Below are positions 1 to 49,993 of a stretch of DNA of 49,993 nucleotides, one piece after another. The translations under genes and the position numbers were made by a program. Numbering within the stretch: the first letter of the stretch is position 1; each line of letters opens with the position of its first letter. Source of the DNA: an uncultured Desulfovibrio sp. (GTDB lineage: Bacteria > Desulfobacterota > Desulfovibrionia > Desulfovibrionales > Desulfovibrionaceae); contig UQJT01000016.1 in NCBI GenBank assembly GCA_900541395.1, positions 1 through 49,993 of the forward strand. The letters run 5' to 3'. The notes under the pieces were generated by a model. It worked only from the letters and a program-made list of their open reading frames with translations. It had not been told where the DNA came from and ran no database searches.

Positions 1-175
1 GAGGCTGCCGATAAAGTCGGCAGCTCCGAAAATCAGGAGCAGGTCGCGGCTTTGCTGCGCCGTAATCGACTGATTTTCGTGCCTTTCCGTCAAGCCGCTT
101 TGCGGCTTAGACGGCGCAACCCCCGCAAGGCGGGGTTTGTCATCAGTCTGAGAGGCGCCTGAGGCGCCCCTCTCT
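1..175. repeat. Dispersed multi-hairpin intergenic repeat, copy A
   Basis: This stretch downstream of the minus-strand oxidase gene is a chain of stem-loops: 4-11 with 17-24; 27-36 with 70-79 (10 bp); 87-98 with 102-114; 121-126 with 130-135; and a last GC-rich hairpin near 148-175. A second full copy lies at 7532-7713 in the same orientation. Single modules recur near 5420-5449 and, inverted, near 26367-26391. Paired positions change together between the two full copies, so the folded form appears to be maintained. It could serve as a transcription end for the oxidase gene. The left edge of the element may lie outside the window. Confidence 0.75.
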
Positions 176-189
176 TCCGAAGACGTTGT

Positions 190-3100
190 TTAAGGCTGCA
201 ACGCCGCGTCGTCCGGCGTCGGGGGCGCGAGCGACGCGGGGGCGGAGCTTGCCATATCCACCAGCCGCAGTCCGTCGGCGTCGATTTTCAGGGCCTGCTT
301 GCGGAACCTGTGGAGCCAGTCGTCGCCCAGCAGGACTTGGGCCAGCCATTCCACGCTATGCAGCACCGGACGATGGGTATCCACCTCGGGCGGAACCGCC
401 GCGCCGTCGGTGTGGGCCTGCCTCCGCGCGCCCCGGGCGGGGTGGTCCTCCTTCATGGTCAGCAGCGTGCGGGCGATGCCCAGCTTGCACGAGGGACAGC
501 CCACCAGAATGGGCGCTTCAGCTTCGTAGCCGAGCAGGGCGGTTTGCAGGCGGCCGCGCTTACGTTCGCGCAGGGCGTTGTAAATGCCGGGCGAGGTGTA
601 GGCGCCGGTGCCGGATTCGCCGCAACAGCCGGGGTTGAGCAGAATGGAAGCTCCGGTAAGTCGCTCCAGGGCGCGCGCGGTTTTGCCTCCGCCCTTGACG
701 GCCTGCACCCCGGACCATTCGGGATGGCAGGAGGCGTGGTAGATAAGCCGTTCGCCGCTGAGAGTTCTCTCCAGGGGCAACTTGTCCGCCAAGAGTTGCA
801 CGATGTCGCGCTGGGCCAGGGCCCGACCGTCCGGGTCCGTCAACTGATGGCGGGACAGGCTGTCGCGGCATGAGCCGCAGGCCGTCACCACACTGCGGAC
901 GGCGAAACCCGCCTGCCGGGCCTCGGTCAGATATTCGGCCAGATAGGCGCGGTTGCGTTCCAGATTTTCGCGGTAATTGCCGTCCGCCCCGGAGGAAAGC
1001 AAAGGATAGCCGCAGCACAGGTGCTTGCGGGGCACCACCACGGGCACGCCCGCGCGCATGAGCAGGGCCAGGGTGGCCAGGGCGATGCGGCGGTAAAACA
1101 GACTGCCCCCGCACCCGGGGAAGTAGAGCACGGCCTCGTGCTCGCCCCCGTCCGCCGGCCCGGCAGGCAGGAAAAAGCCGCCCCTGTCCAGGCGCAGCCC
1201 CTCGTACAGGTTGGCCATGCCCATTTCCGGCCCCTTGCCCGAGAACAGAGGGCTTTCGATGCGTTCGCGCCACATGCGCGGCACCAGGCCGATGACCCGG
1301 TTCTGCACCTTTTGTCCCAGGGCCGCCGCTTTGGCCGCCCGAGGCACGCGCCCGGCCGGGTCGTGGGACAGCCAGTTGAGCACCCGGCTTTTGATGGGAT
1401 GGCCGCCCATGCCCTCCTCTTTGAGGAAGGCCAGCATGGCCAGAGCCACTTCGGCGGATTCGATTTTGACCGGGCACACCGATGTGCAGCGGCCGCAGCC
1501 GGTACAGTGCTCCACCATCTGCCGCAGTTCCTCCAGCAGGGAGGGGTCGGGTTTGCCCTTGGTCACCTGGGCGTAGTAAATGGCCTCGGTGATGGCCCCG
1601 AGCACCATATTTTTGTTGCGGGGATGGTACTGGTAGGAGCGCTCGGGGTAAACCATAGGGCACACCTGCTTGCATTTGCCGCAGCGGGTGCAGGTCTGCA
1701 CCGTGGACAGCAGGCGGATAAAGCGTTCCTTGTCGGGCAGGCCGCTCTGGCGGATATCCTCGATGAGCCGGTTGAAGGAAAAGGTGAAGGGGCGCACGGG
1801 CAACTGGCGCTGCACCAGCTTGCCGGGGTTGAGGATGTCGCGCGGGTCCACGCGGGCCTTGAACTCGCGCAGGGCGTCCATCTTGCTCTTGTCCAGAAAG
1901 GATATTTTAGTGATGCCGATGCCGTGTTCGCCGGACACCGCGCCGCCCATTTCCTGGGCCATGGCCATGGCCTGCATGGCGGCCTCCTCGGCCTGCTCCA
2001 TCATAAGCGGGTCGTTGGAGTTGACCGGAATGTTCACGTGACAGTTGCCGTCGCCCGCGTGCATGTGGCTGGCCACCACGATACGGCTGGCGCGCATGTA
2101 GTCCGCGATCTTAGCGATTTTGGAGGCCAGACGAGGATATTTTTCCTCCAGGCCGCGCAGGAAGTTCCCGGCGCGGGCGGCCAGTTCGTCGTCCGTCATG
2201 TCCTGCGCGGGGTCGTCGCCCTGGGCGATGCGCGAGGCCAGGGAGAATTCGCGGTTGAAATCCCGGTCCTCCATGGGAAAGCCCGGCAGGCGGCCCACTT
2301 CCTGCATGGCGTGGCGGTAGGCGGCGGCGCTCATGCCCAGATTGAGGCGTTCGAGGAACAGGGCGAAGTCGGGCATGCGGTCCATGGGGATGACCACGTC
2401 CTCGTTCATCTTGAAGCCCGAAGTGCGCTTGGCGATGGCCGACAGTTTGTGGCGATCCTCCCAGAACAGTTCGCCCTCCTTGGCGTCCCGGGCGATGGTG
2501 GCGGCCACGAATTCGTTGTCGCCCACCAGGGCGGCGATTTCGTTGACGGTCTGATCCAGCAGGTATTCGTCGTCGCCGTCCACCTGAACCAAAATGACGG
2601 AAATGGGATCGCCCTCGTGGCGCAGAGATTTACGCTGATAGCCGATGGCCTGCACGTATTTGACGTTGAACTCTTCCAGCGCCGACACGCGCACGTAGTC
2701 GCCCTCGCCCCGGATACGGTCGCGCAGGGCCACGATTTCACCGATGATCACAGCGGCGGGCCGCATGGAGCGGCCGAAGAATTCCAGCACCATGACCCGC
2801 GAAAAGGCGGGTTTTTTGTGCACAATGAAGGTCGCCTCGGTAATGATGCCGTCCACGCCCTCTTTCTGCATGCCGGGCAGGCCGCCCAACACTTTGTTGG
2901 TCACGTCCTTGCCCAGGCCGGGCAGGCGGATTTCGTCGCCGCGCAGTTCCACCACGCTGCGCATGCCTCCCGACTGATCCCGAACCTCAAAGACAGCCTT
3001 TTCGTCGGGCAGAATTTTGTGGCGGGGATGGTTCGTCCGGACCACTTCAATAAGTTCGCCGGTGGGGGTGACCATGTTCCAGGACAACAGGTTGTCGAGA

Positions 3101-3870
3101 GTGGTGCCGTATTCGAAGGCGAAGGGGCCGCCCGAGTTTTCGGCCACGTTGCCGCCGATGGTCGAGGCCGTCTTGGAGGCCGGATCGACGGTGAGCAGCA
3201 GGCCGTCCTTGGCCGCGCGGTCGATGGCGTCCTGGGTGATGACCCCGGCCTGACAAGTCATGGTCAGGCGCTCGGCGTCCACGCTCATGGCGGTGAGGCG
3301 GGTCATGTTGACGATGACCGTGCGCTTGCGCGCGGGCACCGCGCCTCCGGTCATGCCCGAGCCGCCGCCCCGAGGGATGAGGGCGAACTTCATATCGTTG
3401 GCCAGGCGTACCAGGGCGGCCGCCTGTTCGGCCGTGGCGGGCTCGACCACCAGCAGAGGCAGTTCCATACGCAGGTCCGTGGCGTCGGTGGCGGCTTCAA
3501 CCAGCGAGCCGGGCCGGGTGATCACGCAGTCGGCGGGCATGACCTCGGCCAGGCGGACGATGAGTTCCTTGCGGAAGGCCGCTTCGGCGTCGTAGGCGCT
3601 CCAGAACATGGTGATGCCTTCGCCGATGCTGGTGGCGTACTGGTGGGCCAGAGCCTGGGATTCTTGTCGGAAGCGGGCGTCCACGCTGGCTTTGACCGTG
3701 GCCGGGGAGATGAAGGGATTGTAGGCCACCAAAAAGAGTTCCTCGGCGATTTCGGCGGCCAACTCGCGCACGGCGTCGGGCCAGTTTTCATATTCGTCGA
3801 GGTTGATGCGCAAAATACGGTTGACCACGAACGCGGCCGAAATGGAAACATGCGGCCCTTTGTGGGGCAT
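190..3870 (-). CDS. FAD-linked oxidase fused to a two-[4Fe-4S], two-CCG Fe-S oxidoreductase (D-lactate/glycolate-type dehydrogenase)
   Basis: A 1226-residue fusion. The N-terminal ~130 residues resemble the DUF3683-type extension. A PCMH-type FAD-binding domain follows (glycine-rich PRGGGSGMTGG, about residues 165-175), then the FAD-oxidase C-terminal domain with the SGEHGIG motif. Two ferredoxin clusters follow: CTRCGKCKQVCP near 725 and CTGCGRCTSVCP near 787. The last third has two CCG cysteine-rich modules (FPGCGGS ~917, CCGYP ~951, CGSC ~997; then ASCH ~1042, GCCGESG ~1080, GCPSC ~1124). It therefore combines what GlcD and GlcF do as separate chains. The family oxidises 2-hydroxyacids such as D-lactate and passes electrons through Fe-S centres toward the membrane. 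The exact substrate cannot be read from sequence. The gene stands alone, with an inverted repeat upstream (3916-3963) and a hairpin repeat downstream. Confidence 0.9.
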   Translation of the reverse strand: MPHKGPHVSISAAFVVNRILRINLDEYENWPDAVRELAAEIAEELFLVAYNPFISPATVKASVDARFRQESQALAHQYATSIGEGITMFWSAYDAEAAFRKELIVRLAEVMPADCVITRPGSLVEAATDATDLRMELPLLVVEPATAEQAAALVRLANDMKFALIPRGGGSGMTGGAVPARKRTVIVNMTRLTAMSVDAERLTMTCQAGVITQDAIDRAAKDGLLLTVDPASKTASTIGGNVAENSGGPFAFEYGTTLDNLLSWNMVTPTGELIEVVRTNHPRHKILPDEKAVFEVRDQSGGMRSVVELRGDEIRLPGLGKDVTNKVLGGLPGMQKEGVDGIITEATFIVHKKPAFSRVMVLEFFGRSMRPAAVIIGEIVALRDRIRGEGDYVRVSALEEFNVKYVQAIGYQRKSLRHEGDPISVILVQVDGDDEYLLDQTVNEIAALVGDNEFVAATIARDAKEGELFWEDRHKLSAIAKRTSGFKMNEDVVIPMDRMPDFALFLERLNLGMSAAAYRHAMQEVGRLPGFPMEDRDFNREFSLASRIAQGDDPAQDMTDDELAARAGNFLRGLEEKYPRLASKIAKIADYMRASRIVVASHMHAGDGNCHVNIPVNSNDPLMMEQAEEAAMQAMAMAQEMGGAVSGEHGIGITKISFLDKSKMDALREFKARVDPRDILNPGKLVQRQLPVRPFTFSFNRLIEDIRQSGLPDKERFIRLLSTVQTCTRCGKCKQVCPMVYPERSYQYHPRNKNMVLGAITEAIYYAQVTKGKPDPSLLEELRQMVEHCTGCGRCTSVCPVKIESAEVALAMLAFLKEEGMGGHPIKSRVLNWLSHDPAGRVPRAAKAAALGQKVQNRVIGLVPRMWRERIESPLFSGKGPEMGMANLYEGLRLDRGGFFLPAGPADGGEHEAVLYFPGCGGSLFYRRIALATLALLMRAGVPVVVPRKHLCCGYPLLSSGADGNYRENLERNRAYLAEYLTEARQAGFAVRSVVTACGSCRDSLSRHQLTDPDGRALAQRDIVQLLADKLPLERTLSGERLIYHASCHPEWSGVQAVKGGGKTARALERLTGASILLNPGCCGESGTGAYTSPGIYNALRERKRGRLQTALLGYEAEAPILVGCPSCKLGIARTLLTMKEDHPARGARRQAHTDGAAVPPEVDTHRPVLHSVEWLAQVLLGDDWLHRFRKQALKIDADGLRLVDMASSAPASLAPPTPDDAALQP

Positions 3871-3915
3871 GACGGACTCCTTGGCAAGGGGGACAAGCCG
3901 TCAATATAAGGCCTG

Positions 3916-3963
3916 CCCCCTGAAAAGACAAGAAAACCCCGTACGGATTCTCTTTTCAGGGGG
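3916..3963. terminator. 13-bp perfect inverted repeat between macro-domain gene and oxidase gene
   Basis: Bases 3916-3928 and 3951-3963 are perfect reverse complements (CCCCCTGAAAAGA and its partner) with a 22-nt loop. It lies 65 nt after the end of the macro-domain gene and 46 nt before the oxidase start, both on the minus strand. It could end the upstream transcript or shape the oxidase leader. There is no clear U-tract, so the terminator label is tentative. Confidence 0.45.
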
Positions 3964-4027
3964 GAAGCCCCCGGCGCCGCGGATGCCCGGCGCGTCGGGA
4001 ACGGAGGGCGGCCGCGCCGGGCGGCGT

Positions 4028-4567
4028 TCAGCGCGAAGCGGCGGGTATCTCGGCCAGGGCCCGGCGATGGGCCTCGGCGCTCGCTTCGGAAAAGCAGCAG
4101 AACACGACGGAGCGCACGGACGAAGCCGGATGGCCGTGCAGCCAGGCGCGCACGGCGGTCACGGCCACAATGGCGGCCGCTTCGCGGGGATAGCCGTACA
4201 CGCCGGTGGACAGGGCGGGAAACGCCACGCTGGTCGCGCCCAGGCGGTCGGCCTCGTCCAGGGAGCGGCGGTAGGCCGAGGCGAGCAGTGTCGCCTCGTT
4301 CCGGTTGCCGCCCCGCCACACGGGGCCCACGGTGTGGATGACCCACCGCGCGGGCAAGCCGTGGCCGCCGGTGCTTTTGGCGTCGCCTGTGGCGCAGCCG
4401 CCCAGGGCGCGGCATTCGGCCAGCAGCCCCGGCCCGGCCGCGCGGTGGATGGCCCCGTCCACCCCGCCGCCGCCCAGCAGACTTTCATTGGCGGCGTTGA
4501 CGACGGCGTCCACCCGCAGGGTGGTGATGTCGGCCACAATGACGGATATGGCGGGGGAATCGGACAT
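4028..4567 (-). CDS. Macro-domain ADP-ribose hydrolase (O-acetyl-ADP-ribose deacetylase type)
   Basis: The 179-residue protein is a single macro domain. The ADP-ribose-binding signature [18 protein letters not shown] is at residues 24-41, and the STGVYGYP phosphate-binding loop at 120-127. These match the MacroD/YmdB class, which removes ADP-ribose esters or O-acetyl-ADP-ribose. The Asn and Asp of the signature are intact, so it is probably active. It sits 30 nt after the B3/B4-domain gene on the same strand and is likely co-transcribed. There is no signal peptide, so it acts in the cytoplasm. Confidence 0.9.
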
Positions 4568-4597
4568 GAAAAACTCCGGCGGCGGGTATTTCGGCTT

Positions 4598-5308
4598 TCA
4601 GGCCAGAGTGAACTCGTTGTGGTCGGGGCTCATGATGTGGCATTCGACCTCGGCCCCGGCGTAGCGCGTCAGCCAGCCCGTCAGTTCGGCCGCGATGGGG
4701 GCCAGGGCGGCCTCTCCGTCGGCGCTCATAACGTCCACGTTGATGGCCGCCCGCGTGGTGGAGGGCAGCAGTTTGCTGCGGTCGCCGTTTTTCCAGCACC
4801 AGGCTCGGCAAAACACGTCCTTGTTGCCCGTGTCCATGTAGACGATTTCATCCACGGGCGGATGTTCCAGCGTGTCGGGCCGGCCCAGGGGCACGTAGCA
4901 TTCGTCTCCCCGGGCGAAGTCCAGACGCAGATCGCCGGTCACCGCGTCCAGGTCGTCCCCGCCGCAGGGCACCAGATGGCGCAGGCTGACGCAGTTGAAC
5001 AAGGCTACCAACGTATTGACGTAGGGCAGATCCGTGCCTTTGCGGGTACGTTTGATCAGATTGACCACCGAGGGCGGGTAACGGTTGGGGTTGAGGTTCA
5101 TGGACCGGAAAACATCCGCCCAGGCGGCCAGGGCCGGGTGATTTTTGAAGTCGGCCAGCTCGTCGCGGCGGGCCGTGGCCTCGGCGTCGCGCAGCAGGGC
5201 TGCGACTTCGGAAAGTTCGCGCCTGTTGTCCACACCCCGCGCCACCAGCACGGCGCGGCGGAAAAGAGGATAGCGTTCGAACACGGCGGGGGCGATGGTG
5301 TAGCGCAT
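4598..5308 (-). CDS. B3/B4 tRNA-binding-domain protein (PheT B3/B4-like)
   Basis: The 236-residue protein resembles free-standing B3/B4 domains, the editing-type domain of phenylalanyl-tRNA synthetase beta chains. Segments such as NPNRYPPSVVNLIKRT, LPYVNTLVALFNCVSL and DVFCRAWCWKNGDR are typical. The start is taken at the ATG at 5308 because GGAG sits about 9 nt upstream; an upstream in-frame extension to 5455 runs into a hairpin and has no family resemblance. The reaction of stand-alone members is not settled; editing or binding of an aminoacyl compound is inference. The macro-domain gene follows 30 nt downstream. Confidence 0.8.
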   Translation of the reverse strand: MRYTIAPAVFERYPLFRRAVLVARGVDNRRELSEVAALLRDAEATARRDELADFKNHPALAAWADVFRSMNLNPNRYPPSVVNLIKRTRKGTDLPYVNTLVALFNCVSLRHLVPCGGDDLDAVTGDLRLDFARGDECYVPLGRPDTLEHPPVDEIVYMDTGNKDVFCRAWCWKNGDRSKLLPSTTRAAINVDVMSADGEAALAPIAAELTGWLTRYAGAEVECHIMSPDHNEFTLA

Positions 5309-5415
5309 GACGAAGAGCTCCAAAAAACGGGTTGCCGAGATGGACCGGCAACCCCGGGTAATGGGCCTGCGTGCGTCAAGCGTGGTCAGGCCCCGTTGCG
5401 TGAGCGCTTTTTGCG

Positions 5416-5449
5416 CCTTCCCGTCAAGCCGCTCCGGCGGCTTGACGGG
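5416..5449. terminator. 13-bp GC-rich hairpin between M23 peptidase and B3/B4 genes (partial repeat module)
   Basis: CCCGTCAAGCCGC (5420-5432) pairs perfectly with 5437-5449 across a 4-nt loop. The same hairpin, flanked by similar bases, is the central module of the full repeat copies at 1-175 and 7532-7713. It lies just after the end of the M23 gene on the minus strand and probably separates the two transcription units. The U-tract is weak. Confidence 0.6.
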
Positions 5450-5480
5450 GCTCATTTCACGGTACGGAACGAGTCATGGC

Positions 5481-6797
5481 TTAAAGTGCCGTGTTGAGTC
5501 GGCGGGTGATGTTGCTCTGCACCCACTTGGCGTCCAACCACTCAATGGGGGTGACGGGAATGCCGCCTACCAGCACGCCGAAATGCACGTGATCCCCCAC
5601 CGCCATGCCGGTGGTGCCGGTTTTGCCCAGAATCTGGCCCGCCTTGACCTCGTCGCCGGGGTTGACCTGGGTTTCGCTCATGTGGGCATACAGGGTCATG
5701 AGTCCCAGGCCGTGGTCGACGAGCACCATATTGCCGTAGATGCCCAGGTAATCGACAAAAACGACCCGCCCCGCCTGCGCGGCCGGGATATCGGCACGGG
5801 CCACGGAAGCCAGGTCCAGGCCCGTGTGCGTTTGTTCGTCGATTTTCTGGCCGTTGAGCATGTAAGTGCGGAAGTCGCCGAAGTTGGCTTTGACCGCCGA
5901 GCGCGGCAGGCGCTGGAAGGCTCCTTCCCACACAAAGACGGGGTTGGTGGTCTGGCCCAGTTCCAGCAGTTTGGCGTCGTTTTCCACCCGAACCCTGTTG
6001 TTGACGCAAATATACTGATCGAGTGTGGTGGTTTTTTCCGGGCACAGATTGGCCAGTTCATCGGCCTTGAGGGTCAGCATCCGATCCCCGATGGTCACGG
6101 TGTCGGCCTTGAAGGTCCGGTTTTGGGCGTTGACCAGCAGACGGCTGGAAGTCACGTTGCCCGCCATGTCACGGGCCATGATCTCCGGCGCGAAGTCGGC
6201 CGTGGTCATGGTGTAGGGGAAGGGGAAAAGGCAGGCATAGCCCCCGTTCGGCTGGCGATGACCGGGGAAGAAATGGTCCCCCACTTTGACGCCCGTTTTG
6301 CTCACATCCTCGGACACCGTATACACGATGAGCGCGCTGCCCCCGCGTCGGATGCCCGGGGGCACGGTCTTGACCGCGATGCGCGGCGGCTGGGAATCGA
6401 GACGCATGGGCAGGGTAAGCGTGGCGCTGTTGCCCTTGCCGAACCCGGCGTACGAACCGTCGTAGGCTTTGATTTCCAGATCGAAGGCCCCTTCGGGGAG
6501 CTTGGCGTCCTTGAGGTTGAAAGTCACGTCGCGTTCGGGAGCCTTGTCGTCGAATTCCTGATTCAGCACCACCAGGGATTGCGGGCCGCGTCGTACCGTG
6601 ACGATCACAAGGCGTACCCCCGAGGGGTCGACGATATGCGCGGTAAGGTCCTGTGTGGGACCGACCCGCGAAGTTTCCGGCGAAACGGTCACGACGGGAC
6701 CGTTGAGATCGCGCAACAGCATATACGCGCCCGCCGCCACGGCGCCGAGAAAGATCAGCGCCACCAGAGAGGACAGGCCGGATTTGCTTTTACCCAT
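5481..6797 (-). CDS. M23-family metallopeptidase (LytM/NlpD-like murein hydrolase)
   Basis: The 438-residue protein has an N-terminal membrane anchor (about residues 8-27), a long beta-rich middle region and a C-terminal M23 domain. The Zn ligands are present: HTGLD near 324 and HVHF near 404, with the intervening LYAHM segment, so it should be an active peptidoglycan endopeptidase or LytM factor facing the periplasm. The start is the ATG at 6797, preceded by GGAG 7 nt upstream and immediately followed by the anchor; longer starts add only basic low-complexity sequence. The CBS gene lies 53 nt upstream and is probably in the same transcript. Confidence 0.9.
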   Translation of the reverse strand: MGKSKSGLSSLVALIFLGAVAAGAYMLLRDLNGPVVTVSPETSRVGPTQDLTAHIVDPSGVRLVIVTVRRGPQSLVVLNQEFDDKAPERDVTFNLKDAKLPEGAFDLEIKAYDGSYAGFGKGNSATLTLPMRLDSQPPRIAVKTVPPGIRRGGSALIVYTVSEDVSKTGVKVGDHFFPGHRQPNGGYACLFPFPYTMTTADFAPEIMARDMAGNVTSSRLLVNAQNRTFKADTVTIGDRMLTLKADELANLCPEKTTTLDQYICVNNRVRVENDAKLLELGQTTNPVFVWEGAFQRLPRSAVKANFGDFRTYMLNGQKIDEQTHTGLDLASVARADIPAAQAGRVVFVDYLGIYGNMVLVDHGLGLMTLYAHMSETQVNPGDEVKAGQILGKTGTTGMAVGDHVHFGVLVGGIPVTPIEWLDAKWVQSNITRRLNTAL

Positions 6798-6850
6798 GAA
6801 TATGCTCCATAACAATGAAATAAGCTGCCGGGATATGCGGCGGGCTCGGG

Positions 6851-7279
6851 TCAGCGGCAGGCCGCGCCGTCCAGAAGGGCGATGGCCAGGCGCAGGAAGT
6901 CGGCTTCGGTGATGATGCCCACAAGTTTGCGGCCCTTGAGCACGGGCAGACAGCCGTACTTGTGATCGTACAGCAACTGGGCCGCCTCCCGCAACGAGGT
7001 TTCGGGCGCCACGCACACCACGTCGCGGCGCATGACGTCCGTGACGCGGATGGCGGTATCGATTTCCTCCTGCACGGCCGCATCGATTTCAGCCAGGCGC
7101 GAAATGGTGCAGGCCAGAAGATCGCGGTTGGAAATCAGGCCTTCGAAATTGCCTTCGTCGTCGGTGACGGGCGTATGGCGGATCTTGGCCAGATGCATGA
7201 GCGAACGGGCGTCGCTGAGGGTGTCGGTGGGTTGCAGGGTGAACACGGTATCGGTCATGAGGTCGGCGACGGAAACCAT
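6851..7279 (-). CDS. Stand-alone CBS-domain pair protein
   Basis: The 142-residue protein is made almost entirely of two CBS domains. The first starts VADLMTDTVFTLQPTDTL; the second starts VTDVMRRDVVCVAPETSL and ends GIITEADFLRLAI. Such pairs bind adenosine nucleotides and act as energy or ligand sensors; the ligand here is unknown. The start at 7279 is chosen for the GGAGG ribosome-binding site just upstream. It is the first gene of a minus-strand pair with the M23 peptidase and faces pcm across a 500-bp gap. Confidence 0.88.
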   Translation of the reverse strand: MVSVADLMTDTVFTLQPTDTLSDARSLMHLAKIRHTPVTDDEGNFEGLISNRDLLACTISRLAEIDAAVQEEIDTAIRVTDVMRRDVVCVAPETSLREAAQLLYDHKYGCLPVLKGRKLVGIITEADFLRLAIALLDGAACR

Positions 7280-7531
7280 ACTATGCCCTCCGGTTTGGAT
7301 GGGAACGCCGGACAAGCCTGCCGTGCGGGAGCGGGACGGCCTCGACGGCGGCCCGGCGAAATCTTGAATCTATTGTCTGATATAGTGTCGCATACCCCGG
7401 TCCCAAGTCAAGGATGGGAAAAGGTGAAATAGGCGTTCGGGGGGAGTCGGATCGGGGGCGGCCTGAGTGTCGCGCAATCGGTCGACGGGCATCGACCCGG
7501 CCCGATGCCCGTTGTCTTTTTGGTGGATGGG
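7280..7531. other. Gap between divergent CBS and pcm genes, CBS-proximal part
   Basis: About 250 bases without a supported gene. It must contain the leftward promoter for the CBS/M23 pair; a TTGACT and an AT-rich TATATC stretch are visible on the minus strand near 7380-7415, but their spacing is too wide (21 nt) for a firm call. The rest of the gap, up to 7713, is repeat copy B. Confidence 0.4.
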
Positions 7532-7713
7532 GGCGGCTTTGCCGCCTCAGGCTGCTGATAAAGTCAGCAGCCCGAAAATTGCGAGTAGGTCGCGGCTTTG
7601 CCGCGCCGTTAAACGAGCGATTTTCGTGCCTTTCCGTCAAGCCGCTTGGCGGCTTGGACGGCGCAAACTCCGCAGAGCGGGGTTTGTCATCATTCTGGGG
7701 CGGTTTCGCCGCC
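7532..7713. repeat. Dispersed multi-hairpin intergenic repeat, copy B
   Basis: Full second copy of the element at 1-175, same orientation. Stems: 7532-7537 with 7541-7546; 7551-7558 with 7564-7571; 7573-7582 with 7617-7626; 7634-7645 with 7649-7661; 7666-7672 with 7676-7682; and a final GC stem near 7697-7713. Against copy A, the first stem changes GCTGCCGA/TCGGCAGC to GCTGCTGA/TCAGCAGC, and the second swaps CAG/CTG for TGC/GCG, keeping the pairing (one G-U). It lies 66 nt before pcm. Confidence 0.78.
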
Positions 7714-7779
7714 TGCGCATGAAGCCTCGCGCCGAGCGGAGATTGACTTGCGCCGGGTAATTTGGTTGAGTTTGCGGCC

Positions 7780-8466
7780 ATGAGCCCCGTTTCCCTCGAT
7801 TACCGCATTCCCCGTCAACGCATGGTGCGCGACCAGATCGCAGGCCGGGGCGTTGCGAACGCGGCCGTGTTGCGGGCCATGGGCGAGGTGCCCCGTCACC
7901 TGTTTGTGCCCGAAGCTCTGGCGCCTACGGCCTATGACGATCGCCCCCTGCCCATCGGGCACGGTCAGACCATTTCCCAGCCCTATATCGTGGCCCTCAT
8001 GTGTTCGATGCTGGAGCCCCGGCCCGGCCTGAGCGTACTGGAGGTGGGCACGGGGTCCGGTTATCAGGCTGCCGTGCTGCACGCCCTGGGGCTGACCGTA
8101 TTCACCGTGGAACGCCTGCGCCCCCTGTATCTGGAAGCGCGCGAACGCTTCGGCCGCCTGGGCCTGCACACCATACGCACCCTATTGTCCGACGGCACCC
8201 TGGGCTGGCCGGACATGGGCCCCTTCGATCGCATCATTGTGGCCGCCGGCGGCCCCGGCATACCGGAGGCTTTGACCGAGCAGCTCGCGGACGGCGGCGT
8301 GCTGGTCATCCCCGTGGGCAAGCGACGGGGCGCGCAGCGCCTGGTGCGGGTCGTCCGGCACGGCCTTGATTTGGCCGTGCGCGACTGCGGCCCCGTGGCC
8401 TTTGTGGACCTGGTGGGCAGCTACGGCTGGAACCGGACGGACGGAGACGAGCCGACGGGGCGTTGA
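7780..8466 (+). CDS. pcm: Protein-L-isoaspartate O-methyltransferase
   Basis: The 228-residue protein matches the Pcm family throughout. It opens with DYRIPRQRMVRDQI, carries PIGHGQTISQPYIVALM (active-site region), and has the SAM-binding motif EVGTGSGYQAAVL near 88-100. It repairs age-damaged proteins by methylating L-isoaspartyl residues with S-adenosylmethionine in the cytoplasm. The ATG at 7780 is used; a TTG at 7762 in the same frame is an alternative, and neither has a strong Shine-Dalgarno sequence. It is the first gene of the plus-strand block that leads to pgsA. Confidence 0.93.
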   Translation: MSPVSLDYRIPRQRMVRDQIAGRGVANAAVLRAMGEVPRHLFVPEALAPTAYDDRPLPIGHGQTISQPYIVALMCSMLEPRPGLSVLEVGTGSGYQAAVLHALGLTVFTVERLRPLYLEARERFGRLGLHTIRTLLSDGTLGWPDMGPFDRIIVAAGGPGIPEALTEQLADGGVLVIPVGKRRGAQRLVRVVRHGLDLAVRDCGPVAFVDLVGSYGWNRTDGDEPTGR

Positions 8467-8614
8467 GCCGCGCCGGACGACGTCTTTTCGCCCCCGCGGG
8501 GGAGGGGCTTTATAAGACGACCGCCCCGGTCCGCCCCCCCCGTCCGCCTTGCCCCTTCCGTACGGTTTATGGTAGGGGAGGGAACAGCGTCCGTCTGCAA
8601 GCAGGAGTGGGGTC

Positions 8615-9220
8615 ATGGCGTTCTCGTTTTCCATGCGCGGCATCAAAGAGCTGAATTGGGCCAATCGCATTACGTTACTGCGTATCGGAGCCATTCTGCC
8701 CATTCTGTTGTTCATTCACTTCCCCGGCCGCGTCACCTGCTGGCTGGCGGCCGTTTTATTTATTCTCGCGGCGTTCAGCGACTTTCTCGACGGCTATATC
8801 GCCCGTCGCGAGGGTATTGTCACTAATTTCGGCAAATTCCTCGATCCGTTGGCGGACAAGCTGCTGATTTGCTCGGTGCTCATCGAGATGGTGGGGCTCG
8901 GCTGGGTTCCCGCCTGGATCGCCATCGTCATCGTCATCCGCGAACTGGCTGTGACCGGGCTGCGGGCCGTGGCCGCGGACAACGGCATGATTATCGCGGC
9001 CGACCGTTACGGCAAGCTGAAAACCGTGCTTCAGATCGTGGCTCTGGTGCCTCTGCTGGTGCACTTTCCTCTGTATGGCATGCCTATGCAGCAGTTGGGA
9101 ATTTTTATTCTTTACATTGCCTTGCTTCTCACGGTAGTGTCGGGGATAAACTATTTTTATCGATTTTTCCGTGACTGGGCCGCCGAACAACAGGCCAGCA
9201 CGGCCACGCCGAATAGTTGA
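8615..9220 (+). CDS. pgsA: CDP-diacylglycerol-glycerol-3-phosphate 3-phosphatidyltransferase
   Basis: The 201-residue membrane protein makes phosphatidylglycerol phosphate, the committed step to phosphatidylglycerol and cardiolipin. The CDP-alcohol phosphatidyltransferase signature is complete: D56, D59-G60, A63-R64, G73, D77 and D81 (text FSDFLDGYIAR and GKFLDPLAD). Four to five hydrophobic segments follow the pattern of the family. The start at 8615 has AGGAG about 8 nt upstream. It is followed by ftsB with a 62-nt gap, so both may be co-transcribed. Confidence 0.95.
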   Translation: MAFSFSMRGIKELNWANRITLLRIGAILPILLFIHFPGRVTCWLAAVLFILAAFSDFLDGYIARREGIVTNFGKFLDPLADKLLICSVLIEMVGLGWVPAWIAIVIVIRELAVTGLRAVAADNGMIIAADRYGKLKTVLQIVALVPLLVHFPLYGMPMQQLGIFILYIALLLTVVSGINYFYRFFRDWAAEQQASTATPNS

Positions 9221-9282
9221 TATGGCGTCCGTCCGCTCCGGGCGGCACGGACAACAAAATAAACGGTCATCGTCGGGGTTCC

Positions 9283-9642
9283 ATGAGCAAAAGCGCCTCT
9301 CCCGTCTCTTTTTTCTGGAAGGCCGCCATATTGGCGCTGGCGCTGGTTATGAACGCCACCTTGGCCTATCGTCTGGTGTGGGGGGACCAGAGCGTGTCGG
9401 CCTGGCGCGCCCTGAAGTCCCGACAGGGGCAGTTGACGGCCGAATTGCGTGATCTGGACAAGCGACGGGCGGATTTGAGCCGGGAAATACGGCTGTTGCA
9501 GACCGACGACAGCTATGTGGAAAAGATGATACGCCAGCGCCTCAATTACGTGCGCAAAAACGAAATTCTCTATCTGTTCGACGAGGCAAGGCCGGAGGAC
9601 TCGACATGGGCAGGAGCCGGAACCGATGACGAGCGCCAGTGA
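9283..9642 (+). CDS. ftsB: FtsB-like septum formation initiator protein
   Basis: The 119-residue protein has the FtsB/DivIC plan: a short cytoplasmic tail, one membrane segment (about 10-30), a heptad-rich coiled coil (about 37-72, with LTAELRDLDKRRADLSREI), then a conserved tail YVEKMIRQRLNYVRKNEIL. In the divisome such proteins bridge FtsL and FtsQ in the periplasm. The start is the ATG at 9283; the longer upstream extension is arginine/glycine-rich and unlike the family. It overlaps the next gene by 17 nt, which suggests translational coupling. Confidence 0.85.
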   Translation: MSKSASPVSFFWKAAILALALVMNATLAYRLVWGDQSVSAWRALKSRQGQLTAELRDLDKRRADLSREIRLLQTDDSYVEKMIRQRLNYVRKNEILYLFDEARPEDSTWAGAGTDDERQ

Positions 9643-10612
9643 CATGGCGACCTGTTCGGGCGTCGCCGGAGGCTTGGCGGCGGGCCAGGAAAAGGCGGCC
9701 TGGTACCGGGAGGTTCTGGACCTTGAACCCGGTTCCAAGGTGTTTCTGCCGTATGCCCGGCTGTTGCTGGAACTGGACCGCGCGGACGAAGCCGTGTCCG
9801 TGTTGCGGGACGGTCTGGGGCGGCATCCCGAATTCATGGAAGCCCGCCTGCTGCTCATCGACGTGCTGCACAAGCGCGGCGAGCACGCCGCGTGTGGGGG
9901 GGAAGTGGCGCGTCTGGCGGGCCTGTTCCGTTCGCACCCCGATTTTTGGGAAGCATGGGGCGATGTCAGCGCGTCGGCGGGCGGCTCGGCCGATCTGGCT
10001 GTTTCCCTGGGCTTTCTGGGCGCCCTGTTCCGTCACGAAGGGCTTACCCTGGCCGATGTCCTGGCCGCGGGATTGAAGGCCCTGCGCGCAAGTCCGGCCG
10101 GACGGGACGCCGCCGCGTCGCCGAATGCGTCTCCGGCGGCGACATCCGCTCCCCGCTTCGACGACCTGCCCCTTATCTTTGCCGCCGAGGATAGTTCGCC
10201 GGACAGACAAAACGACGTTTCGTCCGATATTTCATCGGAGGCCGCTTCGCCCTTTTCTTTCGACGCTTTGTCGACGCCGTCGTCCGCGTCGCCGTTCATC
10301 CCCGGTGACGGACAGGAAAAATGTTCCTTGCGTACTCGTTCCATGGCCGAGGTTCTGGCCGAGCAGGGCGATGTGCGCGGCGCGGCGGATATTTACGAGG
10401 AGCTTCTGGTCTCGTGTCGGCCCGAGGACCGCGCCGCTCTGACGAGTCGGCTGGAGGACCTGCGGACGCGTCTCGGCGCGGAGGGAGGAGCTTCCCCCGT
10501 GTCCCGCGCTTCGGCTTCGGCTCCGGCCCGAACCGTGCCTTCCGCCCGGAACGGTATGCTGGACCTGCTGGAAAAACTGGCGGTCCGTCTGGAAACCAAG
10601 GCCCGTCAATAG
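9626..10612 (+). CDS. Tetratricopeptide-repeat protein of unknown role
   Basis: The 328-residue protein has TPR-like helices in its first ~140 residues (YREVLDLEPGSKVFLPYARL, DEAVSVLRDGLGRHPEFMEA). A low-complexity Ala/Ser/Asp/Pro linker follows (about 150-230), then one more TPR-like unit (MAEVLAEQGDVRGAADIYEE) near 240. No signal peptide or catalytic motif is visible, so it is probably a cytoplasmic scaffold. AGGAG lies 9 nt before the start and the gene overlaps the end of ftsB, which links it to envelope or division functions by context only. Confidence 0.75.
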   Translation: MTSASDMATCSGVAGGLAAGQEKAAWYREVLDLEPGSKVFLPYARLLLELDRADEAVSVLRDGLGRHPEFMEARLLLIDVLHKRGEHAACGGEVARLAGLFRSHPDFWEAWGDVSASAGGSADLAVSLGFLGALFRHEGLTLADVLAAGLKALRASPAGRDAAASPNASPAATSAPRFDDLPLIFAAEDSSPDRQNDVSSDISSEAASPFSFDALSTPSSASPFIPGDGQEKCSLRTRSMAEVLAEQGDVRGAADIYEELLVSCRPEDRAALTSRLEDLRTRLGAEGGASPVSRASASAPARTVPSARNGMLDLLEKLAVRLETKARQ

Positions 10613-10637
10613 GGCGGGTTCGTCACAGGAGACGTTT

Positions 10638-11426
10638 GTGCGTATTCGTTTTGTTTCCACGGCCGCGTTGGCGGCCGTGGCTTCGTTCGGCCTGATATTG
10701 CCCCTGAGCGGGTGCGGTCTGACCGATACCCAGGCCTGGAAGAGCAGCCGCCGCTTCTATTACGCTCACGTCAATACACCGGCCAAGCTTGATCTGTCCG
10801 ACCCGGCAGGCCTGTCCCGGGCCGACAGCCGTCTTGCCTCCCGTCTGATGGCTGTGGACGAGCAATTGACCGGCCTGGAGCGGGCCCTGGAAGCCCTGGG
10901 CACGGTGCCTGATCAGGCCGCCGTCGACGAACTTTTGCGCCGTTTTCCCTGGTTGTCCGGCCTGACCTTGACCGACGCCGCCGGCGCCGTCATCGCCGCC
11001 GAACCGGCCATGTCTCTCAAACAGCTTGACTATACGCCCCTTCTGGAGCCCGCGCCTGAAAGCACGCCCCGCGCTCTGCGCGCCGCGGTGCAGGACACGC
11101 CGTTGGGGCCCGAAGTGCTGGTGGCGCGTCCCTTCCTGGTCGGTTCCGAACTCCAGGCCCTGCTGGTGGCCGCTTTTGATTTCCGTTCGTTGCTGCCCTA
11201 TGTGTCCACGCCCGGCGATCTGGTGGTCCGTACGCCCGAAGTGCTGGTGTGGTCCGGCGATCTGTTTTACGAGGATACCCCGCTGGCCGGTACCGATTGG
11301 AACGCTTTGCTTGCCAAGCGTTCGCACGGCATCGTCGAACCGGCCTCCGGCGAAAGCGGGTCTTTCGTCTGGCTGGTCCGCTATCTGGGCGGTCGGCCTC
11401 TGGTGTTCGCCACGCCCGCCGCGTAG
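10638..11426 (+). CDS. Predicted lipoprotein, function unknown
   Basis: The 262-residue protein begins at a GTG with AGGAGA upstream. It has a basic start, a hydrophobic core and a lipobox LSGC with the acceptor Cys at residue 26, so it should be a lipidated periplasmic protein. The middle (about 90-180: LSGLTLTDAAGAVIAAEP, LGPEVLVARPFLV) reads like a small alpha/beta sensor fold such as a Cache domain, but this is only a guess from pattern. It lies 25 nt after the TPR gene and 42 nt before fbp. Confidence 0.7.
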   Translation: MRIRFVSTAALAAVASFGLILPLSGCGLTDTQAWKSSRRFYYAHVNTPAKLDLSDPAGLSRADSRLASRLMAVDEQLTGLERALEALGTVPDQAAVDELLRRFPWLSGLTLTDAAGAVIAAEPAMSLKQLDYTPLLEPAPESTPRALRAAVQDTPLGPEVLVARPFLVGSELQALLVAAFDFRSLLPYVSTPGDLVVRTPEVLVWSGDLFYEDTPLAGTDWNALLAKRSHGIVEPASGESGSFVWLVRYLGGRPLVFATPAA

Positions 11427-11468
11427 ACCCGGCATTCCTTTTTCTTCGGTTGCCGCAAGGAGCGCGTC

Positions 11469-12473
11469 ATGCCTGAAATCACGGTTACGGAACATTTGCT
11501 GGCCACACAAATGAAATGGTCGCCCCAGGCCACGGGACAGTTCACCTCATTGCTGCACGATCTTATCGTATCGGCCAAAATTATTTCCCGCAATGTGAAG
11601 CAGGCGGGGCTGGTGGATATTCTGGGCGGTACCGGCGAAGTCAACGTGCAGGGCGAGCGGGTGCAGAAACTGGACGAGTTCGCCAACCAGACCCTGGTAT
11701 ACCGGATGCGCACCTGCGGAGCCGTCTGCGCCCTGGGCTCGGAGGAGCTGGAAGAGCCGCTGATCATTCCCGAAAACGGCTCCCACGGCAGCTATATCAT
11801 ATTTTTCGATCCCCTGGACGGTTCGTCCAATATAGACGTCAACGTCAGCATCGGCACCATTTTTTCCATTTACCGGCGGAGCGAGGGCGCTACGGACGCC
11901 TTCCGGGGCGAGCGCATGTTGCGTCCGTGTTGCGAGCAGGTGGCGGCGGGTTATTTTTTGTACGGGCCCTCGACCATGATGGTGTATACCACGGGCCACG
12001 GCGTGCACGGCTTTACCCTGGACCCCAGCGTGGGGGAATTTCTGCTGTCCCACCCCGACATCCAGATCGCCTCCCACGGGAGCATTTATTCGGTCAACGT
12101 TTCCAACGACAGCTTTTGGGACGAAGCCACGCGCGAATGCGTGGATTGCTTCTGCCATCCGGATAAAGGCGACCCCTATTCCTTGCGCTATGTGGGGTCC
12201 TTGGTGGCGGATTTCCACCGGACGTTGCTGTACGGCGGCATTTTTCTGTACCCGGCCGACTCGAAAAAGCCGAGCGGCAAGCTGCGTTTGATGTACGAGG
12301 CCGCGCCTATGGCTTTCCTTGCCGAGCAGGCGGGAGGCAAGGCCACGGACGGCGTATGCCGCATTCTGGACAAGAAGCCGCGCTCCATCCACGAGCGTAC
12401 GCCGCTGGTCGTCGGGTCGCCCGAAGACGTGGATCGCGTGTCGAATATCTATCGCAAGCACGGCCGGGCGTAA
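11469..12473 (+). CDS. fbp: Class I fructose-1,6-bisphosphatase
   Basis: The 334-residue protein matches FBPase class I in length and motifs. The metal-binding signature [17 protein letters not shown] is near residue 114-130, with EELEEP before it, and the sugar-phosphate-binding part includes [20 protein letters not shown]. It hydrolyses fructose-1,6-bisphosphate to fructose-6-phosphate in gluconeogenesis, in the cytoplasm. The start has AAGGAG upstream. It is followed by tsaD after 24 nt. Confidence 0.96.
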
Positions 12474-12497
12474 GCGCGGCCCCACCGGGGGCGGATC

Positions 12498-13568
12498 ATG
12501 CTGGTACTGGGCGTTGAAAGCTCGTGTGACGAAACGGCCCTGGCCCTGGTGGGCGACGACGGCGTGGCGGCCTCGGTCATGGCCACCCAGGCCGATTTGC
12601 ATGCCCTGTTCGGCGGCGTGGTGCCCGAACTGGCGTCGCGCGAGCACGCCCGTTTGATCGGCCCCCTGCTGGACGAGTTGTGGCGGGCAAGCGGCCTGAC
12701 CTGGAACGACGTGGATCGCATTGCCGTGACCAGGGGGCCCGGTCTGCTGGGCAGCCTGCTGGTGGGGCTGGCCTTTGCCAAGGCCCTTGCCCTGGGGCGG
12801 GGACTGCCGCTCATCGGCGTCAACCATCTGCACGCCCATCTGCTGGCGGCGGGCCTGCCCCCGGATGAAGAGCGTCTGGCCTTTCCGGCTCTGGGCGTTC
12901 TGGTGTCGGGGGGACACACTCATCTTTACCGCATGGACGGCCCCACGGCGTTGACCGCGTTGGGGCGAACCGTGGACGACGCGGCGGGCGAGGCTTGCGA
13001 CAAGTTCGCCAAAATGGCCGGACTGCCCTATCCGGGCGGCGCTTTGCTGGACGCCCTGGGCCGACGGGGCGAGGCGGACCCTCGCTTATTCCCCCGACCT
13101 TACATTCACAACGACAACCTTGATTTCAGTTTCAGCGGTCTGAAAACCGCCGGAGCCGCATGGCTGGCCGCCCATCCCGACGCCCGTTTTCCCGCAGGCG
13201 AAGCTCCGGCCCGGGAGCGCCTGGGCGAAGCGCCGCAGGCTTTGTGCGACGCGGCCGCCTCGTATCTGCTGGCCGTGGCCGAAACTCTGGGAATCAAGGC
13301 CCGGCGGGCGGCGGCTTTGTTCCGCCCCCGCACTCTGGTGGTGGCCGGGGGCGTGGCGGCCAACAGCGTGGTGCGCCGGGTCTTTAGCGAATTGGCGGAC
13401 GAGTGGAGCGTTCCTCTGCTGGTCCCCGCCCCGGCCCTGTGTACGGACAACGGCGTCATGGTGGCCTGGAACGGCCTTTTGCTGGCCCGTGCGGGGCTGT
13501 ATCACGGCCCGGACCTGTCCGCCGTGCCGCGCGGCCGGGCCATCCCCGAGGACTGGAGAAAAGTCTGA
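12498..13568 (+). CDS. tsaD: tRNA N6-adenosine threonylcarbamoyltransferase
   Basis: The 356-residue protein is full-length TsaD (Kae1/YgjD). It opens with [17 protein letters not shown] and carries the metal-binding HLHAH (His110 and His114 form HxxxH), the phosphate-binding GGHTHLYRM, and [11 protein letters not shown]. The late Asp in CTDNGVMVA supplies the third metal ligand. With TsaB and TsaE (not in this window) it transfers the threonylcarbamoyl group to A37 of tRNAs that read ANN codons. It lies 24 nt after fbp. Confidence 0.96.
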
Positions 13569-13750
13569 CGGAGCGTTGCCGGATATCGGTTCCGGAGCAA
13601 CTTCACTCTGAAACGGCGGACGGACTCGAGTGAAGCGAGACTCGGCCGCGACGGCGGAGACGTGAAACTTGAGCGAAGGAACATCGTGTCCGGCCTGATA
13701 AATTTTGAAAGTCAAACCATTCTGAGAGAGTGAGAGAACGCGTAGCCGTC
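13569..13750. other. Intergenic region before the trx promoter
   Basis: Between tsaD and trxA there are 293 bases without a supported gene. A small self-complementary stretch around GGACTCGAGTGAAGCGAGACTCGG (shown here only by position, about 13622-13645) may end the tsaD transcript. The trxA promoter follows. Confidence 0.3.
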
Positions 13751-13779
13751 TTGACAGGTTCCGTGCTCATATCTACAAT
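13751..13779 (+). promoter_or_regulatory. Sigma70-type promoter for trxA-trxB-bamD
   Basis: TTGACA at 13751-13756, exactly 17 bases, then TACAAT at 13774-13779: 11 of 12 consensus positions with ideal spacing. It lies 83 bases before the trxA start. Strong housekeeping expression of the thioredoxin pair is the likely result. Confidence 0.8.
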
Positions 13780-13861
13780 CCTCAGGCTTGAATTCCGTCG
13801 TTTAACGGCCACGGCGGCGGGCCCGCCGAATGACCTAACCAAATACTTACAGGAGACGACA

Positions 13862-14182
13862 ATGGCTGCTCAAGTTACCGATGCCACGTTTGAAAGTATG
13901 GTTCTCAAGTCCGACAAACCTGTGCTGGTGGATTTTTGGGCTCCTTGGTGCGGCCCCTGTCGCGGCATCGCTCCCATTATCGACGAAGTGGCTTCCGAAT
14001 ACGGCGACCGCATGGTGGTGGCCAAGATGAACGTGGATGAAAATCCCCTCACCCCCGGCCGTTTCGCCATTCGCGCCATCCCCACCCTGATTGTGTTCAA
14101 GAACGGCGAAGTGGTGGAACAGGTAACGGGCGGGGTGGCCAAGTCCAACATCGTGGCCATGCTGGAAAAGGCGCTGTCATGA
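13862..14182 (+). CDS. trxA: Thioredoxin
   Basis: The 106-residue protein is a canonical thioredoxin with the redox site WCGPC at 29-33 after VLVDFWAP, and the cis-proline loop IRAIPTL. It reduces protein disulfides such as those of ribonucleotide reductase and, in sulfate reducers, assimilatory enzymes. The ATG at 13862 is used because AGGAG lies upstream and the thioredoxin fold begins at once; the frame is open further upstream but not conserved. Its stop overlaps the trxB start by 4 nt (ATGA), so the two are translationally coupled. Confidence 0.97.
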   Translation: MAAQVTDATFESMVLKSDKPVLVDFWAPWCGPCRGIAPIIDEVASEYGDRMVVAKMNVDENPLTPGRFAIRAIPTLIVFKNGEVVEQVTGGVAKSNIVAMLEKALS

Positions 14183-15120
14183 AAACCTGCGACGCCGTCG
14201 TCGTGGGTGGGGGGCCGGCCGGTCTGACGGCGGCCCTTTATCTGGTGCGCGCGGGCGTAAGTACGGTGCTGGTGGAAAAGGCGGCTCCCGGCGGTCAGGT
14301 GCTCAGCACTGCCGAGGTGGAGAACTACCCCGGCTTTCCCCAGGGCATCAAGGGTTGGGAATTGGCCGATTTGTTCTCGGCTCATCTGGACGCCTATCCG
14401 GTGGAACGTTTGCGCGGCGATGTGAGCGGCCTGGAAGTATGTTCGGAACCGGGCGGGACGCATCGGCTGCTGCTGGCCGAGGGCGAAGAGCCCGTGGCCG
14501 CGAAAACCGTGATTATTTGCTCGGGCGCGCATCATCGCGCGTTGGGCGCTCCGGGCGAAGACCGGTTGACGGGCAAGGGGGTTTCCTACTGCGCCGTGTG
14601 TGACGGCAATTTCTACCGGGGCCGCGATGTGGCCGTGGTGGGCGGGGGCAACTCCGCGCTGGAGGAATCCCTGTATCTGTCGCGCATTGTGAATAAGGTT
14701 TACCTTATTCACCGGCGCGAGGGCTTTCGCGGTTCCAAGGTATATCAGGACAAGATCGCGGCCATGCCGGACAAGATCGAACTGGTCACCAGTCATGTGG
14801 TGGATGAACTGCAGGGCAAGGACAACCTGGAAGCCCTGGTTGCGCGCCATGTGGAAACCGGCGCCACACGCGTCATTCCCGTCGAGGGCGTGTTCGTATA
14901 CGTGGGCATGGTGCCCATGAACGCCTGGCTGCCTGCTTCTCTGAATCAGGACGGCGGGGGCTTTGTGATCACCGATGCGGAAATGGCCACCAATCTGCCG
15001 GGCATTTTCGCCGCGGGCGACATACGGTCCAAGCATTGCCGTCAGGTCAGCAGCGCCGTGGGAGACGGAGCGACCGCCGCCACGGCGGCTTTGGCCTATT
15101 TGGAGCATCTCGATGCGTAA
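14179..15120 (+). CDS. trxB: Thioredoxin reductase
   Basis: The 313-residue flavoprotein has the FAD motif GGGPAGL (10-16), the redox pair CAVC at 138-141, the NADPH-type motif GGGNSALEE, and a C-terminal FAD segment GIFAAGDIR. It transfers electrons from a nicotinamide nucleotide to thioredoxin. It overlaps trxA by 4 nt and the following bamD by 8 nt, so all three form one tightly packed unit. Whether it uses NADPH or another donor is not decided here; the nucleotide-binding segment [10 protein letters not shown] has the Arg residues usual for NADPH. Confidence 0.96.
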
Positions 15121-15841
15121 ATCGGTCTTTCTGCCTCTTTTGTTGGTCGCTTCTCTTTTTCTGTCCGGCTGCGGCATTATCGACCGTTATTTTCTGCCCG
15201 TACCCGATGATACGGTTCAGGAAATTTTTGAGGCCGGTAACGACGCCATGCAGGAAAAGGATTACGTGGCGGCGGCCAAATATTATTCCCGCATCAAGGA
15301 CGACTATCCCTTCAGTCCCTATGCGGTGGAGGCGGAACTTTCGCTGGGCGACGCGTATTTTCTGGATAAGGAATACGACCGCGCCGCCGAGGCTTACCGT
15401 GATTTCGAAACTCTGCATCCCCGGCACGAGGCCATTCCCTACGTCCTGTATCAACTGGGCATGGCGTTGCAGAAGGGATATATATCGGTGGACCGTCCGG
15501 CTACCCAGGTGGAAGAGGCGTTGGAGTATTTCCATCGCCTCGAACAGGTCTACCCCGATACCGAATACGCGGCCAAGGCCGAAGAGCAGATCGCGGCCTG
15601 CCGCAAGTTGCTGGCCCAGCGCGAGGTGTATATCGCAGACGTGTACTGGAGCATGAGCAACTATCAGGCGGCCTGGACCCGTTACGAAAACGTGGTCAAA
15701 AACTTCCCCGACGTGGAGGATGTGGCGGAATACGCGCGCAAAAAGGGCGAAGTCGCCTACCTGCGTTACCGGGAAGGCACGTCTGAAGCCATCCGCGAAC
15801 AGCGGGAAGGCACCTGGAAAAATATGTTCCGCTGGCTGTAG
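15113..15841 (+). CDS. bamD: Outer-membrane assembly lipoprotein BamD
   Basis: The 242-residue protein has a signal sequence ending in lipobox LSGC (Cys20), then TPR units typical of BamD/YfiO ([53 protein letters not shown]). BamD is the essential lipoprotein partner of BamA in beta-barrel insertion. The start ATG overlaps the end of trxB by 8 nt; no other start fits the lipobox. The barrel proteins of this window (porin, autotransporter) would be its clients. Confidence 0.92.
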
Positions 15842-16004
15842 TGCCCGCCGGAACCAACGTCGGAACAGACCGCGAAAAGTCCATGCGGAGGCTAAAAACC
15901 TCTTCATGGACTTTTTGCGGTCCGGATTTCTCGGTTTGGAGCGCTTTCAAAGCGCAAGCGCGTGGAACCTTTCCCCGCGCGGACATCAGGGGGAGGAAGC
16001 GGTT

Positions 16005-16691
16005 ATGCTGGGAACGCTGGTCAATGTGGGCGCCATTGTGGCGGGCAGCCTTATCGGCAGTGTGGCGCGTCGGGGCATCCGTCCGGAATATCAGGAGGCT
16101 CTGTTCACGGCTATGGGCCTGGCGGCAACCGGTCTCGGCATTAACGCCGTGGTGCAGAACATGCCGCACAGCGTCTTTCCCGTGCTGTTCATCATCAGTC
16201 TGGCCGTGGGAGGGGTCGTCGGCACCATGCTGGATGTGGAGGGCCGCTTCAATCGGCTAACCGGGCGCTTTTCCTCGGGCAATCTGGCCCAGGGGCTGTC
16301 CACCGCCATCTTGCTGTTTTGCATGGGCACTCTGTCTATTCTGGGTCCCATGCAGAGCGCGTTGAACGGCGACAACACCTACTTGTTCACCAACGCCACT
16401 TTGGATTTCGTCACCTCAATGGCCCTGGCCTCCACCTACGGGCCGGGCATCGCCTTCGCGGCCGTGGTGTTGTTTTGCTGGCAGGGGAGCATCTACGGGG
16501 GCGCGGGGGTGCTGTCCGACTTTCTCACCCCGGAACTCATGACCGAACTGTCCGTCGTGGGCGGCTTTCTCATTGCGGCATCCGGGTTGGCCATCCTCAA
16601 CATCAAGAATTGCCGGACGTTGAACTTGCTGCCCGCGCTGCTGGTGCCGCCCGCCTGGTTTCTGCTCAAGGGGCTGTTCGCGCCCATGTGA
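16005..16691 (+). CDS. DUF554-family membrane protein
   Basis: The 228-residue protein has six or so hydrophobic segments and the DUF554 (YdfK/YqgA-like) pattern: a start MLGTLVNVGAIVAGSLIGS, then FSSGNLAQGLSTAILLFCMG, and YGPGIAFAAVVLF. Its transport substrate or role is unknown. The ATG at 16005 is chosen for GGGAGG about 8 nt upstream; the 163-nt gap to bamD has no other gene. Convergent with the ACT gene. Confidence 0.88.
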   Translation: MLGTLVNVGAIVAGSLIGSVARRGIRPEYQEALFTAMGLAATGLGINAVVQNMPHSVFPVLFIISLAVGGVVGTMLDVEGRFNRLTGRFSSGNLAQGLSTAILLFCMGTLSILGPMQSALNGDNTYLFTNATLDFVTSMALASTYGPGIAFAAVVLFCWQGSIYGGAGVLSDFLTPELMTELSVVGGFLIAASGLAILNIKNCRTLNLLPALLVPPAWFLLKGLFAPM

Positions 16692-17064
16692 CGACCCCAC
16701 GCCGAATGGGGCAGAGTTCATGACGCGCTTTGTCCAGAGCGGATTAACTTTAACATTTTACAATATTAAAGTTTAAGACACGCGCGCTTCGGCATCCAAC
16801 AGCGCCAATGAATGGCGCTTATGCCTTCGCGGCGACCGCCTGCCCCGCACTCGGAAGAGTATTCTCGTTTTAAACCGCGTTAAAGACGCTACGAAAAATT
16901 CCCGCACGATCTGAAATCGCACGGGAATTTTGACAGGCTGACATATTTTGCCCAATTGGCTTTATACGGAAAAGGAAAGTGCCGGAATTCTGTTTCCGTC
17001 CAAACTGCGACAGGGACGAAAGCGCGACGCTTGGGGACCTGCCCGCCGCGTTTTGCCCACGGCG
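16692..17064. other. Convergent intergenic region with three hairpins
   Basis: The 373 bases between DUF554 and the ACT gene hold no supported gene. An AT-rich 8-bp repeat (AACTTTAA 16746-16753, TTAAAGTT 16766-16773), a nested hairpin around AGCGCCA/TGGCGCT (about 16790-16825), and the terminator at 16895-16931 account for much of it. Confidence 0.5.
16895..16931. terminator. Bidirectional rho-independent terminator
   Basis: AAAATTCCCG (16895-16904) pairs with 16922-16931, with an inner 4-bp stem after a 2x2 mismatch. The A/T ends of the arms give a U-tract in both directions, fitting the convergent DUF554 and ACT-domain genes. Confidence 0.75.
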
Positions 17065-17493
17065 CTACGCGCAGATGCGCGAGGCGGGCAGAATGGGAAT
17101 ATTGTGCTGCTGAAGCACTTCCAATGCCTGTTCGGTGCGGTCGAAACGGAAGATGAGGGTGGCGTTGTTGCCTTCGCGCTGGACAAAAGCGTACATGTAT
17201 TCAACGTTGATGTTCTTTTCGCTGAGCACTTCCAGAATGTGATCGAGGCCGCCGGGCTGATCGTTGACTTCCACGGCCACCACATTGGTGCGCCCTACGG
17301 TAAGCCCGCGTTCCTTGAGCACCATCTTGGCCTTTTCTGTGTCGTCGACGATGACGCGCAGAATGCCGAAGTCGGAGGTGTCGGCCAGGGACAGGGCGCG
17401 GATGTTGATGTGAGCCTCGGCCAGAGCCCTGGTCACTTCCACCAGACGACCGGCCTTGTTTTCAAGAAAGATGGAAATCTGTTCCACGATCAT
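17065..17493 (-). CDS. Tandem ACT-domain protein
   Basis: The 142-residue protein is two ACT domains in tandem with no enzyme attached. The first begins ISIFLENKAGRLVEVTRAL; the second has VEVNDQPGGLDHILEVL. Both have the glycine-containing ligand turn (NKAGRL, DQPGGL), so both may bind amino acids. Such proteins act as amino-acid sensors, but the ligand and partner cannot be told. It is 69 nt downstream of tatA on the same strand. Confidence 0.88.
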   Translation of the reverse strand: MIVEQISIFLENKAGRLVEVTRALAEAHINIRALSLADTSDFGILRVIVDDTEKAKMVLKERGLTVGRTNVVAVEVNDQPGGLDHILEVLSEKNINVEYMYAFVQREGNNATLIFRFDRTEQALEVLQQHNIPILPASRICA

Positions 17494-17562
17494 GGGGAGC
17501 TCCTCGCGCGTTTTTGCCCCGCCCGGACCGCGCCGGGAAGGCGGACAGTCGGAAGATGGAGA

Positions 17563-17760
17563 TCAGGCCTGCTTGTCGTCGCCGCCTGTTTTCTTGTCTT
17601 TGGGAGTGATGTCGATTTCGTCCGGTTCGGACGAAGCCTGTTTGAAGTTGCGGATGGCCTTGCCCAGGCCGCCGCCGATTTCCGGCAGGCGCTTGGCCCC
17701 GAAAATGACGACCACCACAAGCAAAATAACCAAAAGTTCCTGCATACCGATACCGAACAT
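17563..17760 (-). CDS. tatA: Twin-arginine translocase subunit TatA/E
   Basis: The 65-residue protein has the TatA plan: one membrane helix at the N-terminus (about 7-22: [19 protein letters not shown]), the conserved [20 protein letters not shown] amphipathic helix, then a charged tail. It forms the pore component for folded proteins with RR signals; sulfate reducers use it for hydrogenases and dehydrogenases. The ATG at 17760 has GGAGG upstream; an in-frame extension to 17919 is rejected because the helix must be N-terminal. TatB and TatC are not in the window. Confidence 0.92.
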
Positions 17761-17917
17761 GGTAACCTCCAAATGTTCTTGTTGATATATATGGGGCCAA
17801 GGCGGCAAGGTCAAGCGCGTACCTGCCCGCGGCCCCGTCTTTATCGGGAGGCGGGCCTCCGGAGGCCCATTGCCTCGACGCGGGCGAATGCCTACTATAC
17901 CCCGCACGGAGGCTCCC

Positions 17918-18751
17918 ATGCCCTATACCGCTGTTTCGTATCTCGCCCTGCCCCGCTTGCATCCCGAACTGGCGGCCGCTTCGCCGCGTCCTTTGCCCGA
18001 GGGCACGCTTTTTTTATGGCCCGGTCTGCCCCGGCCGCCGCAAAGCGGAGTTTTTGCGCCGGATTACCCCTGGACTCCGGATCAGGCGGCCGCCTGTCTG
18101 GCCGATTTCGAACGGGCAGGCCGGGAGGGCGTCCGGGGAGCGCCGGTTGCGGCCTTCAGCGCGCTTGGCGCGCTCGGCGCGGGCGACGATTTGTCGCCGG
18201 AGGAACGCCGGGCCCTGAGCGAACTGATGGGAGAGCTTTCATCCGCTTCCGACCGCGCCGTCGATGCGAATGACGAAACCGGACGGCAGGCGGCGCAGCG
18301 GACGCTGCTTTTGGCGTGGTTGCAGGAAAAACAGGTTCTGGAACTGCGCGAACTGGAACAGCGCGTGCGCCGGGGGCAGTCCGCCCTGGCCGGGCTGCTG
18401 GGCGAGGGCGTCGTGCCGGAAGCGGACTTTGTCGGCGTCGCTTCGGGCGGCGCGTCTCTGCCGCCGTGGCGTTCCGTGCTGGCGGCGGCCTCGGTGTTTC
18501 TGCCCCGCTCCGTCGCCGGTTCCGACGACACGGCCGTACTGGCTCTGGATCGGGACATGGTCGCGACTCTGGCCGCTCTCGCGTCCGATCAGGCGGCGGG
18601 AACAAACGAAAATGCCTGGATGGGGGCGGAACGTCTGCCCGAAGGCTTTTCCGGCGCCCGCATCCCCCTGGGCCGGGCGCTGGGTCGGGGGTGGACCGTG
18701 CCGGAATCGACGCGGGCCGTCTTTTTTGTCTATCCCTCCGCCTGGTTGTAA
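17918..18751 (+). CDS. Conserved-looking protein of unknown function
   Basis: The 277-residue protein is not recognised. GGAGG precedes the ATG at 17918. It is rich in Ala, Leu and Glu, has a helical middle with many charged residues ([20 protein letters not shown]), and lacks signal peptide, membrane helices or known catalytic motifs. It is divergent from tatA (157-bp gap) and lies 12 nt before the HAD gene, so it is likely co-transcribed with it. Confidence 0.65.
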
Positions 18752-18763
18752 CCCGGAGTCCGC

Positions 18764-19456
18764 ATGACCACGGAACCCTGCCTCGACGCCGCGTCCCTCG
18801 TCGCCGCTTTGCATAAGGCATACGGCGGCGGGCCGGACGGCATTATTTTCGATTGCGACGGGGTGTTGGTGGACTCCGGTCCGTCCAACATCCGTTACTA
18901 CAATTTGCTGCGGGAGGGGCTGGGCCTGCCTCCCATCACTCCCGAGCAGGAACGTTATGTGCACATGAGCACCGCCGAGCAGGCCATCGACGCCATTATT
19001 CCGCTTTCTCTGCGCCCCGCCCTGCGGGAAGTGGCCCGAACCATCTCCTATGCCCGCGACATTATGCCCCTGCTGACGCCGTTCGAGGGGCTGCGCGAAC
19101 TGCTTGACGCCTGCCGTGAACACGGTCTGCGGCTGGGGGTCCATACCAACCGTTTCGACACCATGCCCCAATTGCTGGAGCACTGTGGGCTGACCGGCTA
19201 TTTCGACCCGGTGATCACGGCGGCCGTGGCTCCGGCCAAACCCGATCCCGCAGGAACCCGCATGGTGCTCGACCAGTGGGGGATGCCCGCGGGCCGCGCG
19301 CTGTTTCTGGGCGACAGCCCCACCGACCGCGACGCGGCCGGGGCGGCCGGCGTGCCGTTCCTGGCGTTCCGCAACCCTGACTTGTCGACGTCGGGTTGCT
19401 GTTGCTCCTACGACGATATGCTTGTCGCCCTGGAAACGGTGTGGAAAGCCCGGTAG
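18764..19456 (+). CDS. HAD-superfamily hydrolase (phosphatase, phosphoglycolate-phosphatase-like)
   Basis: The 230-residue protein has all HAD motifs: DCDGVLVDS with nucleophile D30 and D32, the Thr of VHTNRFD (motif II), Lys in AKPDP (motif III), and GDSPTDRDAA near 183-192 (motif IV). A helical cap sits between motifs I and II, as in the Gph/PGP type. It probably removes phosphate from a small metabolite; which one is unknown. It ends in CCCSY, an unusual run of three cysteines at the tail. Confidence 0.88.
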   Translation: MTTEPCLDAASLVAALHKAYGGGPDGIIFDCDGVLVDSGPSNIRYYNLLREGLGLPPITPEQERYVHMSTAEQAIDAIIPLSLRPALREVARTISYARDIMPLLTPFEGLRELLDACREHGLRLGVHTNRFDTMPQLLEHCGLTGYFDPVITAAVAPAKPDPAGTRMVLDQWGMPAGRALFLGDSPTDRDAAGAAGVPFLAFRNPDLSTSGCCCSYDDMLVALETVWKAR

Positions 19457-19524
19457 CGCGCCGAAACCCGCAACCGGGCTGACCGCGCGCGGGGGAAAGC
19501 GGGGCAACCATGTGGTTTAATTCC

Positions 19525-19553
19525 TTTACATTCCCCTTTTCCTGTTTTATATT
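19525..19553 (+). promoter_or_regulatory. Sigma70-type promoter for dksA-rqcH
   Basis: TTTACA (19525-19530), 17 bases, then TATATT (19548-19553): 10 of 12 consensus positions with ideal spacing, in an AT-rich island of an otherwise GC-rich gap, 60 bases before the dksA-like start. Confidence 0.75.
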
Positions 19554-19612
19554 CCTTCGGCTTAACAAAAGTCGCGGCGGCTTGCCCAACACCGCCCCGG
19601 CGAGGAGGAAGC

Positions 19613-19975
19613 TTGACCCCTGAAGAACTTGAATACTTCCGCAATCTGCTCCGCGCCATGTTGGAAGAGGCCCAGCGTAAGGGCGATTCCACTCTGGAGG
19701 AGCTGACGGACGGCGAGGCGGCCTTCGCCGACCCGGCCGACCGGGCCACGGCGGAGTCCGACCGTTCCTTCACTCTGCGCATCCGTGACCGCGAGCGCCG
19801 TCTTATTCATAAAATTCAAGAGGCTATTAAACGTATGGACGACGGCGTCTACGGCGTCTGCGAAGAATGCGGCGAAGATATCGGCGTGGCCCGCCTGAAG
19901 GCGCGGCCCGTCACCACCCTGTGCGTTTCGTGCAAAGCGCGGCAAGAGGAGGGGGAAGACGTACGGGGCAACTAG
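19613..19975 (+). CDS. dksA: DksA/TraR-family zinc-finger transcription factor
   Basis: The 120-residue protein has the N-terminal coiled coil with the acidic tip region and the C4 zinc finger: CEEC at 83-86 and CVSC at 104-107. The family binds the RNA polymerase secondary channel and tunes transcription with ppGpp. It is shorter than E. coli DksA (151 residues), mostly at the N-terminus. It starts at TTG with a strong GAGGAGG upstream; no ATG is better placed. rqcH follows after 19 nt. Confidence 0.88.
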   Translation: MTPEELEYFRNLLRAMLEEAQRKGDSTLEELTDGEAAFADPADRATAESDRSFTLRIRDRERRLIHKIQEAIKRMDDGVYGVCEECGEDIGVARLKARPVTTLCVSCKARQEEGEDVRGN

Positions 19976-19994
19976 CCCCCGTTTCCCGCGTACT

Positions 19995-21611
19995 GTGGAC
20001 GCTCATCTGTTCCGACGCTTCTGCGACACCCTGATTCCGGCGCTTCTTGGAGCGCGTGTGGAAAAAATCCACGAGCCGGGTCAGGGTGTCACCGTTTTTA
20101 CCGTATACGGCGGCGGACTGGGGCGGGCCGACGGCGGCCCGGCCAAGCGCTATCTGGTTTTGCGCGCCGACCGCAAGGCCCCTTTACTGTTTCTGTCCGC
20201 CCATCGCGTGCCGGTCAACGCGCAGCCGCCCGCATCCGTCATGCGCCTGCGCAAATATCTTTCCGAACGTCGCATCGCGCGGGCCTCGTGCCATTGGACC
20301 GAGCGCCGTCTGTATCTGGAAACATCGGGCGGCTCCACCCTGCTTCTCGATTTGCGCGAGGGACCGACTTTGTTGTTCGGGCCCGCGCCCGCGTTTGAAG
20401 AACCCGCCTGGCCCGATCCCGAAGTTTCGCCTTCGGCCTTGTGTTCGGGCGACGGCTGGCGGGCCTGGCCCGTGCTGACTCCGGCCCTGCGCCGCACTTT
20501 GCCCTACCTCGACCCCGAGGACGGCCGGGCTCTGCTTATGGATTTGCAAGCCGGGGGCGGCGATGTGTTTATGTACGAAACCGAGACCGGAGAACGCGAA
20601 GTTTCCGCCTGGCCTCTGCCCCGGGCCCAGTGGCTCCGCATGAAACCCGTCCGGGGGGAAGCGCGCGAAAGCGTGTGGGAGGACCCCGTGGCCGCCCTGG
20701 CTCTTGCGGGCGAAAGCCGGGTATACGCCGCCGTGGCGGCCGGAGCCCGGCAGATGGCGGCGCGCCCCTTCGCCGCCGAAGTCAAGCGCCTGGACAAGCT
20801 GTTGGACAAGCTGGACCGGGAGGAAGTCCGCCTGGCTTCCCTGCGGGACAGACAGGCCGACGCCCTGCTGCTTCAGGGACAGTTGTATCGTTTCGGGCCG
20901 GAGGAAAAGCGGGCTTCCGTCACGCTGGACGGTCCCGGCGGCCCGCGTGAACTGGCGCTGGAGCCGCGCCTGACCGTGCGCGAAAACATGGCCGCTTTGT
21001 TTCACCAGGCGGCGCGGGGCAGGCGGGGCCTGGAACATCTGGTCGAGCGTCGGGCAGCCGTCCGGGCCGAAAAAAACGCCGCCGTGGCCGCCATGTTGCA
21101 GCGCGAGGCGGCCTTGAACGGCACGGGCGATACGGGCAGCGCCTATACGGGGCACGCGGGCCGCGGCGCCGCCCGCCCGGAGAGAGCGGCACGCCCCGGC
21201 GCGGGCCGCCCCTCCGGCCTGCCCAAGCAGGTGCAGGCTTTCCGCAGCGGCGACGGTTTTTTGCTGTTGCGCGGCCGCGACACACGGGGCAACGCCTTGG
21301 CCCTTAAACTGGCCGCTCCCCACGACTACTGGCTGCACACGGCCGACGGACCCAGCGCTCACGTCATCATCCGGCGCGACCACGCCGGACAGGAGGTGCC
21401 GGAACGCACCCTGGCCGAAGCCGGGGCCCTGGCCGCGCTGAAAAGCCGACTGCGCGACGAGGCGCGGGCCGAAATCCAGTACTCGCTGGCCAAGTACATC
21501 CATCCCATGAAAAAAGCCGCGCCCGGCATGGTTCGCATCGACAAAAGCGAGGGAACCTTCTGGGTGAGCCCGGATCGCGATCTGGAAGAGAAACTGCGCA
21601 TGCCGGAGTAG
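19995..21611 (+). CDS. rqcH: NFACT-family ribosome-quality-control protein RqcH
   Basis: The 538-residue protein follows the NFACT layout: an N-terminal NFACT-N domain (opening DAHLFRRFCDTLIPALLGARV), a coiled-coil centre, and a C-terminal NFACT-R domain (HDYWLHTADGPSAHVIIRR, then PMKKAAPGMVRIDKSEGTFW). In bacteria RqcH binds stalled 50S subunits and adds alanine tails to nascent chains. The start is GTG at 19995, right after dksA. A Gly/Arg/Pro-rich insert near residues 375-410 separates coiled coil and NFACT-R. Confidence 0.88.
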   Translation: MDAHLFRRFCDTLIPALLGARVEKIHEPGQGVTVFTVYGGGLGRADGGPAKRYLVLRADRKAPLLFLSAHRVPVNAQPPASVMRLRKYLSERRIARASCHWTERRLYLETSGGSTLLLDLREGPTLLFGPAPAFEEPAWPDPEVSPSALCSGDGWRAWPVLTPALRRTLPYLDPEDGRALLMDLQAGGGDVFMYETETGEREVSAWPLPRAQWLRMKPVRGEARESVWEDPVAALALAGESRVYAAVAAGARQMAARPFAAEVKRLDKLLDKLDREEVRLASLRDRQADALLLQGQLYRFGPEEKRASVTLDGPGGPRELALEPRLTVRENMAALFHQAARGRRGLEHLVERRAAVRAEKNAAVAAMLQREAALNGTGDTGSAYTGHAGRGAARPERAARPGAGRPSGLPKQVQAFRSGDGFLLLRGRDTRGNALALKLAAPHDYWLHTADGPSAHVIIRRDHAGQEVPERTLAEAGALAALKSRLRDEARAEIQYSLAKYIHPMKKAAPGMVRIDKSEGTFWVSPDRDLEEKLRMPE

Positions 21612-21850
21612 AGCCGGGGCGCGGTCGCAGGAGCACATTGCGGCGTCGGGCTCGCCGCTTGTCATGCCGTTCTCGGTCGGTCTTCCCATGTCGGGCGGTC
21701 GAGCGCCGTCCGACATTTTGTTCGGGTGCGGTCTCTACCATGAGGAATTGTTTAAAAAAGCCGTGATAGGTTGTGCGGAACCGGCATTGCCGGAATCAAA
21801 AAGTATTCCGGCAGTGCCTCCCCCTTGTTTCTTTATCAGGAGGACCGCAC
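21612..21850 (+). promoter_or_regulatory. Recombinase leader: terminator-like hairpins and possible Shine-Dalgarno trap
   Basis: After rqcH, ATGTCGG...CCGACAT at about 21689-21717 forms a hairpin. Closer to the recombinase, 21783-21796 pairs with 21805-21818 over 14 bp (one G-U) with loop CAAAAAGT. Immediately after it, CCTCC (21817-21821) can pair with the ribosome-binding site GGAGG (21839-21843) of the recombinase gene. Either the long hairpin or the CCTCC-GGAGG pairing can form fully, since they share two bases. Confidence 0.55.
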
Positions 21851-22891
21851 ATGGCTCGTCGCTATCCGGCAATTCGTTCAGCACTTTCTTCCCCCGCGCG
21901 GGCGGAAGATTGCGGCAGGCGCGCGAAGCCTGCCGCCGTGAAACTCGACGCCTTTATCTGGGACGACTACTTGCCGCATATCCGCTTGGACAAGCGGAGC
22001 TGGCGCGTGGATGAGCGCATTGCGCGTCAGTACCTGTCCGCGGCGTTCGGGGCCCGGCGGCTTGCCGACATACAACGCCACGAAGTGGAAAACTGGTTGC
22101 GCGGCCTGTCGTCCGGCGGCCTGTGCGCGGCCACCTGCAACCGCATTCTGGCGGTCTTCAAGGCAATCTGTTCTCTGGCCGAAATACGCGGCGTCCTACC
22201 CGTCGGGCAATCTCCGTGCACGGGCGTCTCTTCCTTTAAAATCCACGCGCAGCGGGAGCGCTATCTCACGCGGGACGAGGCTTGGCGGCTCATGCGGGCG
22301 CTGGAAAAAAGCGACCGTGCGGAAGCCCTTGCTCTCCGTCTGCTTCTGCTCACCGGCGCGCGCAAGAGCGAAGTCCTCAAGGCTCGATGGGAACATATCC
22401 GTCTGGATTTGCGGCTGCTTATCGTGCCGCTGTCCAAGTCGGGCAAGCCGCGCCATATTCCGCTGTCCGACGAAGCCATACGGATTATCCGCGTCATTCC
22501 GCGCGTGCCCGGCTGTCCGTGGCTGTTTCCGGGGCATGCGCCGGGAAAACCGTTATCCGATATATACCTCTTCTGGAACGGAGTGCGGCGGGGGCTGGGC
22601 ATTGCCGACGTGCGCATCCATGATTTGCGGCATAGCTTCGCCTCGTTTCTGGTCAACGCCGGCCACTCGCTCTACGAGGTGCAAAAACTGCTTGGACACA
22701 GCGATCCCCGCACGACCATGCGTTACGCGCATCTGGGACAGGAGGCGCTGGTGGCCGCGGCGGAAACCGTGAGCGCTTTTCTTGTCCGACCCGACAAGGA
22801 ATGCGCCCGGGAAAAACGCGGCGGAAGTGTCGATTCTTCTCCGTCGCGCGACGGGAGTGAGGACGGCCGCGCAAGTTCGGCAAGTCTATAA
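21851..22891 (+). CDS. Tyrosine recombinase (phage-integrase family)
   Basis: The 346-residue protein has an N-terminal SAM-like core-binding domain (about 30-125) and a complete catalytic domain: R171 (TGARKSEVL), K196 (SKSGK), H257 and R260 (HDLRHSFAS), H283 (LGHSD) and nucleophile Y292 (RYAHL). So it should be active in DNA cleavage and strand exchange. The ATG at 21851 has GGAGG 7 nt upstream. No tRNA, prophage gene or excisionase is nearby; the only neighbour is the autotransporter, reached across a 349-bp gap that carries a 20-bp inverted repeat. This points to a site-specific invertase for that gap rather than an island integrase. The C-terminal ~45 residues are low-complexity. Confidence 0.93.
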   Translation: MARRYPAIRSALSSPARAEDCGRRAKPAAVKLDAFIWDDYLPHIRLDKRSWRVDERIARQYLSAAFGARRLADIQRHEVENWLRGLSSGGLCAATCNRILAVFKAICSLAEIRGVLPVGQSPCTGVSSFKIHAQRERYLTRDEAWRLMRALEKSDRAEALALRLLLLTGARKSEVLKARWEHIRLDLRLLIVPLSKSGKPRHIPLSDEAIRIIRVIPRVPGCPWLFPGHAPGKPLSDIYLFWNGVRRGLGIADVRIHDLRHSFASFLVNAGHSLYEVQKLLGHSDPRTTMRYAHLGQEALVAAAETVSAFLVRPDKECAREKRGGSVDSSPSRDGSEDGRASSASL

Positions 22892-22994
22892 TGACTGGAA
22901 ATAAAAAATAGAAAAAATAAGAAAGAACGCATTGAATATGTAGGGCTGTTTCAAGCCAGGAATATTCCCTTTCAGCCGCGAAGAGAGGGTTCAT

Positions 22995-23014
22995 CGACAG
23001 ATGTACTGTCAATG
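22995..23014 (+). repeat. Left inverted repeat of the candidate switch (IRL)
   Basis: Sequence CGACAGATGTACTGTCAATG. The reverse complement of 23157-23176 is identical except for T versus G at position 15. It is centred in a near-perfect 29-bp dyad. Confidence 0.85.
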
Positions 23015-23070
23015 AACTTTGAAAAGACAATACGCTTAGCAGCCGTGATTTGCAATGGCGTCCTTCGGAA

Positions 23071-23099
23071 AAAATATTGATCAACTTGTTTTTTGTCAA
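23071..23099 (-). promoter_or_regulatory. Leftward promoter inside the invertible segment
   Basis: On the minus strand TTGACA (23099-23094), 17 bases, TATTTT (23076-23071): 10 of 12 consensus. It is the best promoter match in the gap but reads toward the recombinase gene. Inverting the segment would aim it at the autotransporter. Confidence 0.6.
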
Positions 23100-23113
23100 A
23101 AAATTATTATAAA
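23086..23113 (+). promoter_or_regulatory. Weaker rightward promoter candidate in the invertible segment
   Basis: TTGTTT (23086-23091), 16 bases, TATAAA (23108-23113): 8 of 12 consensus. It would read into the autotransporter in the present orientation, so the sequenced state may be low rather than fully off. Confidence 0.35.
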
Positions 23114-23156
23114 TTCAGCTTATTATGTTTTTCTTAAGGTTTTGTCAGACGCCAAA

Positions 23157-23176
23157 CATTGCCAGTACATCTGTCG
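23157..23176 (-). repeat. Right inverted repeat of the candidate switch (IRR)
   Basis: Sequence CATTGCCAGTACATCTGTCG, the inverted partner of 22995-23014 (19 of 20). It ends 64 bases before the autotransporter start codon. Confidence 0.85.
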
Positions 23177-23240
23177 GTACATCATGGGGAGCTCGGCTCC
23201 ACAGAATTTTTGGGGGCCGCAGGCCCCGGGAGGAGTGTCT

Positions 23241-26200
23241 ATGCTTACGAAAGGCGCTATCGGCAATCTTGTCAACAGGTATCGAGCCGTGCTCAGAAAA
23301 TGCCGTCTGCTCAATACCTTCGGCTCGCTGGCCGTGGCGGGCGCGCTGGTTCTGGGCGGCGCGGGGGCGGCCGCGGCGGCCGTAAATTGGTCCGAGGGAG
23401 CGGACGTGCGGATTACCGCCGTGGATACTGATACAGTCTCTGGCGGGCACCGTCTCAACAGTCTTTCTGTTGAGGGCGGCAGCCTTGCTTACACCGGCAC
23501 GCCCGGGGGTGGTGAAGGACAGCTTTTCATCAGGGAATTTCTGAATATCAGCGGCGGCGAGCTCTCCGTCAACCAAGCCGCACACGCGGGCATTCAGGGC
23601 GCTGTCGACGACACGGCCGATTATACAGCCATTTTCAACATGAGCGGCGGAAAGCTGTCGATTAGCGGCAGCCAGGTGCAGATGAAGGATGTGAACATCA
23701 GCGGCGGCGAGGTCAGCGTCTCCGGCATAGCGGGCAAGGACGCCAGCCCGAACTGGAATGACGGGGCCATGCTGGGTTCGGTGGACGGCACGTTTGCCCT
23801 GTCCGGCGACGGCAAGATCACGCTGGGGAATAACGCCCAGCTTTTCGCGCCCGAGTTCAACCTGAATGGCGGCACCATTTCCATGAGCGCTTCGGACAAT
23901 CCTGCGCTTGTCCGCACCTATGGCGAAAATGGCGCGCTGAACCTGACCGGCGCGGCCATTGAGGTTGACGGTCAAGGCATCCTGGCCGCGAACAACCTGA
24001 ACATCAGCGGCGGCAATCTGGGTGTGGGCGAAGATGGCAACTTGGTCATGGGCGTTACCGGTTTTAAGCAGGGGATGTCTGTGTCCGAGGCGTTGAAGAG
24101 CTCCTCCGAGGCCACGGTCACCCAGACCGGCGGCACGGTGAATGTGGCCGGACGTATGGATCTGGGCGGCACGCTGAACATACAAGGCGGCGAGTTCACC
24201 GTGAGGAAGGAGGGCAAGGTCTTCGTTCTTCAGGATGCAGCGGACGCGCCTGCATGGGGTAAAAATTCCGCCATCAACATGCAGGGCGGCGTGCTGAACG
24301 TCGACGGCTATGCCGAGGCATCGCAATTGTCCATCACCGGCGGCACCACCAATATCATCGGCGATGGAAACGAGTGGCATCAAACCGGCCTGGGCGGCTA
24401 TAGCCAGACGTGGGATGTCGAGACAGGCGCATGGGTAGCGTCGGGCTCGCCCACCATGGTCAGCGGTCCCGATACCGTGGTCAACATTGAGAACGGCAAC
24501 CTCTTCGGCGGAGTAGCCGTCAAGGGTGCCGAGGGCGGACTCACCATCACAGACGGCGCTATCGTCAACCTTTCCGGCGACTCGCTGAATCGGGCGGGCA
24601 TGCTCTTTGCCTCCGACGGCCAGACGCTGAACATCGCCCGAGGTGCTTCCGTCAATGTGGCGGAAGGGCAGCACGGCGTCTTCAATGCCGCGACGACCAC
24701 AATCGGCAAGGACGCCACGGTCGACACCGCCGGTACTTTGATCATGGCGAAAGCATCGAAGGCGGCTGCTCCCGACCTCTCGGCTGCCGTCGTCACTGTG
24801 GAGGACGGCGGCACAATGCGCGTGACGGGCAAGGGCTATATTGATCTGGGCGCCAAGGGCGGCTCGTCCAGCTTGACCTTTGCGGACGGCTCTCTCTTTG
24901 ACGTCAGCGCCGCCTCCGTCAGCAACGGCAATACCGCCATCAGAAACGCAACCGAAAACGCGGTGCATGTCGCCGAGAACGCGAAATTGCGCGTCAGCGG
25001 GGCCAAGGCGGGCGAAAGCTACACGCTGGCCTCAAACAGCATCGACATACAGGGCTCCGGTTGGCAGGGCGACAATCTGCTCAGCAGCACCTCGTTCCTT
25101 GGCCTTGATTTCGATCCCGTCACCGGAACATTCACGGCCAAGGCCAAATCCGCCGCCGAGGCCATGCCCGAACTGAACGGCGGGCTGGGCAATCTGGTTT
25201 CGGGCATGTACGCGGCCGGCCTCAACGACGCGGATGCGATCGAAAACGGCCGTCGCTTCCTGTCCCGCGTCACGGATGTCAACTACATCGCGGACGCCGG
25301 GCAGCAGGTCACGAACCTGGAAAGCGCGGCCCGGATGGGCCTTGTCCTTGCCCCGCACATGACCTGGGCCGCTCATGACGCGGCGGGCGCGGCCGTCGCC
25401 CGGCGCGCCGCGTTGGCGCAGCCCGAAGGAAGCGGCTTCCGGTCCATGTCCGCCGACGGGACCGACTTCGGCATGTGGGTCATGCCCCTCTATCAGAACT
25501 GGAATGCCGACGGGCTGGACAACGGCAGCCGCGATCTGGACGTCAGCGCCAATCTGGGCGGCGTGGCCCTGGGGGCGGATTACACCTTCGCCGACAATGT
25601 CCGCGCGGGGCTGTCGTTCCATGTCGGCGGCGGTCACGCCAAGGGAGAGGGCGAAATCAACAAGACCGCCGACGACTTCAATTTCTGGGGTGTCGGAGCT
25701 TACGCCGGTTGGGCGCGGAGCAGTTTCGGGCTTGCCGCGGACTTGAGCGTCACCGGAGCGAGCCACGACCTCGAGCAGGACCTGCCCGTCTCTCTGGGCA
25801 TGGGCAATCTCAAAAGCGACATCGATTCCTGGGCGCTGGGCGCCGGTCTGCGCGGCGAGTATCGGTTTGAAACCAACGGCCTGAACATCGTGCCGCACGC
25901 GAGCGTGCGTTATACCCTCCTCAACACCGGCAGCTACAAGGGGGTAGCCGACGGGGGCATGGTGCTGGAAGGCGACGCCATGCGCCAGAACGTCTGGACC
26001 TTCCCGGTGGGCGTGGCGCTTTCAAAGGACTTCGATACGGCAGGCGGCTGGAGCGTGCGGCCCTCGCTTGATCTGGGCGTGGTCGCCGCCGCCGGCGACG
26101 TCAAGGCGAAGGGCGACGTGAGCTTTGCCGGGGTGAAGGGCAAGGCCGCCCTGGAGACCCAGGTGCTGGACCGCGTCAGCTTTGCGGGTCAGGCGGGAGT

Positions 26201-26306
26201 GGAACTGGGCAAGGACAAGCTCAGCTTCGGCCTCAACTACAATGTGCGGGCGGGCGAACGCAACACGGCGCACGGCGTGTTCGGCACGTTCCGCTATACG
26301 TTCTGA
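23241..26306 (+). CDS. Autotransporter (type Va) with beta-helix passenger
   Basis: The 1021-residue protein has an extended signal sequence (about 1-50, ending AGAAAAA), a long passenger and a C-terminal autotransporter beta-barrel of about 270 residues that ends in the classic aromatic residue (FRYTF). The passenger is built of repeated turns with the motif N-[IM]-x-GG-x-[LV]-x-V (NISGGELSV, NMSGGKLSI, NISGGEVSV, NISGGNLGV, NMQGGVLNV), as in AIDA/pertactin-like beta-helices used for adhesion. The ATG at 23241 has AGGAG upstream; the frame is open to 23055 only across the AT-rich switch. No protease motif is seen. The link with the adjacent recombinase and inverted repeats suggests phase-variable display. 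Confidence 0.92.
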   Translation: MLTKGAIGNLVNRYRAVLRKCRLLNTFGSLAVAGALVLGGAGAAAAAVNWSEGADVRITAVDTDTVSGGHRLNSLSVEGGSLAYTGTPGGGEGQLFIREFLNISGGELSVNQAAHAGIQGAVDDTADYTAIFNMSGGKLSISGSQVQMKDVNISGGEVSVSGIAGKDASPNWNDGAMLGSVDGTFALSGDGKITLGNNAQLFAPEFNLNGGTISMSASDNPALVRTYGENGALNLTGAAIEVDGQGILAANNLNISGGNLGVGEDGNLVMGVTGFKQGMSVSEALKSSSEATVTQTGGTVNVAGRMDLGGTLNIQGGEFTVRKEGKVFVLQDAADAPAWGKNSAINMQGGVLNVDGYAEASQLSITGGTTNIIGDGNEWHQTGLGGYSQTWDVETGAWVASGSPTMVSGPDTVVNIENGNLFGGVAVKGAEGGLTITDGAIVNLSGDSLNRAGMLFASDGQTLNIARGASVNVAEGQHGVFNAATTTIGKDATVDTAGTLIMAKASKAAAPDLSAAVVTVEDGGTMRVTGKGYIDLGAKGGSSSLTFADGSLFDVSAASVSNGNTAIRNATENAVHVAENAKLRVSGAKAGESYTLASNSIDIQGSGWQGDNLLSSTSFLGLDFDPVTGTFTAKAKSAAEAMPELNGGLGNLVSGMYAAGLNDADAIENGRRFLSRVTDVNYIADAGQQVTNLESAARMGLVLAPHMTWAAHDAAGAAVARRAALAQPEGSGFRSMSADGTDFGMWVMPLYQNWNADGLDNGSRDLDVSANLGGVALGADYTFADNVRAGLSFHVGGGHAKGEGEINKTADDFNFWGVGAYAGWARSSFGLAADLSVTGASHDLEQDLPVSLGMGNLKSDIDSWALGAGLRGEYRFETNGLNIVPHASVRYTLLNTGSYKGVADGGMVLEGDAMRQNVWTFPVGVALSKDFDTAGGWSVRPSLDLGVVAAAGDVKAKGDVSFAGVKGKAALETQVLDRVSFAGQAGVELGKDKLSFGLNYNVRAGERNTAHGVFGTFRYTF

Positions 26307-26362
26307 TCCGCGGAACCGTTTTCCTTGGGGGATGCTCCGCTTCGTCGGGGCGTCCTCCATAT

Positions 26363-26398
26363 TGACGACAAACCCCGCTTCGCGGGGTTTGCGCCGTT
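26363..26398. terminator. Bidirectional terminator between autotransporter and glpB
   Basis: AAACCCCGC, loop TTC, GCGGGGTTT (26371-26391) is a 9-bp perfect stem with T/A ends on both sides, fitting convergent genes. With its flanks (GACAAACCCC...GGGGTTTGCGCCGTTT) it is an inverted copy of the 3' module of the repeats at 1-175 and 7532-7713. Confidence 0.75.
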
Positions 26399-26447
26399 TA
26401 AGCCGTGACCTCGCGCGCGTTTTCCAAGCGCGAGCCCGCGGGACGGC

Positions 26448-27803
26448 TTATGATGTCCGCCCGGCTTTCGGGGCCAGGGCCGCCACGGCCGCCCAGGCCG
26501 TGGCCACGGCCAGACCGGCCCCGCATTTTTCGCGGAGCCAGTCCTGGTGGGCCAGAATGGTGCCCGCCGCGTACAGGCCCGGCCGGACCACTTTCCCCGT
26601 AATATCCACGGGGCGAAAGGCGTCGTCCACCACAATGCCCGCGCGATCCACGGGATGTCCGGCCGGATCGAACAGATCCGGGCTATGCCATTGTTCACGG
26701 CTTGGAGGTTGGAATACGGGCAGGTCCATGAGGCGTTCGCGCACGCCGTCGCGCTCGGCCCGCAGGCCGCGCCCGATGAAGCGCCCCGTGGCCAGCAGCA
26801 CCTGGCGGGCGTAGACCACGTGTTCCTCGTCTTCCTTAATGCCGTTTTCCTCGGCGTCGGAATTGTCGGGACGGGTATTGGGACCGTCCAGCTCCACGCG
26901 GAAGCCCGCTTCCCCGGCATGGGGACCGTCGGGCAACGGGGTCGGGAGCACGGCGCGCGCCCTGGTCAGGCGGCGGGCGTCCACGCCTTCGGCCTCCAGG
27001 CCGTTTTCCAGCACGGCCTTGAGGCGCATACCCGGCACCGAGGCGGGCAAGGTGGGGATTTCGAAGACGGACACGCCCAGCCGGGCGGCCAGATCGCCTG
27101 TCGCGCCGCCGTCGACCCCGGCGGGCGAGGAGCCCAGCACGGCGGGCAGGCCCACGTGGGTTTCGCCCCGCAACAGGGGGCGGATGGCCTCGGCCAGGGC
27201 GGCGCGATGGGCGGGCAATTCCAGGGCTTGAGCCATGACGCCGGGCAACAGGGGGTGAGGCGCGGGGGCCGGAAAATGCACCCGCGCGGCCCGCAGACCG
27301 GGCCAAGTCCGGCCTGCCACGGCCGCGATCTGAGCGGCGCTGTATTCGCGCAGGCCGTGGAAATCCACCAGCAGAGCGGGGGATTTGGCCGCGGCCGCCT
27401 CCACGCCGGGCCACATGGTGGCGGGAACGGCCCAGGTGCGTTTGAGCCCGCCCGCCGGGGTCAATACCCGACAGGCCGCGTCGCCGTTGTGGCGGTAGGG
27501 AAGGCCGCGTCGTCCCAACCAGTCCAAAAATTCTTCCAGAGCCCGACGGGCTTCGGCGGTTCGCAGCCGGGCGTAGGGATGGAGCGGACGGCCCTCGGCT
27601 TCATCCTGCGGCCGCCGCGCGCGCAGTCGCTCCAGCGCCGCCCACGGGTCCGGCGCGTCATAGACGTCGAACAGGCCGCTGGCGTACACGATTTCGGCCG
27701 TGCCGCCCGCCTGGGTCACGCTCAGGCCGCGCCGGGCCGCGAACAGAGCGGCCGCCGCTCCGGCCAGGCCGCATCCGACCACAAACAGATCGCGGGTTTT
27801 CAT
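26448..27803 (-). CDS. glpB: Anaerobic glycerol-3-phosphate dehydrogenase subunit B
   Basis: The 451-residue protein has an N-terminal dinucleotide fold (VVGCGLAGAAAALFAARRG, about 8-26) and a C-terminal flavin-type segment (GIVVDDAFRPVD, GLYAAGTILAHQDW), as in GlpB. With GlpA it oxidises sn-glycerol-3-phosphate to dihydroxyacetone phosphate in anaerobes. Its ATG overlaps the glpA stop by 4 nt, so the pair is coupled. The usual third gene, glpC, is not downstream; the autotransporter ends there instead. Confidence 0.88.
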   Translation of the reverse strand: MKTRDLFVVGCGLAGAAAALFAARRGLSVTQAGGTAEIVYASGLFDVYDAPDPWAALERLRARRPQDEAEGRPLHPYARLRTAEARRALEEFLDWLGRRGLPYRHNGDAACRVLTPAGGLKRTWAVPATMWPGVEAAAAKSPALLVDFHGLREYSAAQIAAVAGRTWPGLRAARVHFPAPAPHPLLPGVMAQALELPAHRAALAEAIRPLLRGETHVGLPAVLGSSPAGVDGGATGDLAARLGVSVFEIPTLPASVPGMRLKAVLENGLEAEGVDARRLTRARAVLPTPLPDGPHAGEAGFRVELDGPNTRPDNSDAEENGIKEDEEHVVYARQVLLATGRFIGRGLRAERDGVRERLMDLPVFQPPSREQWHSPDLFDPAGHPVDRAGIVVDDAFRPVDITGKVVRPGLYAAGTILAHQDWLREKCGAGLAVATAWAAVAALAPKAGRTS

Positions 27804-29440
27804 CGCTCGCCGTCCTCCGGCACGTCGGCGTCCACGCCGTCCAGCCCCATGAGGCCCAGATACAGGGCTTCTTTCAGTTCGGCCTGGGCCATCTGGTCGC
27901 CCCACAGCACGGGACGTTGGCCGCGCCAGCGCTCGCGCAGAAAGCGCTTCAGACCGGCCGTGCCTCCGGTCCCGGCGGCCAGAGCGCAGTCGTACAGATG
28001 GGCCGTGATCCGCGCTCCGCAAAACGTACCCTGGCACGACCCCTTGCCCACCCGACTGCGGTACGAAACGGCGGGCAGAAGGTCGGCGGCGGGCGTGAGT
28101 CCGTCGTCGTTCCCCCTTTCGTCGTCCGGGTCGGCGCGCCGTTCGGTCAGGCCCCGCAGCAGGCCGTCCACGGCCGACTGGGGCACCACCTCGCACTCGC
28201 ACAACAGATAGTCGTCCGGGCTGTGTTTTTGCCACCAGGCGTATTTGTGGGCCGGGCTGGGATCGCTCCAGGCGGCCAGGTCCGAGGGGGGGATCGCCTC
28301 CTCGGCGGTGCGGCAGACGGCGCTTACGCCCAGGCGGCGGCACAGGGCGTCCGCCGCTCGTTCGGCCATAAGCCGGTAGGTGGTCAGTTTGCCGCCGGTC
28401 AGGGTCATAAGGTTGTCCACGCCGCCCGCCTCCGCCTCCTCGTAAGTCAAAAGGGCGAAGTCGCGCGATGCTTTACGCCCCTCGCCCGAGGCGCCGGCCG
28501 CGCGGACCAGGGGACGAATGCCCGCGTAAGCCCGCCGAAAAGGGGTGGTCGCCAGGCCCGGCAGCAGGGGCAGGGCTTCGCTCAGGTTGGCGTCCACCTC
28601 GGCGATGGTGGGCGTATTGTCGTCGGGGTCGGCCACGGGTACGGAGGTGGTGCCCAGGATGGACACCGAACCTCCGGGGACCAGAATGTCGCCGTCGCCC
28701 GGTCCGCGCAGGCGGTTGATAACGCGTTTGGTCAGTCGGCTCTGCGTGACAAGCAAGGTGCCCTTGGACAGCAGAAGGTCGGCGCGACACCCCGCCAGGG
28801 CGGCCACCCGACCGCTCCAGCCTCCGGCCGCGATGACGAACTGGAGCCCCGCGTAAACCGCCGTTTCGCCCGTTTCGGTATTGCGGACGCGCACGGCGCG
28901 CAGATGTCGGCCGTCGCGTTCAAAGCCCGTTGCTTCATGCCGACGCAGAAAGCGGCCGCCGTGGCGTTGGGCGTCGGCCACGTTTTCCAGAGACAGCATG
29001 AAGGGGTCCACCGAGGCGTCGGGCACCGCGTAAACCGCTGTGATGTCGCGCGCCAGGGCGGGTTCCAGGGCGCGCGCCGCGACCGGGTCCACGGCCCGGC
29101 AGCCCACGCCGGCCGCGGCGCAGTATTCGGGAAAGGCGCTGATATAGTCCGGGTCGTCGCCGGGCACGGCCACGAACAGACCGCCGCAATCATCCACGCA
29201 TTGGGGCAGAATGCGCTTGATGATCGCGCCTTCGCGGGCGCATTCGGCCGCCGCTCGGGGGTCCACCACCGCGTAGCGCGCGCCGCTGTGCAGGAGGCCG
29301 TGGTTGCGGCCCGATGCCCCGGCGTTGACGTCGCCCCGTTCAAGCAGCAGACAATCCACGCCCCGCAGGGCCAGGTCGCGGGCCAGACCCGCGCCGCTTG
29401 CGCCCGCGCCGATAATGATCACCTGATAGGTATGCGCCAT
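27800..29440 (-). CDS. glpA: Anaerobic glycerol-3-phosphate dehydrogenase subunit A
   Basis: The 546-residue flavoprotein has the FAD motif GAGASGAGLARDLALRG (11-27), the long DAO-type catalytic body, and a C-terminal BFD-like [2Fe-2S] domain with CEC near 414-416 and CQGTFC near 465-470. This is the catalytic subunit. The start at 29440 follows a GGGGG tract; longer starts add a hydrophobic stretch that GlpA lacks. It heads the glpAB unit. Confidence 0.92.
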   Translation of the reverse strand: MAHTYQVIIIGAGASGAGLARDLALRGVDCLLLERGDVNAGASGRNHGLLHSGARYAVVDPRAAAECAREGAIIKRILPQCVDDCGGLFVAVPGDDPDYISAFPEYCAAAGVGCRAVDPVAARALEPALARDITAVYAVPDASVDPFMLSLENVADAQRHGGRFLRRHEATGFERDGRHLRAVRVRNTETGETAVYAGLQFVIAAGGWSGRVAALAGCRADLLLSKGTLLVTQSRLTKRVINRLRGPGDGDILVPGGSVSILGTTSVPVADPDDNTPTIAEVDANLSEALPLLPGLATTPFRRAYAGIRPLVRAAGASGEGRKASRDFALLTYEEAEAGGVDNLMTLTGGKLTTYRLMAERAADALCRRLGVSAVCRTAEEAIPPSDLAAWSDPSPAHKYAWWQKHSPDDYLLCECEVVPQSAVDGLLRGLTERRADPDDERGNDDGLTPAADLLPAVSYRSRVGKGSCQGTFCGARITAHLYDCALAAGTGGTAGLKRFLRERWRGQRPVLWGDQMAQAELKEALYLGLMGLDGVDADVPEDGER

Positions 29441-29578
29441 ACATGCCCCCGACAGAAAAAGCCGAAACACTTTCGCGGCATTTTCCCCGTCCTGTCAAGA
29501 CGGCGAGATGGAATGCGCCGCGGAGTTGAATTCAGCCGGAGAATACAGGCGGACCTGTCGGAGACGGCATACGAAAAC

Positions 29579-29609
29579 GCCCGCCGTTTCCCGTAAGAAA
29601 CGGCGGGCG
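29579..29609 (-). terminator. Rho-independent terminator of the RRM gene
   Basis: GCCCGCCGTTTC (29579-29590) pairs perfectly with 29597-29608 across a 6-nt loop. On the minus strand the stem is followed by GTTTTCGT. It lies 24 nt past the RRM stop codon. Confidence 0.8.
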
Positions 29610-29632
29610 CATAGGCCGGAAACGGACGGCGC

Positions 29633-29893
29633 TTAGTATGCGCGCGACTTGCGTTGTTCCGCTTCGTTCACCCTCAGGGAACGTCCTTCATAGGACGCGC
29701 CGTTCAGGGACGCGATGGCGGAGCGGGCGTCGGGTTCGCCCATTTCCACAAAACCGAAACCTCGCGAGCGGCCGGTGTCCCGATCGGACATGACGCGGGC
29801 GGACAGAACCGACCCGAAGGAGGCGAAAAGCTCTTTCAGACTGTGGTCATCAGTGGAAAAAGGAAGATTGCCGACATAAAGAGACATAGACAT
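29633..29893 (-). CDS. Small RRM-type RNA-binding protein
   Basis: The 86-residue protein is a single RNA-recognition motif. RNP2 (SLYVGNLPF, 4-12) and RNP1 (RGFGFVEM, 44-51) are intact with their RNA-stacking aromatics Y6, F46 and F48. Bacterial proteins of this size resemble cyanobacterial Rbp proteins, several of which are cold-induced; that regulation is not shown here. TGGAG lies 8 nt before the ATG at 29893 and partly inside a leader hairpin (29904-29936). Confidence 0.92.
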   Translation of the reverse strand: MSMSLYVGNLPFSTDDHSLKELFASFGSVLSARVMSDRDTGRSRGFGFVEMGEPDARSAIASLNGASYEGRSLRVNEAEQRKSRAY

Positions 29894-29903
29894 ACAAAAA
29901 ACT

Positions 29904-29936
29904 CCACGGTTACGGGGTGTACACTTTAAACCGTGG
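29904..29936 (-). promoter_or_regulatory. Leader hairpin at the RRM ribosome-binding site
   Basis: CCACGGTT and AACCGTGG (29904-29911, 29929-29936) form a perfect 8-bp stem around a 17-nt loop. On the transcript the 3' arm ends in GTGG and runs into the Shine-Dalgarno TGGAG (29902-29906), so folding could mask part of it. Confidence 0.5.
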
Positions 29937-30326
29937 CGCTTGTCCCAAGAGAAGTTCCATTGTAAAAGCTATACAAAACCCAATTGATATTGCTGAAAAT
30001 ATATTTACGAAAAAAATACGGGATGTCAATATGTTTTTTTAGGGTAAATCGCATAATATAATATTTTGGTATGAAACGCCCAAAAGCGGCAAATAAGAAA
30101 ATATCAAAATATATAGAAGTGAAGGTATCTATTGCTCTCAATTTTTCGCTTACGACATGAGAAGGTAAAAACACGTCGAGAACAGGGTGGTAATATTTAT
30201 TTTGACCGCTAATATGAGTAAATTATGTTGTGCTCTAAATAATATTGGGTGGCAACATATTGGAATATTTTGTAAAACTATGGAAATTCTGAAAGGTTGA
30301 CCAAGTAAATTTGAAGAGGGAAGAGA
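29937..30326. other. AT-rich intergenic DNA, no supported gene
   Basis: Base composition falls abruptly from GC-rich to strongly AT-rich at about 29,940. A minus-strand frame at 29926-30174 is open, but it has no ribosome-binding site or family resemblance and overlaps the RRM leader. The stretch probably came in together with the P-loop gene. Confidence 0.45.
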
Positions 30327-30839
30327 ATGGTTATTTTAATTATGGGAGCTTCACATACAGGAAAAACGGTCCTTGCGCAAAATTTATTGGAAAAATATAA
30401 AGTTCCATATTTTTCCATAGACCATCTTAAAATGGGACTGATAAGAAGCGGAAATACCTCTTTGACGCCGGGGGATGATGCTGAACTAAAAGAGTATCTT
30501 TGGCCTATTGTCAAAGAGATGGTTAAAACGGCCATAGAAAATGGTCAAAACCTTATAGTTGAGGGTGGATATATTCCTTTTGATTGGAAAAAGGATTTCA
30601 GTCGTGAATATTTAAAATATATAAAGTATTATTGTCTTATTATGTCGGATGATTATATTGATAAAAATTTTAATGAAATAAAAAAGTATGCGAATATTGT
30701 CGAAAAACGAATTGACGATTCATGGTGTACAAAAGAATTTCTTATAAAAGAGAATAGGTATAATTTTGATATGTGTAAAAAATATGACTGTAATTATGTT
30801 TTGATTGACAATAATTATCCAATAGAATTTTTTCTATAA
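30327..30839 (+). CDS. P-loop NTPase/kinase-like protein, horizontally acquired
   Basis: The 170-residue protein begins with a Walker A loop GASHTGKT (7-14) and a hydrophobic Walker-B-like strand (LIVEGGY). It resembles small nucleotide- or metabolite-kinase folds; the substrate is unknown. It is rich in Lys, Asn, Ile and Tyr and its DNA is very AT-rich, unlike every neighbour, so it was probably gained from a low-GC bacterium such as a clostridium. GAAGAGGGAAGAG precedes the ATG. It appears intact. Confidence 0.75.
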   Translation: MVILIMGASHTGKTVLAQNLLEKYKVPYFSIDHLKMGLIRSGNTSLTPGDDAELKEYLWPIVKEMVKTAIENGQNLIVEGGYIPFDWKKDFSREYLKYIKYYCLIMSDDYIDKNFNEIKKYANIVEKRIDDSWCTKEFLIKENRYNFDMCKKYDCNYVLIDNNYPIEFFL

Positions 30840-30910
30840 AATCAATTTCTATATTAATAAAAAGAAATGTATGTTATTGTCATATAAATTTACATGACTG
30901 TATAGAATGA

Positions 30911-30951
30911 AACCGGAGCGAGGCGTCTTGCCGGGACGGCCTCTTTCGGTT
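30911..30951 (+). terminator. Terminator-like hairpin after the P-loop gene
   Basis: AACCG...CGGTT, GAGGC...GCCTC and GTC...GAC nest into one stem between 30911 and 30951, where composition returns to GC-rich. It marks the right edge of the AT-rich patch. Confidence 0.5.
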
Positions 30952-31004
30952 AATTCTCCTTCCTTCACGGCGCGCGGCCCTTTGTCGCGCAAGGAGCGTA
31001 TTCA

Positions 31005-32378
31005 ATGGTCGATGTGTTGACCGAACACCCCGCCCGGCCGCGGGAGCAAACGGGCGTCTTCGATTCGTTCGCGGGGCGGGTGGCGGCCATGCTGCCCGAG
31101 GGCGGTCATTTTTCGATGTGCCTGTCCTGCGGGGCCTGTTCGGCTTCGTGTCCGGCCACGGGGCTGGACGATATGGACCCGCGTAAATTCGTGCGCATGG
31201 CTTCGTTGGGCATGGACGAGGAAGTGACCCGCACTCCCTGGGTGTGGCAGTGCAGTATGTGCATGCGTTGCGTGGCCAACTGCCCCATGCAGATCAACAT
31301 TCCCCAATTGGTATACGAAGCTCGCCGGGCCTGGCCCCGCGAGACGCGCCCGCGGGGCATCCTTCAGTCCTGCGACGCGGCTTTGGCCAATCCGGGCAAC
31401 AGCGCCATGGGGGCTTCGTCCGACGACTTTCGCTTTGTGGTGGAGGACGTGCTGGCGGACACGCGGCTGGAAGCCGAAGAGCGGCCGGAGCCGGACGGGG
31501 AATCGAAAACCGCAAAATACGCGCCCGCCCGCCCCGATTTCAGGGCTCTTCAGGCCCCGGTGGACAAGGTCGGAGCGTATTACTTCCTCAACCAGAACTC
31601 GCGCGAGCCCGTGACCGAGCCCGAGGAAATGCCTCCCCTATGGAAAATCCTCCATCTGGCGGGGGCGGACTGGACCTATTCCTCCCAGGGATGGGCGGCG
31701 GAAAATTACTGTATGTTCGCGGCCGACGATGAGGCTTGGGAGCGCATTGTCCGCAACAAGGTCGAGGCCGTGGAAAAATTGGGATGCAAGGTGTGGCTCA
31801 ATACCGAATGAGGGCACGAATTGTACGCATTCCGGGTCGGAATGCAGAAATTCGGGATCAAGCCCTCGTTCCGTATCGAATCTGTAGTGCGGCTTTATGC
31901 CCGCTGGATACGGGAGGGACGGCTGAGGCCGTCGTCGGCCTGGAACCGTGAGCGGCGAATACGCTTTACGGTGCAGGACCCCTGCCAGCTGGTGCGCAAG
32001 GGATACGGCGACGCGGCGGCCGAGGATCTGCGCTTCACTCTGGCGGCCTGCGTGGGGCCGGACAACGTGGCGGATATGTGGCCCAATCGTTCGGCCAACT
32101 ATTGCTGCGGCGGCGGGGGCGGTTTTCTGCAATCCGGCCGGGCCGCCGCGCGACGGGCCTTCGGCCGTGTCAAGCACGAGCAGATTTTGACCACCGGCGC
32201 ACCTTATGTGGTCACTCCCTGCCACAACTGCCATTCGCAGATTCACGACCTGTCCGAGCATTACGGCGGCGGATACCGGGCCGTGCATCTGTGGACTCTG
32301 CTGGCGCTCTCTCTGGGGGTGTTGGGAGTCAACGAACGAACCTATCTCGGCCCCGACCTGGCCGACGCGGTTTTGTAA
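31005..32378 (+). CDS. Selenocysteine-containing (Fe-S) oxidoreductase, HdrD/GlpC-related (UGA269 = Sec)
   Basis: Reading through the in-frame TGA at 31809-31811 gives one 457-residue protein. Two ferredoxin clusters come first (C39, C42, C45, C49; C83, C86, C89, C93). Next is the text LNTE-U-GHELYAF with Sec at 269, where relatives carry a Cys of a CCG-type module. Then a full CCG motif follows: C327, C367-C368, C406 and C409. Without readthrough the protein would lose its whole CCG domain, and the second half would have no credible start or ribosome-binding site. A SECIS-like hairpin lies 22 nt after the TGA. The likely job is passing electrons to or from a thiol/disulfide or quinone partner. 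It could serve as the missing GlpC for glpAB, but it lies on the other strand, so this is only a possibility. No membrane segment is present. Confidence 0.85.
31812..31853 (+). promoter_or_regulatory. Bacterial SECIS element
   Basis: GCATTCC (31827-31833) pairs perfectly with GGAATGC (31839-31845), leaving loop GGGTC. A lower stem GAATT/AATTC (31818-31822, 31849-31853) extends it. The loop holds GGUC, as in the E. coli fdhF SECIS bound by SelB, and starts 22 nt after the TGA, within the usual range. Confidence 0.8.
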
Positions 32379-32511
32379 ACGCGGGCTTATCGTTTCCTTT
32401 CGCCGCGCTGGAAGTGCGGCCGCCTTTGCTCTGCCGTGCTTGCCGTCGTCGGCCGTCAACCGAAAACTATGACATAGCCTGTCGTTTTCTTATTTCATAA
32501 AGGAATTATCC

Positions 32512-33840
32512 ATGCTTATCGCGCTGTTGGCGTACGCCGCCGTCATGCTGGCCGTGGGTTTGTATCATGTGAGGCACGTGGGAAGTTTCCGCGAATTTGT
32601 CATCGCCGGAGGTCGCCAGGGCAGCGGTCTGGTCACGTTGTCTCTGCTGGCGTCCATGATCGGTGGTTCGGCCACGTTGGGCTTGGCCGATCTGACTCTT
32701 AAGCTCGGTTTTCCGGCCTTCTGGTGGTTGGGAGTGGGGTCGGCCGGGCTGCTGCTTCAGGCCTGGCTGCTGTCGGCCCGGGTTCGGAATATGGGGGCCT
32801 GCACTCTGCCCGATGTGGCGGGCATTGCCGTGGGGCCCGAGGCCCGCGCTCTCGCCGGCTTGATCATCGCCGTCACCTGGACCGGTATCGTGGCCGCCCA
32901 GTTTACGGCCCTGTCGCAGATTTTTTCCGTGCTGACAGGGCTGGACGACACCCGCGCGCTGTTGATTGCCGTATCTCTGGTGGTGGTCGCGTATACCGCG
33001 GCGGGCGGCCAGCTTTCGGTACTGCGCACCGACGCTTTGCAGTTCGCCCTGGTGCTCGGCGGAGTGGCCGCCGCCTGCGCGTGGCTGTACGCCGCGTCCG
33101 GTGAGGGGATCGGCGCCTGGCTGGCCGGGGTGGAACCCCTCAACGATCGCTTCGGCTGGTCCGATCTGGGCTCGTTGTTTCTGCTGGTGGGGGCAACCTA
33201 CTTTATCGGGCCGGATATCTTTTCCCGCAATCTGTCCGCGCGCGACGGCGCGACGGCCCGGCGATCCACGGTGATCGCGGCCGTGGTGCTGTTCGGGTTC
33301 GGGCTTTTGGTTGTAGCTTTGGGGCAGTGGGCGGCGGCCCACGGCGTAAACGGCGGCAATGTCCTGGTGCTCCTTATCCGCGATCATCTGCCCGCGCCCG
33401 TGGCTCTGTTGCTGGGCCTGGGCCTGGTATCGGCCCTGGTGTCTTCGGCCGACACCTGCCTGATGAGCGCGGCTTCCATTCTGGAGCACGATTTTCTGCG
33501 CCGGGAAAGCGTGGGCCGAACCCGCGTGTTCGTGCTGTTCATCGGCGGCGTATCGTTGTGCGTCGCTCTGCTGAAAAGCGACATTATCGGCCTGTTGCTG
33601 GCCGCGTATTCGGTGTACGCGCCGGGTGTGGTCGTTCCGTTGTTCGTGGCCGTCATGGCCCACGGGCGGCGTCCTCTATGCCGTCCGCTGTGGCTGACCG
33701 GCGTGGCCGCCGGGGGATTGTGCGGCTTCGCGTCCGGGGTGGCCGGTCTGCCGGGGTTGCCGCTGGTCGGTATGGGCGTTTCGGCCGTACTGGCCGTGGC
33801 CGCGCTGGCTGTTCCCGTCCGGGCGGCGGCGCGAAGCTGA
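32512..33840 (+). CDS. Sodium:solute symporter family transporter
   Basis: The 442-residue membrane protein has about 12-13 hydrophobic segments with the SSS layout: an early unwound helix (FVIAGGRQGSGLVTLSLLAS), AYTAAGGQLSVLRTDALQF, ATYFIGPDIFSRNLSARDG, and the Na+-site-like LVSALVSSADTCLMSAASI. It imports an organic solute with sodium; which one is unknown. Its place 134 nt after the Fe-S selenoprotein suggests a substrate for that enzyme system. An AAAGGA ribosome-binding site precedes the ATG. Confidence 0.9.
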   Translation: MLIALLAYAAVMLAVGLYHVRHVGSFREFVIAGGRQGSGLVTLSLLASMIGGSATLGLADLTLKLGFPAFWWLGVGSAGLLLQAWLLSARVRNMGACTLPDVAGIAVGPEARALAGLIIAVTWTGIVAAQFTALSQIFSVLTGLDDTRALLIAVSLVVVAYTAAGGQLSVLRTDALQFALVLGGVAAACAWLYAASGEGIGAWLAGVEPLNDRFGWSDLGSLFLLVGATYFIGPDIFSRNLSARDGATARRSTVIAAVVLFGFGLLVVALGQWAAAHGVNGGNVLVLLIRDHLPAPVALLLGLGLVSALVSSADTCLMSAASILEHDFLRRESVGRTRVFVLFIGGVSLCVALLKSDIIGLLLAAYSVYAPGVVVPLFVAVMAHGRRPLCRPLWLTGVAAGGLCGFASGVAGLPGLPLVGMGVSAVLAVAALAVPVRAAARS

Positions 33841-34120
33841 CGGCGCGCGCCGCGTTCGAACATGAGGACAAGGCAGGGGCCGCCGGAACGACTGACGCCC
33901 GCCGGGCCTTCGAACCGAGGTTCGTCCCGTCGTGCGCTTGGGGGCGGCGCGTTCCGCTTCGTTCCTCCCGGCGAGGGCTGTCTCCGTCCGGCCTCAGCCC
34001 CTTGCCTTGGGCGGGAGGGAAGCTTATTTTGTACCTGCGGCGGTGTCGCTTTTCGGCGGCTCCGGGCGCGGCCGTATGCCGCTCCGGCCGGTGCGCCGCG
34101 TTTTTTGTGCGAGAGCGGAT
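33841..34120. other. 280-bp GC-rich gap before clpS
   Basis: No gene is supported. It should hold the promoter of the clpS-clpA-aat group; no clear -35/-10 pair is visible. Confidence 0.4.
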
Positions 34121-34441
34121 ATGGACGAATCACGTCATGAAGACGCGCCGGAACGCGAATCCGGTTTTCTGACCGAAGAGGAAGTGCGCGAACCCAAGCT
34201 GTATCGCGTGCTGCTGCACAACGACGATTACACCACGATGGAATTTGTGGTGCTGGTGCTGGTGGATATTTTCCGCAAAAGCCCGGAAGAAGCGTCGGAA
34301 ATCATGCTCTCCGTTCATGAGAAGGGCATAGGCGTATGCGGCGTCTACCCCCGCGAAATCGCGGAATTCCGCATTCACCAAGTCGCCAAACGGGCGCGGC
34401 AGGCGGGCTTTCCGTTGCTGTGCACGATGGAAGAGGAATAA
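34121..34441 (+). CDS. clpS: ATP-dependent Clp protease adaptor ClpS
   Basis: The 106-residue protein has the N-end-rule pocket in register with E. coli ClpS: N34, D35 and D36 (LLHNDDYTTMEFVV), T39, M40 and H66 (MLSVHEKG). It delivers proteins with bulky N-terminal residues to ClpA. The ATG at 34121 is chosen because the family begins with a short flexible tail there. clpA follows 58 nt downstream, and aat, which makes such N-termini, lies beyond it. Confidence 0.94.
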   Translation: MDESRHEDAPERESGFLTEEEVREPKLYRVLLHNDDYTTMEFVVLVLVDIFRKSPEEASEIMLSVHEKGIGVCGVYPREIAEFRIHQVAKRARQAGFPLLCTMEEE

Positions 34442-34499
34442 CGCCTCCGCAAGGAGGGCGGCGGACCGGAGCCCGGTTCCGCCAGTGGAGGAATACGAC

Positions 34500-36773
34500 A
34501 TGATGGGTCGCTCGTTGATGCAGACCCTGGCCGTGGCCGTCATGGAAATGCGCGGCCGCCGCCATGAATGCCTTACCCTGGAACATATTTTGCTGGCCAT
34601 GACACACGAACGCACGGGACGGCTCATTCTTGAGGGCTGCGGCGTGGACCTGGCCGAACTGCGCCGTCAACTCGACACTTACCTGACCACGTTCATCGCC
34701 ACGCAGAGCGAGTCCGACGACGGCGAGGTGCTCCAGACCGTGGCCGTGGAGCGAGTGTTGGAACGGGCCATACGGCAGATTCGTTCGGCCGGACGCGTCA
34801 AAGCCGAAGTGGGCGACGTGCTGGCCGCCATGTTTGAAGAAGAAGACTGCTGGGCCGTTTACTTTTTGCGTCGCCAGGACGTGACCCGGATGGACGTGCT
34901 GGAGTATATTTCGCACGAGCTGCCCGCCGCCCTGCGCGAGGCGGGCAATGCGGACGACGAGGAGCGCGCGCCGGGCGCGCGTCCCCTCGAAATCGGAAGC
35001 CGTGAAGGCGAAAACGCCTCGGCCCTGGACAAGTACGCCGTGGATCTGGTGGCCCGAGCCCGAGCGGGAGGCATCGACCCTCTGGTGGGGCGCGAGGTCG
35101 AACTGAATCGTGTTGTCGAAGTATTGTCTCGTCGGCGCAAGAACAACCCTTTGTTGGTGGGCGAACCCGGAACGGGCAAGACTGCCGTGGCCGAGGGGTT
35201 GGCCTTGCGCATAGCGGAAGGAAACGTGCCCGAGGAGTTCAAGGATGCTCCGGTTTATTCTTTGGATATGGGCGCGTTGTTGGCCGGAGCCAAGTACCGG
35301 GGGGATTTCGAGGCCCGCATGAAGGGCGTGGTGGGCGAACTCAAGCGCAAACCCGGCGCCGTGCTGGTCATCGATGAGATTCACACCATTGTGGGGGCGG
35401 GCGCCACTTCCGGGGGCAGCATGGACGCCTCCAACCTGCTCAAACCCGTGCTGGCCGCGGGCGAACTGCGCTGCATCGGCACCACCACGCACGAGGAGTT
35501 CCGCAACCATTTTGAAAAGGACCGAGCCCTGACCCGACGTTTCCAACGCGTGGACATCCGCGAGCCTTCGGCCTCGGACTGCCTGAATATCTTGCGCGGG
35601 CTTCAGGCCCATTACGAGAGCTTTCATAAAGTGCGCTATTCCAAGGGGGCCGTGCGGGCGGCCGTAGAGCTCTCGGCCCGTTACGTGCAGGATCGCCTGC
35701 TGCCCGACAAGGCCATCGACGTTCTGGACGAGGCAGGGGCCGCCGTGCGGTTGCGGCCGGGCTTCCGCCCGGGGAGCAGCGTCACCGGGCAGGATGTGGA
35801 GCGCGTGGTGGCCCGCATGGCAGGTATTCCCGCCCGTTCCGTAAGCCGGGGCGAAAAGGACCGCCTGCGCACCCTGGGGGATGATTTGCGCGGCCGCATC
35901 TTCGGTCAGGACGACGCCGTGGACAGTGTGGTGCGGGCCATTCTGCGCTCGCGTGCGGGGCTTGGCCGGGGCGATCGGCCCACGGCTTCCTTTCTGTTCC
36001 ACGGCCCCACCGGCGTGGGCAAGACCGAACTGGCCCGCGCTTTGGCCGACCTGCTGGATGTGACCTTCCTACGCTTCGACATGAGCGAGTATATGGAAAA
36101 ACATGCGGTGGCCAGGCTCATCGGGTCGCCCCCGGGGTACGTGGGCTTCGAGCAGGGCGGGCTGCTCACCGAGGCCGTGCGCAAGTCGCCTCATGCCGTG
36201 CTGTTGCTGGACGAGGTGGAAAAGGCCCATCCCGATATCTACAACGTGTTGCTTCAGGTCATGGATTACGCCACCCTGACCGACAACACGGGGCGCAAGG
36301 CCGACTTCCGCAACGTTATCCTGATCATGACCACCAACGCGGGCGCGCGGGAAATGGAAAGTTCCCCCGTGGGCTTCACCGGCGGGGGCGACGCGTCGGG
36401 GCGTGGGGTCAGAGCCGTGGAAAACGCCTTCAGTCCCGAGTTCCGCAACCGGCTGGACGCCATGATTCCTTTCCACAGCCTGACGCCCGACCTCATGGGC
36501 CGTATCGTGGACAAAGCCGTGGCCGAGCTGTCCGCCGGTCTGGAGGCCAAAAAGGCGCGCCTCGACCTCACCCCCGAGGCTCGGGACTGGCTGGCCCGGC
36601 GCGGTTTTGACGCCAGGCTCGGAGCCCGCCCCCTGCAACGCCTGGTGCGCACCGAGCTGGAAGACGAACTTGCCCGCCTGATTTTGTTCGGCGATCTTGC
36701 CAAGGGCGGCGTGGTCACCGTCCGCGCCGCTTCACCCGCAGCCGAACACCTGACGTTTGAGATGGAAAAATAG
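34500..36773 (+). CDS. clpA: ATP-dependent Clp protease ATPase subunit ClpA
   Basis: The 757-residue AAA+ unfoldase has an N-terminal repeat domain ([17 protein letters not shown]), D1 with Walker A GEPGTGKT (221-228) and Walker [10 protein letters not shown], and D2 with Walker A GPTGVGKT (502-509) and [13 protein letters not shown]. The ClpP-docking tripeptide that is IGL in E. coli ClpA appears here as VGF (SSPVGFTGG), a small variation. It unfolds substrates brought by ClpS and feeds them to ClpP (not in the window). GGAGG lies 9 nt before ATG 34500. Confidence 0.95.
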
Positions 36774-36788
36774 GGCGGGGCTCCGCCC
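36773..36788 (+). terminator. GC hairpin at the clpA stop codon
   Basis: GGGCGG, 4-nt loop, CCGCCC directly after the stop. Forms the left outer part of the larger inverted structure at 36773-36985. Confidence 0.45.
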
Positions 36789-36811
36789 CGTTCCCCGCCG
36801 GGGGAATAATT

Positions 36812-36928
36812 TCCCCTGCACCCCCATTAAGGGGCCGCGCCGATTTTGAACAAGGGTGTTTTTATGGAAGTCCCCATGCCGTGCCTCTGTTCAAAGTCGG
36901 CGCGGCCCCTTAATGGGGGTGCAGGGGA
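36812..36928. repeat. 41-bp near-perfect inverted repeat between clpA and aat
   Basis: Bases 36812-36852 and 36888-36928 are reverse complements with one mismatch, around a 35-nt loop. Both arms contain CCCCTGCACCCCCATTAAGG-type sequence, and each is flanked outward by a GC-rich hairpin (36773-36788 and GGGGAGGC...GCCTCCCC at about 36954-36972), so two related units appear to be placed head to head. Confidence 0.85.
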
Positions 36929-36985
36929 CGCAGTTCCCTGCCGGTGGGGTATGGGGAGGCAGAGCCTCCCCAAGGAAAGGAAGGC

Positions 36986-37696
36986 ATGAGCCAGCGTGCG
37001 GACAGGCGGCCGGTGCCGTTGATACCGGAGGGCGGGCCTTTGTGGTTTCCGCCGGAGGACGGATGGCGGGCGTCGGGCCTGTTGGCGGCCGGAGGCGATC
37101 TGTCGCCCGAACGTCTGGTCTACGCCTACGGGCGGGGCATTTTTCCCTGGTACGATGAGGATACGCCCATCCTGTGGTGGTCGCCCGATCCGCGTTGCGT
37201 GCTGTTTCCGGACGAATTGCACGTGCCGCGCAGTCTGGCGAAAACATTGCGGCGTGGAGCGTTTTCCTTTTCGTTCGACCGGGCGTTCGAGGCCGTCATC
37301 CGCAACTGCGCGGCCGCGTCCCGGCCGGGCCAGCGGGGCACATGGCTGGTGCCGGACATGATTGATGCCTATATCGACCTGCACCGACTGGGACTGGCCC
37401 ATTCCGTGGAAGCCTGGGCCGATGGCGGCCTGGTCGGGGGCGTGTACGGCGTGGCATTGGGGCGGGTATTTTTTGGAGAATCCATGTTTCACTTCCGTCC
37501 CGATGCGTCCAAGGCGGCGCTGGCGACGTTGGTCGGCCGTTTGCGGGAGCGCGGCTTTGTTTTGCTGGACTGCCAGCAGACCACGCCTCATGTGGTGCGC
37601 TTGGGAGCGCGGGAAATACCCCGTCGGGAATTTTTGGCTCTGGTGCGGCGTTACACTATTCCTGCTTCGATTAACCTGCGGAACAGCGCGCGGTAG
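36986..37696 (+). CDS. aat: Leucyl/phenylalanyl-tRNA-protein transferase
   Basis: The 236-residue protein carries the Aat signatures: FPPEDGWRASGLLAAGGDLS, YGRGIFPWYDEDTPILWWSP, GTWLVPDMIDAYIDLH, AHSVEAWADGGLVGGVYGVA and FGESMFH. It adds Leu or Phe from tRNA to proteins with N-terminal Arg or Lys, creating the degrons read by ClpS. The ATG at 36986 follows AAGGAAAGGAAGG; an in-frame GTG at 36944 lies inside the repeat and is unlikely. Confidence 0.96.
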   Translation: MSQRADRRPVPLIPEGGPLWFPPEDGWRASGLLAAGGDLSPERLVYAYGRGIFPWYDEDTPILWWSPDPRCVLFPDELHVPRSLAKTLRRGAFSFSFDRAFEAVIRNCAAASRPGQRGTWLVPDMIDAYIDLHRLGLAHSVEAWADGGLVGGVYGVALGRVFFGESMFHFRPDASKAALATLVGRLRERGFVLLDCQQTTPHVVRLGAREIPRREFLALVRRYTIPASINLRNSAR

Positions 37697-37722
37697 CGCG
37701 CCTGGAACGACGTCCCTCCGGA

Positions 37723-37856
37723 CATGCTTCCGTTCGTCGCTCGTCACTATGCGCGGCAGGCAAAGCCTGACCGCGCCCTCGCTCCTCACTCCAAGTTCGC
37801 TGCGTTTACACCTCCGGCGGTCAAGGAACACGGCATGCCGCGCAGCACGAACGAGC
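37723..37856 (+). repeat. Dispersed intergenic repeat type 2, first copy
   Basis: This ~134-bp stretch matches the reverse complement of 44950-45084 closely, from ATGCTTCCGTTCGTCGCTCG to CGCAGCACGAACGAG. An inner hairpin GCGCGG-C-AGGC/GCCT-GA-CCGCGC is kept. Apparent open frames through it read the same in both copies but have no ribosome-binding site. Confidence 0.8.
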
Positions 37857-37914
37857 TCGGCAGAGCCGACCGAGCGTCATGGAGAGGTCGCGGACCAGGG
37901 TCGCGCGAAGCGGG

Positions 37915-37943
37915 GCCGGAACAAACTTTTGGTTTGTTCCGGC
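37915..37943. terminator. 12-bp hairpin between convergent aat and porin genes
   Basis: GCCGGAACAAAC (37915-37926) pairs perfectly with 37932-37943, with a 5-nt loop. Probably a bidirectional transcription end; no U-tract adjoins it. Confidence 0.6.
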
Positions 37944-38054
37944 GCGCTTCCGCCGGCGTCGGTCGAAGCCTGCCTTTGCTTGTTTTCCGACACCATTTTT
38001 TTTTGACAAAACAAACTATTCCTCGGGCAGAGCCTATGACAAAAGCAACATTCC

Positions 38055-39563
38055 TCAGAATGTATAGGTAAAGGTCAGCCCGGCCCGCCAGGCGTCGGAG
38101 AACGAGGCTCCGGCGCCCGTGGTCCCGGGCAGATTCCGCCATACTTCGCCGTCAAAGTCCTGGAATACGTAACTGAGCTCCAGCATGGCGGCCAGGTTGG
38201 CGTAGATGCTGATCGTGGTGTCGAGATCCAGTTCCACGGCGTGATCCCGGCGGGTCATGTACAGCGCCGGACCGGAGTTGACGGCATAGCGAGCCATGTT
38301 CGGGTTGTTGGTGCCCTGGACGTAGGTGGCGCGCAGGCTGTGGAACACCCGGGGGACAAAACTGGCCGCGTTCCACTGGAGCGAGGCGCCCCAGGTGCCG
38401 GCCGCCTCGCCCCGGTTGCTGGTTTCGGACAGGCCGTAGGCGAAAGAGTTGAACAATACGGGGGCGCCGGGGGTGAAGCCGCCGCGCACGCCGAGCGCTC
38501 GTTCAGAGCCGTCGGTCAGGTCTCCGTTGTCGCCCGAGGCGTACCACGCCTTGAAAGCGGGTACGCCCCAGGGCGTTTCGTATTCCGCCGAGCCGCCCAC
38601 GAACCAGCCGGAACGTTCGGTGGAGCGATGGGCGTTGATCGAGGCCGAGTAATAAGCGTCCAGAGCCAGACGCAGGGGAGCGAAGCGGGTCAGTTCCAGA
38701 GAGAGACCGCCGAACCACAGGGTGGAATCGGAGGGCGCCAGGCCCAGGGAAACCACGTGGCCGTCGGCGGCCCGGCCGAATTGTTCGTATCCCGTCACGG
38801 GCAGCAGGCCGTTTTTGACGTAAATGCTGTTGTACGGCTGGTTGAAGTTCGTGACGGCATCGCCCAACCGCCCCGCCATAAGCCAGGGCGTGGCCTGGAA
38901 GCCGTCGATACGGTAGTTGGCGGCCAGACTGACCAGATCGAGATTGTCGTTGCCGGGGGCGGCGTTGTCGACCGTTCCCCGCCGAAAGTCTGAATAGGCG
39001 CGCAGCCAGAAAGCGTTCAGGCGCAGGGAATCCGTGGCCGGAGCGGACACCGCCACGCCCGTGCCCCAATTGCCGAGCACGGGGTTGGGAAAGGCGAAGC
39101 CGGGCAGCATAAGGAATTGCTGCCCCATGCGGACCCTGGCGTCCGTGCCGGGGATCATCCAGTCCAGGTAGGCTTCTTTGGTGACGATGTTGGCCGCGCG
39201 GCTGCCCAGGGCGCCGCCCGAAGCTTCGGACGCATTGCCCGCACCGATGCTGTAGGAAGGAGATGTTGGGCCGCCCCAGGTGAACGCGCCCGCCTGCGCC
39301 GTGTAGCGGGCGCTCAGACTTTCGGACAGGACGAAATCCAGGCTGAGTTTCAGCTTTTGAACGGCGGAAAAGTGCTTTTGATGGGAGCCGTTGTCGTCGT
39401 AATCCTGAAAACGGTTGGCCGAAGCGATGTTGTGTGCGGATTCGAACAGAATTTCCATGACGCCTGAAGCCTTGACTTCCACGGCGTGGGCGGACGGCGC
39501 GGCGCCCGCCGACAGGGCTGCGGCCAGGAGCAGAGACAGGAACGGGGAAGACGGTTTGAACAC
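38055..39563 (-). CDS. Outer-membrane homotrimeric porin (Desulfovibrionaceae type)
   Basis: The 502-residue protein has a signal peptide (about 1-27, ending SAHA before VEVKASG) and a body of alternating beta-strands typical of porins, ending in the aromatic FTYTF. The family is common and abundant in Desulfovibrio outer membranes and lets small solutes pass. The start is taken as GTG at 39563 because GAGGAG lies upstream and the signal peptide follows at once. It is the only general porin here; monocistronic. Confidence 0.9.
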   Translation of the reverse strand: MFKPSSPFLSLLLAAALSAGAAPSAHAVEVKASGVMEILFESAHNIASANRFQDYDDNGSHQKHFSAVQKLKLSLDFVLSESLSARYTAQAGAFTWGGPTSPSYSIGAGNASEASGGALGSRAANIVTKEAYLDWMIPGTDARVRMGQQFLMLPGFAFPNPVLGNWGTGVAVSAPATDSLRLNAFWLRAYSDFRRGTVDNAAPGNDNLDLVSLAANYRIDGFQATPWLMAGRLGDAVTNFNQPYNSIYVKNGLLPVTGYEQFGRAADGHVVSLGLAPSDSTLWFGGLSLELTRFAPLRLALDAYYSASINAHRSTERSGWFVGGSAEYETPWGVPAFKAWYASGDNGDLTDGSERALGVRGGFTPGAPVLFNSFAYGLSETSNRGEAAGTWGASLQWNAASFVPRVFHSLRATYVQGTNNPNMARYAVNSGPALYMTRRDHAVELDLDTTISIYANLAAMLELSYVFQDFDGEVWRNLPGTTGAGASFSDAWRAGLTFTYTF

Positions 39564-39719
39564 GACAGGCTCCTCAGGAGAGGTTCCGGGCAAGGACCGG
39601 AAGTTGAAGGTGGGAATTCCGTCCGGCGGGCACTCCGCAAGACCGCGTGTTCCGGGGCGAAGAGCGCGGGAAGAGGACGGAAACGGGATACGCGATGGGG
39701 GGCTCTTGCGGTCTGAGCC

Positions 39720-41147
39720 TCAGATGGCCGCGGGCGACGATATCGGGACGTTTTCGGCACCGCCCGAACGCGGAACGAGGCGGCCGCCCATAGCCTGGAA
39801 TACGGCGTTGACGTATTCGATGACGTTGTACTTGCCCTTGAGCACGGACAGCATGGAGTCGTTGGCCGTATTGCGGGCCTGCACCCAGTCTTTCAGTTCG
39901 TCCGCGCCCAGGTTGTAACGGGTTTCGCGATAAGCGCCGATGCGCACGTCGGCCTCGTGCTTCTTTTCCATGTTGGCGAGCAGGGCTACGGCGTTTTCAT
40001 AGCTGTACCAGTAGGTGTCCACTTCGTTGAGGGCCGTGGTCAGAGTCTGCGCGAAGTCCAGCTTGCGTTCTTCGAACTGGCTTTCGGATATGCGCACGTT
40101 CCATCTGACCTTGTTCCATTGCAGGAAGGGCAGGTTGATTTTGAGCGTGCCGCCCAGGAAAGGCACGCTGAACAGGGTATCCACGCTGTTCGACGATACG
40201 CTGAGGCTGCCGCCCAGGGTGACGGAGGGGTACAGAGCGGCCTTGTCCGCCTCCCAGTTTTTGAAAGCTTCCTGAATGCGGTATTCCGCTGCCCGAACGT
40301 CGGGCCGCAGACCGAGGGCGGACAGAGGCGCGTCGAGGTCGGGGGAGGGCGGTCGCACGGCCAGCAGGTCCACGGCCGGGATGTCCAGTTCGGCGTCCGG
40401 CCCCAGATTGAGCAGGTTGCGCAGGGTTTGTTCGCCGGTTTTCTGCTGCCGTTCCAGGTCCATGAGGTTGTTGCGCGCGGCCAGCAAGGACTGTTCGGCC
40501 GTAATGGGTTCCAAACCGTCCACCTTGCCCGCCCGATACTTGTCGTTCACGATGCGGTACAGTTCCTCGTAGAATTCGATGCTGCGCCGGGTGACTTCCT
40601 GAGCCTGGCGCACATACTGAAGGTTGTAGTAAGCGTCGATGACGTTGTTGATCAGAGCCAGGCGAGCGCTTTCGCGATCCTGTTCTGTGGCCTTGTATTC
40701 CCATTCCTGGGCCGAGGCCGCGTCGCGCAGCTTGCGCCACAGGTCCAGCTCGTAGCTGATGCCCAGGTTGCTTCCGTAGGATTCGGAGGAATCGCCGGTT
40801 TTGGCGTTGAGCGTGGTCGCGGCGTCGCCCCCGGCCGAAAATTCGGGCACCAGGTCCGCGCCCACCTGGCGGGCCTGATATAAGGCCCGGTTGACGGCGA
40901 TGGCGCTTTTGGCCAGGTCCACGTTGTTGCGCAGGGCGGCGTCCACCAGAGCGTTCAGCGCCGGATCGCGGTAGGCTTTCCACCATGCGCGATCCACGCT
41001 CCATTCGGCTTCTATTTCGGCTTCGCTCATCAGACCGGTGGGCGGCATGACGTAGTCGCGTCCGGCGCAGGCGCCGAGCAGAATCGGCAGCGTCAGCAGA
41101 ACCAGCGGGCGGACAAGCCGCGAAGGGGGAAAAAGGGAAGATGTCAT
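39720..41147 (-). CDS. Outer-membrane efflux factor (TolC/NodT-type lipoprotein)
   Basis: The 475-residue protein has a lipobox LLGAC near residue 27 and two OEP-type helical repeats: the first around DAALRNNVDLAKSAIAVNRA, the second around ALGLRPDVRAAEYRIQEAFK, with ALYPSVTLGGSLSV. It forms the outer-membrane duct for the MacAB pump encoded just upstream (5-nt gap to macB), so a complete tripartite system is present. Confidence 0.92.
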   Translation of the reverse strand: MTSSLFPPSRLVRPLVLLTLPILLGACAGRDYVMPPTGLMSEAEIEAEWSVDRAWWKAYRDPALNALVDAALRNNVDLAKSAIAVNRALYQARQVGADLVPEFSAGGDAATTLNAKTGDSSESYGSNLGISYELDLWRKLRDAASAQEWEYKATEQDRESARLALINNVIDAYYNLQYVRQAQEVTRRSIEFYEELYRIVNDKYRAGKVDGLEPITAEQSLLAARNNLMDLERQQKTGEQTLRNLLNLGPDAELDIPAVDLLAVRPPSPDLDAPLSALGLRPDVRAAEYRIQEAFKNWEADKAALYPSVTLGGSLSVSSNSVDTLFSVPFLGGTLKINLPFLQWNKVRWNVRISESQFEERKLDFAQTLTTALNEVDTYWYSYENAVALLANMEKKHEADVRIGAYRETRYNLGADELKDWVQARNTANDSMLSVLKGKYNVIEYVNAVFQAMGGRLVPRSGGAENVPISSPAAI

Positions 41148-41152
41148 GACGG

Positions 41153-43096
41153 CTACTCCCGCGCGAGGGCTTCCACAGGGTTGAGACGCGAGGCGTTGCG
41201 GGCCGGCATGTAGCCGAACACGACGCCGATCAGGGTGGAACAGGCAAGGGCCAGCAGCACCGACCCGGATGAGAAGGCCATAGTGAAATCCTGAACCAGA
41301 CTGTTGAAGGCCGCGCCGATAACTACGGAGATGAGCACGCCCGATGCCCCGCCGATGATGCAGATGAGCACCGCTTCGATGAGGAACTGTTGCAGCACGT
41401 TGGACTGCCGGGCTCCGATGGCCATGCGTACGCCGATTTCCTTGGTGCGTTCGGTGACCGACACCAGCATGATGTTCATGACCCCGATGCCCCCCACCAA
41501 CAGCGATATGAAGGCGATGCACGAGATGAGCAGAGTCATGGTGCCGGTGGTGCTTTCCACGGTCTGGCGTATGCTGTCGGAGTTGACGGTGAAAAAGTCG
41601 GCCTTGCCGCCGTGGCGCACGGTGAGCAGTCGGGTAAGATTCTGCTCGGCCACCTGCGGGTTGACGTCGTCGCGGATTTTGACCGTGATGGACGAGATGT
41701 AGCGGTCGCCGCTGATGCGGTTCATGACCGTGGTGTACGGCGACCACAGGTTGAGGGTGTCGGCCGGGCCGAAGGCGGCGTTCTGTTTTTTGGCCAGGCC
41801 GATAATTTCCAGGGGTTGCTTGTTGAACAGCAGCACCTGGCCGAGAGGGTCTTCGCCGTCGGGGAACAGATTGGCCCGGGTGTTGTCGTCGATGATGACC
41901 ACGGCCGCTCCGGTTTCCACGTCGCGGGCGCTCAGGTTGCGTCCGGCGGCCAGTTCCAGGCCCTTGACGTCGAAGTACTGTTCGCCCACGCCGTTCAGAC
42001 GGGCGGTGACGTCCTGATTACGCCAGGTGATGGTGCCGCTTTTGCTGGTGGTGGGGGTGGAACTGGCGATGTAGCTTTGCTCGGCCAGGGCGTCGGAATC
42101 GGCCACCGTCAGGGTGCGGATGCGCCCGGCCCTGCGGTCGCCGAAGCCCGTGCCGCGCATGATGTCGATGGTGTTGGTGCCCATGGCATTGATGTCGGCC
42201 AGAATTTTTTGTTGCGAGCCCCGGCCCAGGGCCACTACAGACACCACCGAGGCGATGCCGATGATGATGCCCAGCATGGTCAGGATGGAGCGCAGCTTGT
42301 GGGCGAAAATGGCCTGGACCGACATGCCCAGGGCTTCCATGAACTGATCCTTGTGAAACAGCAGGGAGCGTCGCGGCCGCTTCGGAGCGAGGGCCCGGTC
42401 CGGGGCGGCTATGCCTCGGCTGCGGGTGTCGGCGATGATCTCGCCGTCCTTGATTTCGATGACTCGACCCGCGAAGCCCGCGATATGGCGGTCGTGGGTG
42501 ACCACGATAACGGTATGTCCCTCGGCGTTGAGCCGCATGAGGATGTCCATGACGTGCTCGCCGCTTTTGGAGTCCAGGGCGCCGGTGGGCTCGTCGGCCA
42601 GTATGATTTCGCCGCCGTTCATCAGGGCGCGGGCGATGCTCACCCGCTGCTGCTGCCCGCCTGAAAGCTCGTTGGGCCGGTTGTCCACCTTGTCGGCCAA
42701 ACCCAGTTCGCCCAGGAGTTTTTCGGCTCGTTCCTGTCGCTCTTCATGGGGCGCTCCCGCGTATACGGCCGGCAGGGCCACGTTGTCCGCCGCGCTCATG
42801 CTGTTGAGCAGATTGTAGCGCTGGAAGATAAAGCCGAATTTTTCCCCGCGCAGCCTGGCCAGACCGTTGCCGTCCAGCTCGCCGGTATGCACGCCGTCCA
42901 CCAGGTACGCGCCGTCGCTGGGGGTGTCCAGGCAGCCCAGAATGTTCATGAGTGTGGACTTGCCCGAACCGGACTGGCCGATGATGGCCACAAAGTCGCC
43001 CCGCTCCACGGTCAGGTTCACGTCTTTGAGGACGTGTACCCGGTTTTCGCCCTGACCGTAATATTTGTTGATGTGGCGGATGTCGATGACGGGCAC
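41153..43096 (-). CDS. macB: MacB-type ABC transporter, fused ATPase and permease
   Basis: The 647-residue protein has an N-terminal ATPase (Walker A GQSGSGKST 40-48, signature LSGGQQQR, Walker B EIILADEPTGALDS) and then a MacB permease: a membrane helix near 275, a large periplasmic domain, and three helices at the C-terminus. It moves substrates from the periplasm to TolC-type ducts (macrolides, peptides, lipoproteins or siderophores in relatives); the substrate here is unknown. It lies 3 nt after macA. Confidence 0.95.
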   Translation of the reverse strand: MPVIDIRHINKYYGQGENRVHVLKDVNLTVERGDFVAIIGQSGSGKSTLMNILGCLDTPSDGAYLVDGVHTGELDGNGLARLRGEKFGFIFQRYNLLNSMSAADNVALPAVYAGAPHEERQERAEKLLGELGLADKVDNRPNELSGGQQQRVSIARALMNGGEIILADEPTGALDSKSGEHVMDILMRLNAEGHTVIVVTHDRHIAGFAGRVIEIKDGEIIADTRSRGIAAPDRALAPKRPRRSLLFHKDQFMEALGMSVQAIFAHKLRSILTMLGIIIGIASVVSVVALGRGSQQKILADINAMGTNTIDIMRGTGFGDRRAGRIRTLTVADSDALAEQSYIASSTPTTSKSGTITWRNQDVTARLNGVGEQYFDVKGLELAAGRNLSARDVETGAAVVIIDDNTRANLFPDGEDPLGQVLLFNKQPLEIIGLAKKQNAAFGPADTLNLWSPYTTVMNRISGDRYISSITVKIRDDVNPQVAEQNLTRLLTVRHGGKADFFTVNSDSIRQTVESTTGTMTLLISCIAFISLLVGGIGVMNIMLVSVTERTKEIGVRMAIGARQSNVLQQFLIEAVLICIIGGASGVLISVVIGAAFNSLVQDFTMAFSSGSVLLALACSTLIGVVFGYMPARNASRLNPVEALARE

Positions 43097-43099
43097 GAC

Positions 43100-44290
43100 C
43101 TACCTCCTCGGCCCGCGCATGGACCCGGCCCGGGCGGCGGCCTCGGCCTGGGTCATCTGGGCGGAAACAACCCTGTCCCCGGCCTGAAGGCCCGAACGTA
43201 TTTCGGTCAGCATGTTGTTGGACAGGCCTGTTTCCACCGTACGTTCCTCCACGGAGCCGTCGGGGCGCAACAGGCGCACGTAGTCTTCGCCGCCGGGACG
43301 GGTGAAGACGGCGATGCTGGGCACAGCCGTCACCTGATCGGCGCTTTCCACCACGATGACGTTCTGGGTGGTCATGCCGATGCGCAGCGCGCCGTCGGGG
43401 TTGGGTACCACGGCCTTGGCGTAGTAATACACCGCGCTGTCCGAGCTGGAGGAACCGGAGCTTGTGTCGTAGGTGCCGTCGCTGAGGGTGGTCAGACCGG
43501 GGTCGATGGAGTCGAGCACGGCCCGACGCGTCGCGCCGGGTTCGGCCAGGATGGTGTAATCCACGGTCATGCCGGGCTTCACCTGGGTGATGTCGCCCTC
43601 GGCGATTTCGATTTTGATCTCCATGTGCGACAGATCGGCGATCTGGACGATGGTGGGCGTGGTCTGGTTGGCGTTGACGGTCTGGCCTTCCTCCACGGGC
43701 ACGGCCACCACGGTGCCGTCCAGAGGAGCGGAAATTTTGGTGTAGCCCAGATTGGTTTCAGCCGTGTTGACCGCGATTTGAGCCTGGCGAATCTGGGATT
43801 CAAGTTCGGCCACGGCGGCCTTGGCCGTGGCCAGGGCGTTTTCGGCGTCTTCCAGGCTTTCGCGCGAAGTGGAATTGGTTTTTCTGAGCTGGGCTTCGCG
43901 GTTGTACTGGGTCTGGGCCACCTTGAGGGCCACCTGCTTGGCCGCCAGTTGAGCCTGGTAGGTATCGAGCTTGGCCTTGTTGATGTCCAGGTCGTTGCGC
44001 TGGGTGGTGGAGTCGATGTCCGCGATGGGATCGCCCTTGCGGACCTGTTGCCCCACGCTCACGTAAAGTTTTTCGATTTGGCCCGAAGCCTGGGCGCCCA
44101 CGCTGACCAACTGGACCGCGCCCACTTCGCCGGTGGCGTTGACCACCTTGCGGATATCGGCCACGCGCGCGGTTTCGGTAATATAGTCGACTTTGTCCTG
44201 CTTGCCGGACAGGGCGAACCAGGCTCCGGCCGCCGCGACGACGATGACGATGAGAAGGATGGGCAGAGCTTTGGCGCGACGTTTTTTCAT
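43100..44290 (-). CDS. macA: MacA-type periplasmic adaptor
   Basis: The 396-residue protein has an N-terminal membrane anchor (about 7-27), a first lipoyl half, a long helical hairpin (DINKAKLDTYQAQLAAKQVA), a second lipoyl half (YTKISAPLDGTVVAVPVEEG) and beta-barrel/MP domains. It links MacB to the outer-membrane factor. The start at 44290 is preceded by AGGAAC. It is the first gene of the three-gene pump operon; repeats of TACAGT lie upstream (44347-44434). Confidence 0.93.
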   Translation of the reverse strand: MKKRRAKALPILLIVIVVAAAGAWFALSGKQDKVDYITETARVADIRKVVNATGEVGAVQLVSVGAQASGQIEKLYVSVGQQVRKGDPIADIDSTTQRNDLDINKAKLDTYQAQLAAKQVALKVAQTQYNREAQLRKTNSTSRESLEDAENALATAKAAVAELESQIRQAQIAVNTAETNLGYTKISAPLDGTVVAVPVEEGQTVNANQTTPTIVQIADLSHMEIKIEIAEGDITQVKPGMTVDYTILAEPGATRRAVLDSIDPGLTTLSDGTYDTSSGSSSSDSAVYYYAKAVVPNPDGALRIGMTTQNVIVVESADQVTAVPSIAVFTRPGGEDYVRLLRPDGSVEERTVETGLSNNMLTEIRSGLQAGDRVVSAQMTQAEAAARAGSMRGPRR

Positions 44291-44346
44291 AGGGGTTGTT
44301 CCTGCTTGAAAAGTGCCCGGGGGCGGGCGGACGCAAGGCGTTTCCG

Positions 44347-44434
44347 TACAGTTTCGGTATACAATTTCGTAAGGACTTTGAACAAGTTAAGAACTGTATC
44401 GAAATATTGCCGCCGCTAAGCTCTACAGTAACGG
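44347..44434 (-). promoter_or_regulatory. Possible operator/promoter of the macAB pump operon
   Basis: TACAGTTTCGG (44347-44357) and TACAGTAACGG (44424-44434) are direct repeats, and AACTGTA (44392-44398) is an inverted copy between them. A weak TTGTTC-18-TATACC pair reads toward macA. This may be a regulator site, but no regulator gene is nearby. Confidence 0.3.
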
Positions 44435-44555
44435 AGCGTGACAAAGCGACACGGGGAGAGGATGGAGTGTCGCTTCGACATGCTCGGAAAAAGAGGCAAG
44501 TTTTTTCTCAACACCGTGGTTCTCCTGAATTTTTTTTCTGTCGCTCCGCGGGGAA

Positions 44556-44600
44556 GGGGGCCGGTTGGGGAAAAACTGCGGTTTCCCCCAACCGGCCCCC
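44556..44600. terminator. Long GC-rich stem-loop
   Basis: GGGGGCCGGTTGGGGAAA (44556-44573) pairs with 44582-44600 with one extra base, giving a stem of about 18 bp and an 8-nt loop. On the plus strand ATTCCCTTTTTC follows. Which transcript it would end is unclear. Confidence 0.5.
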
Positions 44601-44949
44601 CATTCCCTTTTTCTACCTTGATTCACCGTTTTTCTATGCCTCGCCTGTTCAACAAAACTTCGCGGCATCGCGCAAGAGCGCAAGGTGGCGGCCCTTCGTC
44701 GCTTAGCCGGGACAAGGTCGGGCCGCTCGTTTCGAACAGGTTGCGGCCGGGCGAAGGAACGCGCTTTGAATTGTTAGGAAAGACTTGGTAATACGGTGTG
44801 AGCCGCGAAGACCCGTCGCGGTTTTACCCCGCGGACATAAAGCTGAGCGGGGAGTGGACGAAGGTCGCTCCTCGCCCCCCTATCCGCTCCACGACGCTCG
44901 GCACCCGCCGGCGCGGGGCACTCGCTCTCACTCGCCGCACAAGTGCTGC

Positions 44950-45084
44950 GCTCGTTCGCGCTGCGCGGCATGCCGCCTTCTTTGACCGCCGGAGGCGCGA
45001 GCGTAGCGAACGTGGAGAGAGGAGCGAGGGCGCGGTCAGGCTTCGCCTGCCGCGCATAGTGACGAGCGACGAACGGAAGCATGC
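44950..45084 (-). repeat. Dispersed intergenic repeat type 2, inverted second copy
   Basis: Reverse complement of the unit at 37723-37856, from GCATGCTTCCGTTCGTCGCT to GCGAACGAGC, with about the same length and few changes, mostly in the middle (ACGTTCGCTACGCTCGCGCC). Confidence 0.8.
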
Positions 45085-45208
45085 CCGGGGGGCGTCATCT
45101 CTGCTCTCGATGCCCGTAGGCCTCGCGTTGCTCGGCAACGGGCACGGCCCCTGCGGGGCCGCCCGTCAGGTCGGTCTCAAAGCTCGCTACGCTCGCGCCT
45201 CCGGCGGT
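44985..45208. repeat. 25-bp perfect inverted repeat around a 174-bp spacer
   Basis: 44985-45009 and 45184-45208 are exact reverse complements (core GGAGGCGCGAGCGTAGCGA). The left arm lies within repeat type 2; the right arm ends 26 bases before the lpxB stop codon. Confidence 0.8.
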
Positions 45209-45234
45209 TTACTGGGTGGGATACAGCCTTCTCG

Positions 45235-46347
45235 TTATTCCCTCAGCGCGTCCAGCACGGCCCGCGCGGCTCTTTCCGCGCTGCCGGGGGGGCCGCACAG
45301 CTCGCGCAGTTCGTCGAGATCGCGGCCGATGGCGGCCAGGGGAACGGGATCGTCGAGCCATTCGGTCAGGCGGCGGGCCAGGGGGGCGGGGTCGGCGTCG
45401 GCCTGGATGTGCTCGGGAAAGGCCGTCCTGTTCAGGATGAGGTTGGTCAGACTGATCCACGGCACGTTGAGCACCCGGCGGCCGATGAAGGCGGACAACG
45501 GATGGACTTTGTAGGCCACCAGGGTGGGTACCCCCGCCAGGCCGGTTTCCAGGGTGGCCGTGCCCGAGGCGGCCAGTATGCACTGGCAGGAGCGCATGAA
45601 GGCATAGCGGCCTTCGGCGGGTTGAAAGCGCAGAGGCGCGGCGCTGGTCCAGAAACGGCGCAGATACTCTTCGCTGAAATGGGGCGCGCGGATACAGTGG
45701 AATTCCAGGTGGGGGAAACGAGGCAGCAGCAGGTCGGCCGCGCCGGAAAAGGCGGGCAGCAGGCTTTCCACCTCCTTGCGGCGGCTGCCTGGCATGACGC
45801 CGAGCCGACCCGGCACGGGGCGAACGGCGTCGATGGAAGCCCGGTCCACCAGGTCCACCAGAGGATTGCCCACATAGACCACGTCCATGTCGTGGCGGCG
45901 GTAGAAATCCACCTCGAAGGGCAGGATGGAAAAGACGCGGCGCACGTGGCGCCGGAGGAAGCGTACCCGGCCGCTCCGCCAGGCCCACAACTTGGGAGGA
46001 ATGAAGTAATAGACCGGGATGCCCAGGGCGTGGGCCATGCGGGCCACGCGGAAGTTGAAGTCCGGCGCGTCGACCAGCAGCACGGCATCGGGCCGCGCCT
46101 CGGCCAGCTTGGCCCTGATGCGGCCGAGCAGGCGCAGGATGCGGGGCAGGCTGGTCAGCACCTCCACCACGCCCATGACGGACAGTTCCTCCACCCGGAA
46201 CAGATTGTCCTGCCCGGCTCGCGCCAAGTTGTCGCCGCCCATGCCTACGGCCTTAAGCGTAGGGTCCAGCCGGGCCAGGGCGGTCAGCAGGGCTCCGGCC
46301 TGCACGTCGCCGGACAACTCGCCCGCGTTGATCCACAAGGTGCTCAC
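45235..46347 (-). CDS. lpxB: Lipid-A-disaccharide synthase
   Basis: The 370-residue protein matches LpxB: it opens with TLWINAGELSGDVQAGAL, has LVDAPDFNFRVARMAHALGI, PPKLWAWRSGRVRFLRRHV, LPFEVDFYRRHDMDVVYVGN, and LGVMPGSRRKEVESLLPAF. It joins 2,3-diacylglucosamine-1-phosphate and its UDP form into the lipid A disaccharide on the inner membrane face. It starts at GTG, whose bases overlap the previous stop (GTGA). Other lpx genes are not in the window. Confidence 0.94.
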   Translation of the reverse strand: MSTLWINAGELSGDVQAGALLTALARLDPTLKAVGMGGDNLARAGQDNLFRVEELSVMGVVEVLTSLPRILRLLGRIRAKLAEARPDAVLLVDAPDFNFRVARMAHALGIPVYYFIPPKLWAWRSGRVRFLRRHVRRVFSILPFEVDFYRRHDMDVVYVGNPLVDLVDRASIDAVRPVPGRLGVMPGSRRKEVESLLPAFSGAADLLLPRFPHLEFHCIRAPHFSEEYLRRFWTSAAPLRFQPAEGRYAFMRSCQCILAASGTATLETGLAGVPTLVAYKVHPLSAFIGRRVLNVPWISLTNLILNRTAFPEHIQADADPAPLARRLTEWLDDPVPLAAIGRDLDELRELCGPPGSAERAARAVLDALRE

Positions 46348-47345
46348 GGCAATAATCCTTCGCCGTCGGCGGCGCAGCCGCCGTGTTTTTCCGAAGGCGT
46401 CAGGCGTTCGTAGACCCGGTTGATGACCACGCCCGCCGTCAGGGCCAGCAGCAGCCGCACCAGCAGCACGCCCCACAGACTGGCCCCCAGCAGGGCCATG
46501 AGCAGGGTGTCTTCGATGAGGGAATGGGCGAGGCCCATCAGGGACATGGCGCAGAACACGTCGTGGCGGGACAGGGTGCCCTCGCGCGCGTTTTTGATGA
46601 TGATCCCGCTGCCGTAGATGAGCCCCATGCCGAAGCCCACGATGATCACGGCGGCGGCCCGGGGCGAAATGCCGAGCAGGCGCAGGACGGGATGCAGCGC
46701 CCGGCCCAGCAGATCGGATACACGGAAGAAATCGATGCCGCGCTGCAGCAGCATGACGCCCCAGACCAGCAAGTAAATTTTGGCCAGATTCAGCGTTTCG
46801 CCCCAGACCCATCCGGTCAACCCCGCCGGAGCGGGACCCGGTTCCAGCAGAATGGCGGCCGGGGAGGCCAGCGTGCCCGTGGCCGCGCACAAGCCGCGCA
46901 TGATCAGCCCGGCCAGCACGGCCATGCCGAGGCGCAGGATAAGCTGCACGGGCATGGACAGGCCGCATTGTCCGGCAATGCGGGTTTCCAGCACCAGGCT
47001 GTGGGCCACCAGCATCATGAGGGCGAACACGGTGGCCTGCCCCGTGCTTAAAGCGGGAAGATCGGGCAGCAGGCCGAGGAAGACGATGATCCCCGAATAA
47101 ATGTTGACCAGCATGGCCGCGGCCCAGGCCAAGCCCAGTTCGGCGGGCAGTCCCACCAATTCCATCACGGGCCGCAGAGGCAGGGCAAGATACCGTATGG
47201 CTCCGACTTCGGTGAGGATTTTTACCGCAACGACAATGGGGATGAGAAAGCGGAACAGGCCCAGCGCCACATGATGGCCGTCCCGCCAGGAGGCGGCCAG
47301 GGCGCGCGCGAAAGCGCGGGGCAGAGAGCGTAAAGTCGGAAACAT
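46344..47345 (-). CDS. Nucleoside-recognition (Gate) domain membrane protein
   Basis: The 333-residue membrane protein has about eight hydrophobic segments and two Gate-type halves (FRFLIPIVVAVKILTEVGAI and, later, IIVGFGMGLIYGSGIIIKNA). It resembles nucleoside-recognition/SpmA-like proteins whose substrate is unknown. The start at 47345 is the likely one; starts further upstream lie in a hairpin region. It overlaps lpxB by 4 nt, so the two are coupled, which suggests an envelope role. Confidence 0.78.
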   Translation of the reverse strand: MFPTLRSLPRAFARALAASWRDGHHVALGLFRFLIPIVVAVKILTEVGAIRYLALPLRPVMELVGLPAELGLAWAAAMLVNIYSGIIVFLGLLPDLPALSTGQATVFALMMLVAHSLVLETRIAGQCGLSMPVQLILRLGMAVLAGLIMRGLCAATGTLASPAAILLEPGPAPAGLTGWVWGETLNLAKIYLLVWGVMLLQRGIDFFRVSDLLGRALHPVLRLLGISPRAAAVIIVGFGMGLIYGSGIIIKNAREGTLSRHDVFCAMSLMGLAHSLIEDTLLMALLGASLWGVLLVRLLLALTAGVVINRVYERLTPSEKHGGCAADGEGLLP

Positions 47346-47396
47346 GGCAAAGCGCCCATCCGGAAGTCGGTGTTGGAAAAAATGCCTGGAACTCAT

Positions 47397-47428
47397 TTCA
47401 TAATTCAGTCCAAGGGTTGAATTATGAA
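47397..47428. repeat. 11-bp perfect palindrome upstream of the nucleoside-recognition gene
   Basis: TTCATAATTCA (47397-47407) and TGAATTATGAA (47418-47428) are exact reverse complements across 10 bases. It may be an operator or hairpin between rfbD and the next gene. A related sequence (ATAATTCGTATGAAATGAC) recurs, inverted, near 47517-47535. Confidence 0.6.
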
Positions 47429-47482
47429 GATCATTCGCCAAAAAACGCGGTTTTGGGCTCATTCACGGCGCTTTTCGCGCCG

Positions 47483-47502
47483 CGCCGGACTCTCGTCCGG
47501 CG
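47483..47502 (-). terminator. Hairpin after rfbD
   Basis: CGCCGGAC (47483-47490) and GTCCGGCG (47495-47502) form an 8-bp stem with loop TCTC, next to a CGGCGC/GCGCCG stem (about 47466-47482). Probably the end of the rfbB-rfbD transcript. Confidence 0.5.
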
Positions 47503-47537
47503 TTGGAAGCCATTTTATAATTCGTATGAAATGACTT

Positions 47538-48476
47538 CTAATGAGCTTCCGTCCCGGCGGCAAAGGACTGGAAAATATAGTCGCGCAGGGCTTGAGGCCA
47601 GGGCCGGGGCTTGATGCCCGTCAGTCGGGTCAGACGACCGGTATCGAGCACGGAATAGGTCGGACGTCGGGCTTTTTGCGGCCATTGTTCGGAGGTGATG
47701 GGCTGCACCAGGGAATCGACGTTGGCCAGCGAAACCGCTTCACAGGCCAGTTCGCACCAACTGGCCTGGCCGCCGTTGGCGGCGTGCACCACGCCCGTGG
47801 CCTCGGCTTCGGCCAGGGCCAGACTCATGGCGGCCAGATCGGCGGTGAAGGTGGGCGACCCCACCTGGTCGTGGACCACGGTCAGACGGGGAGACGAAGC
47901 CGCCAGACGCAGAATGGTGCTGACGAAATTTTTGCGGCCCGGTCCGAACAGCCAGGCCGAGCGCAGCACGCAGGCGTTATCCGGGGCGGCGGTCAGCAAA
48001 GCTTGCTCTCCGGCCAGTTTGCTGGCTCCGTATACCGACAGGGGATCGGTGGGGTCGTCTTCGACATAAGGCGTGCGCTTTTTGCCGTTGAACACGAAAT
48101 CCGTGCCGTAATGGATAAGCCGGACGGAGGAGCCCCGCACAATGCGGCCCAGCAGGGCCGGAAAGGATTTGTTGACGGCATAGGCTTCGTCGGCGTGCTC
48201 CTCGGCGTCGTCCACGGCGGTGTAGGCGACGGCGTTGAACACGTAGCGCGGATTGAGGTCGGCGATGCGCGCTTCCAGCCAATCCGGGGAGGTGATGGGG
48301 CCGTCTTCGCGTCCCAGGGTGCGCACGGTCCAGCCCTTGGCCTCGGCGGCCCGCGTCAGGGCCTGGCCAAGCATGCCCGTGGCTCCGCCCAGCACCAGGG
48401 CCACGGGCGGCAAGGGCGCGGAACCCGGTACGTCCGTGGAGGACAGGTCGGGAGCATCGGCATCCGTTGCGTTCAT
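47538..48476 (-). CDS. rfbD: dTDP-4-dehydrorhamnose reductase
   Basis: The 312-residue protein is an extended-SDR of the RmlD type: a nucleotide loop GGATGMLGQAL near 27-37, the catalytic YGASKLAGEQ (Tyr/Lys), NAVAYTAVDDAEEHADEAY, and the SAWLFGPGRKNFVSTIL segment. It makes dTDP-L-rhamnose, used in surface polysaccharide. The start ATG overlaps the rfbB stop by 4 nt (ATGA). rfbA and rfbC are not in the window. The first ~25 residues are an Asp/Ala/Pro-rich tail unlike most relatives. Confidence 0.93.
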   Translation of the reverse strand: MNATDADAPDLSSTDVPGSAPLPPVALVLGGATGMLGQALTRAAEAKGWTVRTLGREDGPITSPDWLEARIADLNPRYVFNAVAYTAVDDAEEHADEAYAVNKSFPALLGRIVRGSSVRLIHYGTDFVFNGKKRTPYVEDDPTDPLSVYGASKLAGEQALLTAAPDNACVLRSAWLFGPGRKNFVSTILRLAASSPRLTVVHDQVGSPTFTADLAAMSLALAEAEATGVVHAANGGQASWCELACEAVSLANVDSLVQPITSEQWPQKARRPTYSVLDTGRLTRLTGIKPRPWPQALRDYIFQSFAAGTEAH

Positions 48477-49492
48477 AGGCGTTCTCCGTACCAAAGTTTT
48501 TCAAAGTCGCGGTAGGTTCCGGATTCCACCTGCTCCACCCACTCGCCGTGGCTTTCGTACCAGGCCACGGTATCGGCCAGGCCCTGTTCAAAGCTGCGGA
48601 CGGGAGCAAAGCCCAGTTCGCGCGCGGCCAGGGAAAAATCCATGGCGTAGCGCGCGTCGTGGCCGGGCCGGTCCTTGACGAAGCGGATCAGGCTTTCGGG
48701 GCGATTCACCAGGCGCAGAACGGCGCGCACCACATCCAGATTAGTACGTTCCGAAGCGCCGCCGAAGTTGTATACGCCGCCGGGCCGTCCCTTTTCCAGG
48801 GCCAGCAGAACGCCCCGGCAGTGATCCTCCACGTGTATCCAATCCCGGATGTTGGCCCCCGTCCCGTACACGGGCAGGGCCTCGCCCTTGCGGGCGCGGG
48901 AAATCATAAGCGGAATGAGTTTTTCCGGAAACTGATACGGGCCGTAATTGTTGGAGCAGCGGGTGACGACCGTGTCCTGCCCGAAAGTGACGTGGGCGGC
49001 GCGGACCAGCAGATCCGACGCGGCCTTGGAGGCCGAATAGGGGCTGTTGGGGGCCAGGGGCGTGTCCTCGCGGAACGCGCCCTCCGCGCCCAGGCTGCCG
49101 TACACCTCGTCGGTGGACACGTGCACGAAGCGCGGCACGCCCGCCCGGCGGGCGGCGTCCAACAGAACCTGGGTTCCCATCACATTGGTGGCCACAAAGG
49201 GCGAGGCGTCGGCGATGGAGCGATCCACATGACTTTCGGCCGCAAAATGGACCACGGCGTCGAAAGAGCGGGTCGCGAACAGCTCGCCGACAAAGGGGGC
49301 GTCGGCTATATCGCCCTTGACGAAGCTGTAGCGGGCGGCCCGGTCCGGCGGCAGATCGGCCAGATTGGCGGGGTTGCCCGCATAGGTCAACTTGTCCAGA
49401 TTGACCACCCGCGTATCGGGGCGCTCGGCCAGGACCAGCCGGATGAAATTGGAGCCGATGAAGCCGCAGCCTCCGGTGATCAGAAGCGACAT
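48473..49492 (-). CDS. rfbB: dTDP-glucose 4,6-dehydratase
   Basis: The 339-residue extended SDR has GGCGFIGSNFIR (7-18), HFAAESHVDRSI, STDEVYGSLG, the catalytic YSASKAASDLL, and CSNNYGPYQFPEKLIPLM. It converts dTDP-glucose to dTDP-4-keto-6-deoxyglucose, the second step of the rhamnose path, and feeds rfbD, with which it overlaps. Confidence 0.96.
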   Translation of the reverse strand: MSLLITGGCGFIGSNFIRLVLAERPDTRVVNLDKLTYAGNPANLADLPPDRAARYSFVKGDIADAPFVGELFATRSFDAVVHFAAESHVDRSIADASPFVATNVMGTQVLLDAARRAGVPRFVHVSTDEVYGSLGAEGAFREDTPLAPNSPYSASKAASDLLVRAAHVTFGQDTVVTRCSNNYGPYQFPEKLIPLMISRARKGEALPVYGTGANIRDWIHVEDHCRGVLLALEKGRPGGVYNFGGASERTNLDVVRAVLRLVNRPESLIRFVKDRPGHDARYAMDFSLAARELGFAPVRSFEQGLADTVAWYESHGEWVEQVESGTYRDFEKLWYGERL

Positions 49493-49565
49493 GACGCCCT
49501 CATGGTGCGGTTGGTGGAGTAAAAGAAGGCAAAAAGATACGCCCCGGTTTCCGCCCCGTCAACGC

Positions 49566-49610
49566 GACGCGGCTTTCCGGCGCGACAAGGCCCCGCCGGA
49601 AAGCCGCGTC
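49566..49610 (-). terminator. 17-bp perfect hairpin terminator
   Basis: 49566-49582 and 49594-49610 are exact reverse complements (GACGCGGCTTTCCGGCG arm) with an 11-nt loop. It begins 4 nt past the stop of the partial gene on the minus strand and isolates rfbB. The U-tract is missing. Confidence 0.7.
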
Positions 49611-49614
49611 GGCG

Positions 49615-49993
49615 CTATTGGGGTTGTTCGGGGAACAGATAGCCGTAGCGGGTGGCCATCTTGTCGGTCTGTTCCACGATGCGGGCCGCCAGGCCGTCCA
49701 CGTCCTCGGGGGTGAGCACGCCCACCTCGCTGTCCAGGTAATGGCGCAACGTGGCTTCGCTGAGCGAGAACACCCAGACCACGGAATACACCGAGCCCAC
49801 GCCGGGCCGGTCTTTGAATTCCGGCGCGGTGGACAGCAGGATGCGGAATTTGGGGGTGTCCTTGGAGTCCAGCGTGAACAGATTGCTGCTGTTGAGCAGT
49901 TCCTTCACGCGGGTGGACAGGCGGGAACCTATGCTGTCGTCGCCTTTGTACTCTACGGCCACCGGAGTATGGCGTTCGGAGATTTTTATGGGC
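49615..49993 (-). CDS. Unknown protein, 5' end outside the window
   Basis: About 125 residues of the C-terminal part are present; the frame stays open to the window edge (residues ...PIKISERHTPVAVEYKGDD...), so the true start is further upstream. It has alternating polar/hydrophobic strands (KFRILLSTAPEF, GSVYSVVWVFSL), suggesting a compact alpha/beta domain. No family is recognised. Confidence 0.6.
   Translation of the reverse strand, partial: PIKISERHTPVAVEYKGDDSIGSRLSTRVKELLNSSNLFTLDSKDTPKFRILLSTAPEFKDRPGVGSVYSVVWVFSLSEATLRHYLDSEVGVLTPEDVDGLAARIVEQTDKMATRYGYLFPEQPQ

Follow-up and report, generated by a model that had tools for sequence, protein, structure and literature searches.

A predicted invertible promoter between a tyrosine recombinase gene and an autotransporter gene in an uncultured Desulfovibrio, one of a family of switches in related bacteria

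The DNA separating a tyrosine recombinase gene from an autotransporter gene in a 49,993-nucleotide stretch of an uncultured Desulfovibrio sp. (hereafter the window, meaning the whole of that stretch) is very probably an invertible promoter, or inverton, operated by a tyrosine recombinase and conferring phase variation on the autotransporter. By comparison, the window locus belongs to a family of predicted invertible-promoter switches that stand before different genes in related bacteria. As in other invertons, inverted repeats bound a promoter-bearing segment, the promoter being a sequence prediction, and both orientations exist among homologous cassettes. An earlier, sequence-only reading of this DNA had proposed that the recombinase inverts a promoter segment, and this proposal is now strongly supported by conserved site pairs, by overlaps that match within pairs and vary between them, and by the two orientations seen in homologues, including the opposed pair of loci L184 and L198. 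In the proposed mechanism, the recombinase would bind the 11-bp arms of two 27-bp sites, and strand exchange inside the 5-bp overlaps, which are identical but inverted (ATGTA), would flip positions 23006-23165. In the sequenced form, the promoter-like element by the left site reads towards the recombinase, which would leave the autotransporter OFF; after inversion, the element would lie by the right site, some 90-100 bp ahead of the start codon, and read into the autotransporter, turning it ON.

The window locus and its recombination sites

The gene on the left (21851..22891, plus strand) encodes 346 aa from an ATG at 21851, in a frame that extends back to a GTG at 21773. Scanned from the latter position, it matches Phage_integrase (PF00589) with 104.6 bits against a cut-off of 27.1, in keeping with its previous assignment as a tyrosine recombinase. 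Residues R171, K196, H257, R260, H283 and Y292, which we take to be catalytic in the window recombinase, are invariant across 21 aligned sequences. The gene on the right (23241..26306, plus strand, 1021 aa) carries an Autotransporter beta-domain (PF03797, 114.9 bits, E 7e-33) at residues 746-1001, the C-terminal position characteristic of type V secretion, which agrees with the surface protein proposed before. It is preceded by the ribosome-binding-site-like GGGAGGAG (23228..23235, plus strand), and a terminator-like hairpin (23185..23201, plus strand), one of three in 22700-23400 where 1.1 are expected, lies between the right site and the start codon.

The locus had been placed between rqcH and glpB. 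NFACT domains are present in the former; for the latter, the minus-strand frame 26448-28343 yields an FAD-binding domain and the name is sustained only to that extent. A HAD gene and rqcH are adjacent in all six relatives whose sequence covers both (L220-L222, L224-L226), and a seventh stretch, L223, begins at rqcH. None of the seven matches the window autotransporter or the genes to its right, and six of these seven genomes have no recombinase match at 1e-100, the seventh, G001, having one on another contig; consequently, no clean empty site was defined. A comparison of 22892-23240 with plasmids gave no match.

The two repeats reported earlier, at 22995-23014 and 23157-23176, are 19/20 complementary and 142 bp apart. 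Across 500 dinucleotide shuffles of 22892-23240, no 20-mer inverted repeat exceeds 16/20, a value attained in 12 of them, and a search of the window for GACAGATGTACTGNCAATG at up to three mismatches finds it just at these two places (0.02 expected). A 20/20 inverted repeat, its arms separated by 20 bp or more, is present in one other 349-bp tile of the window. Each of the two repeats is the middle of a 27-bp site that had been missed, in which 11-bp arms surround a 5-bp overlap; two arms around a short centre are the build of a tyrosine-recombinase core site. Across the site family, the arm consensus is TTCAT[C/T]GACAG. The left site (22990..23016, TTCATCGACAG-ATGTA-CTGTCAATGAA, overlap 23001-23005) is nearly palindromic and fits the consensus at 22 of 22 arm positions, while the right site (23155..23181, AACATTGCCAG-TACAT-CTGTCGGTACA, overlap 23166-23170) is weak, fitting at 16 of 22 and carrying one core mismatch. 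The overlaps of the two are identical in inverted order (ATGTA / TACAT). Site structure and relatives together predict an invertible segment of 160 bp between the overlaps (23006..23165), and we infer that the window recombinase is the enzyme acting at these sites. The poor fit of the right site would also suit a formerly active switch, now locked at the window by that site or by a silent recombinase; this is improbable, given that the recombinase reading frame is intact and that over 51 pairs the outer right arm also tends to fit less well, averaging 8.92 as against 10.02 of 11 positions.

Site pairs in related genomes

Scoring of 8,000 candidates gave 7,799 proteins that match the recombinase, the best 120 of these matches being 68-82% identical, the window's own excepted. 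A scan of genome contigs places the nearest loci in Mailhella, Desulfovibrio and Avidesulfovibrio records and one Deltaproteobacteria bacterium. Genome searches were centred on the family of G006 (Desulfovibrio sp. ZJ369), presumably the Desulfovibrionaceae, and found a recombinase match at E <= 1e-100 in 32 of 288 family genomes with at most seven candidates scored per genome; in 29 genomes all candidates were scored. At 52 recombinase loci of the Desulfovibrio/Mailhella group, site pairs were sought with matching overlaps required and distances of 60-1500 bp allowed, and an inverted pair stands beside the recombinase gene at 33 of them, the window included. The distance between sites is 158-166 bp in 31 of the 33, the exceptions being L212 (132 bp) and L184 (1160 bp). 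Nineteen loci gave no pair in this search, and at 13 the DNA examined contains none; the pair of L210 is clipped by a contig end, L230 has a diverged repeat at the usual distance and L204 an imperfect one, L205 and L007 extend less than 500 bp beyond the recombinase gene, and the gene of L231 begins 130 bp from the contig start. At both L210 (G008:C90) and L266 (G174:C20), the contig ends about 25 bp or less from a site, as if the assembler had met both orientations.

A pattern search with perfect cores returned 34 pairs in 16 of the 288 family genomes and none with a reversed-pattern control; in 60 further genomes of the order, pattern and control alike returned none. Of the 16 genomes with the pattern, 15 also belong to the 32 in which the recombinase is matched at 1e-100 (hypergeometric P 2e-15, uncorrected for kinship). 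In all 34 distinct perfect-core pairs the left overlap is the reverse complement of the right, a match that the search did not require, and 25 different overlap sequences occur among them; the window pair, with its core mismatch, stands outside the 34, and its overlaps match too. Agreement of overlaps within a pair, with variation between pairs, would be upheld by recombination of the two sites with each other. The idea that overlaps are private within a genome finds no support, as they are shared in 5 of 90 within-genome pairings versus 41 of 1288 between genomes. At 31 more distant recombinase loci, outside the family, one inverted repeat of the kind sought was found, unrelated in sequence.

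The pattern search added 19 pairs located elsewhere than the 33 recombinase-linked ones, bringing inverted pairs to 52 places. It is very improbable that the locus is instead a remnant of phage or island integration with the recombinase as its integrase: PHROGs integrase families do match the protein, the best at 210 bits, but 50 of the 52 pairs are spaced at 145-166 bp (the pattern itself bounding the distance for the 19 added pairs), and the overlaps differ between loci and match within pairs. Matches to phage records are, moreover, below 60% identical in 253 of 254 cases and 30-32% identical among the 20 listed, which do not include the single match in the 60-80% band, and 40 viral contigs are at most 37% identical.

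The invertible switch remains the preferred explanation, and its recombinases probably also act in trans, because 17 of the 19 added pairs have no family-recombinase frame in the fetched stretch, L263 having only part of a frame and L272 a weak, Xer-like frame. The arrangement in G005, G049, G174 and G176, where the sole recombinase found has no adjoining pair and the pairs stand elsewhere, likewise speaks for action in trans. The earlier description of recombinase, switch and autotransporter as a self-contained module fits the window locus and does not extend to these 17 further pairs. Two stand-alone pairs, L258 and L260, lie between divergent genes, such that one inversion could turn one gene off and the other on. 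A second group of recombinases, 35-37% identical, forms the first gene of sugar/glycosyltransferase operons (L215-L218 and L231; G002). In L215-L218, a similar site pair lies upstream of the operon-leading recombinase, and L215 and L218 have a third site, a direct repeat, 45 bp outside the left site.

The promoter-like element and its orientation

The promoter candidate named in the sequence-only reading, TTGACA-17-TATTTT (23071..23099, minus strand), is present, is recovered in a search for sigma-70-like sites and points away from the autotransporter, as had been stated. It is the only such site in 22700-23400, and since 0.5 are expected from shuffles it is weak evidence taken alone. The candidate conserved among relatives is a different one, TTGCAA-N17-TATTGT (23027..23055, minus strand), which points to the recombinase and away from the autotransporter. 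In relatives, a conserved stretch lies inside the segment beside one site and reads, on the reverse strand, TTGCCA-N17-TATTGA, directed out through the near site. The window sequence is the sole match in the window to TTGCMA-N17-TATTGW at one mismatch or fewer (0.33 expected), and by leave-one-out scoring it reaches 13.1 in the sequenced orientation and -6.2 in the opposite one. The TTG-to-TA spacing corresponds to 17 bp between hexamers in 47 of 51 segments, versus 2.4% of shuffles, the exceptions being L194, L195, L254 and L271. We infer that the element is a promoter; that its -10 (TATTGA) lacks the usual final T counts against this. As both promoter candidates point to the 3' end of the recombinase gene, the autotransporter is probably OFF in the sequenced orientation. 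An IHF motif at 8/9 or better occurs at differing positions on the canonical strand of 17 of 32 segments and on the other strand of 7 of 32, compared with 22% of shuffles. Between recombinase and left site, 28 loci hold four plus-strand and seven minus-strand terminators.

Orientation was scored with a leave-one-out PWM from which the recombination sites were excluded, L184 being left out for its length. In 27 of 32 recombinase-linked pairs, window included, the element lies at the left site, pointing away from the gene, and in five (L188, L191, L194, L198 and L201) it lies on the gene side. The called side of L194, L195 and L198 scores below 6.3, the 99.9% shuffle value, and that of L191 equals it; pairwise alignments agree with the calls for L188, L191, L194 and L198. 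The 19 further pairs, unused in training, were scored with shifts of three against the same threshold, itself set with shifts of two, and 17 of them exceed it at one end, L265 and L268 falling short; across the full 19, the element is called at the left end 13 times and at the right end six times. Of 51 pairs, 21 have an A-rich inner half-site, always at the end opposite the element. Most of these pairs have the window orientation, so that the gene-facing ones (L201, L258, L264 and L267) are more telling: as the A-rich half-site is opposite the element even there, the data suggest that inner half-sites travel with the segment and that crossover would take place within the overlap.

The sequence-only reading had named a comparison of the same locus in related genomes as a check for an inverted segment; among homologous cassettes both orientations are found, in the proportion given above and in L184 and L198, which provide the best single case of opposite orientation at the sequence level. 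These two orthologous cassettes have recombinases 91% identical, polyketide synthases 74.5% identical and collinear left flanks, and their conserved segment end adjoins the left site in one cassette but the right site in its counterpart. For that end, none of 1000 shuffles reaches the inverted alignment, versus 839 of 1000 for the collinear one. The case is limited by an IS-like insertion of about 1 kb and by the other end of the L184 segment, which fits neither L198 end (783 and 355 of 1000 shuffles are as good). The insertion, in the L184 segment (G006:C22), carries its IS-like frame on the reverse strand, as judged by eye, and leaves the sites in place. The orientations of L187 and L258 also differ, and their downstream glycosyltransferases are 58% identical.

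It is possible, if unlikely, that the switch is real and that the sequenced orientation is ON, with a promoter reading rightwards from the AT-rich half of the segment and the TTGCCA-N17-TATTGA element serving as an accessory binding site or in some other role. The window segment contains an A-tract and TTATTATAAATTCA (23098..23117), similar AT-rich stretches being visible by eye in many relatives, and -10-like hexamers can be picked out by eye in the AT-rich half. The window orientation is that of the majority, the element likewise faces away from the operon in L215-L218, where the recombinase is the first gene, and all eight autotransporter loci examined (the window, L182, L189, L199, L200, L212, L257 and L262) have the element directed away from the gene, which is the reason for retaining this alternative. 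A mostly OFF population would, however, yield the same majority, and the AT-rich half shows, by eye, no -35 at a fixed distance, whereas the element keeps its 17-bp spacer. The OFF assignment is therefore preferred for the window.

Known systems and the genes downstream

FimB and FimE, tyrosine recombinases which flip a short promoter segment (fimS) before surface genes, offer an analogy only. The window protein, at 346 aa, does not match the FimB/FimE-type DNA invertases, as it scores 25.5 bits, far short of the cut-off of 221, with NCBI's tyrosine-type DNA invertase model (NF007370, length 200). XerC/XerD and archaeal XerA provide its best NCBIfam models (84-96 bits) and are among the best solved chains, and 11-bp arms around a short centre resemble the dif site. 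Membership of XerC/XerD was rejected, with XerD at 89.4 against 329.6 bits and XerC at 84 against 335.15; the scores are far below the equivalog cut-offs of these models (220-335 bits), and the sites of the window family, in contrast, form inverted pairs before genes. Invertons of gut bacteria are alike in that inverted repeats flank a promoter, recombinase genes are close by and the targets are at the cell surface (PMC11892184). The repeat motifs described in passages of that survey come from Bacteroidota, Firmicutes_A and Akkermansia, and Desulfovibrio and Bilophila go unmentioned in its main text (PMC11892184). The window family differs in its 11-5-11 core and in targets that include polyketide synthases and flagellins. 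Searches confined to open-access literature turned up no title on promoter inversion in this bacterial group, which is weak evidence of absence, and the family seems new in the group.

Targets were defined as the longest frame starting no more than 900 bp from the right site or gene end, and Pfam scans covered 29 target proteins and nine proteins beside stand-alone pairs. Many targets start within 200 bp; those of L183, L185, L194, L196, L197, L204 and L230 are 380-640 bp away, which makes their link less sure, and L204, L230 and L231 lack a strict pair. Besides the seven autotransporters named above in addition to the window's, the targets comprise flagellins (L203, L204), a polyketide synthase (L192, to which or to each other L184, L194 and L198 are 59-75% identical), SIS-CBS proteins (L179, L180, L256), a chemoreceptor (L181), glycosyltransferases (L185, L187, L191, L219, L230, L258 and others), DegT aminotransferases (L201, L264, L267), ketoacyl synthase III (L207, and left of L258), a GGDEF protein (L197) and sugar-nucleotide or nucleotidyltransferase enzymes (L190, L216, L218, L231, L269). 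The Pfam scan matched no family to the targets of L188, L193 and L195. A quick tree was built from 45 recombinases, of which 24 carry a label from ten target classes; 9 of its 42 inner branches have strong support. It requires at least 15 changes of class, nine being the minimum possible, and supported neighbours differ in target, as with L200 (autotransporter) and L203 (flagellin). From these changes and differing neighbours, the switch unit seems to have been paired with new genes over time.

Portable cassettes of recombinase, site pair and promoter, together with stand-alone pairs operated in trans, may well amount to a genome-wide phase-variation network in gut-type Desulfovibrio relatives, a reading held with modest confidence. 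Such a network would toggle capsule and sugar genes along with autotransporters, flagellins, chemoreceptors and polyketide synthases, and closely related recombinases precede unrelated genes. A single type of switch ahead of genes for flagellins, polyketide synthases and autotransporters would account for host-facing traits that vary from cell to cell. The defined site consensus makes switches findable by pattern and their orientation scorable in genomes or read sets, and through it the extent of switching becomes directly testable. In L194, frames at about 1398-2699 repeat the peptides SPRPWGT and PHARGEH and resemble a CRISPR array read as protein.
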